Shown here: one piece after another, positions 1-64,000 of the stretch
Position numbering within the stretch: position 1 is the stretch's first letter
How the letters are laid out: every line of letters starts with the position of its first letter
Source: Kitasatospora cinereorecta
Lineage (GTDB): Bacteria; Actinomycetota; Actinomycetes; Streptomycetales; Streptomycetaceae
Reading direction: 5' to 3'
DNA length: 64,000 nucleotides
Assembly (NCBI RefSeq): GCF_024172095.1
Contig: NZ_JAMZDX010000006.1
Span: 372,001-436,000, forward strand
Position numbers and translations under genes: made by a program
The notes under the pieces: generated by a model
Database searches by the model: none
Told to the model about the DNA's origin: nothing
What the model saw: the letters and a program-made list of their open reading frames with translations, nothing else

Positions 1-2046
1 GCGTCCGGCCGGGCCGAACCGGGCGCTGATCCACTGCATCAGGGCGGTGAAGGCGAGCACGGTGAGGGCGAGGTAGCCGATCACCCCGGCGGTGCGGACC
101 ATCTCCAGGCCGATCGCCCAGTGCAGCACCGCCAGCAGCAGGCCGGCCTGTGCGAGGCTGACCGCGGCGGCGGGCAGCCAGCCGGCCAGCGCGACCCGCC
201 AGGCGGGGGCGTTGGCCGCGAGGCCGCGCGGGCTGAGCGGGCGCAGCAGCATGAAGGCGACCATCGCGCCGACCCACAGGGCGAGCGGGACGAAGTACGG
301 CGCGAAGCCGGTGCCGTAGTTGGGCGCCTTGTTGAGCTCCTGCTTGGCCAGCTCGATCGGGTCGCTCATGGCGACGGTGCGGGCCTTGCGCTGGTCCTCG
401 GTCCAGGCCGGGATCTGGCCCGCGCCCTCGTGCAGGCGGGAGGCCAGTTCGCGGCTGCCGTCGGTGAGTTGGCCGAGGCCGTCGTCGAGCTTGCGGGCTC
501 CGTCGGTGAGGCCGCCGAGGCCGTCGGCGAGTCGGCCGTTGCCGTCGGCGACCCGGCCGAGGCCGGCGTCCAGGGTGCGGGCGCCGCTGGACAGCTGGTA
601 GAGGCCGCCGGAGAGGCTGTGGGCGCCGTCGTCGAGCCGGCCGAGGCCGCTGTCGAGGGTGCGGATGCCGGTGAGGGCCTGCGCGGTGCCCTGCTTGAGC
701 CGGGCGGCGCCGTCGGCGAGTTGGTGGGCGCCGGCGTCCAGCTGACGGATCTTCGCCACACTGGCGTCGAAGGAGTCGGCGAGGCCCGGCTGGGCCAGCT
801 GACGGGCGAGCTGCTCGACGGTGGCGGCGTCCGCGGCCCAGCCGTCGAGCTTGGGGACGTTCTCCTGGACCACGGCGTCGAGCTGCTCGGCACTGGCGAG
901 CAGGCGGTGCCCGAGCGCGACCAGTTGGGCGTCGAGGCGGCACTGCGCGGTGTCGGCGGACACGGCGGGGCAGCGCTCGGCGTAGGCGGCGTCGACGGCG
1001 GCGGAGACGGAGCGGGCGTCGGCGAGGATCTTCGCGCTGCGGCCCGGCAGGTCCTTCAGGCCGGTGGACACGTCGTGGGCGGCCTTGGCGGCGGCCTCGG
1101 CGGCGGTCTGGATCTGCTGCGGGTAGGTGTGCAGCAGCGGCGAGATCTTCGCGGCGTCCGGGCCGATCCGGTCGGTGAGCTGCCGGGTGCCGTCGGCCAC
1201 CTGGGCGGCGCCGTCGGAGAGCTGGGCGAGGCTGTCGTCGATCCGGGCGAGGCCGGCGCTGAGTTCGCCGCTGCCCTGCTTGGCCTGGTCGAGGCCGGCG
1301 GCCAGCTGTCCGGCCGCGCCACCGGCGGTGCTGCTGCCGTCGGCGAGCCGGGCCGCGCCCTGCTCGGCGGCGGCGGAACCCCGGGCGAGCTGCCCGGCCG
1401 CGTCCTGGGCGTTGCGGCTGCCGTCGGCGAGGGCGGCCGCGCCCTGGCCGGCCTGGGCCGCGCCGTTGCCGAGCTGGTCGGCGCCGGCGGCGGCCTGCCC
1501 GGTCTTGTCGTGCAGGTCGGCGAAGCCGATGAAGATCCGGTCGTAGAACCCGGCGGAGGCCTTCGCCGAGGCCGCGGCCCGGACCTGGGTGAGGACCGAG
1601 CGGGAGATCGAGCCGACCAGGTAGTTGTTGGAGTCGTTGGTCTCCACCTTGAGCGAACCGCGCTCCGGGTGGTCGCTGTTGCTGCCGACGATGTTGGCGC
1701 TGAAGTCCTCGGGGATGGTCAGCGACAGGTAGTAGCGGCCGGACGCGACGCCCTTGGCGGCCTCGTCCGCGCTGGTCACCTGCCAGCCGAAGGTCTTGCT
1801 CTCCTTCAGCGACTCGACCAGGTCGTGCCCGGCGTCGACCTTGGTCCCGTCCGCGGTGACCGCGCGGTCCTGGTTGACCAGGGCCACCGGCAGCTTGTCG
1901 AGCTTGCCGTACGGGTCCCAGAAGGACTTGAGGTAGAGCGCGCCATACAGCAGCGGCACCAGCAGCAGCGCGACCACCGCGGCGCGGGGCAGCCGCCCGC
2001 GGGTGAAACGGCGCAGCTCCAGCCCGGCGAGGCTAAACGCGCGCAT
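1..2046 (-). CDS. YhgE/Pip-type membrane protein (3' end beyond the window)
   Basis: Membrane protein of the YhgE/Pip family, whose members often sit beside an ABC-type ATPase and are thought to act as large exporter-like membrane proteins. The 682 visible codons begin MRAFSLAGLELRRFTRG, then a hydrophobic segment (about residues 20-40), a long extracellular stretch, and at the left edge a return of hydrophobic segments, so the last membrane helices and the stop codon lie beyond position 1. The extracellular part holds many imperfect repeats of the form GxxxLxDGxxxLxxG (about residues 175-560), the hallmark of this family. The ATG at 2046 overlaps the end of the upstream ATPase gene by 14 bases, so the two are translationally coupled. 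Family assignment is confident; the substrate is unknown. Confidence 0.88.
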   Translation of the reverse strand, partial: MRAFSLAGLELRRFTRGRLPRAAVVALLLVPLLYGALYLKSFWDPYGKLDKLPVALVNQDRAVTADGTKVDAGHDLVESLKESKTFGWQVTSADEAAKGVASGRYYLSLTIPEDFSANIVGSNSDHPERGSLKVETNDSNNYLVGSISRSVLTQVRAAASAKASAGFYDRIFIGFADLHDKTGQAAAGADQLGNGAAQAGQGAAALADGSRNAQDAAGQLARGSAAAEQGAARLADGSSTAGGAAGQLAAGLDQAKQGSGELSAGLARIDDSLAQLSDGAAQVADGTRQLTDRIGPDAAKISPLLHTYPQQIQTAAEAAAKAAHDVSTGLKDLPGRSAKILADARSVSAAVDAAYAERCPAVSADTAQCRLDAQLVALGHRLLASAEQLDAVVQENVPKLDGWAADAATVEQLARQLAQPGLADSFDASVAKIRQLDAGAHQLADGAARLKQGTAQALTGIRTLDSGLGRLDDGAHSLSGGLYQLSSGARTLDAGLGRVADGNGRLADGLGGLTDGARKLDDGLGQLTDGSRELASRLHEGAGQIPAWTEDQRKARTVAMSDPIELAKQELNKAPNYGTGFAPYFVPLALWVGAMVAFMLLRPLSPRGLAANAPAWRVALAGWLPAAAVSLAQAGLLLAVLHWAIGLEMVRTAGVIGYLALTVLAFTALMQWISARFGPAGR

Positions 2047-2770
2047 CGGCCAGCCCCTCGACGCTCTGCGGGTCCCCCTGGCCGAACATGTGGACCGTCT
2101 GGTGGGCGAAGGAGCGGGCGGCGTGGCCGGCGTCGGTGGTGGAGGCGAGCACGGTGACGCCCGAGTCGGCGACCTGGCGCAGCAGCTGCCAGGCGGTCAG
2201 CCGGTCGGTGGTGTGCAGGCGTTCGTCGACGTCGTCCACGCAGACCAGCCGCGGCTTGCCGAGCATCGCCAGCGCGACGCCGAGCCGGAACCGGTCCAGG
2301 TGGTTCAGCTCCCCGGCCGGGGTGCGCATGCCGGAGCGCAGCCGCTCGACCACCAGACCGGTGGCGGCGAGCGCGGCGTGGGCCCGGGCGAAGGACTCGC
2401 GGCGGGCCGGCAGGCCGATGCCGACCAGCGGGGCGTGCAGCTGCTCCTGCTCGCGCAGGTGGGCGCTGACGCTCAGCGCGTCGTCCAGGTCGTTGACCCC
2501 GGCCATCGGGCCGAGTGCGGCGATGGTGCGCACCTGCGCGGCGGCGGCCGGCAGCGGCAGGCCGTCCACCTCGGCGGTGCCGGCGGTGGGACGCATCCGC
2601 CCGGCGAGCGTGAGCAGCAGGGAGGTCCGCCCGGAGCCGGCCGGGCCCTCGATGGCGACCAGGCTGCCCGGCTCGGTGCGGAAGCCGATGTCGCGGTACA
2701 CCCACCCGCGGGCGCCGCCCAGTGACAGCCCTGCCGCCGTGACGGCCGCTCCGCCTCGCCGCTCGATCAT
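2033..2770 (-). CDS. ABC transporter ATP-binding protein
   Basis: A 245-residue ABC ATPase. The P-loop is GPAGSGRTS near residue 43 (Arg in place of the usual Lys), and a Walker B-like segment PRLVCVDDVDE lies near residue 180. The canonical LSGGQ signature is degenerate (LDRFRLGVALA occupies its place) and the Walker B region ends DDVDE rather than a clean hydrophobic-DE, so ATP turnover may be weak. It is encoded just upstream of, and overlaps, the YhgE/Pip membrane gene, which is its presumed partner. The ATG at 2770 follows GGGAGG at a reasonable distance. A near-perfect TetR-type operator lies 17 bases upstream of the start, so the two-gene operon is probably repressed by a TetR-family protein, which is not encoded next to it in this window. 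Confidence 0.85.
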   Translation of the reverse strand: MIERRGGAAVTAAGLSLGGARGWVYRDIGFRTEPGSLVAIEGPAGSGRTSLLLTLAGRMRPTAGTAEVDGLPLPAAAAQVRTIAALGPMAGVNDLDDALSVSAHLREQEQLHAPLVGIGLPARRESFARAHAALAATGLVVERLRSGMRTPAGELNHLDRFRLGVALAMLGKPRLVCVDDVDERLHTTDRLTAWQLLRQVADSGVTVLASTTDAGHAARSFAHQTVHMFGQGDPQSVEGLADARV

Positions 2771-2786
2771 GATGGACCCTCCCGTT

Positions 2787-2810
2787 TTTGAACTGACCAG
2801 TCAGTTCAAA
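2787..2810. promoter_or_regulatory. Palindromic operator, probably for a TetR-family repressor
   Basis: Perfect inverted repeat with 11-base arms TTTGAACTGAC / GTCAGTTCAAA around a CA spacer, in an unusually AT-rich patch immediately upstream of the ABC/YhgE operon. TTGAACTGAC-type palindromes are typical of TetR-family repressors that control YhgE-type exporters. A TATATT hexamer on the minus strand abuts the palindrome and could be the -10 box, so a bound repressor would block the promoter. The cognate regulator is inferred, not seen. Confidence 0.75.
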
Positions 2811-2958
2811 TATAGGCCCGCGCCGAAGCGGGTCCGGCCGTCCTGGCACTCGACGGGGTGTGAGATGCCTTACGGCGCCCGGCCAGAACCGGCGAAGGCT
2901 CACCTGTCCGGCCTTCCGCGCTGGCGGCGGGCGCGGCCCGTTGCTTGGGTTGTCACCT

Positions 2959-5082
2959 GTGGACCAGCACCCGCGGGCCGACCGCACCGACTTCCCGCCG
3001 CCCGGCCTCCCGATCGCCACCGCCATCACCGCCGAGGACGGCGCGGGGGCACCGTTCCCGCCGCCGACCGTGCTCGACCCCGACGTACGGCACGGCTGCT
3101 ACCTGGTGACGATCCGTCCGCGCGACAGCCGGTTCCTGGTCGTCGGCACCCTGCGGATCGACCGGGCGGCACCCGACGCCGGGCCGGACGGACTGATCGT
3201 CAGCGGCGACCTCTACCGCCGGCCGCTGTCCGTAGTGACGGGCGACCCTGCCGCGGGCGGCGCGTCCGGCACCTCCCCGGCGGCCGCGGCGAGCCGCGCG
3301 GAGCCGCCCGAACCGCCGCTCCCCCCGAGCCCGGGCATCCCGGTCTTCCCGCGCGGCCGCTACCGCTCGTACCTCAAGGGCACCCGGCTCGCGGTGTCAC
3401 GGCCGGCCGCACCCGGCGGACGCCGCCACGTCACCCTCGACCTCGACGAGTTCGACTACACCCAGCCCGTCGGGGACGCCTTCAAGGGCACCTTCCCCAC
3501 CTCGCGCAGCCGCGCCCTGCGGCTCTTCCTCCACCAGGTCCCGACCGGCTCACCCGCCGAGCCCGGCCCGCGGTTCGAGGGCCGCGTCCTGGACGGCGAC
3601 ACCGACCGGGGGTCCGTCACGCTCACCCGGGTGTCCGGCTTCCTGCGCCGCGCCGTCCTGGAGATCGACACCCTCCAGGGCGCCGTCGCACCCCGGCCGG
3701 TCCCCGACCCGACCGGCACCGGGACCGAGTGGTTCGACACCGTCTACGCGACCGCCGGGTGGGAGCTGACCGTCGACCACGCCGAGTCCCAGGTCGACGT
3801 CCCCGTCCCACCGGGCATCGACGCCCACGCCTGCTGGCGGCGCACCGACCTGCACGCCCTGATGGCGAGCGTGCGCAAGGCCGGCACCGACCTGGACGCC
3901 GAGTGGCGCACCCACCTCGTCGTCGTCCCCGCCACGATGGGCTGCGAGCGTGGGGTGATGTACGACATCGCGTTCGGCGCCCCGCGCGAAGGGGCGGCGA
4001 CCTTCAGCGACGACGGCTACCGCAGCGACGGCGCCCCCGTCTACGGGACGGCGGAGGACCGGCGCCAGCGCGACGTCCCCCGCGCCTACCTCCGCTCGGC
4101 GCTCCACGAGGTGACCCACGCCTTCAACCAGATCCACCAGAACATCGAGACGGTGGCCGACAACTCGATCATGAGCACCACCCCGGACGTCGCCAAGGTC
4201 CTGGCCAAGGCCGCTGCGGCCGGCGCCGGTGCTTTCCCCGACGGGATCGCCCTCGGCTTCAACCCCACCGTCCGCAACCACCTGGCCCACATGCCCGACC
4301 CCGTGGTGCGCCCCGGCGGCTGGCCGTTCGAGGCCTGGTACCGGGCCGGCGCGCCGCAGGCCGCCGACCGCGAAACCTTCCGCCCGGATGAACTGCGCCT
4401 CGACGTCACCGCCGAGGCGGAGCGGGTACCGCTCGGCGCGCCCGTCACCGTCGCCTGGACGCTGACCAACACCTCCGACACGGCGCTGCCGGTCCCCACC
4501 GACCTCCGCCCGGAGGCACTGTTCGCCACCCTGTCCGATGTCGACGGCAGCGGCCGGGAACGGCCGATCCGCCCCACCGTCATCAGCTGCGACAACGCCT
4601 CGCTCGCCCCGCTCGCCCCCGGCGCCTCGCTCCGGGCCGAGCACCGGGTGTTCTGGAGCTCCGACGGCTTCGCCCTCGAACGCCCCGGCCGCCACACCCT
4701 CACCGTGACCCTCGCATGGTCGGCCGACGGCGTACCGGTCGCGGTGACCGGCAGCTGCGACCTCTGGGTCGACCGGCCCGTCTCGGACGCCGAGAACCGC
4801 GACGCCGCGCTGGTCCTCCACCCCGACGTCGGCCGCTGGGTCGCCCTCGGCGGCGGCGCCCACCACCTGCCCGAGGCCGCCGCCCGACTGCGCGCCCTGG
4901 CCGGCCCTGCTGTCATCGGCGGCCCGGCTGTCATCGGCGGCCCGGCTGTCATCGGCGGCCCTGCCCTCCTCGGCGGCCCGGCCGTCCTCGGCCCGGCTGC
5001 CGTCGAGGCGGCCGACGTCGGCCCGCCCTCGCGGGTGGCGGAGGCCTTCCGCCGGCTCGGGCTGCTGCCCGACGACGGCTGA
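2959..5082 (+). CDS. Unrecognised protein with an HExxH metallopeptidase-like motif and a C-terminal GPAVIG repeat
   Basis: About 707 residues from the GTG at 2959. An upstream GTG at 2860 keeps the frame open, but the codons between the two (AGA, CTT, CGA, AGG, TTG) are atypical for this genome. Residues 383-387 are HEVTH in the setting ALHEVTHAFNQIHQNIE, which fits a zincin zinc-binding helix; the downstream third ligand is not certain. The middle is an acidic/aromatic region of unknown fold. Residues about 475-600 look like a beta-sandwich domain (VTVAWTLTNTSDTALPVP...HTLTVTLAW). Near the C-terminus there are five consecutive copies of GP(A)(V/L)(I/L)G. No signal peptide is apparent. It stands alone between the operator region and a convergent SRPBCC gene. 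I do not recognise a named family; peptidase activity is only a suggestion. Confidence 0.7.
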   Translation: MDQHPRADRTDFPPPGLPIATAITAEDGAGAPFPPPTVLDPDVRHGCYLVTIRPRDSRFLVVGTLRIDRAAPDAGPDGLIVSGDLYRRPLSVVTGDPAAGGASGTSPAAAASRAEPPEPPLPPSPGIPVFPRGRYRSYLKGTRLAVSRPAAPGGRRHVTLDLDEFDYTQPVGDAFKGTFPTSRSRALRLFLHQVPTGSPAEPGPRFEGRVLDGDTDRGSVTLTRVSGFLRRAVLEIDTLQGAVAPRPVPDPTGTGTEWFDTVYATAGWELTVDHAESQVDVPVPPGIDAHACWRRTDLHALMASVRKAGTDLDAEWRTHLVVVPATMGCERGVMYDIAFGAPREGAATFSDDGYRSDGAPVYGTAEDRRQRDVPRAYLRSALHEVTHAFNQIHQNIETVADNSIMSTTPDVAKVLAKAAAAGAGAFPDGIALGFNPTVRNHLAHMPDPVVRPGGWPFEAWYRAGAPQAADRETFRPDELRLDVTAEAERVPLGAPVTVAWTLTNTSDTALPVPTDLRPEALFATLSDVDGSGRERPIRPTVISCDNASLAPLAPGASLRAEHRVFWSSDGFALERPGRHTLTVTLAWSADGVPVAVTGSCDLWVDRPVSDAENRDAALVLHPDVGRWVALGGGAHHLPEAAARLRALAGPAVIGGPAVIGGPAVIGGPALLGGPAVLGPAAVEAADVGPPSRVAEAFRRLGLLPDDG
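4903..4992 (+). repeat. Five tandem 18-bp units coding GPAVIG
   Basis: Five in-frame 18-base units; units 1-3 are almost identical (ggcccggctgtcatcggc type) and units 4 and 5 drift to GPALLG and GPAVLG. The near identity of the first three suggests recent slippage, so copy number probably varies between strains. The encoded stretch is a Gly/Pro/hydrophobic tail. Confidence 0.9.
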
Positions 5083-5097
5083 AGGCCTGCACCATGG

Positions 5098-5655
5098 CTA
5101 CGCCCGGTCGGCGCCGCCCTCTTCGGCGCGGCCCTCCTCCGCGAGCGCCTTGATGCCGCCGAGCGTCGCCTCGATGCCGGCCCGCAGCTCCTTCAGCCGC
5201 GTGGCCACCACCTGCTCCTCCCGCTCCGGCATCCGGTCGATCCACGGGCTCACCCCGGAGCGGCCAGGACCGATCTGCACCGACTGCCGCAGCCGGGTGC
5301 CGCCGTCCTCGGGCTCCACCTCGAACCGCCAGGCGGCCAGCCGGTGCGCCGGATCCTCGGTCGCCTCCCCGAACAGGCCGTCCACGTCCATCACCGCCCA
5401 GCCGAGGACCCGCCCGGCCTCCAGCTCGACCACCTGCGACAGCGTCCGCCACTCACCGCCCACCGGATGCCGGTTGTACCCCTCGAACCGTGCCCCCAGC
5501 GCCGGCCGGTCGGCCCCGCCCACCCACTCCACCCGCTGCAACTCCGGGCTCAGCCGGGCCGGCAGCCCGATGTCGGCCACCAACTCCCACACCCGCTCCA
5601 CCGGAGCCTCGACCCGGATCTCGCACTGGACCACCGGTCCGTCGGAGTAACGCAC
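5098..5655 (-). CDS. SRPBCC-family (polyketide cyclase/START-like) protein
   Basis: A 185-residue protein beginning VRYSDGPVVQCEIRVEAP. The pattern EAPVERVWELVADIGLPARLSP near the N-terminus, followed by GARFEGYNR and a long C-terminal amphipathic helix, is typical of the SRPBCC helix-grip fold that binds hydrophobic ligands in a central cavity. The GTG at 5655 is chosen because GGGGGA lies 7-12 bases upstream; no ATG fits. It is convergent with the HExxH gene, 15 bases apart at the stop codons. Ligand and pathway are unknown. The Glu/Gly/Ala-rich tail (EEGRAEEGGADRA) is probably disordered. Confidence 0.85.
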   Translation of the reverse strand: MRYSDGPVVQCEIRVEAPVERVWELVADIGLPARLSPELQRVEWVGGADRPALGARFEGYNRHPVGGEWRTLSQVVELEAGRVLGWAVMDVDGLFGEATEDPAHRLAAWRFEVEPEDGGTRLRQSVQIGPGRSGVSPWIDRMPEREEQVVATRLKELRAGIEATLGGIKALAEEGRAEEGGADRA

Positions 5656-5769
5656 GCCATTCCCCCTTCGCGGTACAAACCAAGGTGCGAACCCAGTCTC
5701 CCCGACGGCCCGTCGGCAACCGCGGGCGACCCGACCGCCCCACCGACGCAGCCACAGGCGCTGAGAGAA

Positions 5770-6948
5770 ATGAGCCCGTACGTGCCCACCGCACCGGTCA
5801 TCCGCAGCGACGTCCCCGGCTCCTTCGCCCGGAGCGTGTTCCACGAACGCCACCCCGAACTCGTCCGGCAGGTGCTCGACGCCCTGCCGTACGGACCGGC
5901 CGAACGGGCGGCGGTGCAGCGGCTGCTCGCCGAGAGCGTCACCGGCGTCCTCGAACCGCCGGCCGAGGACGCCCACGACCGGGCCCAGTGGCTGGCCTGG
6001 GGCGAGGGCCTGTGGGGCCGACCGTGGGGCGAGGCGCCGTTCCTGTGGGCGGAGAGCTGGTTCTACCACCGGCTGCTGGACGCCATCGGATACTTCCGGC
6101 CCGGCACCTGGCAGGGCATCGACCCGTTCGCCCCGTTCAAGAACGCCGAGCTGGCCGGGGCGGCGGTGGACGACGAACTGGCCGCCCTGAGCGACCTCGA
6201 CGACCTGGCGCCCGCCCGCCGCGACGCGGCCCTGCTCTCGTCCGCGCTCTGGGGCAACCGCGCCGACCTCAGCTTCGCGATGACCTCGGAGGAGGGCGGG
6301 TCGACCGACTCCGACCTGCTCGCCGACGACAGCCCACTCCTGTGGGCCGAACTCGACCGCACCAGGGGCGGACGGATCTGCGTCCTCGCGGACAACGCGG
6401 CCCGGGAACTGCTGCCCGACCTGGTCCTGATCGACCACCTCCTCACCCGCGGCTCCGCCACCCAGGTCGACCTCTACGTCAAGCCCCGGCCGTACTTCGT
6501 CTCCGACGCGACGACGGCCGACGTCCTCGCCACCGTCGAACGCCTCCGCAGCGCACCCACGGACGCCGCCGCGGCAATCGGCAGGCGCCTGTGGCACGCC
6601 CTCGGCAGCGGCGAACTCACCGTCCGCACACACCCGTTCTTCTGCGCGCCACTGCCGTTCCACGACCTGCCCGCCGACCTCCGGGCCGAGTTCACCGGCG
6701 CCACCCTGACCGTCCTCAAGGGCGACCTCAACTACCGCCGCCTGGTCGGCGACCGGCTGTGGCCGCCGACCACCCCCTTCGCCGACGCCGCCCGCCACTT
6801 CCCGTCGTCCGTCGCCGCTCTGCGCACCCTCAAGTCCGACGTGATCACCGGCCTCTCCCCCACCACCGTCGCCCGCCTCGACCGCACCCACACCCCCTGG
6901 CGCACCACCGGCCGCCACGCCGTCATCCAGGTCGCCCTCCGCAACTAG
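5770..6948 (+). CDS. DUF89/ARMT1-family damage-control phosphatase-like protein
   Basis: 392 residues. The central DNAARELLPDL and, further on, LKGDLNYRRL match the two signature segments of the DUF89/ARMT1 family, which supply the Asp-Asn pair and Asp that bind a divalent metal and the substrate phosphate. Members remove phosphate from sugar phosphates and damaged metabolites; the native substrate here cannot be inferred. The N-terminal helical region FARSVFHERHPELVRQVL also fits the family. The start ATG at 5770 is preceded by GAGAG. The gene is divergent from the SRPBCC gene with about 110 bases between them, and its stop is followed by a promoter region for the secreted protein. Confidence 0.85.
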   Translation: MSPYVPTAPVIRSDVPGSFARSVFHERHPELVRQVLDALPYGPAERAAVQRLLAESVTGVLEPPAEDAHDRAQWLAWGEGLWGRPWGEAPFLWAESWFYHRLLDAIGYFRPGTWQGIDPFAPFKNAELAGAAVDDELAALSDLDDLAPARRDAALLSSALWGNRADLSFAMTSEEGGSTDSDLLADDSPLLWAELDRTRGGRICVLADNAARELLPDLVLIDHLLTRGSATQVDLYVKPRPYFVSDATTADVLATVERLRSAPTDAAAAIGRRLWHALGSGELTVRTHPFFCAPLPFHDLPADLRAEFTGATLTVLKGDLNYRRLVGDRLWPPTTPFADAARHFPSSVAALRTLKSDVITGLSPTTVARLDRTHTPWRTTGRHAVIQVALRN

Positions 6949-7135
6949 GCTCCTCGAAGCGCCGGTTCCCCGCAGTCCGTCGTCATCGGAAACGACACGT
7001 GGACGCTCGTGACCCCCTATCACCACCCGCGCGGATAACCCGTTCAGTTGTTCGTACGTGTGCACTAGCATTCCCCGCGCCCGCCGAGCGGCGTTCGACC
7101 GGAACCAGGCCGGCGGAGACCTCAAGGGGAACCAC

Positions 7136-8539
7136 GTGAACAGAACCTCGGCCGCACGCATCCGTGCGGCCCTCGCCCCGGTCGCCGCGGCCGGCCTCGC
7201 GCTGCTCGTCGTCGCCACGCCCGCGCACGCGACCGGCGGTACCCCGACGACACCGACCGACCTGTACAACGAGTACCAGGCGTGCTCCACCGACCAGGCC
7301 AAGCCGCTGTACGTCGCGGGGCGCGACGGTCTTGTCGTGGAGGGCATCCCGGGCCACACCGATGCCGGCGTCCGCTGGGTCACCGAGCAGTTCCGGGCCT
7401 GGCCGCTCTCCGACCCGTCGCAGGTCATCACCGGCGAGCGGGGGTACGCCTCCGTGGGCAACGAGGCGGCGACCACCCTGGGCGGACTCAACGCCCCGCT
7501 GCTCAACGGTGAGACCTACGCCTGGCAGGCGCGGACCGTGGACGCGGACAGCGGTGCCGCCTCCGACTGGTCGGCGTCGTGCTACGTGACCACGGACGAC
7601 ACCTTCCCGAGCGCGGCGCCGACCGTCAGCTCGTCCAACTACCCGGAGGGGCAGCAGAACCAGGGCGGCGCCCCGATCAAGCTCACCTTCGGCGCCAACG
7701 GTGTGAGCGACGTCGCCGGCTACGAGTTCACCTGGTTCGGCACCTTCCCGGTCGGCGGGGTCTCGTCGGTCGGGGAGCACGGCATCCCCGAGTACCACGA
7801 CCCGTACGTCACCAGCCCGAACTACTTCGCCCGGGCGGACTCGCTCGGCGGCTCGGCCACGGTGAACCTGATCCCGCCGAACGACAGCGGGTACCTGGTG
7901 CTGCGAGTGGCCAGCCTGGACCGGGCGTTCAACATGTCCCAGCCCACGACCTACTACATCTCGGTCAAGCCGGACGCGCCGACGGTCACCAAGGTCTCCA
8001 ACTCGCCGCAGTACGGCAAGGACGCGACCTTCAAGCTCACCCCCGACCCGGGCCTCCAGGCGGCGAGCCCCGTGGTCAGCTACACCGTCAAGCACCTCGG
8101 GCAGAGCCAGTCGGAGACCACCGTCAAGGCGTCCGCGAGCGGCATCGCCGAGCTGAAGGTCACGCTGGACGACCCGTACAGCGACATCCTGCTCGTCACC
8201 TCCACCAGCGCGAACGGCTGGGTGAGCCAGCAGCAGTGGTGGAGCACCGGCGGCGACACCTCTCCGACCGTGACCTCGGACGTCTACCCGGAGAACGGCT
8301 CGGGCGGCGGCGCGGGCGTGCCCGGCACCTTCACCTTCACCCCGAAGATCAAGGGCGCGGTCAGCTACACCTACTCCATCAACTGGGGCGAGGGCACCAC
8401 CGTGAAGGCCGGCCCCCACGGCGAGGCGCAGATCTCCTGGACCCCGACCGACAGCGGCTGGTACGCCCTGGAGGTCTACGGCACCACCAAGGACGGGGCC
8501 CAGACGGCTCCGGCCGACTACTTCTTCGTCGTCAACTGA
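7136..8539 (+). CDS. Secreted protein with repeated beta-sandwich-like domains
   Basis: 467 residues. A typical signal peptide (VNRTSAARIRAALAPVAAAGLA, hydrophobic core LALLVVA, cleavage after AHA near residue 37) indicates Sec export. The mature protein has two related segments introduced by DTFPSAAPTVSSSNYPEG and DTSPTVTSDVYPENGSGG, each followed by a beta-rich stretch of about 100 residues, so it is probably a chain of Ig/fibronectin-like domains. No catalytic motif is seen. The GTG at 7136 is preceded by AAGGGGA; an in-frame start at 7058 would put about 26 unrelated residues before the signal peptide. TAGCAT at 7068-7073 is a plausible -10 box. Similar secreted proteins of unknown role are common in streptomycetes. 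Confidence 0.8.
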   Translation: MNRTSAARIRAALAPVAAAGLALLVVATPAHATGGTPTTPTDLYNEYQACSTDQAKPLYVAGRDGLVVEGIPGHTDAGVRWVTEQFRAWPLSDPSQVITGERGYASVGNEAATTLGGLNAPLLNGETYAWQARTVDADSGAASDWSASCYVTTDDTFPSAAPTVSSSNYPEGQQNQGGAPIKLTFGANGVSDVAGYEFTWFGTFPVGGVSSVGEHGIPEYHDPYVTSPNYFARADSLGGSATVNLIPPNDSGYLVLRVASLDRAFNMSQPTTYYISVKPDAPTVTKVSNSPQYGKDATFKLTPDPGLQAASPVVSYTVKHLGQSQSETTVKASASGIAELKVTLDDPYSDILLVTSTSANGWVSQQQWWSTGGDTSPTVTSDVYPENGSGGGAGVPGTFTFTPKIKGAVSYTYSINWGEGTTVKAGPHGEAQISWTPTDSGWYALEVYGTTKDGAQTAPADYFFVVN

Positions 8540-8616
8540 CCCGTCACGGGTCCCGAGGGGCGCAGGCCACCACCTGCGCCCCTCCGGCACACCGGGGATG
8601 CCGTCCCGGAAATGCA

Positions 8617-8645
8617 AAAGCCGCAGGTCAGTGACCTGCGGCTTT
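8617..8645. terminator. Bidirectional hairpin terminator between the secreted-protein gene and tRNA-Gly
   Basis: Perfect 14-base inverted repeat AAAGCCGCAGGTCA / TGACCTGCGGCTTT with a single G between the arms (the real loop must open a few pairs). It lies 78 bases after the stop of the secreted-protein gene and 4 bases beyond the encoded CCA of the convergent tRNA, so it can serve both transcripts. A T run follows on either strand. Confidence 0.85.
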
Positions 8646-8649
8646 GCGC

Positions 8650-8723
8650 TGGAGCGGGCGACGAGAATCGAACTCGCGCTCTAAGCTTGGGAAGCTCATG
8701 TTCTACCATTAAACTACGCCCGC
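8650..8723 (-). tRNA. tRNA-Gly, anticodon CCC
   Basis: Cloverleaf read on the minus strand: acceptor stem GCGGGCG / CGCCCGC, D-arm GTTTAATGGTAGAAC, anticodon stem TGAGC / GCTTA around the loop TTCCCAA (anticodon CCC, reading GGG), T-arm with TTCGATT, discriminator T and an encoded CCA (8650-8652). No mobile element is integrated next to it. A strong hairpin follows immediately downstream. Confidence 0.95.
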
Positions 8724-8897
8724 ATCTGACGGGAAGTCAGGGACTGCCCGATCAAGCTCCACTGTACCCCATCGCTCCAGGTGCCGTGAGCGTCGTGGGA
8801 GCGGCGGCGAGCCGTCGGGCGCGATGTCCGGAAGATCCCCTAATGTGACGCTGCCGCCTGGGCGCAGGCCGCAGGAGAGTGTGAGGGAAGGGGATCG

Positions 8898-9119
8898 ATG
8901 GAGCAGCGCACCGTCGTTCGTTGTGCCGAGGGGCACGTGTTCAGCACCGCGACGTTTCCGATGCAGAACCTGCTGGAGGGCCGGCTCGGTCCGGGCCGGT
9001 TGATCCGGTGTCCGCAGTGCGGACGGCTGCGGAGCTCGGTGCCGGCCGACCCGGCGCAGCTGTCGGGGGCGCAACTGGCCCGTGCGCTGCGGCTGGAGGC
9101 CGTCGAGTCGCTGGCCTGA
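8898..9119 (+). CDS. Small zinc-ribbon-like protein
   Basis: 73 residues with Cys9-Gly-His and CPQC (about residues 38-41), a pattern suggesting a small zinc-ribbon. The GAAGGGGATCG preceding the ATG is a good ribosome-binding site, and TAATGT about 55 bases upstream could be a -10 box. Codon use is typical of the genome. It is encoded between the tRNA and dcd and might share a transcript with dcd, although dcd has its own likely promoter. The function is unknown. Confidence 0.75.
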   Translation: MEQRTVVRCAEGHVFSTATFPMQNLLEGRLGPGRLIRCPQCGRLRSSVPADPAQLSGAQLARALRLEAVESLA

Positions 9120-9212
9120 GGCCCGGCCCGGGGGCGGGACACGGTGGGAGCGTCGTCCGGCGGGCCGGTCGCGATTGGGCGGCGGCCCGCCGGTGCACGT
9201 AACCTCGGGGGC

Positions 9213-9788
9213 GTGCTGCTCTCTGACAAGGACATTCGAACCGAGATCGACAAGGAGCGGGTCGTCATCGACCCGTTCGACCCGGCCATGGTCCAGCCGT
9301 CGAGCATCGACGTCCGGCTGGACCGGTTCTTCCGGGTGTTCGAGAACCACCGCTACCCGTTCATCGACCCCTCCGAGGAGCAGCCGGACCTGACCCGGCT
9401 GGTGGAGCCGGAGGGCGACGAGCCGTTCATCCTGCACCCGGGCGAGTTCGTGCTGGCGTCCACCTACGAGGTGATCACGCTGCCGGACGATGTGGCCGCG
9501 CGCCTGGAGGGCAAGTCCAGCCTGGGCCGGCTCGGCCTGCTGACGCACTCCACTGCCGGTTTCATCGACCCGGGCTTCAGCGGTCACGTGACCCTGGAGC
9601 TGTCGAACGTCGCCACGCTGCCGATCAAGCTCTACCCGGGCATGAAGATCGGCCAGCTGTGCCTGTTCCGGCTCAGCTCGCCCGCCGAGCACCCGTACGG
9701 CTCCGAGCGGTACGGCTCGCGCTACCAGGGGCAGCGCGGTCCGACGGCGTCCCGCTCGTTCCTGAACTTCCACCGCACCGACGTCTGA
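9213..9788 (+). CDS. dcd: dCTP deaminase
   Basis: 191 residues, the usual length in streptomycetes, forming dUTP from dCTP for thymidylate synthesis. The [10 protein letters not shown] segment (nucleotide-binding Ser/Arg) and [19 protein letters not shown], with the catalytic Glu, are hallmark motifs of the trimeric Dcd/dUTPase fold. The start is the GTG at 9213 ([12 protein letters not shown]); TAACCT lies about 8 bases upstream and no Shine-Dalgarno is visible, so the mRNA may be leaderless. An ATG at 9144 would add 23 residues absent from the family. Some actinobacterial Dcd proteins also hydrolyse dUTP; that cannot be decided here. Confidence 0.95.
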
Positions 9789-9811
9789 GAGACGGCGCAG
9801 CGCACCGAAGG

Positions 9812-9843
9812 CGGCCGGCCACCCCACTGCGGGGTGCCGGCCG
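9812..9843. terminator. Terminator hairpin after dcd
   Basis: CGGCCGGCCACCCC pairs with GGGGTGCCGGCCG with one bulged C and a short loop, 24 bases after the dcd stop codon and before the convergent AlaX-like gene; probably used from both sides. Confidence 0.7.
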
Positions 9844-9907
9844 CGTTCGTCGTTCGGGGCGCCTTCGTCGTTCCGGGCGCGTCAGTCGGCCCGGTCGCCG
9901 GGGGGCG

Positions 9908-10798
9908 TCAGGCGCGCTTGGGGCGGGTGATCGCGACCAGTTCGCTGCCGTCCTCGGAGAGGCGCAACTCGGTGCGCAGCTCGGCGAGTTCGCCCAGGTG
10001 GTGGAGGTGGGTGCCGCCGCAGAAGATCTCGGCGGCACCGGCCGGCAGCTCGCAGTGCCAGCGGCGGCGGGCGGTGAGCTCCGGGCCGGGCACCTCGATC
10101 CGGACCGGGGCGTCGGCGGTGACCCAGGCGGCGAGCTGGGCGTTGACCGCGTCGGTGAGGGCGGGCAGGGCGTCGGCGAGGGACGGCAGCTCGTCGGCCG
10201 CCTCGGCGGTGAAGCCCTTCTTGCGGAGCGACTTGCCGAGCCGGTAGGTGTCGGTGCTGGCCTCTGTGTCCATGACCGAGGAGGCCATCGCGAGGCTGTC
10301 GAAGTCCGGGTTGCCGAAGGCGTCGGCGCGGCCCGGGTCCTTGCGCCAGCGGGGGGCGAGCGCGGCGTTCAGGGCGAGGGCCAGCAGGTGGCAACCGGTG
10401 TGCGAGGCGGAGAGCAGGGCGCGGCGCTCGGCGTCGACGGACAGCTCGGCGGCCTTGCCGACCACCTCGTCGGGGATGGTCTCCACGACGTGGAGGACCA
10501 GCCAGGACCACTCCTCGTCGCCGCGGCGGACCGGGATGTCGGCACCGACGTGCAGGCCGTCCCCGGCGGGGCCCTCCGCGCCGGTCACGCAGTCGACGAC
10601 GGGGTACTCCACGCCGTCCACGGTGAGGACGCCGAGGTCGGCGGGCTGGTCCGGCCAGGTGTGGTCGAGCGGGTGGAACGGGGTGGCCTCGGTGACCACG
10701 GCCCGGCGGCCGTCGGCGAGCGGGTGGACGGCGAGGATCGGCGACGTACCGGTCACCGCGCCGGCCGGGAAGCTGACGTGGGTGGTGGGGAGGGGCAT
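9908..10798 (-). CDS. AlaX-like alanyl-tRNA editing domain protein
   Basis: 296 residues. The pair of metal-binding motifs of the AlaRS/ThrRS editing fold is present: HxxxH in SASHTGCHLL near residue 115, and CxxxH in FCGGTHLHHL near residue 265. Such free-standing proteins deacylate mischarged Ser- or Gly-tRNA(Ala) or act on related substrates. The ATG at 10798 has GGAG upstream; TAGGCT (minus strand, near 10849) could be the -10 of a short leader. A GTG at 10840 is also in frame but lies too close to that -10. The long central insertion between the two motifs is larger than in minimal AlaX. It is convergent with dcd. Confidence 0.75.
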   Translation of the reverse strand: MPLPTTHVSFPAGAVTGTSPILAVHPLADGRRAVVTEATPFHPLDHTWPDQPADLGVLTVDGVEYPVVDCVTGAEGPAGDGLHVGADIPVRRGDEEWSWLVLHVVETIPDEVVGKAAELSVDAERRALLSASHTGCHLLALALNAALAPRWRKDPGRADAFGNPDFDSLAMASSVMDTEASTDTYRLGKSLRKKGFTAEAADELPSLADALPALTDAVNAQLAAWVTADAPVRIEVPGPELTARRRWHCELPAGAAEIFCGGTHLHHLGELAELRTELRLSEDGSELVAITRPKRA

Positions 10799-10904
10799 GC
10801 GCTGGCTCCGGGACACGTGGTTGAGGGCGGGGTCGAACACCCCAGCCTACAAAATCCCACCATCCGGACAGCGGATGCCCGGAAACCAGGAGCCTGCGGC
10901 CGGA

Positions 10905-11936
10905 TCAGCCCAGGGTGGGGAGCTTGATCAGGACGAGCAGGGCCAGCAGCTGCACCGACGCCGCCCCCAGCGCCTTGCCCCAGGGCAGGTCGTGGATCCG
11001 GCGGACCATGGTGGTCAGGAGGGCGCCGCAGACCAGCCAGGTCGCCCAGCCGACGATCTGGACCACCGTGTTGGACGCGGGCAGGAAGAGGGCGAGCAGC
11101 AGGCGCGGGGCGTCCGTGGTCCAGCTGATCAGGATCGCGAGGCCGACCGTGGACTGCCAGGGCCCGTCGCCGCCGAGCTGGCGGGCCAGGCCGTGGGTGA
11201 CGGCGCCGAGCATGGCGCCGGCCACACTGAAGGTGATCGCGGCGGCCACGATGGCCCAGAGGGCGACCGAGAAGGTGGAGTCGACGACGTCGTTGCGGGT
11301 GCTGCCCATGCCGAAGACGGCGAGCACGCCGTAGAGCAGCGAGACGCAGAGCGCGGGCAGCCAGACCTGGTGGTCGCGCATCCGGTCGAAGGTCCGGGAG
11401 GGCTCGCGGTACATGCCGGCCAGCAGGGCCCGCCAGGGCAGCCGGGGGCCGCTCTGGTGCGGCGCGGACTGTCCGCCGGCCCGGTAGGTGGCGACGTTGT
11501 CCTCGCCCGGGTAGCCGCCGTCGTACCCGCCCTGGCCGCCGTACCCGCCCTGAGCGTCGTACCCGTCCTGGCCGTCGTAGCCGCCCTGCTGGTAGGCGCC
11601 CTGGTCGTAGCCGCCGGGGCCGTACCCGTCGGGCCCATAGCCGCCCTCGGGGCCGTAGCCGCCCTGGTCGTAGCCCTCGGGGCCGGGGGAGCCCGGGTAG
11701 CCGCCCTGCGGCCGGCCGTAGGGGTCCTGCGGCCCGTACGGCTCCTGGCCGACGGCGAAGGCGCGGGTGTGGCCCGGCTGGTCGCCGGGGCCGCCGGTGG
11801 GCACGCCTGGGATCGGCGCGGTGAAGTACTCGGGCTGCCCCGTCGGACCGCCGTGCTGCGGTGCGGGACCGCCGGACGCCGCCCAGCTCTGCCGGGGGTC
11901 GGCGCCCTGCCCGTTGTCGTGTCGATTGCCAGCCAC
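10905..11936 (-). CDS. Yip1-family membrane protein with a Gly/Tyr-rich N-terminal region
   Basis: 343 residues from the GTG at 11936 (VAGNRHDNGQGADPRQSW). Residues 1-145 are low complexity, dominated by GGY, GYDQ and GYGP repeats (about residues 75-140); the C-terminal 200 residues contain about five hydrophobic helices (LPALCVSLLYGVLAVFG, WAIVAAAITFSVAGAM, VGLAILISW, TVVQIVGWATWLVCG, ASVQLLALLVLIKL), matching the Yip1 domain of actinobacterial membrane proteins. Only a weak GAAG precedes the start. The function is unknown; the Tyr/Gly tail on the cytoplasmic side may mediate assembly. Confidence 0.78.
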   Translation of the reverse strand: MAGNRHDNGQGADPRQSWAASGGPAPQHGGPTGQPEYFTAPIPGVPTGGPGDQPGHTRAFAVGQEPYGPQDPYGRPQGGYPGSPGPEGYDQGGYGPEGGYGPDGYGPGGYDQGAYQQGGYDGQDGYDAQGGYGGQGGYDGGYPGEDNVATYRAGGQSAPHQSGPRLPWRALLAGMYREPSRTFDRMRDHQVWLPALCVSLLYGVLAVFGMGSTRNDVVDSTFSVALWAIVAAAITFSVAGAMLGAVTHGLARQLGGDGPWQSTVGLAILISWTTDAPRLLLALFLPASNTVVQIVGWATWLVCGALLTTMVRRIHDLPWGKALGAASVQLLALLVLIKLPTLG

Positions 11937-12047
11937 GCTTCGACGGTACCCGCTGGCGCTGACCGCCCGTCGGTTGATCATGGGCCCGCAGCCGGTTTGC
12001 AGCCGTCCTGTGACGGTCCCGGCGGGCGCCGCCGACCGCTGTGGTCT

Positions 12048-12076
12048 GCGGACCCCGCCGCTGGGCGGGGGTCCGC
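12048..12076. terminator. Hairpin between the pyrophosphorylase gene and the Yip1 gene
   Basis: GCGGACCCCGCC pairs with GGCGGGGGTCCGC (one extra G) across a four-base loop. It lies about 80 bases downstream of the minus-strand pyrophosphorylase stop and upstream of the Yip1 start, fitting a terminator of the former. Confidence 0.6.
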
Positions 12077-12157
12077 GGAGGCCGTCGAGGGGCCGTACGC
12101 CCACCGGTGCGACCGGACGGCCCCCACCTGAGGAGCCGAACCAGCCGGAGAGCCGAA

Positions 12158-13306
12158 CTAGCTGGAGACCCGGATGCCGGGCCCGTGGACCGTCGCGGCC
12201 GCGCTGGCGCCGGCGGGGCAGCCGCCGGGGCCGGCGGTCAGCCGGACGGCGCCGATCGGCAGCAGGGTGCCGCAGGCGATCCGCAGGCCGGGCGGCAGCT
12301 CGTTGTCGGGCTCCAGGACGGCGCCGTCGCCGATCACCGCGCCGTTCAGCGAGCAGCGCTCGCCGATCACCGAGAAGGCGCCGACGATCGAGTCCTTGAT
12401 GTACGCGTCGGGGCCGATCTCGGCGCCGGGCAGGATCACGCTGCCCTCGACGATCGCACCGGCCCCCACGACGGCGTCCTCGGAGACGACGGTGCCGGAG
12501 GAGAGGACCGCGGAGCGGTCGACCTGGGCGCCGGGCAGCAGCAGGGCCTCGCCGGTCGGGCCGGGGACGGCCGGGGAGTCGACCTTGCCGAGCACCAGGT
12601 CGGCGGAGCCGCGGACGAAGGCGCCGGGGGTGCCGAGGTCGAGCCAGTACGAGGTGTCGACGACACCGCGCAGCAGTGCGCCGCTGGCCAGCAGCTCGGG
12701 GAAGGTCTCGCGCTCGACGGACACCTCGCGGCCGGCCGGGATCCGGTCGATCACCGAGCGGGTGAAGACGTAGCAGCCGGCGTTGATCTGGTCGGTGACG
12801 ATCTGCTCGGGCGTCTCCGGCTTCTCCAGGAACTCCAGCACCCGGCCACTGTCGTCGGTGGGCACCAGGCCGAAGGCGCGGGGGTCCTCGACCCGGGTGA
12901 GGTGCAGGGTGACGTCGGCGCCGGTGGCGACGTGGCTGTCGCGCAGGGCGGCGATGTCGACGCCGGAGAGGATGTCGCCGTTGAAGACCAGGACCGGCTC
13001 GTCGGGGCCGCAGGTCAGGCCGGAGGCGGCGTTGCGGATGGCGCCGCCGGTGCCGAGCGGCTCCTTCTCGGTGAGGTAGACCAGCTCGATGCCGTACGGG
13101 CTGCCGTCCTGGAAGTGGTCCTCGAAGACCTCGGCCAGGTACGAGGTGGCCAGCACCACCCGGGTGACGCCAGCCGCGGCGGCGCGGGCCAGCTGGTGGG
13201 CGATGAACGGGACTCCCGCGACCGGCAGCATCGGCTTGGGCGTGTGGGTGGTCAGCGGGCGCAGCCTGGTGCCCTTGCCACCGACCAGCATGATCGCCTC
13301 GGGCAT
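12158..13306 (-). CDS. Nucleotidyltransferase (mannose-1-phosphate guanylyltransferase-like NDP-sugar pyrophosphorylase)
   Basis: 382 residues. The N-terminal Rossmann-like transferase domain starts AIMLVGGKGTRLRPLT, the signature loop that binds NTP, with KPMLPVAG and later FNGDIL (metal-binding Asp) and EKPE; the C-terminal 140 residues carry hexapeptide repeats (SVILPGAEIGPDAYIKDSIVGAFSVIGERC) forming a left-handed beta-helix. This arrangement matches actinobacterial GDP-mannose pyrophosphorylases, which make GDP-mannose for glycan synthesis, but glucose-1-phosphate specificity cannot be excluded from motifs alone. ATG at 13306; the upstream leader (GGGAGACGTACACC) contains a ribosome-binding site. 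Confidence 0.88.
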   Translation of the reverse strand: MPEAIMLVGGKGTRLRPLTTHTPKPMLPVAGVPFIAHQLARAAAAGVTRVVLATSYLAEVFEDHFQDGSPYGIELVYLTEKEPLGTGGAIRNAASGLTCGPDEPVLVFNGDILSGVDIAALRDSHVATGADVTLHLTRVEDPRAFGLVPTDDSGRVLEFLEKPETPEQIVTDQINAGCYVFTRSVIDRIPAGREVSVERETFPELLASGALLRGVVDTSYWLDLGTPGAFVRGSADLVLGKVDSPAVPGPTGEALLLPGAQVDRSAVLSSGTVVSEDAVVGAGAIVEGSVILPGAEIGPDAYIKDSIVGAFSVIGERCSLNGAVIGDGAVLEPDNELPPGLRIACGTLLPIGAVRLTAGPGGCPAGASAAATVHGPGIRVSS

Positions 13307-13500
13307 GGTGTACGTCTCCCCTGTGCTGCGGTGCCGGCGGGTGGCCCCTGGTCGGCGGCCTCCCCGCGGTGTCGGCGGACCCGCAGGTCGCGCGTCCGGC
13401 GCCTACTCTATTTCCCCCCGGTACGCACCCCGGTCAGCCGGGGGTGGAGGTGCGTCGTCCGGTCGCGGGATCCGGGTGCGGTCCGGCAGGCGGCCAGGGG

Positions 13501-14628
13501 TCAGGGCAGCAGCCAGGAGTGGGCGGCGGGGGTGCCGGCCGAGGCGCCGCCGCTGGCCTGCAGCTGGGAGACGGAGCCGGCCGGGAGGGCCTGGTTCCAG
13601 ATCTGCACGTCGGCGATCGAGCCGTCCCAGTAGTCCGTCCAGGTGCCCTTGTACTTGGTGCGGCCGATCTGGGTCGGACCGTTGGTCTGCCAGATCCCGG
13701 GGATCGAAGTGGTCTGCTGCAGAACGCCGTTGACGTACAGGGAGATTTTCTTGGCGGTGGCGTCGTACACGCCGGTGAGCAGCAGCCACTGGCCGGTGGT
13801 GGCGGGGGCGGTGGAGAAGGCCTGGCGGACGTTGTGGTCGTCGTTGCCGGCGGCGCTCTGGATTTTGAAGACCCACTGGTTGTGGGTGTCCCAGTAGTCG
13901 CGGCCGAGGTAGAAGGAGTAGTAGCCCTCGCTGCCCTGGGTGATGATCGCCCGGCCGCCGCTCGGGGCGTTGTTGCGGACCACGGCGGAGACGGTGAAGG
14001 ACTTGCTGGTGTCGACCAGCGGCCCGGGGCTCTGCGCGTAGCCGTCGCCGTTGGCGGCGCGGGTGATCAGGGTGGGGCCGGTGTGGCCGTCGGTGGGGCC
14101 CACGGCGGCGCCGTTGGCCAGGGTGAGGCCGGGCAGGCCGGGGGCGGGCTGGGCGCCGGCGCCCGGGGTGGCGGACGAGCCGGGCTTGCCGGCGGTGGGC
14201 TTGCCGGAGGCCGAGGCGTCGGGCGTCCCGGTGGGCGAGGCCGAGGGCGAGCCGGAGGCGGACGCGGACGCCGCGGGGCTCGCCGCGCCGGGGTCGGGGG
14301 TGGCCGGGCCGTCCGGGTTGGCGGACCGGTCGACCGAGGGGCCGGCGACGGGCTTGCCGTGGTCCGGGCCGGCGACCGCGATCGCCGTGGCCACCAGGGC
14401 GCCGACGACGACCACGGCGGCGGCCGCGCCGCCGATCCGCAGCATCCTGCGCCGCTTGTGCTGCCGCTCGTTCTCCGCGGCCAGCGCCGCCCAGTCGGGC
14501 GCCGCGCTGGTCACCGGAGGCAGGTAGGCGGGCGCTCCCCAGCCCTGGCCGGGCGGTGTCTGCGGCGCCCCGGGGCCCTGCGGCCCGCCCGTTTCCGACT
14601 GTGTGTTGGCTCCCCCGCCGATGTTCAT
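13501..14628 (-). CDS. Membrane-anchored LamG/concanavalin-like domain protein
   Basis: 375 residues: a Gly/Pro-rich cytoplasmic N-terminus (1-45), a charged stop-transfer segment KRRRM, one transmembrane helix (about 63-88), a Pro/Ala/Ser-rich linker (to about 165), and a C-terminal beta-sandwich with KSFTVSAVVRNN, YSFYLGRDY and ISLYVNGVLQQT, the LamG/jellyroll pattern of proteins that bind glycans. The topology therefore presents a lectin-like domain outside the cell. TAGCAT (14635-14640 on the minus strand) ends six bases before the ATG, so the mRNA is probably leaderless. No catalytic residues are recognisable. Confidence 0.8.
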   Translation of the reverse strand: MNIGGGANTQSETGGPQGPGAPQTPPGQGWGAPAYLPPVTSAAPDWAALAAENERQHKRRRMLRIGGAAAAVVVVGALVATAIAVAGPDHGKPVAGPSVDRSANPDGPATPDPGAASPAASASASGSPSASPTGTPDASASGKPTAGKPGSSATPGAGAQPAPGLPGLTLANGAAVGPTDGHTGPTLITRAANGDGYAQSPGPLVDTSKSFTVSAVVRNNAPSGGRAIITQGSEGYYSFYLGRDYWDTHNQWVFKIQSAAGNDDHNVRQAFSTAPATTGQWLLLTGVYDATAKKISLYVNGVLQQTTSIPGIWQTNGPTQIGRTKYKGTWTDYWDGSIADVQIWNQALPAGSVSQLQASGGASAGTPAAHSWLLP

Positions 14629-14666
14629 GGGCCGATGCTAGGGCATCACCCGATCGAGTGAAGGAC

Positions 14667-14705
14667 GAGGCCCCGCCCACCGCACGGAGCGGTGAACGGG
14701 GCCTC
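14667..14705. terminator. Two-tier hairpin terminator after the Fe-S oxidoreductase gene
   Basis: Outer arms GAGGCCCCG / CGGGGCCTC and inner arms CACCGC / GCGGTG with an ACGGA loop. It lies 22 bases downstream of the minus-strand Fe-S gene and just upstream of the LamG-gene promoter. Confidence 0.8.
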
Positions 14706-14727
14706 AAGTACGCGGCGGCGCCGGGGT

Positions 14728-16947
14728 TCAGGCGTCGACCGGCTCCTGCTCCGGGTCGGCGGCCGGGGCGGCCTTGACCGACTCCAGCAGCAGCTGGGCG
14801 ACGTCGACCACCTTCAGGTGCTCCTTGGCCGCGCCCTCGTTCTTCTTGCCGTTGACCGAGTCGGAGAGCATCACCAGGCAGAACGGGCAGGCGGTGGAGA
14901 CGATGTCCGGGTTGAGGGACAGCGCCTCGTCCACGCGCTCGGTGTTGATGCGCTTGCCGATCCGCTCCTCCATCCACATCCGCGCGCCGCCGGCGCCGCA
15001 GCAGAAGCCCCGCTCCTTGTGGCGGTGCATCTCCTCGTTGCGCAGACCGGGCACCTTCTCGATGATCTCGCGCGGCGGCGTGTAGACCTTGTTGTGGCGG
15101 CCCAGGTAGCACGGGTCGTGGTAGGTGATCAGGCCCTCGACCGGGTTGACCGGCAGCAGCTTGCCCTCGTCGATCAGGTGCTGCAGCAGCTGGGTGTGGT
15201 GGATGACCTCGAAGTGGCCGCCCAGCTGCGGGTACTCGTTGGCGATGGTGTTGAAGCAGTGCGGGCAGGTGGCCACGATCCGCTTGGTCGGGGCGTCCTC
15301 GAGCGCGGCGTTCAGGGTCTCGACGTTCTGCGCGCCGAGCATCTGGAACAGGAACTCGTTGCCCAGGCGGCGCGGGGAGTCACCGGTGCAGGTCTCCTCC
15401 TTGCCGAGGATCGCGAACTTGACGCCCGCGGTGTGCAGCAGCTCGGCGAAGGCCTTGGTGGTCTTCTTGGCGCGGTCCTCCAGGGCGCCGGCGCAGCCGA
15501 CCCAGTAGAGGTACTCGACCTCGGCGGGGTCGATGTCCTCGCCGATCACCGGCACCTCGATGCCGGTCTCCTTCTTGAGCTCCTTGACCCAGTCCAGGCG
15601 CGCCTTGGTGGCCAGGCCCCACGGGTTGCCCTTGTTCTCCAGGTTCTTGAGCATGGTCCCGGCCTCGGTCGGGAAGTTGCTCTCGATCATGACCTGGTAG
15701 CGGCGCATGTCGACGATGTGGTCGACGTGCTCGATGTCCACCGGGCACTGCTCGACGCAGGCGCCGCAGGTGGTGCAGGACCACAGCACGTCCGGGTCGA
15801 TGACGCCGTTCTCCTCGGCGGTGCCGATCAGCGGCCGCTCGGCCTCCGCGAGCGCCGCGGCGGGGACGTCCTTCAGCTGCTCGGAGGTGGCCTTCTCCTC
15901 GCCCTCCATGTCCTTGCCGCCGCCGGCCAGCAGGTACGGCGCCTTGGCGAAGGCGTGCTCCCGCAGGCTCATGATGAGCAGCTTCGGGGAGAGCGGCTTG
16001 CCGGTGTTCCAGGCCGGGCACTGCGACTGGCAGCGGCCGCACTCGGTGCAGGTGGAGAAGTCGAGGATGCCCTTCCAGGAGAAGTGCTCGACCTGGGAGA
16101 CGCCGAAGACGGCGTCGTCGGCCGGGTCCTCGAAGTCGATCGCCTCGCCGTTGCTGGTCATCGGACGGAGCGCGCCGAGCGCGGTGGAGCCGTCCTCGGC
16201 CCGCTTGAAGTAGATGTTGAAGAACGCCAGGAAGCGGTGCCAGGCGACACCCATCGACGGGTTGATGCCGATGGTGATGGCCCACGCGAAGGAGATGCAG
16301 ATCTTCAGCATCGCGAAGACGTAGATCAGGTTGACCAGCGTGCCGTGGGCAACGCCGCTGAACGCGACGACGATCGGGTACGAGATCAGGTAGGTCGGGT
16401 CGTAGGAGTCGACGCCCTCGAGGGCGCCCTCCAGGCCGCGCAGCATCATGATGCACAGGCCGATGCCGAGGATCGTGTACTCGACGTAGAACGCCTGCCA
16501 GGCGATCGAGCCGGCGAACCGGGACTTGCGGCCGGCCCGGGAGGGCAGGCTGAGCAGCCGGATCACGATCAGGGTCGCGATGCCCAGCGTGGTCAGGGTG
16601 CCGATCAGCTCGACGAAGATGTTCCAGGGCAGCCAGTCACCGATGACCGGCAGCACGAACTCGGCGTCGAAGAGCTGGCCGAACGCGTTGACCAGGGTGA
16701 GCACCAGGGAGAAGAAGCCGACCGCGACGAACCAGTGCGCGACGCCGACGACCCCCCAGCGGTTCATCCGGGTGTGGCCGAGGAACTCGACCGCCACCGT
16801 CTTCACCCGCTGCGCGGGTGCGCCGAACCTGGTGGAGTCGGCCGAACCGGTCCTCACCACCTTGTAGATGTACGCGGCCGCCCGGGCGGCGAGCGCGGTG
16901 CCGATCACAGTGGTGACCAGCGAGATGACGATCGCTGCTAGCTGCAT
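14728..16947 (-). CDS. Membrane-bound Fe-S oxidoreductase (HdrD/GlpC-like, with CCG domains)
   Basis: 739 residues. The N-terminal 260 residues have about six hydrophobic helices, resembling a nitrate-reductase gamma/HdrE-type cytochrome b subunit. Then come two [4Fe-4S] ferredoxin motifs, CTECGRCQSQC and CTTCGACVEQC, and two cysteine-rich CCG-type modules (CPHCFN and, near the C-terminus, FCCGAGG with CPFCL). The combination indicates an enzyme passing electrons between a quinone pool and a thiol/disulfide or organic-acid couple. The ATG at 16947 has GGAGACGGAGAGCCG upstream; 28 upstream in-frame codons exist but lack a good start. It is divergent from dnaK with a 283-base intergenic region. 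The substrate is unknown. Confidence 0.88.
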   Translation of the reverse strand: MQLAAIVISLVTTVIGTALAARAAAYIYKVVRTGSADSTRFGAPAQRVKTVAVEFLGHTRMNRWGVVGVAHWFVAVGFFSLVLTLVNAFGQLFDAEFVLPVIGDWLPWNIFVELIGTLTTLGIATLIVIRLLSLPSRAGRKSRFAGSIAWQAFYVEYTILGIGLCIMMLRGLEGALEGVDSYDPTYLISYPIVVAFSGVAHGTLVNLIYVFAMLKICISFAWAITIGINPSMGVAWHRFLAFFNIYFKRAEDGSTALGALRPMTSNGEAIDFEDPADDAVFGVSQVEHFSWKGILDFSTCTECGRCQSQCPAWNTGKPLSPKLLIMSLREHAFAKAPYLLAGGGKDMEGEEKATSEQLKDVPAAALAEAERPLIGTAEENGVIDPDVLWSCTTCGACVEQCPVDIEHVDHIVDMRRYQVMIESNFPTEAGTMLKNLENKGNPWGLATKARLDWVKELKKETGIEVPVIGEDIDPAEVEYLYWVGCAGALEDRAKKTTKAFAELLHTAGVKFAILGKEETCTGDSPRRLGNEFLFQMLGAQNVETLNAALEDAPTKRIVATCPHCFNTIANEYPQLGGHFEVIHHTQLLQHLIDEGKLLPVNPVEGLITYHDPCYLGRHNKVYTPPREIIEKVPGLRNEEMHRHKERGFCCGAGGARMWMEERIGKRINTERVDEALSLNPDIVSTACPFCLVMLSDSVNGKKNEGAAKEHLKVVDVAQLLLESVKAAPAADPEQEPVDA

Positions 16948-17126
16948 CGGCTCTCCGTCTCCAGCGGCTTTGTTTCGGGTCTCCCGGCAAGTGTACTCAT
17001 CGGTAACTTTCCGAGTCGACGCGCCGGACATTACCGCGCGTTAACACCCGCCCAGAAGATGTTCAAGGTATGGCGGCAGTCACTAAGGCCAGACTCACCC
17101 GTTCGACGGACAGTCTCAGGATAAGC

Positions 17127-17133
17127 GCTCAGT
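17127..17133. promoter_or_regulatory. HAIR-like half site (GCTCAGT)
   Basis: A single right-half match located about where the most distal of the three inverted repeats reported in streptomycete dnaK promoters would fall (about -73). The matching left half is not recognisable, so this is tentative. Confidence 0.35.
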
Positions 17134-17136
17134 AAA

Positions 17137-17157
17137 GTTGAGCGACATGGACTCATG
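17137..17157. promoter_or_regulatory. HAIR operator (HspR binding), distal site of dnaK
   Basis: GTTGAGC-N7-ACTCATG against the HAIR consensus CTTGAGT-N7-ACTCAAG. It is centred about 49 bases upstream of the inferred dnaK transcription start, where the middle inverted repeat of known streptomycete dnaK promoters lies. Confidence 0.7.
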
Positions 17158-17161
17158 GCTG

Positions 17162-17190
17162 TTGACGCTGTCCGATCCGTCGTGCATCCT
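17162..17190 (+). promoter_or_regulatory. dnaK promoter
   Basis: TTGACG (17162-17167) and CATCCT (17185-17190) with a 17-base spacer form a vegetative sigma-factor-type promoter; the start would be near 17196, about 35 bases before the dnaK ATG. The proximal HAIR operator overlaps the inferred start. Confidence 0.65.
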
Positions 17191-17209
17191 TGAGCCCGTA
17201 CAGCTCAAC
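17189..17209. promoter_or_regulatory. HAIR operator (HspR binding), proximal site of dnaK
   Basis: CTTGAGC-N7-GCTCAAC, an almost perfect inverted repeat with the HAIR spacing. It covers the end of the -10 box and the predicted start site, so HspR bound here would block initiation. This is the classic autoregulated heat-shock control, with HspR encoded as the last gene of the operon. Confidence 0.88.
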
Positions 17210-17230
17210 TTCTCCCCGGAGGTACACACG

Positions 17231-19075
17231 ATGGCACGCGCGGTCGGCATCGACCTCGGTACGACGAACTCCGTCGTCAGCGTTCTTGAGGGCGGTGAGC
17301 CCACGGTCATCACCAACGCCGAGGGCGCTCGGACCACGCCGTCCGTCGTCGCCTTCGCCAAGAACGGCGAGGTTCTGGTCGGCGAGGTGGCCAAGCGGCA
17401 GGCGGTCACCAACGTCGACCGCACCATCCGCTCGGTCAAGCGCCACATGGGCACCGACTGGAAGATCGGCATCGACGGCAAGGACTTCACGCCGCAGCAG
17501 ATCTCCGCCTTCGTCCTGCAGAAGCTCAAGCGGGACGCCGAGTCCTACCTGGGCGAGACGGTCACCGACGCCGTCATCACCGTCCCGGCCTACTTCAACG
17601 ACTCCGAGCGCCAGGCGACCAAGGAGGCCGGCGAGATCGCGGGCCTGAACGTCCTGCGCATCGTCAACGAGCCGACCGCGGCCGCCCTGGCCTACGGCCT
17701 GGACAAGGACGACCAGACCATCCTGGTCTTCGACCTCGGTGGCGGCACCTTCGACGTCTCGCTGCTGGAGATCGGCGACGGCGTCGTCGAGGTGAAGGCC
17801 ACCAACGGTGACAACCACCTCGGTGGCGACGACTGGGACCAGCGCGTCGTCGACCACCTGGTGAAGGTCTTCCAGTCCGGTCACGGCGTCGACCTGTCCA
17901 AGGACAAGATGGCCGTCCAGCGTCTGCGCGAGGCGGCCGAGAAGGCCAAGATCGAGCTGTCCTCCTCCTCGGAGACCTCGATCAACCTGCCCTACATCAC
18001 GGCCTCCGCCGAGGGCCCGCTGCACCTGGACGAGAAGCTCACCCGGGCCCAGTTCCAGCAGCTGACCGCCGACCTGCTCGAGCGCTGCAAGCACCCGTTC
18101 CACAACGTCATCAAGGACGCCGGCATCGCGCTGTCCGAGATCGACCACGTGGTCCTGGTCGGCGGCTCGACCCGTATGCCGGCCGTCGCCGAGCTCGTCA
18201 AGGAGCTGACCGGCGGCAAGGACGCCAACAAGGGCGTCAACCCGGACGAGGTCGTCGCCATCGGCGCGTCCCTGCAGGCCGGTGTCCTCAAGGGCGAGGT
18301 CAAGGACGTCCTGCTGCTCGACGTCACCCCGCTGTCCCTCGGCATCGAGACCAAGGGCGGCATCATGACCAAGCTGATCGAGCGCAACACCACGATCCCG
18401 ACCAAGCGCTCCGAGATCTTCACCACGGCCGAGGACAACCAGCCGTCCGTGCAGATCCAGGTCTACCAGGGCGAGCGCGAGATCGCGGCGTACAACAAGA
18501 AGCTCGGCATGTTCGAGCTGACCGGCCTGCCGCCGGCGCCGCGCGGCCTGCCGCAGATCGAGGTCACCTTCGACATCGACGCCAACGGCATCATGCACGT
18601 GGCCGCGAAGGACCTCGGCACCGGCAAGGAGCAGAAGATGACCGTCACCGGCGGCTCCTCGCTGCCGAAGGACGAGGTCGACCGCATGCGCCGCGAGGCC
18701 GAGCAGTACGCGGACGAGGACCACAAGCGCCGCGAGGCCGTGGAGACCCGCAACCAGGGCGAGCAGCTCGTCTACTCGACCGAGAAGTTCATCGCCGACA
18801 ACGCCGACAAGCTCCCCGCCGACGTCAAGACCGAGGTCGAGACCGCGATCGGCGAGCTCAAGGAGGCGCTGAAGGGCGAGGACATCCCGGCGATCCGCGA
18901 GGCGACCGAGAAGGTCTCCACCACCGCCCAGAAGCTCGGCGCCGCGCTCTACGCGCAGGCCGACGCCGCGGGTGCCGCTGGAGCCGGCGCGGGTGACGCC
19001 GCGGGCGCCAAGGAGGACGACGTGGTCGACGCCGAGATCGTCGATGACGAGAAGCCCAAGGGTGGTGCCGCATGA
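17231..19075 (+). CDS. dnaK: Hsp70 chaperone DnaK
   Basis: 614 residues, the normal length for streptomycetes. The ATPase domain opens [17 protein letters not shown], with later phosphate-binding motifs [11 protein letters not shown] and [12 protein letters not shown]; the substrate-binding domain follows from about residue 370 and a lid with an Ala/Gly-rich, acidic tail ends EKPKGGAA. DnaK folds and protects proteins with GrpE and DnaJ and, in streptomycetes, acts as co-repressor of HspR. The ATG at 17231 has CCCCGGAGG upstream; in-frame codons before it run through the promoter. It overlaps grpE by four bases. Confidence 0.98.
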
Positions 19076-19659
19076 CGGAGAAGCCGCAGGGCGAGCAGCC
19101 CGGCGACGACTCCGCCGCCGAGGAGGCCGTTCTCAAGGCCGCCGAGGAGGCCGTCGCGGGTGCGGCCGGTGACGAGGTGGCAGCCGCCAAGCGCGAGGCC
19201 TCCGAACGCACCGCCGACCTGCAGCGACTCCAGGCCGAGTACCAGAACTACCGCAAGCGGGTGGAGCGGGACCGGCTGACGGTGCGCGAGATCGCGATCT
19301 CCAACATCCTGGAGTCGCTGATCCCGGTGCTGGACGACATCGGCCGGGCGCGCGACCACGGCGAGGTGACGGGCGGCTTCAAGTCCGTCGCCGAGTCGCT
19401 GGAGACCGTGGTGGCCAAGCTGGGCCTGCAGCAGTTCGGCAAGGAGGGCGAGCCCTTCGACCCGACGCTGCACGAGGCGCTGATGCACAGCTACTCCTCG
19501 GAGGTCACCGAGGACACCTGTGTGCAGATCCTCCAGCCGGGCTACCGGATCGGCGAGCGGATCATCCGCCCGGCGATGGTCGCGGTCGCGGAGCCCCAGC
19601 CGGGCACCCAGACCACCGCCGAGCCCGACGCCGACAAGGCCGACGGCACCGACAGCTGA
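19072..19659 (+). CDS. grpE: Nucleotide exchange factor GrpE
   Basis: 195 residues. The long N-terminal coiled coil (about 45-80, including [17 protein letters not shown]) and the C-terminal beta domain with [26 protein letters not shown] are diagnostic. It ejects ADP from DnaK. The start overlaps the dnaK stop (ATGA), indicating translational coupling. The acidic N-terminus ([18 protein letters not shown]) and the C-terminal tail are probably disordered. Confidence 0.97.
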
Positions 19660-19687
19660 CGGCACGGCCGGCAACTGACAACCTTGT

Positions 19688-19736
19688 GCGCTGCGGAGTC
19701 GTACGTCGTCCAGTACGGCGGCCGGCTCCGCAGCGC
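19688..19736 (+). other. Stem-loop between grpE and dnaJ
   Basis: Perfect 11-base arms GCGCTGCGGAG / CTCCGCAGCGC separated by 27 bases that contain two GTAC tetramers. It lies in the 125-base gap inside the heat-shock operon and may attenuate transcription or mark a processing site. No downstream T run is seen, so a strong terminator is unlikely. Confidence 0.6.
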
Positions 19737-19784
19737 CGTATGCGATACCAGTGACAACTCTTCGGGAGGTGGCGGTAAAAGGCC

Positions 19785-20927
19785 ATGAGTGCCAAGGACT
19801 ACGTGGAGAAGGACTACTACAAGGTCCTCGGCGTGCCCAAGGACGCCACCGCCGCCGAGATCAAGAAGACCTACCGCAAGCTCGCGCGGGAGTTCCACCC
19901 GGACGCCAACAAGGGTGACGCCAAGGCGGAGGAGCGGTTCAAGGACATCTCCGAGGCGTACGACGTCCTCTCGGACGACAAGCGCCGCAAGGAGTACGAC
20001 GAGGCCCGCTCGCTGTTCGGCTCGGGCGGGTTCCGCCCCGGCGGTCCCGGCGGCGGCTCCTTCGACTTCGGCGACCTGTTCGGCAACACCGCGGGCGCCG
20101 GGAGCGGCGGCCTCGGCGACGTGTTCGGCGGCCTGTTCAACCGCGGCGGCCGGCAGGCCCAGCCGCGGCGCGGCGCCGACGTCGAGACCGAGGTGACCCT
20201 CAGCTTCGAGGAGGCGGTGGACGGCGCGACCGTACCGCTGCGGATGACCAGCCAGGCCCCGTGCCGCTCCTGCGCCGGCACCGGCGCCAAGACCGGCACC
20301 ACGCCCCGGGTCTGCCCGACCTGCGTCGGCGCCGGCACGGTCAGCCGGGGCCAGGGCGCCTTCGCGCTGTCCGAGCCCTGCCGCGACTGCAAGGGCCGCG
20401 GCATGATCGTCGACGACCCGTGCACCGTCTGCCACGGCAGCGGCCGCGCCTCCTCGGCCCGGACCATGCAGGTCCGCATCCCGGCCGGGGTCCAGGACAG
20501 CCAGCGGATCCGGCTCAAGGGCAAGGGCGCCCAGGGCGAGCGGGGCGGCCAACCCGGCGACCTCTACGTCACCGTGCACGTCGACACCCACCCGGTCTTC
20601 GGGCGCAAGGGCGACAACCTGACCGTCACCGTGCCGGTGACCTTCCCCGAAGCGGCTCTTGGCGGCACCATCGAGGTGCCGACGCTGAACGGCCCCGCCG
20701 TGAAGCTCAAGCTGCCCGCCGGCAGCGCCAACGGGCTCACCATGCGGGCCCGCGGCAAGGGTGCCACCCGCAAGGACGGCACCCGCGGCGACCTGCTGGT
20801 CACCGTGGAGGTCATGGTGCCCAAGCACGTCACCGGCGACGCGCTGACGGCACTGGAGCAGTACCGCGAGGCCACCGCCTCGGACGACCCGCGAGCCGCC
20901 CTCTTCCAGGCGGCGGAGGGAGCGTGA
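19785..20927 (+). CDS. dnaJ: Co-chaperone DnaJ (Hsp40)
   Basis: 380 residues in canonical order: J domain (about 10-75, with the HPD tripeptide in EFHPDANKGD), a Gly-rich linker, the four-repeat zinc domain (CRSCAGTG, CPTCVGAG, CRDCKGRG, CTVCHGSG) and two beta-rich substrate-binding domains. It delivers clients to DnaK and stimulates its ATPase. GGGAGGTGGCGG lies upstream of the ATG, though at a somewhat long spacing. The start of hspR is seven bases beyond the dnaJ stop. Confidence 0.97.
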   Translation: MSAKDYVEKDYYKVLGVPKDATAAEIKKTYRKLAREFHPDANKGDAKAEERFKDISEAYDVLSDDKRRKEYDEARSLFGSGGFRPGGPGGGSFDFGDLFGNTAGAGSGGLGDVFGGLFNRGGRQAQPRRGADVETEVTLSFEEAVDGATVPLRMTSQAPCRSCAGTGAKTGTTPRVCPTCVGAGTVSRGQGAFALSEPCRDCKGRGMIVDDPCTVCHGSGRASSARTMQVRIPAGVQDSQRIRLKGKGAQGERGGQPGDLYVTVHVDTHPVFGRKGDNLTVTVPVTFPEAALGGTIEVPTLNGPAVKLKLPAGSANGLTMRARGKGATRKDGTRGDLLVTVEVMVPKHVTGDALTALEQYREATASDDPRAALFQAAEGA

Positions 20928-20934
20928 CCCGCAG

Positions 20935-21438
20935 ATGACCCCGACGCCCGACACCCCCATCGGCCCCGGACTCGGCGAGGGCCTGCCCGGCTCCGCGTCG
21001 CGCCCGCGCGTGAACGCCAACCCGTACGTGCTCACCGAGGACACCCCGGTCTACGTCATCTCGGTGGCCGCCGAGCTCTCCGGCCTGCACCCGCAGACCC
21101 TGCGCCAGTACGACCGGCTCGGCCTGGTCTGTCCGGACCGCACGGCCGGCCGCGGCCGCCGCTACTCGTCCCGGGACATCCAGCAGCTGCGCGAGGTCCA
21201 GCGGCTCTCCCAGGACGAGGGGATCAACCTCGCGGGCATCAAGCGGATCATCGAGCTGGAGAACCAGGTCGCCGCCCTCCAGTCCCGCGTCGCCGAACTG
21301 GCCGATGCCCTGGACGGCGCCGCCGCCACCCTGCAGCAGCGCGAGGCCACCATTCACGCGTCCTACCGCCGCGACCTCGTCCCCTACCAGCAGGTCCAGC
21401 AGTCGAGCGCCCTCGTCGTCTGGCGCCCCAAGCGCTGA
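20935..21438 (+). CDS. hspR: Heat-shock repressor HspR (MerR family)
   Basis: 167 residues. A MerR-type winged helix-turn-helix (VYVISVAAELSGLHPQTLRQYDRLGLV, about residues 37-65, plus GRGRRYSSRDIQQLREVQ) is followed by a coiled-coil dimerisation helix. As the last gene of the dnaK operon it provides feedback repression at HAIR sites, two of which lie before dnaK and one before clpB in this window. Translation is probably coupled to dnaJ. Confidence 0.96.
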   Translation: MTPTPDTPIGPGLGEGLPGSASRPRVNANPYVLTEDTPVYVISVAAELSGLHPQTLRQYDRLGLVCPDRTAGRGRRYSSRDIQQLREVQRLSQDEGINLAGIKRIIELENQVAALQSRVAELADALDGAAATLQQREATIHASYRRDLVPYQQVQQSSALVVWRPKR

Positions 21439-21442
21439 AAGC

Positions 21443-21493
21443 CACCGAGCCGCCGGTATCTCCCACTGATCGGGGGGTGCCGGCGGCTCGGTG
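21443..21493 (+). terminator. Terminator of the dnaK operon
   Basis: Perfect 14-base arms CACCGAGCCGCCGG / CCGGCGGCTCGGTG around a 23-base loop, beginning four bases after the hspR stop. Confidence 0.85.
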
Positions 21494-21642
21494 TTGATGA
21501 GAGAGTGCGACTCGATGGATGGGCCGGATCCGTCCGGTCGGCAAATCTCAACTGCCCCACATCGGTCTCCAATTAAGATCGCGGAGAGCAGACACCGAGT
21601 CTTGGTTGGCCATTTGTCCGGTCGACGACAAGGAGCCGAGGG

Positions 21643-22635
21643 ATGAACGTGCGAGAGCAGTCAGGGTCCGTGTCTGGCTGGCAACGCAGCCTGTCGGCCG
21701 AGGCCCGTTCGCTCTACCTGGCCGTCATCCGCCAGGAAGGGAGATCACTCCGGAAGGACGATGATCAAATAACGGCCGACGCTCTTGACGAGTTGCTGTC
21801 ACTCGGCCTCCTGGTCCCCGACGCGGACGAGCCGGAAGTGTTCGTCGCGGTGGATCCCGCACAGCTATCGGCCAGTCTCAGCTCGGCATGGCAACGCCAG
21901 GCACTGGATCTGCTCGCCCGCGCGGTCACACTTCCGACGGACCTGAGCGAATTGGCCGAGGCATTTCACTCGCCCGGCCAGAGCGGCGGACAGATCGAGT
22001 ATGTCCGCGGGAAAGCACTGATAAATCAACGCCTCCAACAATTCGCCACCGAAATGGAGGAGGCGCTGGCCATGCAACCGGGCGGTCCGCGCCCGCCGGA
22101 AGTACTCGCCGCCGGCGTCGAGGGAGACCTGGACATCCTCCGCCGGGGCGCCACGATGCGGACGATCTACCACGCCAGCACGCGCTACCACCAGCCGACC
22201 CGCGACTACGTGGCCACCCTGGCCTCGGCCGGATGGCAGTTCCGCACGCTCGACGAGCCGTACACCCGACTCATCATCATCGACCGCAGAATCGCGGTGA
22301 TGCCGGTCGTCGAGGACATGAGCCACGCGGCGTTCATCCACGACCAGTCGGTCATCAAATTCCTGGTCGAGGAGGTTTTCGAGCGGAACTGGGGCCGGGC
22401 ACTGGAATTCGACGGGGACCGAACCGTCCCGCAGGAGGTGGTTTCCCGGCTGCGACAGACGATCATCGATCTGCTGCTGGCGGGCACCAACCACCGCGTC
22501 ATCGCCCGTCGCCTGGGCATCAGTGAGCGAACCCTGGCCCGGCATATCGCCGAGATGCGCGAGGACCACAACGTCGACTCGCTGTTCCAGCTCGGCTACG
22601 TCCTGGGGCGGGCGTCACAGAGCCCTCCGGGCTAG
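21643..22635 (+). CDS. LuxR-type regulator with a TrmB/PLD-like central domain (paralog 1)
   Basis: 330 residues: an N-terminal winged-helix-like region (AEARSLYLAVIRQEG ... LDELLSLGLLV), a long helical connector, a central segment with the paralog signature YTRLIIIDRRIAVMP (about 207-220), and a C-terminal LuxR-type helix-turn-helix (NHRVIARRLGISERTLARHI, about 288-307). The layout resembles TrmB-type sensors joined to a LuxR DNA-binding domain. It is the most divergent of four paralogs here. The ATG has AAGGAG upstream. Codons such as ATA, AGA and AAA and the AT-rich leader stand out from the neighbouring heat-shock genes, suggesting transfer. The inducer and targets are unknown. Confidence 0.8.
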   Translation: MNVREQSGSVSGWQRSLSAEARSLYLAVIRQEGRSLRKDDDQITADALDELLSLGLLVPDADEPEVFVAVDPAQLSASLSSAWQRQALDLLARAVTLPTDLSELAEAFHSPGQSGGQIEYVRGKALINQRLQQFATEMEEALAMQPGGPRPPEVLAAGVEGDLDILRRGATMRTIYHASTRYHQPTRDYVATLASAGWQFRTLDEPYTRLIIIDRRIAVMPVVEDMSHAAFIHDQSVIKFLVEEVFERNWGRALEFDGDRTVPQEVVSRLRQTIIDLLLAGTNHRVIARRLGISERTLARHIAEMREDHNVDSLFQLGYVLGRASQSPPG

Positions 22636-22741
22636 CCGGGAGCCGCTCCGACGGACCGCACCCCCGGCGTCCCCAGCTGCCGTGCGGCCGGAGACGTCCC
22701 CGCGTCCGGGAGTGACAGGGACGCGTTGACCGTGAAGGTCA

Positions 22742-22903
22742 CGTCCAGTAGATGTCGTTCGCCGAGAGCGGCACGGCCGCCGTCACCTCGTCGGCCACGG
22801 CCTTCTGGTCTCCGCCCACACCGAAGCAGGCGACCACCAGCGCCGCTACGCCGGCGGCAAGCGGAAGAACTGCCATACGGACATACCGGTGCATGCGAGA
22901 CAT
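22742..22903 (-). CDS. Tiny predicted lipoprotein/secreted peptide (53-54 residues)
   Basis: MSRMHRYVRMAVLPLAAG followed by VAALVVAC: a short basic start, a hydrophobic core and a lipobox-like LVVAC, leaving a mature part of about 29 residues (FGVGGDQKAV ... SANDIYWT) with acidic, Thr/Ala-rich composition. GGGAAGGGG lies at ideal spacing before the ATG at 22903. It ends convergently with regulator paralog 1 and is surrounded by the LuxR paralogs, so a signal or surface peptide linked to them is conceivable. I do not recognise the family; the short size keeps confidence moderate. Confidence 0.6.
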
Positions 22904-23256
22904 GCGCCCACCCCTTCCCTCAACCTTACGAATCGAACCAATACACCGCTTTAGAACGGTTGCGCTCATGGTGCCGCACAATGTGTACCCATGTCACGCC
23001 GCCCTCCATCAGCAGTGCGTCATCTCCCTGCCAGGCATCCAGATGACACCTCGCAAACCTGGACGTGAGAGCGATGTTCGATGGACGATCAGTTCGCTCT
23101 CGATGGGCTCGACAAGGTCACCACACTTGCCGATGTCCCTTCAATTGCGTCCTCAACAAACCACATGTCACACACCGCTCGTCCGCTTGAGCAGCCATCG
23201 TCCAAAGCGCCTTCCGGCACCATCCCCTCCCGGTCGGCCATTCCCCCGGAGTCGAC
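22904..23256. other. AT-richer intergenic region with an inverted repeat
   Basis: 353 bases between the divergent tiny-lipoprotein gene and the deoxyribosyltransferase-like gene, clearly less GC-rich than its surroundings. It contains GAGAGCGA (23067-23074) and its reverse complement TCGCTCTC (23094-23101), a candidate operator, and must hold both promoters. No coding sequence with genome-like codon use was found. Confidence 0.6.
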
Positions 23257-23883
23257 ATGAGTGAGTCCAACCTGCGTCATCGCGCCGCCCAGAACCCCGA
23301 GGGCCGGCGCGCACGGGTCTTCCTGGCCGCGCCGCTGATGCGGCTCACCGGCCCGGCGGACAGTGTGGTGACGCTGGCCAGCCGCACCCGTCTGACCACC
23401 CTGCGGACCACGCTGCTGCGCAGCGGCGCCGCGGTGTACAGCGCGCACCACAGCGACGCCTGGACGGTGGCCGGCCGCGCGCCGGAGCCGCGGGTGCCCT
23501 CCGACTTCCGTGCGCTGCAGACCGCCGACCTGGTGTTCGCCTACGTCGGCGCGCCGCTGTCGGCCGGGGTCAGCCTGGAGCTGGGCTGGGCCTCGGCGCT
23601 GCGCAAGCCGATCGTGCTGCTGGTCGACGAGGCGATCACCCACAACCCGCTGATCGCCACCATCGAGCAGGTCTCGCCGGTGCTGCCGCTGGTCTTCGAC
23701 GACACCTGGTCGCAGGACGCCCTGCACCACACCGTGGAGACCGCGCTCGACTGGGCCGGGATGGCGCTCTCCCTGCGCGGCGGCTTCTGGACCGCGCCGG
23801 GCGACCAGTTCCCGCGCCCCCGTCAGGAGCGGCCCGCCACCGGGCCGTACGGCTTCTGGTCGCCCGAGGTCGCCACCGGCTGA
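23257..23883 (+). CDS. Nucleoside 2-deoxyribosyltransferase-like protein
   Basis: 208 residues. RVFLAAPLMRLTG near the N-terminus and DLVFAYVGAPLSAGVSLELGWASALRKPIVLLVD in the middle follow the pattern of the nucleoside 2-deoxyribosyltransferase fold, where a Glu in the GxSxELG-type motif acts as nucleophile. Relatives exchange or hydrolyse nucleoside bases and some act in signalling or defence; which applies here is unknown. ATG at 23257 follows CCGGAGTCGAC. It sits among the LuxR paralogs, pointing away from the tiny lipoprotein. Confidence 0.72.
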   Translation: MSESNLRHRAAQNPEGRRARVFLAAPLMRLTGPADSVVTLASRTRLTTLRTTLLRSGAAVYSAHHSDAWTVAGRAPEPRVPSDFRALQTADLVFAYVGAPLSAGVSLELGWASALRKPIVLLVDEAITHNPLIATIEQVSPVLPLVFDDTWSQDALHHTVETALDWAGMALSLRGGFWTAPGDQFPRPRQERPATGPYGFWSPEVATG

Positions 23884-23920
23884 CCGGCGTCGGCTCACCC
23901 GGGAGGGGTGGGCCGCCCGC

Positions 23921-24901
23921 TCAGGGGGCCGGCGTCCGTTCGGCGCCCCGCATCTGCCAGCCCAGCTGGAACAGCGTCTCGGCGTCGTGGAGTTCGCGCA
24001 GACGGGAGATGTGGCCGGCCACGGTGCGCTCGCTCAGGCCGAGCCGGCCCGCGATGGTCCGCTGGGTCAGGCCCTGGGCGAGCAGCCGGCCGACCTGCTC
24101 GTGCACCGGCGCCCCCTCGACCTCGTCGTGGTGCACCGCGCCCCAGGCCACCCGCTCGGCCCGCTCCCAGTCCCGCTCGAACACCCCGACCAGGAAGCTG
24201 ACCACGGCCGGATCCTCGATGAACGCGGCGCTGCTGTTGTCGGCCGAGGCGGGGATGACCGCCACCCGGCGGTCGAAGACGATCATCCGGGTGTAGGGCT
24301 CGCTGAGCACCCGGATCTTCTCCCCCAGCGCGGTCACCGCCGCCGCGTACCGGACGGTCGCCTCGTCGAGCCGGGCGCCGGGCTGGTAGATGGTGCGCAG
24401 CGAGCGGCCCTCGGCCAGGAAGCCCCGGGTGCGCTCCAGGGACTGCTTGAGGTGCTCGGCCGGGCGTGCCCCGCCGGGCTGGGCGGCCAGGGTCTCCTCC
24501 CGGCACTCCGACTCCACCTGGAGGATCCGGTGCCGGATCTCCCGGAAGTCGTCGACGTGCTGCACCTCGCTGGAGCGGTCGACCCGCCGCGGCCGGGCGT
24601 CGTACGCGTCCGTCAGTTCGCCCAGCAGCGAGGGCATCTCCTCGGCCTGGACCAGCATCCGCGTCCCGGCCGAGCGCAGTTCGGAGCTGATCCGCTCGCC
24701 CACCGTCCGCGGGTTGACCGCGGTCAGCGAGGCGTCCTCGCTGTGGTGGACCAGCAGTCCGAGCTCCATCAGCCGGAGCACCGCCGCCGAGTCCTGCTCC
24801 ACCGCCTCGCGGAAGCTCACCCGGCCGCCCTGCTCCAGAACCGTGAAGTACAGCTTCCGCTCGGGGTCGCTCGGCAGCGAACCCGGCACCAGATCACTCA
24901 T
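23921..24901 (-). CDS. LuxR-type regulator with a TrmB/PLD-like central domain (paralog 2)
   Basis: 326 residues with the same order as the other paralogs: winged-helix-like N-terminus (ERKLYFTVLEQGGRVSF), helical connector, the central signature YTRMIVFDRRVAVIPA followed by DNSSAAFIEDPAVVSFLVG and WERAERVAW, and the LuxR helix-turn-helix LTQRTIAGRLGLSERTVAGH. The ATG at 24901 is preferred (AGGTGGAG upstream) over a GTG at 24910; it overlaps the stop of the upstream paralog by eight bases in an ATGAGTGA junction. It is the downstream gene of a coupled pair. Confidence 0.83.
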   Translation of the reverse strand: MSDLVPGSLPSDPERKLYFTVLEQGGRVSFREAVEQDSAAVLRLMELGLLVHHSEDASLTAVNPRTVGERISSELRSAGTRMLVQAEEMPSLLGELTDAYDARPRRVDRSSEVQHVDDFREIRHRILQVESECREETLAAQPGGARPAEHLKQSLERTRGFLAEGRSLRTIYQPGARLDEATVRYAAAVTALGEKIRVLSEPYTRMIVFDRRVAVIPASADNSSAAFIEDPAVVSFLVGVFERDWERAERVAWGAVHHDEVEGAPVHEQVGRLLAQGLTQRTIAGRLGLSERTVAGHISRLRELHDAETLFQLGWQMRGAERTPAP

Positions 24902-25853
24902 CCACTCCACCTCGCATCAGCCACCCGAGCTGAAACAGTGTCTCCGCGTCGTAAAGGTCACGCAGTCGTGCGATGTGCCCGGCGACGGTCCGCTCGCTCA
25001 GCCCCATCCGGCCGGCGATCGCCCGCTGCGTGAGGCCTTGGGCCAGCAGCGTTCCGACCATGTCGTGCACCGGTGCCTCCGTCGTCCGGTCGGGTACCTC
25101 CCAGCGGATCCGCTCCGCGCGCTCCCAGTCGCGCAGGAAGCCGGCGGCCAGGACCGCGACCACGGCGGGGTCCTCGACGAAGGCCGCGCTGCGGTTGTCC
25201 GCCGCCGCCGGGATCACGGCGACCCGGCGGTCGAAGATGATCATCCGGGTGAACGCCTCGTCAAGCACCCGGAACCGCATACCCCAGCCGGTCGCCCTGG
25301 CAACGTAGGCGGCGGTGGCGGGATCGTCCCTGGAGACCGGCTGGTAGAGCACCCTGATCTCCACCCCGCGCTCCAGGGCCGCGCGGCTGCGGGAGTCGTC
25401 GGCCAGGTGCTCGGGCGGTCGGCGGCCCGGCTGGGCGGACAGGCCCTCCTCGCGGTAGTCCGCCTCGATCTGGAGGATCCGGTGGCGGATCTGCTCCATC
25501 TCGTCGACGTGCTCCACCTCCGCCGAGCGCTCGGCCTCGGGCACCGCCGCCTCGTACGCCTCGACCAGCTCCGCCAGTGCCTCGGGCATCCGCTCCGCCC
25601 GCACCAGCATCCTGGTCGCCTCGGTGCGCAGCCCGGCGCCGATCCGGCCGGCCACCGCACGGGGGCTCACCGCGGTCAGCTGGTCGGCGGTGCCGTGCGG
25701 GACCAGCAGGCCGAGCCCGATCAGGCGCACCACCGCGCCGGGATCCTGCCGGGCGGCCTCGACGAAGCCCACCCGGCCGCCCTGCGCCAGGATCTCCAGG
25801 TAGAGCGCGCGTTCGGCGTCACCGGGCAGCGGACCTGCCGCCGGACCGCTCAC
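24894..25853 (-). CDS. LuxR-type regulator with a TrmB/PLD-like central domain (paralog 3)
   Basis: 319 residues, closest to paralog 2. The central signature is FTRMIIFDRRVAVIPAAADNRSAAFVEDPAVV, and the helix-turn-helix is LTQRAIAGRMGLSERTVAGH with the shared C-terminus ETLFQLGWLMRGG. The GTG at 25853 has GAGGTGG upstream. It is separated from the next paralog by the decayed copy described below. The signature Arg-Arg-x-Ala-Val-x-Pro is invariant in all four, so the sensor core is probably functional. Confidence 0.83.
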   Translation of the reverse strand: MSGPAAGPLPGDAERALYLEILAQGGRVGFVEAARQDPGAVVRLIGLGLLVPHGTADQLTAVSPRAVAGRIGAGLRTEATRMLVRAERMPEALAELVEAYEAAVPEAERSAEVEHVDEMEQIRHRILQIEADYREEGLSAQPGRRPPEHLADDSRSRAALERGVEIRVLYQPVSRDDPATAAYVARATGWGMRFRVLDEAFTRMIIFDRRVAVIPAAADNRSAAFVEDPAVVAVLAAGFLRDWERAERIRWEVPDRTTEAPVHDMVGTLLAQGLTQRAIAGRMGLSERTVAGHIARLRDLYDAETLFQLGWLMRGGVDE

Positions 25854-25889
25854 CCTGCACCACCTCGTCTCGACCGTCCCACTGGGAAC

Positions 25890-26141
25890 AGCGTCCGTGC
25901 GCGGAATTTGTCACGCGACCCGGCGGGGTCGAGTCGTCGTAGGCGCGGGTGAGGCCGTGGAGCAGGGTGGGCCCGGACCGGCATCCTGGCGGCGGTGGGC
26001 AGTTCGGCGCCGAGCCGGCCGCTGACGGCGCGTGTGCCGACGGCGCGGTGGGAGTCGTCGGTCCGGGTGACCGGGCAGGTGGGATTGGCGGGCGGCGGCG
26101 TCCGGGAGCGGGGCGGGGGTCTCGGCGAGCGGGTCACTCAC
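25890..26141 (-). pseudogene. Decayed remnant of a fifth LuxR/PLD regulator paralog
   Basis: A GTG at 26141 overlaps the stop of paralog 4 by eight bases in a GTGAGTGA junction, just as the intact pair 3/2 does. The reading starts VSDPLAETPAPLPDAAAR like an N-terminus of this family, then must change frame: a second frame gives RTDDSHRAVGTRAVSGRLGAE, matching RIDGAYLAVSPRAVGDRLGSE of paralog 4, and a third frame gives LHGLTRAYDD, matching LATLTRAYEA. The winged-helix part and everything after the connector are missing. This reads as a fifth tandem copy destroyed by deletion and frameshifts. Confidence 0.55.
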
Positions 26142-27165
26142 GGCGCCCTCCGCGCATCAGCCAGCCGAGTTGGAAAAGGGTTTGGGCGCCGTAGCGGTCG
26201 CGCAGGCGGGAGATGTGGCCGGCGACGGTGCGTTCGCTCAGGCCGAGACGGCTGGCGACGCCGCGCTGGGTGAGGCCGGCGGCGAGCAGGCGGCCGACCC
26301 GGTCGGCGACGGAGCGGGCGATCCGCGGGCCGTCGACCTCGCGCCACTGGACGGCCTCGGACCGGGCCCAGTCGCGCTCGAACATCCCGGCCAGGAAGGC
26401 GACGGCGGCGGGGTCGGAGAGGAAGGCGGCGCGGCTGTGGTCGTCGGCGGCCGGGATGATCGCCACCTTGCGGTCGACGATGATCATCCGCTGGAAGGGT
26501 TCGTCGAGGACCCGCAGATCGGCGCCGTGCTCGGTGAGTTCGCCGGCATACGTGAGGACGGCGGGCTGGGTGAGCACCACCGGCTGGTAGAGGATGCGCA
26601 GGTGGCCGCCGCGGTCCAGCAGGCCGAGGTCCTGGCGGCGGGCGAGTTCCATGGTCTCGGGGAGCCGCGGCCCGGGTTGGGCGGTGAGCAGTTCGTCGGT
26701 GGCCTCGGAGACGAGTTCGGCGATCCGGTGGCGGATCCGGTCGCGGCCGTCGACGTAGACGGCGCGGTGGGCGTCGAGCTGTTCGCGGGGCAGCGCCTCG
26801 TAGGCGCGGGTGAGGGTGGCCAGGGCGTCGGGGAGCCGTTCGGCGTCGCGGAGCAGGCGGGTGGCGCGGCGGCGCATCTCGGAGCCGAGCCGGTCGCCGA
26901 CGGCGCGCGGGCTGACGGCGAGGTAGGCGCCGTCGATGCGGTTGACGACGACGAGGCCGATGGCCTCCAGGCGGTCCATGGCGGGGCGGTCGGCCTGGTC
27001 GAGGTGGGCGAGCGGGAGCCGGCCGCCCTCGGTGACGACGGAGAGGTAGAGCCGGGCGGCCTCGTCGTCGGGCAGTCCGTCGCCCGGTCCGGTGATGCCT
27101 TCCGCGGCCACGTCGAACTCTCCCCGCCTGGTCCCGGCCGTTCCGTGCACGACCGGTCTGTTCAT
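26134..27165 (-). CDS. LuxR-type regulator with a TrmB/PLD-like central domain (paralog 4)
   Basis: 343 residues from the ATG at 27165 (MNRPVVHGTAGTRRGEFD), with a longer N-terminus than paralogs 2 and 3. Domains: winged-helix-like EAARLYLSVVTEGGRLPL, connector, the central signature FQRMIIVDRKVAIIPAADDHSRAAFLSDP, WARSEAVQWREV, and helix-turn-helix LTQRGVASRLGLSERTVAGH. The Shine-Dalgarno is weak. A strong hairpin at 27218-27262 lies between its promoter region and start, so attenuation is possible. It is the first gene of the minus-strand run 4-(remnant)-3-2. Confidence 0.83.
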   Translation of the reverse strand: MNRPVVHGTAGTRRGEFDVAAEGITGPGDGLPDDEAARLYLSVVTEGGRLPLAHLDQADRPAMDRLEAIGLVVVNRIDGAYLAVSPRAVGDRLGSEMRRRATRLLRDAERLPDALATLTRAYEALPREQLDAHRAVYVDGRDRIRHRIAELVSEATDELLTAQPGPRLPETMELARRQDLGLLDRGGHLRILYQPVVLTQPAVLTYAGELTEHGADLRVLDEPFQRMIIVDRKVAIIPAADDHSRAAFLSDPAAVAFLAGMFERDWARSEAVQWREVDGPRIARSVADRVGRLLAAGLTQRGVASRLGLSERTVAGHISRLRDRYGAQTLFQLGWLMRGGRRE

Positions 27166-27217
27166 GATCTCGAGCAGGCCCCTGCGGGGAGTCACGTGGA
27201 AGCCCGGTGACGGGCGT

Positions 27218-27262
27218 GTTCCCCGGGGCCGGAGCGCTTTCGCACTCCGGGCCCCGGGGAAC
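27218..27262. promoter_or_regulatory. Hairpin in the leader of regulator paralog 4
   Basis: GTTCCCCGGGGCCGGAG pairs with CTCCGGGCCCCGGGGAAC (one extra G) around a ten-base loop, 53 bases before the start codon. It could be an attenuator, a terminator for the other strand, or an operator. Confidence 0.6.
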
Positions 27263-27512
27263 CCGCTCGTGTCACGCCGGCGTCTTGGCACCTTTCGGCG
27301 AGGCGGAGCAGCAACGCCTCACCGACTCCGGGTCCGGGAGCCATCACCACACATGGCACCCGGCCGGCGCTCTTCCCCCCGGTTCGCAGGTGCGGACGCA
27401 CCTCTCACACCCACGCGAAGAGCAAGTTGCCGATCTCGGGCTGCGGCGGCCCGGACGACCTGGCGTGACACCACCTTCACAGGGCGGCGGCTGCCGGACA
27501 AGGGATCCCCGA

Positions 27513-27544
27513 CTGCAGGTTCCCGCAAGTGCAGGAACCTGCAG
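27513..27544. promoter_or_regulatory. Perfect inverted repeat CTGCAGGTTCC-N10-GGAACCTGCAG
   Basis: Eleven-base arms with a ten-base loop in the middle of the gene-free region upstream of the LuxR regulator run. Its symmetry and position suit an operator for a dimeric regulator as well as a terminator. Confidence 0.6.
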
Positions 27545-27834
27545 CGGACGTTCTCCGCGACCTGCGGGAATTGCCCGCCTCGCGCGGATTTCCCCCACCG
27601 CCGAACGGTCATTCGGCTGCGGGTCGGGGCGGGCTGCCTCTACCCATCTGGGCATGTCCTGGACAATCATGATCCCCCGGCCGACCTGCGGCGTCACCGC
27701 CGAGCAGCCGCTCGGCCGGATCACGCCCGGCGCCGGAAAACCGGGAATTCTCCGATTCTTCGCAGAATCCCCGGATCCGGAACCGGAAACACCGGGACCG
27801 ATTTCGGTGCGGCGCGGCCGTCCACCGATTCGGC

Positions 27835-28923
27835 TCAGAGCAGCCGGCCGCCGACCACCCCCGCGGCGGTGCGCACCGCGGCGACCGCCCAGGCCCCCAG
27901 CAGCAGGACGTACAGACCGGCCGCCAGTCCGGTGAAGCCGCCGAATCCGGTGTGCCGGGAGAGCGCCGCCGCACCGGTGACCAGGGTGCCGACGGGGAAG
28001 GTGAAGGCCCACCAGGTCATCGCGAACGGCATCTCGGCCTTCAGCGCCCGCAGGTTGGCCGCCAGGGCGAGCGCCAGCCAGAGCATCGCGAAGCCCATCA
28101 CCGCGACGCCGTACAGCACCGCGAAGGCGGTCGCCGGTCCGGCCAGCGCCGGGGCGGCGGTGCGCGCGGCGTCGGCGAGCTGGTTGACCGCGGTGGTGGA
28201 CTGGCCGAGCGGGCCGAGCACCAGGAACAGGGTGGGGGTCAGCACCAGCGCGGGCAGCTTGCCGTGCACCAGGCCGGCGAAGACCAGCGGCAGGATCAGC
28301 AGGGTGGCCAGCAGGCTGGCGCCGAACAGCGCGTAGCAGCCGTACAGCAGGGCGACCCGGGCCCCGCCGGCCGGCAGGTGCGGCACCAGGGCGGGGCCGA
28401 GCGAGGCGGCCACCATCGGCGCCACCACCGGCAGCAGCCAGGTCGGGTTCGCCGCCAGGACGGAGAGCCGGTGCCGGGTGATCATCAGCAGCGGGATGCC
28501 GATCGCGACCGCGACGGCGTAGAGGGTGCCGACGCTCCACAGCACCAGGTCGGCGCCGAGCGCCGGTCCGGCGCCGATCAGCGGCGCGCCGATCGACAGG
28601 GTGCCGAAGCCGACCGCCAGCAGGGCCATCGGCGGACAGCCGTAGAAGACCGCGGTGGCCGGGTCGTCCAGCAGCTGCCGGCGGGCCTCCGCCCGGTGGC
28701 GCCGCAGGTGGACCGCGCGGGCGCCCACCAGCACCACCAGCAGGAGCGCCGACAGCGCCCACACCGCCTGGGCGAAGCCGGTCCGGCCGGGGACGTCGAC
28801 CGGCAGCGCCGCCGCGCCGTTGGCGACGATCGCGGTGCCCATCACCGCCGCGTACCAGTTGGGGCCGAGCCGGGCGAGATCGGGACCGGCGAGCCGGGTG
28901 CGCGGAGCGAGGAGCGTTGCCAT
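27835..28923 (-). CDS. TDT-family transporter (SLAC1/TehA-like membrane protein)
   Basis: 362 residues with about ten hydrophobic helices. The opening LGPNWYAAVMGTAIVANGAAALP and the later PFAMTWWAFTFPVGTLVTGA are typical of the tellurite-resistance/dicarboxylate transporter family, which includes the TehA/SLAC1 anion channels and Mae1-type transporters. The ATG at 28923 is the first good start. A LysR regulator is encoded divergently 70 bases away, the usual arrangement for a regulated transporter. Candidate substrates are organic or inorganic anions (for example sulfite or malate). Confidence 0.85.
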   Translation of the reverse strand: MATLLAPRTRLAGPDLARLGPNWYAAVMGTAIVANGAAALPVDVPGRTGFAQAVWALSALLLVVLVGARAVHLRRHRAEARRQLLDDPATAVFYGCPPMALLAVGFGTLSIGAPLIGAGPALGADLVLWSVGTLYAVAVAIGIPLLMITRHRLSVLAANPTWLLPVVAPMVAASLGPALVPHLPAGGARVALLYGCYALFGASLLATLLILPLVFAGLVHGKLPALVLTPTLFLVLGPLGQSTTAVNQLADAARTAAPALAGPATAFAVLYGVAVMGFAMLWLALALAANLRALKAEMPFAMTWWAFTFPVGTLVTGAAALSRHTGFGGFTGLAAGLYVLLLGAWAVAAVRTAAGVVGGRLL

Positions 28924-28970
28924 GGCCCCACCGTGCCCGGGGACGATCCGTGCCGGTAGCACCCGCCGCG

Positions 28971-28984
28971 CTATGAGGACATAG
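28971..28984. promoter_or_regulatory. LysR-type operator between the TDT and LysR genes
   Basis: CTATG-AGGA-CATAG, a perfect five-base inverted repeat of T-N-A character, in the 70-base divergent intergenic region. TAGCCT inside it (28982-28987) ends six bases before the lysR-type ATG and may be its -10 box, so this is the expected site of autoregulation. Confidence 0.65.
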
Positions 28985-28993
28985 CCTGACCCT

Positions 28994-29899
28994 ATGGCTC
29001 TCTCCTCGCACGTCCCCGAGCTCGGCGCCCTGGAGCTGCTGCTGGCGGTGGCCCGGCTCGGCAGCGTCGGGCGGGCGGCGGCGGAGCTCGGCGTCAGCCA
29101 GCCGGCCGCCAGCGCCCGGATCAAGGGCATGGAGCGGCAGATCGGCGTCCCCCTGCTGGAACGCTCGCCGCGCGGCTCGCGGCCCACCGAGGCGGGCCGG
29201 CTGGTGGTCGAGTGGGCCCGGCAGGTGGTGGAGGCCGCACAGGCGATGGACGCCGGCATCGACGCGCTGCGCGGGCGCCGCGACGCCCGCCTGCGGGTGG
29301 TGGCCAGCCTGACGGTGGCCGAGTACCTGATGCCCGGCTGGCTGCTGGCGCTGCACGAGGCCAGCCCCGGCACGGCGGTCATCCTGCGCACCGCCAACTC
29401 GGCCGACGTGGCGGCGCACGTCCTGGCGGGCGACGCGGACCTGGGGTTCGTCGAGGGCACCGGTACGCCGCCGGGGCTGGACGGCGCAGTGGTCGCGGCC
29501 GACCGGCTGGTGGTCGTGGTGGCACCCGAGCACCGCTGGGCCCGCCGCCGCACCCCGGTGACCGGCGAGGAGCTGGCGGCCACCCCGCTGGTGCTGCGCG
29601 AGACGGGCTCCGGCACCCGGGAGGTGCTGGAGGGTGCCCTGGCCCCGTACGGCGGCGCGGCGCCGCCGCGGCTGGAGCTGGCCTCCTCGACCGCGCTGAA
29701 GGCGGCGGCGATGACCGGCGCCGGACCGGTGTGCCTCAGCGAGCTGGCGGTGACCGAGGAGCTCGCCACCCGCCGCCTGGTGGCCGTCCCGCTGGCCGGG
29801 CTGGACCTGCACCGCCCGCTGCGGGCGGTCTGGCCGTCCGGGCAGCGCCCCGCGGGCCCGGCCCGGGTGCTGCTCGGACTGACCCGCGCCCCCCGCTGA
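28994..29899 (+). CDS. LysR-family transcriptional regulator
   Basis: 301 residues. The N-terminal helix-turn-helix is GSVGRAAAELGVSQPAASARIKGMERQIGVPLLER and the rest is a periplasmic-binding-like effector domain with LRVVASLTVAEYLMPGW and ADLGFVEG. No Shine-Dalgarno precedes the ATG; a TAGCCT -10 box six bases upstream suggests a leaderless mRNA. It likely controls the divergent TDT transporter. The effector is unknown. Confidence 0.9.
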   Translation: MALSSHVPELGALELLLAVARLGSVGRAAAELGVSQPAASARIKGMERQIGVPLLERSPRGSRPTEAGRLVVEWARQVVEAAQAMDAGIDALRGRRDARLRVVASLTVAEYLMPGWLLALHEASPGTAVILRTANSADVAAHVLAGDADLGFVEGTGTPPGLDGAVVAADRLVVVVAPEHRWARRRTPVTGEELAATPLVLRETGSGTREVLEGALAPYGGAAPPRLELASSTALKAAAMTGAGPVCLSELAVTEELATRRLVAVPLAGLDLHRPLRAVWPSGQRPAGPARVLLGLTRAPR

Positions 29900-29938
29900 G
29901 GGCGCCCCTCGAAGTCTTTCGCGAACGTTCAGCCGAAA

Positions 29939-29959
29939 GTTGAGCGGAATAGACTCAAC
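29939..29959. promoter_or_regulatory. HAIR operator (HspR binding) upstream of clpB
   Basis: GTTGAGC-N7-ACTCAAC, matching the HAIR consensus CTTGAGT-N7-ACTCAAG and closely resembling both dnaK sites. It lies 58 bases before the clpB GTG, so clpB belongs to the HspR regulon. Confidence 0.9.
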
Positions 29960-30016
29960 TTAGTGCATGCTGTACATGGCAGACCGAGTGATACCACAGA
30001 GAGGGGCACGCCAGCA

Positions 30017-32620
<2,604 letters not shown>

Positions 32621-32771
32621 GGCGGGCCGGTCGGCGCTGAGGTGAACATGGTGATCACGGTGGCCTGCGGTCTCTGTGCCGCAGGCCACGAATGAGGCAG
32701 GATGGAGGGAGACCCGTAGGGCGGCCCCTCCACATGTCAGCCACCCTTGCGCACCCCTGAAAGGGACCCCC

Positions 32772-33335
32772 GTGAGCATCGACCCGTCGTCCATCCCGTC
32801 CTTCGGCATGCCGCAGAAGCCGCAGGGTGGTGGCCAGCCCGGTGGCGCTCCGTCCGGCCCGCCGCCGGTGGTCGTCCCGGACCAGAACCTGGTCGCCCAG
32901 CTGCTGGACCAGATGCAGCTCAAGCACGTCGTGGACGAGGAGGGCGACCTCACCGCCCCCTGGGAGGGCTTCCGCGTCTACTTCATGTTCCGCGGCGAGC
33001 AGAAGGAGCTGTTCGCGGTCCGCGCCTTCTACGACCGGGCGTACCCGCTGGAGCAGAAGCACGAGATCCTCGACCTGATCGACGAGTGGAACCGCGAGAC
33101 CCTCTGGCCGAAGGTCTACACCCACACCCACGAGGACGGCGTGGTCCGCCTGATCGGCGAGTCCCAGATGATCGTCGGCGCCGGCGTGAACCTCGACTAC
33201 TTCGTGACCACCACCGCCAACTGGACCCAGGCGTCGGTCGGCTTCGAGCAGTGGATCGTCGAGCGCCTCGGCCTGCAGAAGGACATCGAGGGCGAGGAGG
33301 GTGAGGGCGAGGCCCCCACCGACGAGGAGGCCTGA
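32772..33335 (+). CDS. YbjN-domain (type III secretion chaperone-like fold) protein
   Basis: 187 residues: a Pro/Gly-rich N-terminus, then PPWEGFRVYFMFRGE-like residues (about 55-75), RAFYDRAYPLEQKHEILDLIDEWNRETLWPKVY and an acidic tail. This matches the YbjN family, a T3SS-chaperone-like fold with unknown role in actinobacteria. The GTG at 32772 has GAAAGGGA upstream; an in-frame ATG at 32676 lies in the leader. The gene follows clpB by about 150 bases and has its own terminator. Confidence 0.82.
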   Translation: MSIDPSSIPSFGMPQKPQGGGQPGGAPSGPPPVVVPDQNLVAQLLDQMQLKHVVDEEGDLTAPWEGFRVYFMFRGEQKELFAVRAFYDRAYPLEQKHEILDLIDEWNRETLWPKVYTHTHEDGVVRLIGESQMIVGAGVNLDYFVTTTANWTQASVGFEQWIVERLGLQKDIEGEEGEGEAPTDEEA

Positions 33336-33394
33336 GCCTCCGACCCGAGGCACGAGCCTCCCGCGCGAGGTCCGAACCTCCCACGCACCACCGA

Positions 33395-33428
33395 ACGGGC
33401 CCGTCCCCCGAGCAGGGGACGGGCCCGT
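33395..33428 (+). terminator. Terminator after the YbjN gene
   Basis: Perfect 14-base arms ACGGGCCCGTCCCC / GGGGACGGGCCCGT with a six-base loop. Confidence 0.9.
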
Positions 33429-33498
33429 CGGCGTGCTACTTGTCGTCGGCCGCCGCCGGGCCGGAGGATGGCGGCGACGACGACTCCGAGGAGCTGTG

Positions 33499-34275
33499 AT
33501 GGGTGCAAGGCCGCTGCTGAACCGCCGGTTGGCGGGCCTGGGGACGACCATCTTCGCGGAGATGAGCGCCCTGGCCACGGCCACCGGTTCGATCAACCTC
33601 GGACAGGGCTTCCCGGACACCGACGGACCCGCGGAGGTCCGCGAGGCGGCGGTCCGGGCGCTGCGCGAGGGCCGCGGCAACCAGTACCCGCCCGGCCCCG
33701 GCGTCCCCGAGCTGCGGCAGGCGATCGCCGAGCACCAGCAGCGCTTCCACGGCCTGACGTACGACCCCGACACCGAGGTGCTGGTCACCGCCGGCGCCAC
33801 CGAGGCGATCGCGGCCGCCCTGCTCGCCCTGCTCGAGCCCGGCGACGAGGTGATCGCCTTCGAGCCCTTCTACGACTCCTACGCGGCGTGCATCGCGATG
33901 GCCGGCGCCGTCCGCCGCCCGCTCACTCTGCGCGCGCCGGACTTCCGCCCCGACCTGGACGAGCTGCGCGCCCTGATCACCCCGCGCACCCGGCTGCTGC
34001 TGATCAACACCCCGCACAATCCGACCGGGCTGGTGCTGACCCCCGACGAGCTCGCCGGGATCGCCCGGCTCGCCGTCGAGCACGACCTGCTGGTGGTCAC
34101 CGACGAGGTGTACGAGCACCTGGTGTTCAGCGGCGGGCACCACCCGCTGGCCGCCCTGCCCGGGATGCGCGAGCGCACCGTCGCCATCTCCTCCGCCGGC
34201 AAGACCTTCTCCTTCACCGGCTGGAAGGTCGGCTGGGTCAAGCCCTGTTCGCCTACCTATTCGCTGGCGTGCTGA
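33499..34275 (+). pseudogene. Truncated copy of a class I/II PLP aminotransferase
   Basis: The first about 246 residues are those of the full gene at 45203-46363, including the PLP-binding Lys in SSAGKTFSFTGWKVGW. After codon 246 the sequence leaves the family (KPCSPTYSLAC then stop), so the C-terminal domain (about 130 residues of the 386) is missing and the product is unlikely to be active. The first 72 bases differ from the other copy at 14 positions, while the following 668 bases differ at only about five. The upstream region runs straight from the clpB/YbjN core, suggesting this 5' end is the native one and the foreign DNA starts at about 34239. Confidence 0.85.
33571..34238 (+). repeat. 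Left copy of a 668-bp direct repeat flanking the island
   Basis: Same orientation and length as 45275-45942; I count five substitutions (33609, 33927, 34020, and two adjacent at 34168-34169). The block lies wholly inside the aminotransferase reading frame. Confidence 0.9.
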
Positions 34276-34381
34276 GGAGAGACTGCCTTTCTCGCGCCGG
34301 GCACGGCTCGGACCAATCAGCAGTCTCGACTTCAAGGCACGGTACAAGTGACCCGAGTGCGACTTGCCCTGTCAATCGGCG

Positions 34382-34972
34382 TCAAACGCGAACGAGTCGA
34401 AGAGTGAGGTGCCGCAACTCAATGCCTGCGACCCCAGCGAGGAGTCGATGCCGGTGCTTCTCACCCTCACTGAGTCGGGTTCCCTGCGGCGTGGTCACGA
34501 CGATGATGGGCTCGGCCCCACGGTCGACTCGGGCGTTGATGCCACCCCACGTGAGCTCGGCAAGACTGGTGTCCGGACCCCAGATCATCAGGATGTCGGG
34601 GCCGGGGCCGCGCACCAGGCAGCGGTTGGGCTTTACACCCAGCGTTCGGCGGTCCGCCACCCAATCGATGCCAAAAGCTTGACGAGCAATCTCCTCCATC
34701 TCTGGGTAGCGGCTCACTACGAATCGGGCGTACGGGCCGATTCCGAACCGCGCCCTTGGTAGCTCCTTGATCGGGCCGTCCTTGATCCACACGCGGACTC
34801 GATCGCGGGCGATGAAGCGAGTCAGCTTGCCGCCGACGAGTGGGTCGTCGATCCAGTTGACGTAGCGATCCGCCCGTTCCCGTTGGGACATGCCGTCCCA
34901 GTCGAGCTCGTCAACCTGCCGATAGACCTCGGCGATCACTTCCCGACGGATGTCCTCATCGATGATGCTCAT
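34382..34972 (-). CDS. Unknown protein, last gene of the GHKL-helicase operon
   Basis: 196 residues from the ATG at 34972 (MSIIDEDIRREVIAEV), with GGGGGA upstream; a TTG at 34990 would overlap the helicase stop. The protein is mixed alpha/beta with conserved-looking segments DRYVNWIDDPLVGG and PDILMIWGPDTSLAELTWGG. No motif or family was recognised. The tight spacing with the helicase makes it part of the same operon and, probably, the same defence system. Confidence 0.7.
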   Translation of the reverse strand: MSIIDEDIRREVIAEVYRQVDELDWDGMSQRERADRYVNWIDDPLVGGKLTRFIARDRVRVWIKDGPIKELPRARFGIGPYARFVVSRYPEMEEIARQAFGIDWVADRRTLGVKPNRCLVRGPGPDILMIWGPDTSLAELTWGGINARVDRGAEPIIVVTTPQGTRLSEGEKHRHRLLAGVAGIELRHLTLRLVRV

Positions 34973-34979
34973 TGCTATC

Positions 34980-36653
34980 TCATCCCCCAAAGGCGGCTGG
35001 GTCAGGGAACTGGAGGCGACTCTCCTCCAGTGACGTCTCCAGGCTCGCGGCGTCCTTGATCCATTCGCGCATCAGGCTCTCCGCACGCTGATCGGAGAAC
35101 TCAAAGGTCGTACCACGTTCTGCTAGGCGCAGGGTCTCAACCTCGTCTGCAGCGATTTGTTGGCGGATGTTCAAGATAGCGGCGACACGGCGGATGTCGC
35201 TTACGAAGTCCAGGACTTCGACGTGCGACTTTCCGGGTCGGAGGCGCAGGCCGCGTCCGAGCTGTTGGACGAAGATGCGGCGGCTGTGTGTCACCCGGGC
35301 GAAGCAGAGGATGTTCACGTCCGGGACGTCGACGCCTTCGTTGAGGATGTCGACGGCAGTTAGGATGGGTGTCTTTCCGCTGCGGAAGGCCATCAGGCGG
35401 GCCTGACGCTCGCGCTTGTTCAGGCCGGCGTGTACGGCCAGCGCGCCTCGCCACTGCGGTACTTCTGCGAGCAGCGCGGCCAAGCGCTCGGAGTGTTCGA
35501 TGGTGCGGCAGAACACGACCGCACGAGGTTGCTGGGTGCGAGCCCAGACTTCCTTCAGTTGCTCGCGTACGGCTTCGTCGCGCTCAGGGAGGAAGAGTCG
35601 GGCGTTGAGGTCCTTGATCGAGTAGCTGTGGTCGCTGGCGCCCCGGACGAAGTCCCAGTCGACGTTGTCTGCGTAGAGGCGGTAGCGGACCTCGGAGAGG
35701 TAGCCCAACTTCATACCGTCCTCGATGCCTAGCGTGAAGCTGGGCTCTCCGAACCGCTTGCGGATGTCGAAGCGGTCGCCACGCCAGGGCGTGGCGGTGA
35801 CCCCGAACTGCCGGCTGGCGTGGAGCACGTCGAGGAGTTCGGCAAGTTGGCCGTCCTCGGCGACATGGTGCGCCTCGTCGACCATGACCAGCGCGGGGCG
35901 GTAGCCGGCGCGGGCGTACGCGAGGGCGCTGGCGATGGTGGCGCAGGTGACGCCGCGCAGGTCGTCGGGGCGGTGGTCGCCGGTCAGGAGCTGCGTACGC
36001 ACCGTCTTGGGCAGGTGGTGCCATAGCGCCCGTTCGAGCTGGTCCACCAAGTCTTTGGCCGGGGCGACGACCAAGACCTTGTCCTGGGGATTGTCACGCA
36101 GGTGGTGGTCGATGGCTTCGCCGCCGACCACGGTCTTTCCGAGGCCGGTGGCCAAGACGAGCAAAGCACGGTCAGCGCTGTCCAAGTCGCCGAGGATCCC
36201 CTGCAGGGCCTGGTATTGGTAGGGACGCAGCGAGCGAGCCGGCAACCTGTCCATTGTGAACTGGTCGTCGGCGTAGAGGTCTGCCAGCTCCTGGCCGGAC
36301 CACAACTCGACTCTCATGCCGACTGCGGCAAGGCTGTCCCGGCGCTTTCGAGTCGTCGGCCCGAAGCGGCTGTTAGTGACGACTACCGCGTGGTCCGCAC
36401 CGTAGTGGGCTTTGGCTTCCAGCACCTCGTCGACTGCGGACGGCGGCACCGCCGCTCCCGCCTTCCACTTGGCCTGGAACACCCAGAGGCGCCCCTCCCG
36501 GGTGGCGAGAATGTCACCGCCTTGGTCGTTCGCGCCGTCGATGTTCGTGACATCGGTGAACCCCAGGTGGAGCGCGAGGCGCTCCACCTGGCGAGTAAAG
36601 CCGAAGGGGCCGACCGCCCGGAGGAACTCCGGCGCCGTGAACGCGGTGCTCAT
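34980..36653 (-). CDS. Mrr-like restriction endonuclease fused to an SF2 helicase
   Basis: 557 residues. Residues about 15-120 form a restriction-endonuclease-like domain (FTRQVERLALHLGFTDV; DQGGDILA with WVFQAKWK as the D-x(n)-QxK-type active site). The rest is a DEAD/DEAH-type helicase core: Walker A LATGLGKTVVGGE, DEAH box MVDEAHHVAE, motif III-like VTATPWRGD, and motif VI QQLGRGLRLRPGK. Such enzymes translocate along DNA and cut it. The ATG at 36653 lies one base after the stop of the ATPase gene (TGAGATG). It works in an operon with the GHKL ATPase and the unknown protein. Confidence 0.88.
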   Translation of the reverse strand: MSTAFTAPEFLRAVGPFGFTRQVERLALHLGFTDVTNIDGANDQGGDILATREGRLWVFQAKWKAGAAVPPSAVDEVLEAKAHYGADHAVVVTNSRFGPTTRKRRDSLAAVGMRVELWSGQELADLYADDQFTMDRLPARSLRPYQYQALQGILGDLDSADRALLVLATGLGKTVVGGEAIDHHLRDNPQDKVLVVAPAKDLVDQLERALWHHLPKTVRTQLLTGDHRPDDLRGVTCATIASALAYARAGYRPALVMVDEAHHVAEDGQLAELLDVLHASRQFGVTATPWRGDRFDIRKRFGEPSFTLGIEDGMKLGYLSEVRYRLYADNVDWDFVRGASDHSYSIKDLNARLFLPERDEAVREQLKEVWARTQQPRAVVFCRTIEHSERLAALLAEVPQWRGALAVHAGLNKRERQARLMAFRSGKTPILTAVDILNEGVDVPDVNILCFARVTHSRRIFVQQLGRGLRLRPGKSHVEVLDFVSDIRRVAAILNIRQQIAADEVETLRLAERGTTFEFSDQRAESLMREWIKDAASLETSLEESRLQFPDPAAFGG

Positions 36654-36654
36654 C

Positions 36655-39057
36655 TCACACCGGCCCGGCAACGCTGTGGTCAAGCATGTCGAAGGTGATC
36701 CGTGCCAGGGCCAGTTCGAGTCGCGTCTTCGTTCCCAGCTCGGCCAGGAACTCTCCGACGACCTCCAGCGGCCTTACTGTCTGCGCGACTTGCCTCTCCT
36801 TGACCGCCGGGTCCGACCAGCCGCTCCAGGACGTCTTGAACACTGCCCCGTCCAGGAAGTCTCCAGGGCGCGCCCGGACGACGGCCGCGATGCCAGAGGC
36901 GTCGAGGTGAGCGACGAAGCCCCCGTCCTTGACGACGGCGGGCCAGTCCAGAGACGCGTCCGCTCGACCGGCGTCTCGCTCCGCACGCAGCTTCACCTGC
37001 TCTGGGAGCGGTTCCCACAGCTCGGCGGCCATCGGCGCGACAATCGGCGCCATCAGCTCGCGTACTCGGCCAAGCAGGGAGTCGGCGCGGTCGCGCAGTG
37101 CGGACTCGGTCACCCGCTGATCCGGGAATTGGCGCGTGACCTCGGCGGCGACTGTCGTCACCTTCTGCCCGTCCGGCTCGAAGGCGTGCAGGGTCTGCGC
37201 GATCTCCATCAGCGCGTAGTCCCGCGGATCACGACCGTACTCACGGAATACTGGGTGTTCGCCATGGACGAAGACCTCCAGGTTGACGCCCCGGCCCATG
37301 CGTGTCAGTGAGGGAACCGGTCGCCCTTGGTCATCGAGCAGCTGGGTCCGTGTGTCGAATACCGTCACTGCCCTGCGGCCCAAACGGGGGAGGGTGACCT
37401 CGCCGGTCAGGTCGAAGACCTGGCGCGCGTCGGCGCGGTACCGCTCGAAGCGCTGCTCCTCGGTCTCCACCGACTCCGGGGCAGGTGACGGGGCAGCTGG
37501 TGGCGCCGGGGTCTCGCGGCCGGACCCGCGTCCTGCGGTCGGTACACCCACTGGGCTCAAGCCGGTGCGCCCGGCCAGTGTGGGCTCGCCGGCGCCTGTC
37601 GGCCTGGGTCCCGTACCCGCCGCGTCATTGTCTCGGGCCTCGTCGTGGGCAAGGACCGCCTGGTACCAGATCTCGTCGGAGAGGTACTCGGGGTGGCGGC
37701 CCGAGTGGAACTTCGCGCCCCACTCGCGAGCCGTGTCGTGGATGGCCGTACTCCCGTTGCCGGGAATCAGGCAGCCCGCGCCTGGCCGGTTCTCCTGGTA
37801 GCCCTTGAAGATCTCTCCGAGGATGGAAGAGTTCGCGGGGTAGCCCAGAGCGGCGGCCTTTTTCGGGCGCATGGGCCCTTCGCCGCGCAGCGCGATAACT
37901 GCCTGGCGCCAGTCGCGGCTCTCCCGGGTGAAGTCGGTCTTCTGGTATCCCACCGGGACATGGTCGAGGTGGATCTCGCCCACGATGCGACCCTGAGTCG
38001 CGGGGATCTCGACCGGGTACTCGGGGATCTGAGTCCCGTCCTCGGGGTTCTCCCAGGAGAACAGGGAGCGGTCCCCGATCCGGATCTTCCTGCCGTTGCG
38101 CAGGAAGTCGATGCCGTAGTTGGTCTCGTCCAGATACCGCTGGACACCGATCCAGCCGTGGATGCGGCGTTCGCGGAGTTGCATGTCCTCGCTGTCGCAC
38201 TGCGCGCAGCGGTCCAGGTCGAGGTCAGGGTTCTGCCAGTGGCCGCACTTCATGCAGGCCAACGCCGAGGCCAGCCGAATGTCCACCGGCTTGACGGCCG
38301 GGATTTCCCGTCCCTGCTTGGTAACCGTCCTGGACGCCGACCAGACACAGGGCAGCCTCGGCGAGACGGTCTTGTTGTTGACCTTCAACCGGAAGCCCCG
38401 TCCAGCCATCGGACCGTCCGGGACACCCGGGACAGGATTCTCGCCACGCAGCAGGTAGGAATAGACGCGACCCAGATCTCCCCGGATCTGGTTGTGCCGA
38501 TTGGTCTTCCTGAGGTCTTCGGCGATCTCGGCGCGCAGCCGACGAACGATCACTTCGGTGCCATGCTCGGACACATCCTGCTTGGGTTCCCGTCGAAGCG
38601 GCGTCTTGAAGGTGTCGTTCTGCGAAAGTCGGCGCAAGTCGATCTCCACGACCAGCCACTCGGGATCGCCCGCGCGCGTCGTACGCACCTCGGTGCGGTT
38701 GCCCAGCCGGGCCGTGGCGATGTTGAACCCCATGCCGAACAAGCCCAGACTGCCGTAGCGTCGTTTGCCGCTGTACCCGGCCTTCAGTGCGTTCTGCAGC
38801 ATCTCCAGGCTCATGCCGCGGCCGTTGTCGAGCAGGCTGACGATCGGATCATCGTCGGTGGGCTTCGGCAGGGTGATCCAAACCTCCTGCCGCTCGGTCG
38901 GATCCGGGTCCGCGAGGAAGTCGTCGAAGGAGTTGTCGATCAACTCGGCCAGGCACTGCCAAGGCTTGTAGGGGATGTCCCCAAGAGCTTCCAGCAGTTG
39001 CGGAGAAGGCGTGAGGTCGACTTCCTCGAACGAAGGCCCCTCGGTGTCGCTCGACAA
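36655..39057 (-). CDS. GHKL/MORC-like ATPase of a restriction-modification system
   Basis: 800 residues. The N-terminal GHKL ATPase has the Bergerat motifs AELIDNSFDDF (N box), LLDNGRGMS (G1) and GLFGMGFN (G2), as in MutL/MORC proteins. A zinc-ribbon-like CMKCGHWQ ... CAQCDSED follows at about residues 265-295, then a large unassigned C-terminal region. Iyer and Aravind's analyses place MORC-like ATPases in bacterial systems together with a C5 methylase, Vsr and an SF2 helicase, the same set seen here. The start is TTG at 39057 with GGGAG eight bases upstream. The gene begins about 120 bases from IS element A. Confidence 0.85.
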   Translation of the reverse strand: MSSDTEGPSFEEVDLTPSPQLLEALGDIPYKPWQCLAELIDNSFDDFLADPDPTERQEVWITLPKPTDDDPIVSLLDNGRGMSLEMLQNALKAGYSGKRRYGSLGLFGMGFNIATARLGNRTEVRTTRAGDPEWLVVEIDLRRLSQNDTFKTPLRREPKQDVSEHGTEVIVRRLRAEIAEDLRKTNRHNQIRGDLGRVYSYLLRGENPVPGVPDGPMAGRGFRLKVNNKTVSPRLPCVWSASRTVTKQGREIPAVKPVDIRLASALACMKCGHWQNPDLDLDRCAQCDSEDMQLRERRIHGWIGVQRYLDETNYGIDFLRNGRKIRIGDRSLFSWENPEDGTQIPEYPVEIPATQGRIVGEIHLDHVPVGYQKTDFTRESRDWRQAVIALRGEGPMRPKKAAALGYPANSSILGEIFKGYQENRPGAGCLIPGNGSTAIHDTAREWGAKFHSGRHPEYLSDEIWYQAVLAHDEARDNDAAGTGPRPTGAGEPTLAGRTGLSPVGVPTAGRGSGRETPAPPAAPSPAPESVETEEQRFERYRADARQVFDLTGEVTLPRLGRRAVTVFDTRTQLLDDQGRPVPSLTRMGRGVNLEVFVHGEHPVFREYGRDPRDYALMEIAQTLHAFEPDGQKVTTVAAEVTRQFPDQRVTESALRDRADSLLGRVRELMAPIVAPMAAELWEPLPEQVKLRAERDAGRADASLDWPAVVKDGGFVAHLDASGIAAVVRARPGDFLDGAVFKTSWSGWSDPAVKERQVAQTVRPLEVVGEFLAELGTKTRLELALARITFDMLDHSVAGPV

Positions 39058-39176
39058 GGCTGCTACTCCCGTCTGAGATGGTTGCTACGGTTTTGATCTC
39101 TGTCCCGGCCAAGAGATACAGCACACCACCGACAACTGAGCTCAGCACCATGGGTGGTGCACTGGTCCATGCCTGA

Positions 39177-39197
39177 CTGGGCGTTTCGTCCCTGAGC
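39177..39197. repeat. Left terminal inverted repeat of IS A
   Basis: CTGGGCGTTTCGTCCCTGAGC; the partner is 40255-40275 (18 of 21 identical on inversion). Confidence 0.85.
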
Positions 39198-39204
39198 CTC
39201 GGGC

Positions 39205-40043
39205 TCATGTTCCGCGCCAGGTCGGGGTGGTTTCGCCGGTGAGTCGGCGGGTCATGAGGCTGATCATCGCGACGTGAACCATGGCTTCGGCGCGGGCCGG
39301 TAAGGCTTCGTAGTCGCGGGCGAGGCGGCGGTGGTTCATGAGCCAGCCGAAGGTCCGCTCGACGACCCAGCGTCGGGGTGGACGACGAATCCCCTGGTAG
39401 CAGGGTCGCGGCGGACGATCTCGACGTCGATTCCGAGCGTGGCGCCGTGCTCGACGACGGCGGTCTTGTACCCCATGTCGGCCCAGGCCTTGCCGACCGT
39501 GGGGTACTCCGCCGCGACTGCGGTCAGGAGCTGTCGGCCGGCGGTGCCGTCCTGCACGCTCGCGGCGGTGACCAGCACCACGAGCAGCAGCCCGATCGTG
39601 TCGGTGACGATGTTCCGCTTCCTTCCCACGATCTTTTTCCCGACATCGACGCCCTGCGAACTGGCGGGGACGTTGGTGGAGGTCTTCACGCTCTGCGAGT
39701 CGATGATGCAGGCCGTGGGCTCGGGATCGCGGCCCTCGCGGGTGCGGACCAGGCGACGCAGGAGGCCGTTGAGCTGCTCGAACAGTCCCTCCTTCTGCCA
39801 GCGGGCGAAGTAGGCGTATACGGTCTCCCAGGGCGGGTAGTCGTGCGGGAGGTAGCGCCAGGGGATGCCGGTGCGGTCCACGTAGAGGATCGCGTCCAGC
39901 AGATCTCGCAGTTCGTGCTCGGGCGGCCGGCCGAATGCGAGGGCGCGTTCGGTTCGGGCCTGTCGCCAGGCGGTGAGGGTGGGCTCGACCAGGGCCCAGC
40001 GGGCGTCTGAAAGGTCGCTCGGATGCGGTCGACGATCCGTCAT
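39205..40043 (-). pseudogene. IS5-family transposase with a frameshift
   Basis: Read from the ATG at 40043 (MTDRRPHPSDLSDARWALVEP) the protein matches IS5 DDE transposases (CIIDSQSVKTSTN, KKIVGRKRNIVTDT, VWADMGYK-like KAWADMGY), but it runs out of frame after GFVVHP. The C-terminal part RRWVVERTFGWLMNHRRLARDYE, with the conserved WVVERTF and catalytic Glu, is in another frame and ends at 39205. One missing base in the C run at about 39375-39378 restores the frame. The frame read from 40043 ends at 39336. It could be a sequencing error, real decay or, less likely, programmed shifting. Confidence 0.8.
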
Positions 40044-40254
40044 GATGACGGCATACTGCGGGATCGCCACGCTGCCCAGGGCTTGCGGCTTTCGACAGAC
40101 GAACACGTTCAGGCCCGGCTTCCAGGGATGAGACAGGAGGAAGCACACAGTTCCAGCGGACATTCGCGCCACGGCGGCCCACCTGACACCAGAGCCCCAA
40201 GCGCCACCAGACGTATGCAGCCTGGGCGCCCCAGAAACCGGGCCCAACCCACCT

Positions 40255-40275
40255 GCTTACGGGCGAAACGCCCAG
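40255..40275. repeat. Right terminal inverted repeat of IS A
   Basis: GCTTACGGGCGAAACGCCCAG, partner of 39177-39197. Confidence 0.85.
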
Positions 40276-40278
40276 TGA

Positions 40279-40295
40279 GACCGCGTTTGAGATCT
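40279..40295. repeat. Left terminal inverted repeat of IS B
   Basis: GACCGCGTTTGAGATCT; partner at 41640-41656 with one mismatch. Confidence 0.87.
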
Positions 40296-40314
40296 GACAT
40301 GGGACGATCGGTCG

Positions 40315-40710
40315 GTGATTCGACTCGTGAACCGTGACCGCTCTCTTGAGGAGCTTGAGCGAGACCGCTGGTCGGCCCCGTCGGGCGGCGAAACGCGGCT
40401 GATGGCGACCGTGCGCGAGCTTCGGCGTAAGCCGCTCGGCGACCTGACGGTCGAGGACATGCGGCTGCTGATCAGGCAAGACGTGGGCCTTGCCCATCTC
40501 CTGCCCCTGGCGGTGGAGGTCCTCCGGGGCGACCCGCTGGCGGAAGGCGACATGTACGAGGGCGATCTGCTGGCTGCCGTGCTCACCCGGAGTCCGGAAA
40601 TCTGGAGCGAGTCCCCCGAACTCGGGCGGGAGGTCCGCCTGATCGTCTCCGAGTTGGCCGACGTGCCGCCTGGCCTGAAGCGCGAGGTTGAGGGGTTCTT
40701 GGCTCTGTAG
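40315..40710 (+). CDS. CdiI-like contact-dependent growth inhibition immunity protein, passenger in IS B
   Basis: 131 residues. LVNRDRSLEELERDRW, RELRRKPLGDLTVEDMRLLIRQ and GLAHLLPLAVEVLRGDPLAEGDMYEGDLLAAVL match a small alpha-helical family annotated as contact-dependent growth inhibition immunity in streptomycetes. No toxin gene is adjacent, so it is orphaned. The GTG at 40315 is taken as start; a GTG at 40327 (VNRDRSLEEL) is an alternative. It lies wholly within the terminal repeats of IS B and has its own terminator, so it travels with the element. Confidence 0.68.
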   Translation: MIRLVNRDRSLEELERDRWSAPSGGETRLMATVRELRRKPLGDLTVEDMRLLIRQDVGLAHLLPLAVEVLRGDPLAEGDMYEGDLLAAVLTRSPEIWSESPELGREVRLIVSELADVPPGLKREVEGFLAL

Positions 40711-40738
40711 CTCGCCGACAGCAGCTGCCGTCGGCGAG
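40711..40738 (+). terminator. Terminator of the immunity gene
   Basis: CTCGCCGAC / GTCGGCGAG with a ten-base loop, starting one base after the stop codon; it also insulates the convergent transposase gene. Confidence 0.75.
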
Positions 40739-40747
40739 GGAGGCTGT

Positions 40748-41602
40748 CTACGAGGGTTGCCGCACGAGCGGTCGTGGGCCGGGACGCGTCGCAGCACGGC
40801 CCCGGGTGAGCCGGCGGACCATGACGCCGATCATGGCCCAGCGGATCATCGTCTCCGAGTGCTTCGGGCTGGTCTCGTAGTCCCGGGCGAGGCGCCGGTG
40901 GGCGGTGAGCCACGAGAAGGTCCGCTCCACCGCCCACCGCTTGGGCTGGACCTGGAAGCCGCGCTGGCCAGGATCCTTGCGGACGATCTCCAGGTCGCGG
41001 CCGAGGATCTTGGCGGCCCACTCGACCAGGCGGCCGGCGAAGCCCTGGTCGGCCCAGACCTTCTTGACGCTGGGGTGGTCGAGCCTGGTCCACAGCAACG
41101 GCCGCTTCGCGCCGTCGCGGTCCTGGATGCTCGCCGCGACGACGTGGACGGCCAGGAGCAGGCCGAGGGTGTCGGTGACGATGAACCGCTTGCGACCCTT
41201 CACCTTCTTGCCCGCGTCGAAGCCCCTGGTCGCCACCGGGACGGTGTCGCCGGTGCGGACGGACTGCGAATCGATCAGGCCCGCGCTCGGCTCCACGTCG
41301 CGGCCGTCGGCTTCACGGACCTTGCCGCGCAGGGCATCGTGGATGCGCTCGACGGTGCCGTCGTCGTGCCACCACGTGAAGTACCAGTAAACCGTCGGCC
41401 AGGGCGCGAAGTCCTTCGGCAGCTGCCGCCAGGCACACCCCGTCCGCGCCACGTGGAAGATCGCGTCCACGATCCGCCGCCGCGGATGCTTCTCCCGACG
41501 CCCACCCTTCGGCCCCACCCGCGCCGGCGGGAGCAACGGCTCCACCAGTGCCCACTGCTCGTCCGTCAGGTCAGACGGATATCCGCCCCCAACACCGCTC
41601 AC
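40748..41602 (-). CDS. IS5-family transposase of element B (intact)
   Basis: 284 residues. Start GTG at 41602. LTDEQWALVEPLLPPARVGPKGGR and the DDE segments GLIDSQSVRTGDT, GKKVKGRKRFIVTDT, VWADQGFAG and KRWAVERTFSWLTAHRRLARDYE define an IS5-type transposase. No frame break is visible, so the element may be active. The protein is clearly different from that of IS A, yet both elements took the same TGA target. Confidence 0.93.
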   Translation of the reverse strand: MSGVGGGYPSDLTDEQWALVEPLLPPARVGPKGGRREKHPRRRIVDAIFHVARTGCAWRQLPKDFAPWPTVYWYFTWWHDDGTVERIHDALRGKVREADGRDVEPSAGLIDSQSVRTGDTVPVATRGFDAGKKVKGRKRFIVTDTLGLLLAVHVVAASIQDRDGAKRPLLWTRLDHPSVKKVWADQGFAGRLVEWAAKILGRDLEIVRKDPGQRGFQVQPKRWAVERTFSWLTAHRRLARDYETSPKHSETMIRWAMIGVMVRRLTRGRAATRPGPRPLVRQPS

Positions 41603-41639
41603 AGCGAGCTCAACGAACGCCTCAGCAACGGGACACGGT

Positions 41640-41656
41640 AGATCTCAAACACGGTC
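41640..41656. repeat. Right terminal inverted repeat of IS B
   Basis: AGATCTCAAACACGGTC; followed by TGA (41657-41659), the outer target duplication. Confidence 0.87.
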
Positions 41657-41792
41657 TGAGCAACGCGGCAAGCGCCCGCGCGGCTGACCACGACTACGGA
41701 GAGTCACCCGATGACGTCTTCGCCTTCCGAAGTGGTCATCGACAGCAACGGCATGGTCGCACTGCCCATGGTGTCCTCGTCGAAAGGAGACG

Positions 41793-42653
41793 CTACAGGC
41801 TTCCAGCGGCGGCGATGGAAGGACCGTTCTCCGTCGTCTCAACGACGCCATCGCCGACCTGCTGAACGGCCGACGGCCGTCGCGTCCCGGCGCGTAGCGC
41901 CCGCAACTCCCGGCTGATTCGCTCGGCCGCTAGGACGGGGTCCTCGTGCTCCCAGACCCGGATGACTCTCCAGCCGGAGTCGATCAGCTTTTCGTTGGTC
42001 TCGGTGTCCCGGGCCCGATTGCCCTCGATCTTCTCGCGCCAGAAGTCCGCGTTCTTGACTGCGGGGCGGTAGTGCTCTGGACACCCGTGCCAGAAGCAGC
42101 CGTCGATGAAAACCGCCACTCGGTCACCGGGGAAGACCACGTCGGCCTTGCGCCGGATCTCGGCAAGCGGCTTGGCGTCCACTCGGTAGCGCAACCCGCG
42201 CTGGTAGAGCAGCTTGCGCAGAGCCAGCTCCGGTCGGGTGTTCTTGCCTCGGTTGGCACGCATCGAGGCACGCACCTCCAAAGAAGACGCTGTCGAACCC
42301 GCAGGCAGCGGCTCCTCGGCGAGAAGCCCCTTATCCCATGCCTGCTGCCAAGCCGCAGCCAGGTTCTGTCCCCGGGAGTCGTGCTCGACCTCGCAGACGT
42401 ACCGTTCCTGGGTCTTACCATCTTGCGACCAACGAAGGTAGGCACGGATCCGCCGGGTGCTCCGGTACAGCCGAAGGCTGATCGAGGCCCGAGCGAAGCG
42501 TCCATCTCCGAGGGCGACACTCCGCCGGTTGTGACCACCTGCGGCTCGGTCCTGTTCCACCGCTGGCGCCACGGCACCCGCGCGCCGCTTGTACGCCCGC
42601 TCGGGAGGCATCTGCTCCTTCCAGCGGTGGCCCTGGCTCTCATTCCGTGGCAT
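41793..42653 (-). CDS. Vsr-type very-short-patch repair endonuclease with an N-terminal extension
   Basis: 286 residues. The Vsr domain occupies about residues 130-250: RANRGKNTRPELALRKLL, then IRRKADVVFPGDRVAVFIDGCFWHGC (catalytic Asp and His), FWREKIEGNRARD and GWRVIRVWEHE. Vsr nicks next to T:G mismatches produced by deamination of 5-methylcytosine. The first 130 residues (with SISLRLYRSTRRIRAYLRWS) are absent in the short enterobacterial Vsr and are unassigned. The start ATG at 42653 lies four bases after the methyltransferase stop. The final about 30 residues are not Vsr-like and run toward the IS region. Confidence 0.88.
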   Translation of the reverse strand: MPRNESQGHRWKEQMPPERAYKRRAGAVAPAVEQDRAAGGHNRRSVALGDGRFARASISLRLYRSTRRIRAYLRWSQDGKTQERYVCEVEHDSRGQNLAAAWQQAWDKGLLAEEPLPAGSTASSLEVRASMRANRGKNTRPELALRKLLYQRGLRYRVDAKPLAEIRRKADVVFPGDRVAVFIDGCFWHGCPEHYRPAVKNADFWREKIEGNRARDTETNEKLIDSGWRVIRVWEHEDPVLAAERISRELRALRAGTRRPSAVQQVGDGVVETTENGPSIAAAGSL

Positions 42654-42657
42654 GTCG

Positions 42658-44007
42658 TCAGTGTCCCGCTGCGGCCAGTGCGTCGGCGACGGCGTTGGCG
42701 AAGAACTCGCCGAGCACAACCGGGACGGCGTTGCCCAGTTGGCGCATCTGCTCGCCCCGAGGGCCGGACCCGAGCCACTCGTCGGGGAAGGTCATCACCC
42801 GGGCGGTCTCGCGGACCGTCATGTAGCGGTGCCGATAGGTCCACCCGTCGGGCGCCCCGGGGTCACGGAACCGCTCGTCCAGAAGCATCACGGACTCGCC
42901 GCCAGGCACTCCGTGCACGCCGGCCTTGACCGTCTTCGCGGGGCGGTCGAGTTCGTTCGGGGTATGTCCCTTGTAGATTCGCGCCCCGGGCCAGCCGATG
43001 TGGTCGACGATTCCGACCTTCTTACCGAAGTCGTGCTTCTCCTCAAGGCGACTGAGGTCGACCTCCGGCAGAGCGGGGAGTTCCGCGTCAGTGCCGAAGC
43101 CGGCGATGGCGTCGCGCAGCGTACGCCAAGGCAGGTAGTCGTCCTCCTTGATCTTCTTGGGCAGGTTGGCCCGGACCCGGTCCCGCACGTGCCCCGGCAC
43201 CTGGTGACGTTGCCAGTACGGGCCGTCCTCGTCCCGCATGGAGCGCCACAGTGCGTCCTCGGAGAACTTCGGGGTCTCCACGTACTTCGTGAATGCCTCG
43301 ATGTCGACGCCGAGGTCGGCCCGGAAGGCCACGATGACGACACGGTTCCGCACCTGGGGGACGCCGTAGTTCGCGGCGTTGACCGGCACCATCACGACCT
43401 TGTAGTGGTCGGGGTCGCTGTCCTCGGGGGACAGTCCTCGAAGGATGCCGGACAGGTGGGCGTCGTGGTCCTGCCACCTCGCCTCGTTGTCGCGCTTCTC
43501 GAACGGCAGGCGCAGTTCGTTCTGGATGTACTTGAAGTAGTCGGCGAACGAGGGCCGCAGGAGTCCGCGGACGTTCTCGCAGATGACGGCCTTCGGCCGG
43601 ATCTCGCGGACGGCCTTGAACATGGCGGGGAACATGTTGCGCTTGTCCTCGTCGCCCTTCGCCACGCCCCCGGCGCTGAACGGCTGGCACGGTGGCCCTC
43701 CCGCGAGGACGTCCACCTTGCCCTCAAGGGCGCTCATGTCGAGGTCGCGCACGTCTCCCGGATAGAGGGGAGCCGGCTGGCCTGGCTCCGGGGGCTCCGG
43801 CTTCGTCCCGTCGACACGGAGCAAGCCGTCGACGCCAAGGGTCTTTCGCGCGCTGGCAACCAGCGTCTCGCAAGCCCGGTTGTTGAACTCGTTGAACAGC
43901 AGTGGACGGAAGCCCGCCCGGTGCACCGCCATGGCCAAGCCGCCGCCGCCGGCGAATAGCTCGACACTGGTGCGGGGCTTCTTCTTGTCTTCAGGCTGTT
44001 CAACCAT
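42658..44007 (-). CDS. C5-cytosine DNA methyltransferase
   Basis: 449 residues with the conserved order: motif I SVELFAGGGGLAMA, motif IV GGPPCQPFS with the catalytic Cys, motif VI VICENVRG, motif VIII QVRNRVVIVAF and motif X GNAVP. The variable target-recognition region lies at about residues 230-370. The best match by context is the partner of the Eco29kI-like enzyme encoded divergently, whose relatives recognise CCGCGG; specificity here is inferred. The Vsr gene follows in the same operon. Confidence 0.93.
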   Translation of the reverse strand: MVEQPEDKKKPRTSVELFAGGGGLAMAVHRAGFRPLLFNEFNNRACETLVASARKTLGVDGLLRVDGTKPEPPEPGQPAPLYPGDVRDLDMSALEGKVDVLAGGPPCQPFSAGGVAKGDEDKRNMFPAMFKAVREIRPKAVICENVRGLLRPSFADYFKYIQNELRLPFEKRDNEARWQDHDAHLSGILRGLSPEDSDPDHYKVVMVPVNAANYGVPQVRNRVVIVAFRADLGVDIEAFTKYVETPKFSEDALWRSMRDEDGPYWQRHQVPGHVRDRVRANLPKKIKEDDYLPWRTLRDAIAGFGTDAELPALPEVDLSRLEEKHDFGKKVGIVDHIGWPGARIYKGHTPNELDRPAKTVKAGVHGVPGGESVMLLDERFRDPGAPDGWTYRHRYMTVRETARVMTFPDEWLGSGPRGEQMRQLGNAVPVVLGEFFANAVADALAAAGH

Positions 44008-44123
44008 GGGAGAACCATACCGCGGAGTTGGTGATCATGGGGCGATTTCACTCGAACGAGTCGCCTGGGAGTGAGCAAAACCATAGGGTTCGTGGTGGTC
44101 AATGCCGCACAAGGAGTAGGCGA

Positions 44124-44963
44124 ATGATGCAGGCCGCCGGGCCGGACGGCCGAGGCCCCTACCACGACGACTTCCGGCTGAGCATCACCAAGGCCCTCGG
44201 TGATCAGCTGGCAGCCGCGCTGGAGAAGCTGGGCCGGGCCCCGCTAGATGAGCAGCACCTCAAGGCACTCGACGAACGGCCCGGCGTCTACCAGCTCTAC
44301 CTCAATGAGAAGTTCGTCTACGTCGGCAAGGCCGACAAGACCCTGCCCGGTCGGCTCCGAAACCACCTGGACAAGATCTCGGGTCGGCGCGACATCGACC
44401 TCGCCGACGTCGCCTTCTCCTGCCTGTACGTCGACGAGGACTTCTCCGCGCTCGCGCCGGAGCAGTTGCTCATCAGTCACCATAAGGAGAAGGGCGACAT
44501 TCCCTGGAACAACAACGGCTTCGGCAACAAGGACCCCGGGCGCCAGCGCGACAACACGATCCTCAAGAAGAATCACTTCGACGTCCAGTACAAGATCAAC
44601 CTTGACCTGCCCGTGAAGGGGCTCGCACCCGGCGAGAGCACACTCCATGCCTTCCTCAAGGCGCTCAAGAGCGGCCTCCACTACAACTTCCGGTACGCCG
44701 AGCCGCCGCAGTCGAAGCTCACCATGATGAGCGTGCCCCCGGGCGAACTCGCCGCAGACGAGGCGTTCCGGCTCGTTTCCGCAGCGTTCCCGGAGACATG
44801 GCAGGTCACGGCCCTCATGGGCTACGTGATCATGTACCCGGATGCTCCGTCTGAGTACAAGAGCGCGATTCGCTACTACCGCTCAGGCGAAGCCATCCCC
44901 GCAGTGCCAGAGGCTTCTTCCGAGGAGATGAGCGCGGACGATGATGTCAACGCCGACGAATGA
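44124..44963 (+). CDS. Eco29kI-like GIY-YIG restriction endonuclease
   Basis: 279 residues from the ATG at 44124, with AAGGAG upstream. GVYQLYLNEKFVYVGKA is the GIY-YIG core; the helix LPGRLRNHLDKISGR, the EQLLI segment and WNNNGFGNKDPGRQRD match the rest of the Eco29kI pattern. The family cuts CCGCGG-type sites as dimers. It is divergent from the methyltransferase with a 116-base intergenic region that must hold both promoters. Residues 150-279 are less conserved, with an acidic tail. Confidence 0.87.
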   Translation: MMQAAGPDGRGPYHDDFRLSITKALGDQLAAALEKLGRAPLDEQHLKALDERPGVYQLYLNEKFVYVGKADKTLPGRLRNHLDKISGRRDIDLADVAFSCLYVDEDFSALAPEQLLISHHKEKGDIPWNNNGFGNKDPGRQRDNTILKKNHFDVQYKINLDLPVKGLAPGESTLHAFLKALKSGLHYNFRYAEPPQSKLTMMSVPPGELAADEAFRLVSAAFPETWQVTALMGYVIMYPDAPSEYKSAIRYYRSGEAIPAVPEASSEEMSADDDVNADE

Positions 44964-45202
44964 CACTCATGGCGTGAGGCTGGGGCAGCGTGCCAAACGC
45001 TTTGAGCGGGCGCCCTCCCCCGGCTGGGGTGGGCCGCCGTGGTGGGGATAGGGTCACGTCCCAGCTGGCACCCCCGCCCTCAAGACAGGCGTCTCGCTCT
45101 GGACCTCCTCACCCGGCGCAGCTCAACGCTGGACACGAGAGCTTGTCTATGACTCATGGCCGTCAGAGGATTGCCCTGACTACGAGCCGTGAGGAGCCGC
45201 CG
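44964..45202. other. Island end: gap before the full aminotransferase copy
   Basis: About 240 bases without a recognisable gene. It ends in CCGTGAGGAGCCGCCG just before the ATG of the aminotransferase, giving that copy a Shine-Dalgarno. The sequence differs from that upstream of the truncated copy, so the two genes have different promoters. Confidence 0.6.
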
Positions 45203-46363
45203 ATGGGTGCGAGGCCGCTGTTGAACCGCCGCTTGGCGAGCATGGGAACAACGATTTTCGCCGAGATGTCGGCGCTGGCCACGGCCACCGGTTCGATCAA
45301 CCTCGGACAGGGTTTCCCGGACACCGACGGACCCGCGGAGGTCCGCGAGGCGGCGGTCCGGGCGCTGCGCGAGGGCCGCGGCAACCAGTACCCGCCCGGC
45401 CCCGGCGTCCCCGAGCTGCGGCAGGCGATCGCCGAGCACCAGCAGCGCTTCCACGGCCTGACGTACGACCCCGACACCGAGGTGCTGGTCACCGCCGGCG
45501 CCACCGAGGCGATCGCGGCCGCCCTGCTCGCCCTGCTCGAGCCCGGCGACGAGGTGATCGCCTTCGAGCCCTTCTACGACTCCTACGCGGCGTGCATCGC
45601 GATGGCCGGCGCCGTCCGCCGCCCGCTCACCCTGCGCGCGCCGGACTTCCGCCCCGACCTGGACGAGCTGCGCGCCCTGATCACCCCGCGCACCCGGCTG
45701 CTGCTGATCAACACCCCGCACAACCCGACCGGGCTGGTGCTGACCCCCGACGAGCTCGCCGGGATCGCCCGGCTCGCCGTCGAGCACGACCTGCTGGTGG
45801 TCACCGACGAGGTGTACGAGCACCTGGTGTTCAGCGGCGGGCACCACCCGCTGGCCGCCCTGCCCGGGATGTTCGAGCGCACCGTCGCCATCTCCTCCGC
45901 CGGCAAGACCTTCTCCTTCACCGGCTGGAAGGTCGGCTGGGTGACCGCCGCCCCCGAGCTGGTCGCCGCCGTCCGCACCGCCAAGCAGTACCTCACCTAC
46001 GTCAGCGCCGGCCCCTTCCAGTACGCCGTCGCCGAGGCGCTGCGCCTGCCCGACGAGTACTTCGCGTCCTTCCGGGCGGATCTGCGGCGCAAGCGGGACC
46101 TGCTCGCCGACGGCCTGACGGCCGCGGGTTTCCGGGTGTTCAACCCGCAGGGCACGTACTTCATCACCACCGACATCACGCCGCTCGGCGAGAAGGACGG
46201 CCTGGAGTTCTGCCGCGCCCTGCCCGAGCGCTGCGGCGTGGTGGCCATCCCGAACGTGGTCTTCTACGACAACACCGAGGCCGGCCGCAGCCTGGTGCGG
46301 TTCACCTTCTGCAAGCAGGACAGCGTCCTGGAGGAGGCGGTCGCCCGGCTCGGGCGGCTGTGA
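45203..46363 (+). CDS. Class I/II PLP-dependent aminotransferase (full-length copy)
   Basis: 386 residues. GSINLGQGFPDTDGP, NTPHNPTGLVLTPDEL, VVTDEVYEHLVF and the Schiff-base Lys in SSAGKTFSFTGWKVGW are diagnostic of aminotransferase fold type I; relatives are annotated as N-succinyldiaminopimelate (DapC) or methionine/kynurenine aminotransferases, and substrate cannot be fixed. The C-terminal domain is intact (RFTFCKQDSVLEEAVARL). Its first 72 bases differ from the truncated copy at 14 positions. It is the copy that must supply the activity. Confidence 0.92.
   Translation: MGARPLLNRRLASMGTTIFAEMSALATATGSINLGQGFPDTDGPAEVREAAVRALREGRGNQYPPGPGVPELRQAIAEHQQRFHGLTYDPDTEVLVTAGATEAIAAALLALLEPGDEVIAFEPFYDSYAACIAMAGAVRRPLTLRAPDFRPDLDELRALITPRTRLLLINTPHNPTGLVLTPDELAGIARLAVEHDLLVVTDEVYEHLVFSGGHHPLAALPGMFERTVAISSAGKTFSFTGWKVGWVTAAPELVAAVRTAKQYLTYVSAGPFQYAVAEALRLPDEYFASFRADLRRKRDLLADGLTAAGFRVFNPQGTYFITTDITPLGEKDGLEFCRALPERCGVVAIPNVVFYDNTEAGRSLVRFTFCKQDSVLEEAVARLGRL
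45275..45942 (+). repeat. Right copy of the 668-bp direct repeat flanking the island
   Basis: Partner of 33571-34238 with about five substitutions. Homologous recombination between the two copies would excise about 11.7 kb and leave one full aminotransferase gene. Confidence 0.9.
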
Positions 46364-46717
46364 GACCCCCCGTCCGGCGGGGCTGACGGTCCGGAAGCTC
46401 GACCGGCGCGTGGGGGCGTACGACCCGCGCGCACGGCGCGTACGCCCGGGGCCGGGCGCGCGGCGAACAGACTCGATGCCCGCGATGATCACACCCAGTC
46501 GGACCCTGCGCCCAGACCGGTGAATGCTCGACAAAGATGGGTAAATCCCTGACGGACCCGGAGAATTCGTGCTTCTCTGCTGCTGAATCTCCAGCCGGAA
46601 TCCTTCCTTCCACGGTCGGCCGCGCCCTGGACCGGACAGCATCGAACAACCTCGGATCGGCCGAGTCGGACGCTGCACCCCTCAGGGCGTGCACGGAGCT
46701 GAAACGCGGAGCCGAGC
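46364..46717. other. Gap between the aminotransferase and DUF2617 genes
   Basis: 354 bases. It contains the inverted repeat GGGCGTACG / CGTACGCCC (46414-46447, loop of 16), a plausible terminator for the aminotransferase, followed by a less GC-rich stretch (about 46520-46600) likely to hold the promoter of the DUF2617 gene. No gene is seen. Confidence 0.6.
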
Positions 46718-47302
46718 ATGCTCACCACACTGCAGACCTCCTACACGGACACCCGCGCCGGCGACCTGGCCTGGCAGTTGGGCGGAGAACCACTGCCCGC
46801 ACTGGCCGTACGCGACCTGAGACTGGACGGTCCCGGCGGCGGCCCGGACGAGGGCCCCGCCGCCGGGCACATCCGCGGCACCATGCAACTGCGCCTGCTG
46901 GGCGCCTCCCACCAGGTCGTGCTGGCCGCGGGCCCCGGCGACTGCCTGGAGACGGTGGCCTGCCTGCCGGGCCGCCGAACACCGCTGCCGGCCCGGGTGG
47001 CCGAGCAGGTGGCCGGCTGGGAGTACGAGTTCGCGGCCCGCATCGAGGAGTTGCCGCCGCACGTCTTCGCCGCCCGCGCCCAGGAGTTGCTGGCGCTGGT
47101 GGAGGGGCACCCGCGCGGGCTGGCCGGGATCTTCCCGGGCGACCCGAGCGCGTTCACCGCGCTGGTGGCACACTGCGAGGAGCGACGGGTGCTCTGGCGC
47201 ACCTGGCACGCCTACCCGCAGGAGGGCCGACTGGTCTGCACCCGCTCCGCGCTGGTGCTGCGCGGCAGTGGGGAAGAAAGCGATCCTGCCGGAATCTGGT
47301 GA
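46718..47302 (+). CDS. DUF2617-family protein
   Basis: 194 residues. LTTLQTSYTDTRAGDLAW and the later WEYEFAARIEELPPHVFAAR, LAGIFPGDPSAFTAL and WRTWHAYPQEGRLVCTRS match a family conserved in streptomycetes and encoded next to a spermidine-synthase-like membrane protein, as here. No catalytic motif is evident. The ATG at 46718 has CGGAGCC upstream. Confidence 0.8.
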   Translation: MLTTLQTSYTDTRAGDLAWQLGGEPLPALAVRDLRLDGPGGGPDEGPAAGHIRGTMQLRLLGASHQVVLAAGPGDCLETVACLPGRRTPLPARVAEQVAGWEYEFAARIEELPPHVFAARAQELLALVEGHPRGLAGIFPGDPSAFTALVAHCEERRVLWRTWHAYPQEGRLVCTRSALVLRGSGEESDPAGIW

Positions 47303-47381
47303 TGAAACGTCAAAGCGCCCTGCCGCATTGTCACTCCAATGGGTGCAGATATCGACACACGTTCTCCCCTAGCGTTCATTC

Positions 47382-49064
47382 ATGATCAGCCATCCGGCCG
47401 GACCACCCGCACACCCGGATATCGACAGTCCCGCGGATCCGCCCACCGCGCCCCCAGCCGGCGCGGTCCGGGCCGGCGGCGCCATACCCATCCCGCTCCG
47501 GCCCCGGCCGGCCCGCCTGCTGGTGCTGCTGGCCGCGTTCCTCTGCGCGGCCTGCGGCCTGGTGTACGAACTCGAACTGGTCGCCCTCGGCGGGTACTTG
47601 CTGGGCGACTCGGTGACGCAGACCTCCGTGGTGCTCTCCGTGATGGTCTTCGCGATGGGCATCGGCTCGCTGCTCGCCAAGGGGCTGACGCGCCGCCCCG
47701 CCACCTCCTTCGCCCTGGTCGAGTGCGGCCTGGCCCTGGTCGGCGGGCTGTCGGTACTCGCCCTCTACTCGGTCTGGGCCTGGCTCGAGGGCCACGGCGC
47801 CGCGATGGCCGGCCTGGTCGCCACCACCTTCCTGGTCGGTCTGCTGATCGGGGCCGAGATCCCGCTGCTGATGACACTGATCCAGCGGATCCGCCAGGAG
47901 CACGCGGGCCGGGCCGCCGCCGACCTCTTCGCCGCCGACTACGTGGGCGCGCTGATCGGCGGCCTGGCCTTCCCCTTCCTGCTGCTGCCCGCCGTCGGCC
48001 AGGCCGCCGGAGCGCTGCTGACCGGCGCGGTCAACGCGGTGGCCGGGGCGGCCGTGGTGCTCTGGCTGTTCCGGTCGGAGCCCGCGCCGCGCGCCCGGCT
48101 GCTGCTGTGGACCGGCTGCGGCCTGGTGCTGGCGGTGCTGGCCGTCGCCGCCGCCTTCACCGGCGCGATCGAGCGGGCCGCCCGGCAGGCCCTGTACGGC
48201 GGGCCGGTCCGGTTCGCGATGCAGAGCCGCTACCAGGAGATCGTGCTCTCCGGCGGCTCCCCCGCCCCGCGCGCCGCCGCGGCCACCCGGACCGGCACGG
48301 CGGACCAGGCCGCCCGGGTGCCCGAGCAGCGGGCCGCCCTGCCGCTGGAACTGTTCCTGGACGGCCGGCTGGCCGTCTGTGGCGCGGACGAGTACCGCGA
48401 GCACGAGGCCCTGGTGCGGCCCGCGCTGGCCGCCGCCCCCAGCGGACGCGTCCTGGTGCTCGGCGGCGACGGACTGGCGCTGCGCGAGGTGCTGCGGCAC
48501 CCGGCGGTGCGCTCCGTCCAGGTGGTCGAGCTCGACCCGGCGCTGAGCGACCTGGCCCGCCGCGACCCGGCGCTGGCCGCGCTCGGCGGGCACCCGTACG
48601 AGGACCCGCGGGTGAGGCTGGTCAACGCCGACCCGCTGGAGTGGCTGCGCACGCCGGGGCCGGAGTTCGACGTGATCGTCTCGGACCTGGACGGGGCGGC
48701 GCACGGGGGCAAGTACCGCTCCCGGGAGTTCCTCGGCCTGGCCGCCCGGCGGCTGGCGCCCGAGGGCCGGATCGCGGTCCGCACCGGCCCGGTCGGGACC
48801 GGCCTGTGGTCGGCCGAGGCCGGCCTGGCCGCGGCGGGCCTGCGGACCGTGCCCTACCAGGGCGCGGACTCGGCCGGCGGCTGCGGCGGCCGGACGCAGC
48901 GGCCCGCCTTCGTGCTGGCCGGGCGCGACCGGCCCGCCCTGGCGCTGGCCGAGGACGCCCCGCGGCCCCGGTCGCTCACGGTGGAGGCGCTGCGCGCCTC
49001 GGCCGCCCGGCTGGCCGCCGAGCGCCCCGGCGGGCCGCCGGTCGCGCACGACCTGATCGGCTGA
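47382..49064 (+). CDS. Membrane-bound polyamine aminopropyltransferase (spermidine synthase)-like protein
   Basis: 560 residues. The N-terminal half (about 35-255) has seven or so hydrophobic helices; the C-terminal half is a Rossmann-like methyltransferase fold with RYQEIVLSGG, LVLGGDGLALREVLRHP, VVELDPALSDLARR and VIVSDLDG. In true spermidine synthases the last motif is DSSDP, so the aminopropyl-accepting site is altered here and the reaction is uncertain. It follows the DUF2617 gene by 79 bases, the usual pairing. Confidence 0.8.
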   Translation: MISHPAGPPAHPDIDSPADPPTAPPAGAVRAGGAIPIPLRPRPARLLVLLAAFLCAACGLVYELELVALGGYLLGDSVTQTSVVLSVMVFAMGIGSLLAKGLTRRPATSFALVECGLALVGGLSVLALYSVWAWLEGHGAAMAGLVATTFLVGLLIGAEIPLLMTLIQRIRQEHAGRAAADLFAADYVGALIGGLAFPFLLLPAVGQAAGALLTGAVNAVAGAAVVLWLFRSEPAPRARLLLWTGCGLVLAVLAVAAAFTGAIERAARQALYGGPVRFAMQSRYQEIVLSGGSPAPRAAAATRTGTADQAARVPEQRAALPLELFLDGRLAVCGADEYREHEALVRPALAAAPSGRVLVLGGDGLALREVLRHPAVRSVQVVELDPALSDLARRDPALAALGGHPYEDPRVRLVNADPLEWLRTPGPEFDVIVSDLDGAAHGGKYRSREFLGLAARRLAPEGRIAVRTGPVGTGLWSAEAGLAAAGLRTVPYQGADSAGGCGGRTQRPAFVLAGRDRPALALAEDAPRPRSLTVEALRASAARLAAERPGGPPVAHDLIG

Positions 49065-49203
49065 GCGGGCGGCCCGCTGATCGGCTGAGCGGACGGCCCG
49101 CGGCGGCGGCCGGCCCGGCCGGCTGGCCCGTACGGGCGGCCACGCGGACCCAACCTGACCGCAGGCCTCCGCAGCGGGCTCGCGGGTCGGTAGGCTCGCG
49201 GAC

Positions 49204-50094
49204 ATGGAGCATGAGGTTGTCGTCCCGCTGCCGGCCGAGGTCGTCCGGGAGGCCCTGCTGGACCGGGAGCTGATGGCGCGCTGCGTCCCCGGTCTGAGCG
49301 CCGTCGCCGACGCGTCCTCGCCGGTCGAGACGGGCGGCCGGCTGCGGCTGCGGATCGGCGGCTCCACGATCACCTACGCCGGCCGGCTGACCCGGCGGGA
49401 GTGGGAGAGCGACGAGCTGGTGGTCCGGCTGGCCGGCGAGGAGATCCGCGGCGGCGCCGCGGTCGCCGTCGAGCTGCGGATCACGCTGGCCGAGCAGCCA
49501 GGCGGCACGGTGGTGCGCCTGGACTGCGCGGTGGAGGCGGACGGCCGGCTGGCCGCCTTCGACGCCGAGACCCGGGAGACGGTGGGCCGCCGGCTGATCG
49601 ACCGCGCCGCGGCGGCCCTGGTCGAGGAGCTGACCGTGGACGGCGAGGAGGACGGCGGCGACGAGCCGTCGGCCACCGTGGTCTACCTGGAGGACCGGGC
49701 GATCGGCCCGGACCTGGACGACGACCTGTCCGACCTGATCGCGTTCGGCGACGACGAGCCGGTGCTGCCGTTCGGGGAGCAGGAGAACCTGCCCGAGCCG
49801 CAGCCGGAGCTGCCGTACGAGCCGGAGCCGGCGCTGGCCGGCGGCCCGGTCCGCCGGTCGATCGTGGGCCGCTCGGCCGAGGAGGTGGACCACGCGCCGC
49901 CGCACGGCCGGTACGCGCCGAGCCCGCCGGCGCACAGCGCCCGGGCGAGAGCCGCCTCCCGCTGGGGCGGGGTGGAGCCGACGCTGCTGTCCGGGCACGC
50001 CGGGGAGCGCAGCGCGATGCCGTGGGTGATCGGTGGCGGGGTGGCGCTGATCGGCGGCGCGGTGGTGCTGGTCCGGGCCCTGCGCAAGCGGTAG
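49204..50094 (+). CDS. CoxG/SRPBCC-like protein with a C-terminal membrane anchor
   Basis: 296 residues. Residues 1-150 follow the carbon-monoxide-dehydrogenase subunit G/SRPBCC pattern (PAEVVREALLDRELMARCVPGLSAV); an acidic Pro-rich linker follows (about 150-270), and the last helix (MPWVIGGGVALIGGAVVLV) is a tail anchor. TAGGCT (49191-49196) lies seven bases before the ATG, so a leaderless mRNA is likely. The ligand is unknown. Confidence 0.8.
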   Translation: MEHEVVVPLPAEVVREALLDRELMARCVPGLSAVADASSPVETGGRLRLRIGGSTITYAGRLTRREWESDELVVRLAGEEIRGGAAVAVELRITLAEQPGGTVVRLDCAVEADGRLAAFDAETRETVGRRLIDRAAAALVEELTVDGEEDGGDEPSATVVYLEDRAIGPDLDDDLSDLIAFGDDEPVLPFGEQENLPEPQPELPYEPEPALAGGPVRRSIVGRSAEEVDHAPPHGRYAPSPPAHSARARAASRWGGVEPTLLSGHAGERSAMPWVIGGGVALIGGAVVLVRALRKR

Positions 50095-50115
50095 CGGCCC
50101 GTAGACTGGCTGCTC

Positions 50116-50652
50116 ATGAGCAACGACCGGGACGCCCTGCTGGCGCAGATCAAGACCAAGGCCGTGGTGCACGGCAAGGTCACCCTCTCCTCCGGGCTGG
50201 AGGCCGACTACTACGTCGACCTGCGCCGGATCACGCTGGACGCCGAGGCGGCGCCGCTGGTCGGCAAGGTGATGCTGGACGCCACCGCCGACCTGGAGTA
50301 CGACGCCGTGGGCGGCCTGACCCTGGGTGCCGACCCGGTCGCCGCCGCGATGCTGCACGCCGCCGCCGCGCGCGGCCGCACGCTGGACGCCTTCGTGGTC
50401 CGCAAGGCGGGCAAGGCGCACGGCCTGCAGCGCCGGATCGAGGGCCCGGACGTCAAGGGCCGCCGGGTGCTGGCGGTCGAGGACACCTCCACCACCGGTG
50501 GCTCGGTGCTGACCGCCGTCGAGGCGCTGCGCGAGGCGGGCGCCGAGGTGGTCGGCGTCGCGGTGATCGTGGAGCGCGGCGCGGCCCCGGCGATCGCCGA
50601 GGCCGGTCTGCCGTACTACACCGCGTACACCCTGGACGACCTGGGCCTCTGA
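50116..50652 (+). CDS. pyrE: Orotate phosphoribosyltransferase
   Basis: 178 residues. The PRPP-binding loop VLAVEDTSTTGGSVLTAVEALREAGAEVV and YYVDLRRITLDAEAAPLVG are diagnostic. It makes OMP from orotate and PRPP in pyrimidine synthesis. TAGACT (50102-50107) lies about eight bases before the ATG, suggesting a leaderless or very short leader. Its terminator contains a parS site. Confidence 0.95.
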   Translation: MSNDRDALLAQIKTKAVVHGKVTLSSGLEADYYVDLRRITLDAEAAPLVGKVMLDATADLEYDAVGGLTLGADPVAAAMLHAAAARGRTLDAFVVRKAGKAHGLQRRIEGPDVKGRRVLAVEDTSTTGGSVLTAVEALREAGAEVVGVAVIVERGAAPAIAEAGLPYYTAYTLDDLGL

Positions 50653-50668
50653 GCCCGCGGAACGCAGC

Positions 50669-50702
50669 GGCGGCCGGTGTTTCACGTGAAACACCGGCCG
50701 CC
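50669..50702. terminator. Perfect 34-bp palindrome after pyrE containing parS
   Basis: Every base is self-complementary about the centre 50685/50686, with arms GGCGGCCGGTGTTTCAC and its complement. It begins 16 bases after the pyrE stop and can act as a terminator for pyrE and for the convergent DedA gene. Confidence 0.85.
50678..50693. promoter_or_regulatory. parS site (ParB-binding)
   Basis: TGTTTCACGTGAAACA, an exact match to the bacterial chromosomal parS consensus. In streptomycetes parS sites cluster around the replication origin and nucleate ParB complexes for chromosome segregation. Here it is nested within the palindromic terminator downstream of pyrE. Confidence 0.95.
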
Positions 50703-50724
50703 GTCGTTTCGGCGCGGGTGGGGG

Positions 50725-51435
50725 TCAGCCCTTGCGGTGGCGGCCGCTGCTCACCGGCTCGTGCTCGTCGGCGGCGACGCCCGCCTTCTTCTTCCGGCGC
50801 TCGCGGATCACCTCGATGATGATCGGCGAGATCGAGATCAGGATGATCAGCGCCATCGCCGGCAGCAGGTACTTGTCGATCACCGGCGCCATGGCGTCAC
50901 CGAAGAAGTAGCCGATCAGCAGCATCGTCTCGGTCCACAGCACCGCGCCGACCACGTTCCAGACGAAGAAGGTGCGGGCGGGCATCTCCAGGGTGCCGGC
51001 CACCGGGTTGAGGAAGGTCCGCACCACCGGGATGAAGCGGGCCATCACCACGGCCTTGGCCGGGCCGAACTTGTCGAAGTACTCCTCCGCCTTCACCACG
51101 AAGTCGCGGCGGAAGATCTTCGAGTCCGGCTTGTCGAACATCCGGGGGCCGACCTTGGCCCCGATCAGGTGGCCCAGCTGGGCGCCGGCGATCGCCGCGA
51201 TCGGCGCACCGATCAGCAGCATCGCGATGGGCATCCGGGCCCCCTCGCCGAGCACCTTCTCGGCGGCGCTGGAGGCGGCCACACCGGCCAGGATGAGCAG
51301 GGAGTCGCCGGGGAAGAAGAACCCGATCAGCAGGCCGGTCTCGGCGAAGATGATCGCGAGAATCCCGATGGCGCCGACCGATGCGACGAGCGATTTGGCG
51401 TCAAGCAGGTTGACGGCGAGCTGGTTGTAGTCCAC
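50725..51435 (-). CDS. DedA-family membrane protein
   Basis: 236 residues, about five hydrophobic helices with the family signatures ETGLLIGFFFPGDSLL and FIPVVRTFLNPVAG. DedA proteins flip lipids and support membrane homeostasis. The GTG at 51435 is used because TATCCT on the minus strand ends six bases upstream, indicating a leaderless mRNA; in-frame codons run up to 51525. It is convergent with pyrE across the parS terminator. Confidence 0.9.
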   Translation of the reverse strand: MDYNQLAVNLLDAKSLVASVGAIGILAIIFAETGLLIGFFFPGDSLLILAGVAASSAAEKVLGEGARMPIAMLLIGAPIAAIAGAQLGHLIGAKVGPRMFDKPDSKIFRRDFVVKAEEYFDKFGPAKAVVMARFIPVVRTFLNPVAGTLEMPARTFFVWNVVGAVLWTETMLLIGYFFGDAMAPVIDKYLLPAMALIILISISPIIIEVIRERRKKKAGVAADEHEPVSSGRHRKG

Positions 51436-51725
51436 GGGCGCAGGATAGCGCCCCGGCCTTACGGGCGGGCTGAGCCAGGACACCCGGTCCGGGCCTCGTC
51501 CGGGGCCGGCCGCCGGACGTCCCACGCGTACCGCCGCACGTCATCCGTCCCAAGGAGCGGGCCGCTGGGTGTGCCGGAGGGGCGAGTCTGGGAAGATGAC
51601 ACCGGTGTCCGGCCGGCGGTCGAGGACCACCCTCATCTCGCGCCGCATCCACGCCGTGTACCAGAGGCGTATCGAGCATCGGACAGCGTCGTCCGATCGC
51701 CCCACACCGACAGGAGCGGATTCGC

Positions 51726-52748
51726 ATGCCCATCGCAACTCCCGAGGTCTACAACGAGATGCTGGACCGGGCCAAGGCGGGCAAGTTCGCCTACCCGGCG
51801 ATCAACGTCACCTCGTCGCAGACGCTGCACGCCGCGCTGCGCGGCTTCGCCGAGGCCGAGAGCGACGGCATCATCCAGATCTCCACCGGCGGCGCGGAGT
51901 TCCTCGGCGGCCAGCACAACAAGGACATGGTGACCGGCGCGGTCGCCCTCGCCGAGTTCGCGCACATCGTGGCCGCCAAGTACGACATCACCGTCGCGCT
52001 GCACACCGACCACTGCCCGAAGGACAAGCTGGACGGCTACGTCCGCCCGCTGCTCGCGGTCTCCGCCGAGCGCGTGGCCAAGGGCCTGAACCCGCTGTTC
52101 CAGTCGCACATGTGGGACGGCTCGGCCGAGACCCTGGCCGACAACCTGGCCATCGCGCAGGAGCTGCTGGCCCAGGCCGCCGCCGCCAAGATCATCCTTG
52201 AGGTCGAGATCACCCCGACCGGCGGCGAGGAGGACGGCGTCTCGCACGAGATCAACGACGAGCTGTACACCACCGTCAACGACGCCGTGCGCACCGCCGA
52301 GGCGCTGGGCCTGGGCGAGAAGGGCCGCTACCTGCTGGCCGCCTCGTTCGGCAACGTGCACGGCGTGTACAAGCCGGGCAACGTCGTCCTGAAGCCGGAG
52401 CTGCTCGCGGAGCTCCAGGCCGAGATCGGCAAGCAGTACGGCAAGGCCGACCCGTTCGACTTCGTCTTCCACGGCGGCTCCGGCTCGACCGCGGAGGAGA
52501 TCGCCACCGCGCTGGCGAACGGCGTCGTGAAGATGAACCTCGACACCGACACCCAGTACGCCTTCACCCGCCCGGTCGTGGACCACATGTTCCGCAACTA
52601 CGACGGTGTGCTGAAGGTCGACGGCGAGGTCGGCAAGAAGAACACCTACGACCCGCGCACCTGGGGCAAGCTGGCCGAGGCCGGCATGGCCGGCCGCGTG
52701 GTCGAGGCCGCGCAGCAGCTGCGTTCCGCGGGCAACCGCCTGAAGTGA
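51726..52748 (+). CDS. fbaA: Class II fructose-bisphosphate aldolase
   Basis: 340 residues. The zinc-binding HTDHCPKD, the FQSHMWDGSAETLADN segment, SFGNVHGVYKPGN and the phosphate-binding FHGGSGSTAEEI are hallmarks of the class II enzyme that cleaves fructose-1,6-bisphosphate in glycolysis. ATG at 51726 with ACAGGAGCGG upstream. A strong terminator follows. Confidence 0.97.
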   Translation: MPIATPEVYNEMLDRAKAGKFAYPAINVTSSQTLHAALRGFAEAESDGIIQISTGGAEFLGGQHNKDMVTGAVALAEFAHIVAAKYDITVALHTDHCPKDKLDGYVRPLLAVSAERVAKGLNPLFQSHMWDGSAETLADNLAIAQELLAQAAAAKIILEVEITPTGGEEDGVSHEINDELYTTVNDAVRTAEALGLGEKGRYLLAASFGNVHGVYKPGNVVLKPELLAELQAEIGKQYGKADPFDFVFHGGSGSTAEEIATALANGVVKMNLDTDTQYAFTRPVVDHMFRNYDGVLKVDGEVGKKNTYDPRTWGKLAEAGMAGRVVEAAQQLRSAGNRLK

Positions 52749-52756
52749 GTCGCGCC

Positions 52757-52794
52757 CCGGTGCCCCCGGACGGTTCGCCGTCCGGGGGCACCGG
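52757..52794 (+). terminator. Terminator of fbaA
   Basis: Perfect 17-base stem CCGGTGCCCCCGGACGG / CCGTCCGGGGGCACCGG closed by a TTCG tetraloop, nine bases after the stop codon. Confidence 0.93.
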
Positions 52795-52834
52795 CGTCTG
52801 CGGGCCCCGGCCCGACAGTGGTTGACTTGGGCCC

Positions 52835-53248
52835 ATGAGCATTCACGAGAACCTGCTCGGCGGGCCCCCGCCGACCCACCTGCCGGCCGAGCCCGGCCCG
52901 CTGGAGCTGCTGGCCTCTGGTGCCACCCCCGCGGAGGTCGCGGCGGCCTACCCGACGTCCTCGCTCGCCTGGGCGCAGCTGGCCGACGACGCGTACGCCG
53001 CCGGCCGGACCGTGGAGTCCTACGCCTACGCCCGCACCGGCTACCACCGCGGCCTGGACGCGCTGCGCCGCAACGGGTGGAAGGGCCACGGCCCGGTGCC
53101 GTGGGAGCACGAGCCGAACCGCGGCTTCCTGCGGGCGCTGCACGCGCTCGGCCGGGCCGCCGGCGCGATCAACGAGAAGGACGAGGCGGAGCGCTGCACG
53201 CAGTTCCTGCGCGACTCCTCGCCGACCGCGGCCGACACGCTGGGCTGA
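52835..53248 (+). CDS. DUF3151-family protein
   Basis: 137 residues. LAWAQLADDAYAAGRTVESYAYARTGYHRGLDALRRNGWKG and GPVPWEHEPNRGFLRALHALGRAAG are characteristic of this small helical actinobacterial family, usually encoded next to fbaA. The function is unknown. The ATG lies close after fbaA's terminator, with no clear Shine-Dalgarno, so a leaderless start is possible. Confidence 0.9.
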   Translation: MSIHENLLGGPPPTHLPAEPGPLELLASGATPAEVAAAYPTSSLAWAQLADDAYAAGRTVESYAYARTGYHRGLDALRRNGWKGHGPVPWEHEPNRGFLRALHALGRAAGAINEKDEAERCTQFLRDSSPTAADTLG

Positions 53249-53268
53249 GCCGACCCGCCGCCGACCCG

Positions 53269-53299
53269 AACCGCCGCCCGGAGCTTCCGGGCGGCGGTT
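53269..53299. terminator. Terminator between DUF3151 and the P-loop/propeller gene
   Basis: Perfect 14-base arms AACCGCCGCCCGGA / TCCGGGCGGCGGTT with a GCT loop; placed between convergent genes. Confidence 0.88.
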
Positions 53300-53346
53300 C
53301 CTTCCGTTCCCGGCGCCTGTACTTCCCGGACCCGATGGTGCAGGGG

Positions 53347-55122
53347 TCAGTTCTGCCGCAGGTCGATGGCGACCACACCGTCGGCGAGGCCGGCCAGCAG
53401 GGTGCCGCCGACCAGGCTGAGCGCCCAGACCTGGGAGCCGAGCCTGAGGTCCAGCCGGCTGCCCGGCTGCTCGGGGCGGCGGACCCGGATCAGCCCGTCG
53501 GACCAGGCGGCGGCCACCACCAGGCCGGCCGGTCCGTCGCCGAGCGCCACCGCGGCCACTGGGCTGGGCCGGTGGTCGGCCGGGTCGGCCATCGGCTCGC
53601 CGCCCGGGCCCCACAGCCGCACCGCGCCGTCGAAGCCGCCGCTGGCCAGCAGCGGGACGCCGGCGTCGCCGGCCGGGCCTAGGCCGAGCGCCGCCAGGGC
53701 GGTCACCGGCCCGGTGTGCAGCCGCTCGCTCCACACCTCGCCGTCCTGGTACCAGTGCACGGCGCCCGCGGTGTCGCCCAGCGCGGGGGCGGCGTCGGGC
53801 AGGGCGGTGGCCGCGGCCAGCGCGCTCGGCTCGGCGCCCGCCGCGGCCCGCAGCCGGGCCAGCGCCTCGTCCAGCGCGTACGGCTCCAGGCCGGGCGCCG
53901 GGTGGGCCGGGGCGACCAGTTCGATGCCGCCCCAGGAGTCCAGCAGCAGCAGGCTGCCGCCGGCGGTCGCGGCCAGGGCGCGCAGCGGCTTGGGGCCGGG
54001 GACGACGATCCGGGCGAGCGTCGCGCCGGTGGCGGCGGACAGCACCCGGACGGCCCCGGTCGCGTCCGCGAGCAGCCAGCCGTCCCGGTGCGGGCCGGTG
54101 CCGGACGCGGCGGCGGCCGCGGTGCCGGGCTCCCAGCGGGCCCAGCGGGCGGACCAGCCGCTCGGGGCGTCGGCCAGGCGGTCGACCGCGGCGGCGTCGG
54201 CCGGGCTCGCGCCCCGGGCGCCGAGCAGCCGGGCGCGCAGGACGTGGGCCCGGCTCGGCGCGTCGGGGGTGTCGATCAGCGCCGGACCGGCCGCCTCCCA
54301 GGCCTCGGGCAGCGCTCCGGTGCGGCCCTCCAGCGCGGCGGTGACGGCGGCCGGCCGGGCCAGCGCGTACAGCAGCGGGTCGGCGGCCAGCGGGCCGAGG
54401 TCGTCCTCCCGGGCGGCGGCGGTCCACAGCTCGGTGAGCAGGTCCTCGCCGGCGGCCGGGAGGTCGAGGTCCCCGGCCGGGTCGAGGGGCACCCGGGCGA
54501 TCAGCTCGGAGAGCCCGGCGTCCTCGGGCGGCCGGACGCCGAGGGCGCGGCCCGGGTTCGGGTAGGCGGAGGGGTCGGCGCCCTCGCGGGCGCACCACTC
54601 CTCGAAGCGCTCCCGGTCGGTCCAGTGCGGGTCGTCCAGGTCCAGGACGGCCGGGTCGGCGACGGCGGCCAGTGGGGAGGCCGACTCGACCACCATCCTG
54701 ACCTGCGGCACCTGGAGGATCGGGTCGAGCAGTTCGGCGATCAGCCGGGCCGGGTCGGCGGCGCGGTCGAGGTCCGGGACGCAGACGACCGTACGGCGCC
54801 CGTCGGCGGCCAGTGCGGCCAGCAGTTCCTGCGGGGTGCGGGCGCCGGTGCCGAGCTGGAGGCCGAGCAGCCAGACCGCGCCGCGGACGCTCAGTCCGTC
54901 GGCCGGCAGGACGGCGCTGATCCGCTGCGCCGACGGGGTGTCGGGTGCCGTGCCGCCGGCCACCAGCCAGGCCAGCAGGTGGCTCTTGCCCGCTCCGGCG
55001 CTGCCGGTGATCCGGCACAGCCGCGGCGCCCGCGGGTCGTCCAGCCAGCCGAGCAGCGCCGCCCCGGCGGCGCGGCGTCCGGCGCGCAGCGGCGGTATTC
55101 GACGGTCGGTCCCCAATGTCAT
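53347..55122 (-). CDS. P-loop NTPase with a C-terminal WD40-like propeller
   Basis: 591 residues. The N-terminal P-loop CRITGSAGAGKSHLLAWLVAG (about 33-55) and TVVCVPDLDRAADPARLI (Walker B-like) place it among STAND-like NTPases, signal switches often coupled to WD40 propellers. Residues about 330-590 have repeated segments such as LLASGGFDGAVRLWGPGGEP and LVVAAAWSDGLIRVRRP, typical WD40 blades. Such proteins can serve as regulators or in defence; no partner is obvious. It is divergent from the toxin locus with 125 bases between them. Confidence 0.8.
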   Translation of the reverse strand: MTLGTDRRIPPLRAGRRAAGAALLGWLDDPRAPRLCRITGSAGAGKSHLLAWLVAGGTAPDTPSAQRISAVLPADGLSVRGAVWLLGLQLGTGARTPQELLAALAADGRRTVVCVPDLDRAADPARLIAELLDPILQVPQVRMVVESASPLAAVADPAVLDLDDPHWTDRERFEEWCAREGADPSAYPNPGRALGVRPPEDAGLSELIARVPLDPAGDLDLPAAGEDLLTELWTAAAREDDLGPLAADPLLYALARPAAVTAALEGRTGALPEAWEAAGPALIDTPDAPSRAHVLRARLLGARGASPADAAAVDRLADAPSGWSARWARWEPGTAAAAASGTGPHRDGWLLADATGAVRVLSAATGATLARIVVPGPKPLRALAATAGGSLLLLDSWGGIELVAPAHPAPGLEPYALDEALARLRAAAGAEPSALAAATALPDAAPALGDTAGAVHWYQDGEVWSERLHTGPVTALAALGLGPAGDAGVPLLASGGFDGAVRLWGPGGEPMADPADHRPSPVAAVALGDGPAGLVVAAAWSDGLIRVRRPEQPGSRLDLRLGSQVWALSLVGGTLLAGLADGVVAIDLRQN

Positions 55123-55247
55123 GCCCCCGTTCCGAACTGCTTTCCGGCAGGAGCCTACCCATCGTTCGGCGTTCGGGAGGGCCCTGAGTTGACCAAACCT
55201 CGCACCGAACTGATAGTCATACGAGCTACACGGGGGAAGGGGAACAG

Positions 55248-56153
55248 ATGGGCGTCGTACTGCCCGACGAGCTCGCCTGGGTGCTCGACCTGATCGGCAT
55301 CAACTGGCCCAACGTCGACGAGGACGAGTACCGCGAGATGGCGGACGAACTCCGCGACCTCGCTTCGACGTTGAACGCAGACCGGGACCTGATCGCCCGC
55401 GCCGCCGAGGACTTCCTGGGGATCAACCAGGGCGAGGCGGCCGACGCCTTCAAGGCGCACTTCGACAAGGTCGCCGGCACCCACATGCCCCAAGTCGCGC
55501 AGGCCCTGGGCCTGTTCGCCACCGGGCTGGACGGCGCCGCACTGGTGATCACCGGCGCGAAGATCGCCGCAGTGGTCCAACTCGGCATCCTGGCCGCGGA
55601 GGTGATCGCCGCCCAGGCAGCCGCGCCGTTCACCTTCGGACTCTCCGAGGCCGGCGCCCTCGGTGCGACCCAGGCCACCCGGATGATCGTCAAGCGGCTG
55701 CTCAAGGAGGCCGAGCAGCAGCTGCTCTCCCAACTGATGTCACTGGTCGAGGGCCCGATCTTCGCCGCGCTCGACTCGATGGCCCAGGACCTGATCGTCC
55801 AGCTCGCCCGCAACGCGCTCGGCGTCCAGCACGGCATCGACCTGGGCCAGACCGCCAACGCCGGCAAGTCCGGCTTCAAGGACGGCGTCCAGCAGTCGGT
55901 CGACCAGGTCAAGGGCTACGCGGACGACCCGCTCGGCGCCGCGAAGGACTTCGCCGAGAACACCGTCACCGGCGCCGTCGACGCCCACCGGCAGGAGCAG
56001 CAGGAACAGCAGCAGCACCAGCAGGGCCAGGAGCACCAGCAGCACACCCAACAGCAGCCGCACCAGGAGCAGCCGCAGCACCCGCAGCAGCACCAGGCGC
56101 AGCCGCACCATCAGCAGCAGCACCACTCGACCGCGCGGCGAGGTGGCCGGTGA
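55248..56153 (+). CDS. WXG100-like protein with a Gln/His-rich tail
   Basis: 301 residues. The helical N-terminus (EMADELRDLASTLNADRDLI and FKAHFDKVAGTHMPQVAQALG) resembles WXG100/ESX-type secretion proteins. A central hydrophobic segment (about 110-155) and a highly unusual Gln/His-rich C-terminal 65 residues (EQQEQQQHQQGQEHQQHTQQ and on) follow. The next gene overlaps its end by four bases, so it is translationally coupled to the deaminase toxin and may be its delivery partner. The ATG at 55248 has AAGGGGAAC upstream. Confidence 0.75.
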   Translation: MGVVLPDELAWVLDLIGINWPNVDEDEYREMADELRDLASTLNADRDLIARAAEDFLGINQGEAADAFKAHFDKVAGTHMPQVAQALGLFATGLDGAALVITGAKIAAVVQLGILAAEVIAAQAAAPFTFGLSEAGALGATQATRMIVKRLLKEAEQQLLSQLMSLVEGPIFAALDSMAQDLIVQLARNALGVQHGIDLGQTANAGKSGFKDGVQQSVDQVKGYADDPLGAAKDFAENTVTGAVDAHRQEQQEQQQHQQGQEHQQHTQQQPHQEQPQHPQQHQAQPHHQQQHHSTARRGGR

Positions 56154-57088
56154 ACGACATCGTCAAGCACGACTTCGACGCGGCCGAGACCCTCGCCGCC
56201 CAGTTCGACAGTCACTTCGACAAGATGCGGGAGCACCACACCCGCACCACCCGCAACCGCACCCGCGCGGTCAGCGGCCGGGGCGGCGACCCGATGGGCC
56301 AGATCGTCTCCGACATGGCCGATCGGGCGCTCGGCGCGATCGAGAAGGCCCTCGGCAGCCTCGCCCAGCACGCCAAGGACACCGCCGGCGGCGTCCGCAA
56401 GATGAGCCAGAACCACAAGGACCTGGAAGAACGGCTCGCCAAGAAGTACCAGAAGATCGTCACCGACCACGACACCACGCCCGTCTACCTGCTCGACCAC
56501 AAGGGCGACGTGCACCGCGTCCACCCGGACGGCACCAAGACGAAGATCGACGACGAGCACGACTCCGGCATCAAGGACTTCTTCGCGAACGGCCGGTCGG
56601 AGCCGTTCCGGGTGACCAAGGAGGACGTGCCCCCGCAGGACGCGCCGCGGACCGGCTCGCGCAAGGTCCGCCCCGGCGGCTCCGAGCTGGCCCGGGCCAC
56701 CCAGCGCGCCCGGCTCGCGCAGAAGGACTACGGCAGCTACGGCCCCGACAGCCAGGCCCGCGCCAACTACGCCGCCCTGCACTACCAGGACGGCCAGCGG
56801 AACTTCATCCTGGTCGCCCGCAGCGACTTCCTGAACAACGCCCACTCCGAGCGCCGGATCGGCGCCCCCATCCTGGACGCGATGCAGGGCCCGGGCGTCC
56901 GCGCGCTCTACAGCGAGCGGGCCCCCTGCGACTCCAAGCTGTCCAACTGCGGGAGCTGGCTGCACGAGAAGTTCCCGCACCTCACCGACGTCAGCCACAG
57001 CATCGACTACCCGGGCACCGAGGAGCACTCCAAATACCTGAAGGACCTCAAGGAGAAGCACTTCCAGATCTTCCGGCGCAAACGGTGA
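56150..57088 (+). CDS. Polymorphic toxin with a C-terminal deaminase domain
   Basis: 312 residues. N-terminal helical pre-toxin part (NDIVKHDFDAAETLAAQFDSH), a linker rich in charged residues, then a deaminase-fold toxin at the C-terminus: motif 1 HSE at 232-234 (HSERRIGAPI), motif 2 YSERAPC-x6-C with Cys260 and Cys267, then the conserved Trp and SHS-DY. Such toxins deaminate bases in nucleic acids or nucleotides and are exported by type VII systems; the target here is unknown. Immunity genes follow. Confidence 0.82.
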   Translation: MNDIVKHDFDAAETLAAQFDSHFDKMREHHTRTTRNRTRAVSGRGGDPMGQIVSDMADRALGAIEKALGSLAQHAKDTAGGVRKMSQNHKDLEERLAKKYQKIVTDHDTTPVYLLDHKGDVHRVHPDGTKTKIDDEHDSGIKDFFANGRSEPFRVTKEDVPPQDAPRTGSRKVRPGGSELARATQRARLAQKDYGSYGPDSQARANYAALHYQDGQRNFILVARSDFLNNAHSERRIGAPILDAMQGPGVRALYSERAPCDSKLSNCGSWLHEKFPHLTDVSHSIDYPGTEEHSKYLKDLKEKHFQIFRRKR

Positions 57089-57128
57089 CGCCCGGTCCGC
57101 CGGAACGGGCCACGGATAGGCTGTGCCC

Positions 57129-57854
57129 ATGACGCCCGACCAACCGGACCTCCCGAACGAGCCCGTCACCCGCGCCGAGCTGGAGCGGGTGTACGGCGCC
57201 GACGGACTGGTGAGGGTGGCGCCGGAGCGGGTGCCTGCCGCGGTCGCCGACCCGGGCGCCCGGGCCTTCCTCACCGCGATCGGCCTGCCCACCGCCCCGG
57301 GCGCCGTGGTCCGCCCCGACGAGGCGCTGCTCGCCGGTGCCCCACGCCTGCTCGCCGAGCACTGCGCACCGGGCAAGCCGGACGAGGCGTACCCCGGCCT
57401 GCCCGGCGGCGGCGCCGCGATGGTGGTCCTGGGCCACTACGGCTCCGGCCTGTTCGTCCTCGACGGCGGCTCGGGCGCGGTCCACGCACTGGCCCCGCAC
57501 GAGGACGCCGCGGTCAACGGCCGCCCGGCCCACCGCGACCTGCACTCCCTGGCCCGCTGCCTGCTCGCCTTCGGCGGCCGGGAACTGTGGCTGCTCTCCG
57601 ACCTGATGGACCCGGACACCGCCGACTGGTGCCGGGCGCACTTCCCCGAGTTCGCCGAGCTCTGCCCGGTCCGCGACGAGGAGGAGGACGACTTCTTCCT
57701 GGACGAGGACGAGGAGGAGGAGCTCCGCGCCCGGTTGCCCGACGTCGACGAGGTCCTCGACGGCCTCGCCGCCGCACTGCGCCGGATCGAGCCCGGGATC
57801 ACCGACCAGCCGGTGTGGCAGGAAGTGCTCCACAACTTCCGCCACGGCTACTGA
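57129..57854 (+). CDS. SUKH-4-family immunity protein
   Basis: 241 residues from the ATG at 57129. SUKH-4 features: PGARAFLTAIGLPTAPGAVVRP, GLFVLDGGSGAVHAL, and LHSLARCLLAFG. The family protects against nuclease and deaminase toxins of polymorphic systems. TAGGCT at 57117-57122 ends six bases before the start, with no Shine-Dalgarno, indicating an extra leaderless promoter so that the antidote can be made without the toxin. The acidic run EEEDDFFLDEDEEEE is probably a loop. Confidence 0.82.
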   Translation: MTPDQPDLPNEPVTRAELERVYGADGLVRVAPERVPAAVADPGARAFLTAIGLPTAPGAVVRPDEALLAGAPRLLAEHCAPGKPDEAYPGLPGGGAAMVVLGHYGSGLFVLDGGSGAVHALAPHEDAAVNGRPAHRDLHSLARCLLAFGGRELWLLSDLMDPDTADWCRAHFPEFAELCPVRDEEEDDFFLDEDEEEELRARLPDVDEVLDGLAAALRRIEPGITDQPVWQEVLHNFRHGY

Positions 57855-57870
57855 CCTGAACGACGGAGCC

Positions 57871-58740
57871 ATGACCGCAGAACTCTCCCAGCGCCTGCTC
57901 GACCGCTTCGGCCCCGGCGGCCTGCACCGGCCGACCGCGGACGCGCTGTCGGCCACCATCGTCCCCGCCGAGGCCGCCGCCCTGCTGGCCGCCGCCGGCC
58001 TCCCGTTGCAGGTGGGGCCGTACTTCACCGCCGGCGCCGGCGAGCCGCTGCGCCTTGCCGACCACGCCGAGCGGGCCGGGATCGCCGCCGCCGACCGGCC
58101 GGAGGCCGACTGGGCCCGGCTCGGCACCGACCGCGGCGCCGAACTGTGCGTCGACGGCCGCGGCCAGGTGTGGGCGGTCTACCTCGCATTCTCCGAGCCG
58201 TCCGTCCTGGTCGACACCGACCTCGCGGCGTTCCTCGGCAACCTCTGCGAACTCGAGGACTCCCTGGGCCGGTTGGCCGCCACCGAGCGGCCGGAGGAGA
58301 TCTTCCAGCTGTTCTCCGGCACGGAGAGCCGGATGCGCGCGAGGGACCTGCGGGCCTTCGAGACCGACGAGCTGTGGTGGCCCCGCGTCCTGGAGGACGT
58401 CCGGCACACCCGGGGCGTCCCCGGCTACGCGGCCTTCAAGTACCGCGGCGCCAAGGACGAGCCCGAGATCGTCACCGCCGACGGCTCGCTCGCCCTGCAC
58501 CCCGAGGAGGCGGTCTGGCACCGCCTCTCCGCGGCCGGCGTCGACCCGGCGGACGTGCTGGAGGTCTACACCGAGCTGCAGGCCTGCTTCATGCCCGGCC
58601 ACTACTGCAGCGTCTGGATGGCCCGGACCTTCCCGGCGGCCGAGTTCAGCCACAGCTACGACTACGGCGACACCGCCGCCGAGCGGGAGGCCGGCATCCG
58701 CGAGCTCGCCCAGGCCCTCACCGAGGGACCGGGCGCCTGA
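57871..58740 (+). CDS. SUKH-4-like protein with a C-terminal deaminase-like domain
   Basis: 289 residues. The N-terminal part (AAGLPLQVGPYFTAGAGEP, ELCVDGRGQVWAVYLAFSEPSVLVDTDLAAFLG) resembles SUKH-4. Residues 205-289 resemble the deaminase domain of the toxin two genes upstream: HPE at 210-212, YTELQAC-x6-C with Cys239 and Cys246, Trp, FP and SHS-DY in the same order. Motif 2 has AC in place of PC. It may be an enzyme, a decoy or an antidote fused to a related fold. It starts 16 bases after the previous gene, with CGGAGCC upstream. Confidence 0.72.
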   Translation: MTAELSQRLLDRFGPGGLHRPTADALSATIVPAEAAALLAAAGLPLQVGPYFTAGAGEPLRLADHAERAGIAAADRPEADWARLGTDRGAELCVDGRGQVWAVYLAFSEPSVLVDTDLAAFLGNLCELEDSLGRLAATERPEEIFQLFSGTESRMRARDLRAFETDELWWPRVLEDVRHTRGVPGYAAFKYRGAKDEPEIVTADGSLALHPEEAVWHRLSAAGVDPADVLEVYTELQACFMPGHYCSVWMARTFPAAEFSHSYDYGDTAAEREAGIRELAQALTEGPGA

Positions 58741-58881
58741 TCGAACGGGCACCCGATCGAGGGCCCGCGCCCCCGCCGACGGGCCCTCCCGAGCCTCTCC
58801 TGCCCCACCCGCATAGGCACGCTGCAACCGACCGGCCCGTCCCGGGAGTCCTACCGGAGAGCCGAGCAGGGAGTCTTCGCA

Positions 58882-59724
58882 GTGTCAGCACCCCGGAGCA
58901 CCAGCACCGACCGCAGCCCCCGCCGGGCCGGACGCCGACGGCGGGTGCGTCGTCGGCGGCTCGCCCTGGTGCTGGCCGCCTCCCTCGCGGTGGCCGGCGG
59001 GGCCGTCGCCGTGGTGATGCGGCCGATGGGCGGCCCGCCCGCCGGGGCGCCCACCGTCCAGGCCAGGGCCGTCCCGCCGGAGACCGCGACGCCTGCTCCC
59101 AGCCCGACGCCCAGCCCGACTCCGACACCCGCCCCGACCCCGCCGACCCCCACCGCCGGACCGACCAGCGGCAAGGGCACCTTCACCACCGCCGAGGCCG
59201 ACGGCAAGGCGGTCGGCAAGGGCACCGTCCGCCGCTACAAGGTCGAGGTGGAGGACGGCATCGGCATCGACCCCAAGGCCGTCGCGACGCAGGTCCAGGC
59301 GATCCTCGCCGACAAGCGCGGCTGGACGGCCGACGGCGTCGACGGCTTCCAGCTGGTCTCCTCCGGCACCTACGACTTCACCGTACGGATCGCCTCCCCG
59401 GACACCGTCGACCGGATCTGCGCCACCGCCGGGCTCAACACCAAGGGCGAGGTGAACTGCGACGTCGGCAGCCAGGTGATGGTCAACTCCAAGCGCTGGA
59501 ACACGGGTTCGCCGGAGTTCTCGGGCCCGCTCGACGAGTACCGGGCACTGATCGTCAACCACGAGGTCGGCCACCGGATCGGCCACGGCCACGAGAGCTG
59601 CCCCGGGAAGGGCAAGCCCGCGCCCGCCATGATGCAGCAGATCTACGGCCTGAACGGCTGCGTGGCCAACGCCTGGCCGTACACCGCCGACGGCCACTAC
59701 ATCAGCGGTCCCGCGGCGCCCTGA
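58882..59724 (+). CDS. DUF3152 secreted zincin-like protein
   Basis: 280 residues. N-terminal basic stretch (RRAGRRRRVRRRRL) and one hydrophobic helix (LALVLAASLAVAGGAVAVV) as a signal anchor, then a Pro/Thr/Ala linker, and the DUF3152 domain with NHEVGHRIGHGHESC, the HExxHxxGHxxxxC zinc signature. Secreted metallopeptidases of this type occur across actinobacteria. GTG start at 58882 with GCAGGGAG upstream. The third ligand His and the C-terminal Cys are in place, so activity is likely. Confidence 0.88.
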   Translation: MSAPRSTSTDRSPRRAGRRRRVRRRRLALVLAASLAVAGGAVAVVMRPMGGPPAGAPTVQARAVPPETATPAPSPTPSPTPTPAPTPPTPTAGPTSGKGTFTTAEADGKAVGKGTVRRYKVEVEDGIGIDPKAVATQVQAILADKRGWTADGVDGFQLVSSGTYDFTVRIASPDTVDRICATAGLNTKGEVNCDVGSQVMVNSKRWNTGSPEFSGPLDEYRALIVNHEVGHRIGHGHESCPGKGKPAPAMMQQIYGLNGCVANAWPYTADGHYISGPAAP

Positions 59725-59744
59725 GCCTCACCGGATCCCGGCAC

Positions 59745-60488
59745 TCATCCCAGCAGGGGCAGCAGGCCGGCCGGCAGATCGGCGGGCACCGGGTCGCGGC
59801 CGGTGGCCACCCGGATCCACGCCAACGGGTCCGCCGCGGCCAGCTTCTCGGCCCGGTCCACCACGTCGGCGGCGGCCACCGCGTCCACGACGTCCGCCCC
59901 GGCCGCCCGCTCCGCGAGCGCGGCCAGCAACAGCGCGGAGACCGCCGCCACCGCCCGGGTGTCGTGCGGGAACCGGCTGCGGCCGAGCGCGTGCGCCAGG
60001 TCGTCCGCGTGCACAACCGTCTCGACCAGCCGGGTCACCAGCATGTCGCCGAGCGCGATCGGCCCGAACCGCAGGCCGAACCGGCGCCCGGCATCGGCCG
60101 CCCGCGGCCCGGCCAGGAAGTCGGTGAGCAGGTCGACCGCCTCGTCGAAGGCCGCGGCGACCGCCGCCGTCGGCCCGGCGAACACCTCGGCCGCATGCCG
60201 CCGGGCGGCCTCGTCCAGCAGGTCCGCGGCGCTCCGCACGGCCGCCACCCACGCGGTCAGGCCGAGCAGCGGCCCGTCCGGCGCCGGGTCGTCGACGTGC
60301 AGCGGCACCCAGCCCACCTGGATCGCCAGGTGCGCCGCCAACTCCCGTACCCGCCAGTCGCCGAGGCGGGTCGGCAGCGCCAACTCGGCCTCGTCGAGGG
60401 CTCGGACGGCGTCCCGCAGGGCCAGCGCCTGGGCGGCCAGTGCGGCCCGGACCACCGGGGGTTCGGCGAGGGTGCGCGAGTTCGGCAT
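59745..60488 (-). CDS. Maleylpyruvate isomerase-family mycothiol-dependent protein (paralog 1)
   Basis: 247 residues. PTRLGDWRVRELAAHLAIQ, RFGPIALGDMLVTRLVETVVHADDLAHAL and the C-terminal DPLAWIRVATGRDP are typical of the DinB-like mycothiol-dependent isomerase family. The His in VVHADDL-type motifs binds the metal. The reaction is unknown; many members act on thiol conjugates. A second, longer paralog is encoded immediately upstream. Confidence 0.85.
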   Translation of the reverse strand: MPNSRTLAEPPVVRAALAAQALALRDAVRALDEAELALPTRLGDWRVRELAAHLAIQVGWVPLHVDDPAPDGPLLGLTAWVAAVRSAADLLDEAARRHAAEVFAGPTAAVAAAFDEAVDLLTDFLAGPRAADAGRRFGLRFGPIALGDMLVTRLVETVVHADDLAHALGRSRFPHDTRAVAAVSALLLAALAERAAGADVVDAVAAADVVDRAEKLAAADPLAWIRVATGRDPVPADLPAGLLPLLG

Positions 60489-60574
60489 GGGCGGAGGCTA
60501 CCGCCCGGACCGGCGCCCGCGCGCACCCCGACCGACCCGTGGACGGCGCGGCTCGGAGAGCAGGTCGGGAAAGC

Positions 60575-61375
60575 TCAACCCAGCACCGGCAGAAGGGCGC
60601 TGAGGTCGCTGCGCTCCCCACTCGCCGACAGCGAGACGTCCAGCACCTCGGCCCAGGCGACCCGACCGGTGGCCAGCCGGATCCAGGTCAGCGGGTCGGC
60701 CTCCACCACGTTCGGCGGGGTGCCGCGGGTGTGCTTCGGCCCCTCCACGGCCTGCACCACGGCGTACGGCGGCACCCGCAACTCCACTGCCCCGCCCGGG
60801 ACCTGGTCGGCGAAGGCGTCGGCGAGCAGCCGGGCGGCAGCGGCCACCGCCTGCTTCTCGTGCGGGAAGTCCACCGCGAGGGCGGCGGCCAGGTCGTCCG
60901 CGTGCACCACGGTCTCCACCAGCCGGGTCACCAGGAAGTCGGCCAGCGGCATCGGGCCGAACCGCATCGCGATCAGCCGGCCCGGCTCCTCGGCCGCGGG
61001 CAGCGCCGCGAGCAGCGCGTCGCAGCAGCCGTCGAACTCGGCCGCGACCTCCTCCGGCGGGCCGGCGAACTGCCCGGCGGCCAGCTCCTCGGCGATGTCG
61101 TTGATGGTGGCGGCGGCCGTCCGGGTCCTGCGAGCCCAGTGCAGCGGCGTGATGGCCGGCTCGGCGGGCAGCGGATCGTCCAGGTGGGCCGGCACCCAGC
61201 TGACCACCATGCCCAGGTGGGACACCAACTCCCTCACTCGCCAGTCCCCGAGGCGGGTGGGCCGCTCCAACTGCTCGGCGCTCAGGCCGTGGACGGCCGT
61301 GCGCAGCGCCTCGATCTGCCCGGTCAGCGCGGCGCGCACCTTCGCCGGGTCGTACATGCGGGTCTTGGTCGCCAT
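60575..61375 (-). CDS. Maleylpyruvate isomerase-family mycothiol-dependent protein (paralog 2)
   Basis: 266 residues from the ATG at 61375 (MATKTRMYDPAKVRAAL). The same family segments as paralog 1 occur (PTRLGDWRVRELVSHLGMVV, RFGPMPLADFLVTRLVETVVHADDLAAAL) with a longer C-terminus RVPPYAVVQAVEGPKHTRG typical of the sterol-carrier-like domain found in such proteins. It is not coupled tightly with paralog 1 (86 bases). Both probably derive from duplication. Confidence 0.85.
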   Translation of the reverse strand: MATKTRMYDPAKVRAALTGQIEALRTAVHGLSAEQLERPTRLGDWRVRELVSHLGMVVSWVPAHLDDPLPAEPAITPLHWARRTRTAAATINDIAEELAAGQFAGPPEEVAAEFDGCCDALLAALPAAEEPGRLIAMRFGPMPLADFLVTRLVETVVHADDLAAALAVDFPHEKQAVAAAARLLADAFADQVPGGAVELRVPPYAVVQAVEGPKHTRGTPPNVVEADPLTWIRLATGRVAWAEVLDVSLSASGERSDLSALLPVLG

Positions 61376-61422
61376 ACCCCGCAGCGTACGCCGAAGCCGT
61401 CCGCACAGTGGCCGGGTACGCC

Positions 61423-61459
61423 GGAGGGCGGTCCGCACGCCGTGTGCGGACCGCCCTCC
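61423..61459. terminator. Terminator of purL
   Basis: Perfect 16-base arms GGAGGGCGGTCCGCAC / GTGCGGACCGCCCTCC with a five-base loop, 23 bases after the purL stop on the minus strand. Confidence 0.92.
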
Positions 61460-61482
61460 AGGTCGAGCGGGGTCGAGCAGGG

Positions 61483-63737
<2,255 letters not shown>

Positions 63738-63738
<1 letters not shown>

Positions 63739-64000
63739 CAGGCGTTCACCAGCTGCTTGAGGACGGAAGTGAAGAAGCCCAGGCCCTCGGTGGTCGGGCC
63801 GGTGAGCGGCTCCACGGCGTGCTCGGGGTGCGGCATCAGGCCGACCACGTTGCCGGCGGCGTTGGTGATGCCGGCGATGTCGCGGTAGGAGCCGTTGGGG
63901 TTCACGTCGACGTAGCGCGCGACGACGCGGCCCTCGGCCTCGAGCGCGTCCAGCACGTGCTCGTCGGCGACGAAGCGGCCCTCGCCGTTCTTCAGCGGGA
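63738..64000 (-). CDS. purQ: Phosphoribosylformylglycinamidine synthase glutaminase subunit PurQ (C-terminal part)
   Basis: The last 87 or so residues of PurQ; the start lies beyond the right edge. The glutaminase triad residues His and Glu appear in [11 protein letters not shown], and the segment [21 protein letters not shown] fits the family. It supplies ammonia to PurL. It overlaps purL by one base. Confidence 0.95.

Follow-up and report, generated by a model that had tools for sequence, protein, structure and literature searches.

A candidate peptide quorum-sensing locus built around TrmB/PLD-like, LuxR-type regulators in Kitasatospora

What might four closely spaced LuxR-type regulators sense, and what links them to the tiny gene and the enzyme gene that lie among them? 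This question is raised by a short section of a 64-kb stretch of Kitasatospora DNA (the window, in which all coordinates are counted). A reading made from the letters of the window alone, below called the sequence-only reading, had described the regulators as an expanded family with diversified ligand sensing and had found no obvious signalling function. We consider it quite likely that the locus serves peptide quorum sensing as a pherotype module, in which the tiny gene would encode the signal and the first regulator, R1, its receptor. The features on which this proposal is built are the following:

21643-22635, plus strand: R1, putative cytosolic receptor and regulator, candidate partner of the peptide gene, with a TrmB-like winged HTH, a long helix, a PLD-like domain and a LuxR-type HTH
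22739-22903, minus strand: propeptide gene in the gap between R1 and NDT, 54 aa, with a Sec/lipoprotein-type leader and a C-terminal DIYWT; described earlier as a tiny lipoprotein
23019-23047, no strand: 29-bp palindrome GTCATCT-N3-TGCCAGGCA-N3-AGATGAC, putative operator, present in 70/70 genomes
23257-23883, plus strand: NDT, nucleotide N-glycosidase-like protein (BlsM/MilB family), putative output gene; described earlier as deoxyribosyltransferase-like
23921-24910, minus strand: R2, array paralog without a peptide gene of its own, in the array clade of the tree
24894-25853, minus strand: R3, array paralog, its frame overlapping R2 by a few bases
about 25859-26062, minus strand: decayed fifth paralog, reduced to joined pieces of its N and C termini, found by tblastn with R3/R4
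26134-27165, minus strand: R4, array paralog with which the tandem array starts

The inventory of the sequence-only reading was confirmed: All four intact regulator ORFs are present, and both other genes reported amid them were found. The fifth copy survives between R3 and R4 only as a remnant (E 1e-5 and 5e-4 in tblastn with R3 as the query). R2-R4 align with R1 from end to end at 34-38% identity, and the core motif that had been ascribed to all of them (TRLIIIDRRIAVMP in R1, TRMIVFDRRVAVIP in R2, TRMIIFDRRVAVIP in R3, QRMIIVDRKVAIIP in R4) is shared in substance, with small substitutions, but is not literally present in all four. The genome to which the window belongs (G000, 8.6 Mb) encodes 12 clear family members (E < 1e-19), among which the four at the locus score highest by a wide margin. 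Their earlier description as LuxR-type proteins with a TrmB/PLD-like sensor is correct, because the profile matches and the fold of an AlphaFold2 model agree on it. A C-terminal GerE-type HTH lies above the curated Pfam cut-off in R2, R3 and R4 and below it in R1 (20.5 vs 23.5 bits), and Regulator_TrmB gives a weak match in R4 (16.5 bits vs a cut-off of 22.2). A profile of the four regulators matches TrmBL2 at residues 47-256 and a NarL/GerE HTH at residues 271-312 when compared with the PDB, and the R1 model (pLDDT 86) retrieves TrmBL2 (E 1e-11), TrmB (3e-7) and the PLD-family nuclease Nuc (1.3e-6) in Foldseek. The regulators thus resemble archaeal TrmB and TrmBL2 in winged helix, long helix and PLD-like domain, clearly by fold and weakly by sequence, but add a C-terminal LuxR-type HTH and a propeptide partner. 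With the LuxR/AHL regulators and the LuxR solos they have the C-terminal GerE-type HTH in common; unlike the AHL regulators, all four lack an autoinducer-binding domain in the Pfam scan and carry a PLD-like sensor instead. An AHL-type LuxR identity was rejected on this ground.

We then considered the setting of the locus within the genus. The island is flanked by dnaK-grpE-dnaJ-hspR on one side and by a LysR gene and clpB on the other, the complete interval being observed in the first 20 genomes retrieved. NDT is present in 70 of 70 Kitasatospora genomes, with R1 upstream and at least one further regulator downstream, and the number of detected regulators, R1 counted, ranges from 2 to 8 per genome (70 genomes, from 2.6 kb before to 9.5 kb after NDT). 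In the tree, an R1 clade (69 sequences of the genus and two of a sister genus, support 0.90) is separate from an array clade that contains all 203 array proteins (support 0.93), and the recognition helix reads SERTLARH in the former vs mostly SERTVA(G/A)H in the latter. Array size therefore differs among genomes at one fixed locus, and the sensor region of R1 is more variable than its HTH: Both observations favour the diversification of ligand sensing proposed earlier. Nor are the copies scattered paralogs devoid of common neighbours, as their neighbours are common to all 70 genomes. R2-Rn, all of which lack a peptide gene of their own, probably serve as additional receptors that detect foreign or variant signals, or else compete with R1; that they eavesdrop on the peptides of other strains is an idea to which we give a real but less than even chance, and as an alternative they may act as modulators of R1. 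A biosynthetic cluster tied to the regulators was also considered and dropped, none being visible in the island between dnaK-grpE-dnaJ-hspR and LysR/clpB.

The smallest gene of the locus is the one that points to a signal. One D-x-x-W propeptide gene lies in the gap between R1 and NDT, on the opposite strand, in 70/70 Kitasatospora genomes. The filter applied here is our own and combines a positively charged start, a hydrophobic stretch and the D-x-x-W motif; it gives one match in the remaining 834 kb of the retrieved stretches and no second peptide gene in the 64-kb window. By the same filter, a charged start followed by a hydrophobic stretch occurs in all 70 peptides, and 66 of the 70 genomes have a Shine-Dalgarno-like sequence ahead of a start. 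The precursors, about 45-170 aa long, contain one to seven copies of the motif (at least two in 39/70), and 48 distinct final motifs were counted in the 70 genomes, for example DSAWT, DTIWN, DLIWT, DWGWN, DFIWN, DYIWT, DISWQ and DSHW. At the two variable positions of the motif, agreement amounts to 80% within a strain vs 13% between strains, a level of within-strain agreement reached by 0 of 2000 shuffles. The alikeness of copies within one gene could stem from recent duplication, and the codon differences among copies (71 synonymous vs 53 non-synonymous) are only moderate evidence of constraint on the motif. In 62/70 peptides the last copy stops at the W or one residue after it, and in many an A-x-A signal-peptidase-like site directly precedes the first copy. 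Repetition, constancy, end and putative cleavage site are, as judged from the sequences, features of the precursor of a short secreted peptide. A lipobox-like sequence is found in only 3/70 homologous peptides; the gene reported as a tiny lipoprotein is thus real, but a true lipoprotein was rejected as its general identity. Since the peptide is instead a likely ligand precursor, which the sequence-only reading had missed, a signalling function becomes visible at the locus after all.

A toxin-like peptide, too, could well show strain-specific hypervariability and repeated cores, and an enzyme gene adjoins the peptide gene, so the product might be a bacteriocin-like or modified antimicrobial peptide or RiPP which the regulators and the enzyme control, modify or provide immunity against. 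We regard this as improbable: The peptide gene has no conserved companion for dedicated export, immunity or typical RiPP modification, the conserved part of the highly variable precursor consists of the short D-x-x-W copies, and the peptide-regulator pair also occurs without the enzyme in genomes of the genus g23 (probably Streptomyces), on plasmids and in phages.

If the peptide is a signal, the sequence of events may be pictured as follows. The small gene would give rise to a Sec-exported propeptide with at least one strain-specific D-x-x-W(-x) signal (DIYWT in the window), from which extracellular or signal peptidases would set free a short peptide. An oligopeptide permease would carry this peptide back into the cells; neither a permease nor a protease gene is part of the module. 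Inside, the peptide would bind to the TrmB/PLD-like domain of R1, whose LuxR-type HTH would act on the single palindrome that lies between the peptide gene and that of the enzyme. R1 would in this way control both the peptide gene, in the manner of an autoinduction, and the gene of the CMP-N-glycosidase-like enzyme.

All 70 genomes have the palindrome, with few changes, upstream of the peptide gene in the interval that separates this gene from NDT. The median distance from its centre is 143 nt to the peptide start and 213 nt to the NDT start, the start codons being approximate. A search of the 8.6-Mb genome with up to three mismatches returned this single site, and a scan of the genus with a relaxed pattern returned sites in 66/70 genomes, every one of them at this locus; the reversed-pattern control gave 0 in either case. 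Because it is the sole site in its own genome, a wide regulon acting through the palindrome is unlikely, and a genome-wide regulon of this kind was rejected. The recognition helix of R1 and the palindrome are nearly invariant while the R1 sensor varies, a pattern that fits R1 as the predicted binder of the palindrome. For the array genes R2-R4 an operator was not found.

If R1 reads the peptide, the two should vary together. Indeed, the distance between R1 proteins predicts the distance between motifs when NDT is controlled for (partial Mantel 0.163, 0/1000 permutations), whereas the distance between NDT proteins does not predict motif distance when R1 is controlled for (0.019, 229/1000 permutations). 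Since the effect is modest and the matrix entries are non-independent, this covariation supports, rather than proves, specificity. One pair of genomes illustrates the pattern: The NDT proteins of G086 and G090 are identical, while their R1 proteins are only 50% identical and their motifs are DSGWQ and DTIWN, as one would expect from a joint exchange of R1 and the peptide gene as alleles. The covariation also bears on another explanation, according to which the peptide has a structural role, secreted or at the cell surface, with D-x-x-W repeats that bind the wall or surface, and the regulators sense something else, for example a sugar, as TrmB does. TrmB, which binds sugars, is indeed among the nearest solved folds, and a varying repeat number is familiar from surface proteins. 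On the other hand, the gene is very small and is found repeatedly next to regulators of this family, the covariation of R1 and motif goes beyond that of the neighbouring enzyme, and the pair also occurs in the lysogeny region of a phage, for which reasons we give a structural role little credence. A column-by-column association between R1 and the motif placed 18 of the top 30 positions in the PLD domain. This is suggestive, but we do not count it as a finding: Phylogeny is only partly accounted for, no other region is as long as the PLD domain, and the N-terminal region has a higher mean.

How does the proposed module compare with known peptide signalling? For the RRNPP systems five criteria have been given: a small propeptide, Sec export, a receptor of 250-500 aa, TPR repeats and adjacent genes (PMC10075063). 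In Kitasatospora, most propeptides fall within the default of 10-100 aa, with a few multi-copy ones above; the leader of the propeptide suggests export by Sec; R1 measures about 320-350 aa; and receptor and propeptide genes are adjacent in 70/70 genomes. Pfam, however, finds no TPR family in the regulators, and the fold is TrmB/PLD-like. Because size, length and adjacency agree and TPR repeats are absent, the system would work like RRNPP without being a member of it. The likeness to the RRNPP regulators of Firmicutes (Rap, NprR, PlcR, PrgX, Rgg, AimR) extends from the small Sec-type propeptide gene beside a gene for a receptor-regulator of 250-500 aa to the occurrence on chromosomes, plasmids and temperate phages and to the diversified signal sequences. 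The differences lie in the receptor, which here is TPR-free and combines a TrmB/PLD-like part with a LuxR-type HTH, in the signal, which here is an often repeated D-x-x-W motif, and in the host, which here belongs to the Streptomycetaceae.

Beyond the genus, a peptide gene lies within 1.5 kb of 34 of the 46 regulators sampled from g23, 29 of these being divergent, where adjacent regulators can have one peptide gene in common. The motif is repeated here as well (10 copies of DSTW, 7 of DSGWT, 7 of DVGW), about 14 g23 loci have a palindrome-like element in the gap in common (e.g. CATGTTCCTGCACGTTCAGGACCCTG), and in six g23 genomes the peptide and regulators adjoin clpB, within the same hspR-clpB interval as in Kitasatospora. 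A further sample from eight genera yielded a peptide at 12/30 loci with the same filter. As a peptide accompanies only 1 of 29 regulators from relatives at the level of order and class, and few of the scattered paralogs in the genome of the window, not every member of the family is a peptide receptor. Among plasmid and phage regulators the pairing is frequent (7/10 within 1.5 kb, all divergent): DTTWG occurs three times on a Streptomyces janthinus plasmid, DTGWG three times on an S. globosus plasmid, where it lies beside a non-ribosomal peptide synthetase gene, DTSWG on a plasmid of Kitasatospora sp. NBC_00039 and DTHWG twice on an IMG/VR contig. That metabolite-sensing regulators have simply multiplied at this place, with the peptide gene a conserved but functionally unlinked neighbour, is hardly credible in view of these recurrences at unrelated places (scattered paralogs, plasmids, phages), even though core-genome synteny from dnaK to clpB can hold unrelated genes together.

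In the temperate Streptomyces phage Chymera, the regulator gp29 and the divergent peptide gene gp30, with DPGWG twice, lie beside the integrase and the immunity repressor, and all three IMG/VR relatives of gp29 keep the regulator-peptide pair; a viral scan with a single bacterial family protein gave no match. This arrangement recalls the arbitrium system of Bacillus phages (AimR-AimP) in that a regulator and an exported-type peptide gene stand beside integrase and repressor, the Chymera pair being known from its gene content. It departs from arbitrium in the receptor fold, AimR being a TPR protein, and in the doubled D-P-G-W-G motif.

Many antibiotics come from Streptomyces and Kitasatospora, in which the density signals known so far are small molecules, gamma-butyrolactones among them. 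On balance we favour, with less assurance than for the locus itself, an undescribed family of peptide pheromones in the Streptomycetaceae, characterised by D-x-x-W signals that are often repeated several times per precursor, TrmB/PLD/LuxR-type receptors unrelated to RRNPP, a core-genome pherotype locus with a receptor array, and copies on plasmids and phages, where they may serve as an arbitrium-like switch. Signals of the Streptomycetaceae have been described as small molecules made by enzymes (PMC10075063), and no earlier description of the present system was found in the open-access PMC literature, bioRxiv and most subscription papers lying outside the scope of that search. If the proposal holds, Streptomyces, Kitasatospora, their plasmids and their phages would possess a second mode of communication, by a genetically encoded peptide and a cytosolic receptor, the signals of which could be deduced from genome sequences and produced by peptide synthesis. 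Direct tests would then be possible of strain-specific signalling, of eavesdropping and of communication between phages, and the peptides could help to activate silent gene clusters; the S. globosus plasmid copy adjoins its NRPS gene.

The enzyme gene, finally, appears to belong to the module. BlsM and MilB are CMP/hydroxymethyl-CMP N-glycosidases of nucleoside-antibiotic pathways. The earlier description of NDT as deoxyribosyltransferase-like located the gene, which by its PDB matches is closer to these two enzymes: 5VTO (BlsM) is retrieved with E 2.6e-16 and 4JEM (CMP/hydroxymethyl-CMP hydrolase) with E 9e-15. The match with BlsM/MilB spans about 105-130 residues and includes an aligned Glu in G-x-x-x-E-x-G-W-A-S-A, CMP hydrolysis being a putative activity; unlike BlsM and MilB, NDT is encoded in a regulatory module beside chaperone genes and not in a nucleoside-antibiotic cluster. 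Outside Kitasatospora, NDT homologs with 55-63% identity from two other genera lie 126-860 nt from a regulator of the family in 11/11 genomes in which both genes were located, G149 included.

Pairs of a family regulator (TrmB/PLD-like sensor, LuxR-type HTH) and a small propeptide gene were found on a phage and on a plasmid:

L286, phage Chymera KU958700.1, 5631-5810 and 5956-6906: family regulator and divergent DPGWG-type peptide gene
L291, Streptomyces globosus plasmid NZ_CP030864.1, 2433-3912: family regulator and a peptide that carries D-T-G-W-G three times

In Chymera, a temperate Streptomyces phage, the pair is adjoined by an integrase and an immunity repressor, and the same type of pair is present on the IMG/VR contigs L293-L295; it is a candidate arbitrium-like system, albeit one not related to AimR. 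The plasmid pair is immediately adjoined by MbtH and non-ribosomal peptide synthetase genes, a biosynthetic cluster possibly under peptide control.

In genus g23, probably Streptomyces, the place of the Kitasatospora N-glycosidase-like gene (NDT) beside the peptide gene is occupied by a possible alternative output gene, whose conserved product of ~120 aa gave no Pfam match above cut-off:

L296, 10756-11130: ~120-aa protein, adjoining the peptide gene
L302, 6443-6799: the same

Genome G069 (L176) retains the R1 regulator and the peptide gene, while its NDT gene appears to be split into two pieces that overlap but are read in different frames, and therefore may be broken or misassembled.

Two further features lie within the window:

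23076-23096: stretch around GATGGACGATCAG, between the palindrome (putative operator) and the NDT start
25859-26062 (-): fifth copy of the regulator, reduced to a remnant in which an N-terminal and a C-terminal piece are joined

The former, which could be a promoter or a second site, seems to recur in relatives, as judged by eye from reading frames repeated in the gap. The remnant is taken as a sign that regulator genes are born and lost within the array.
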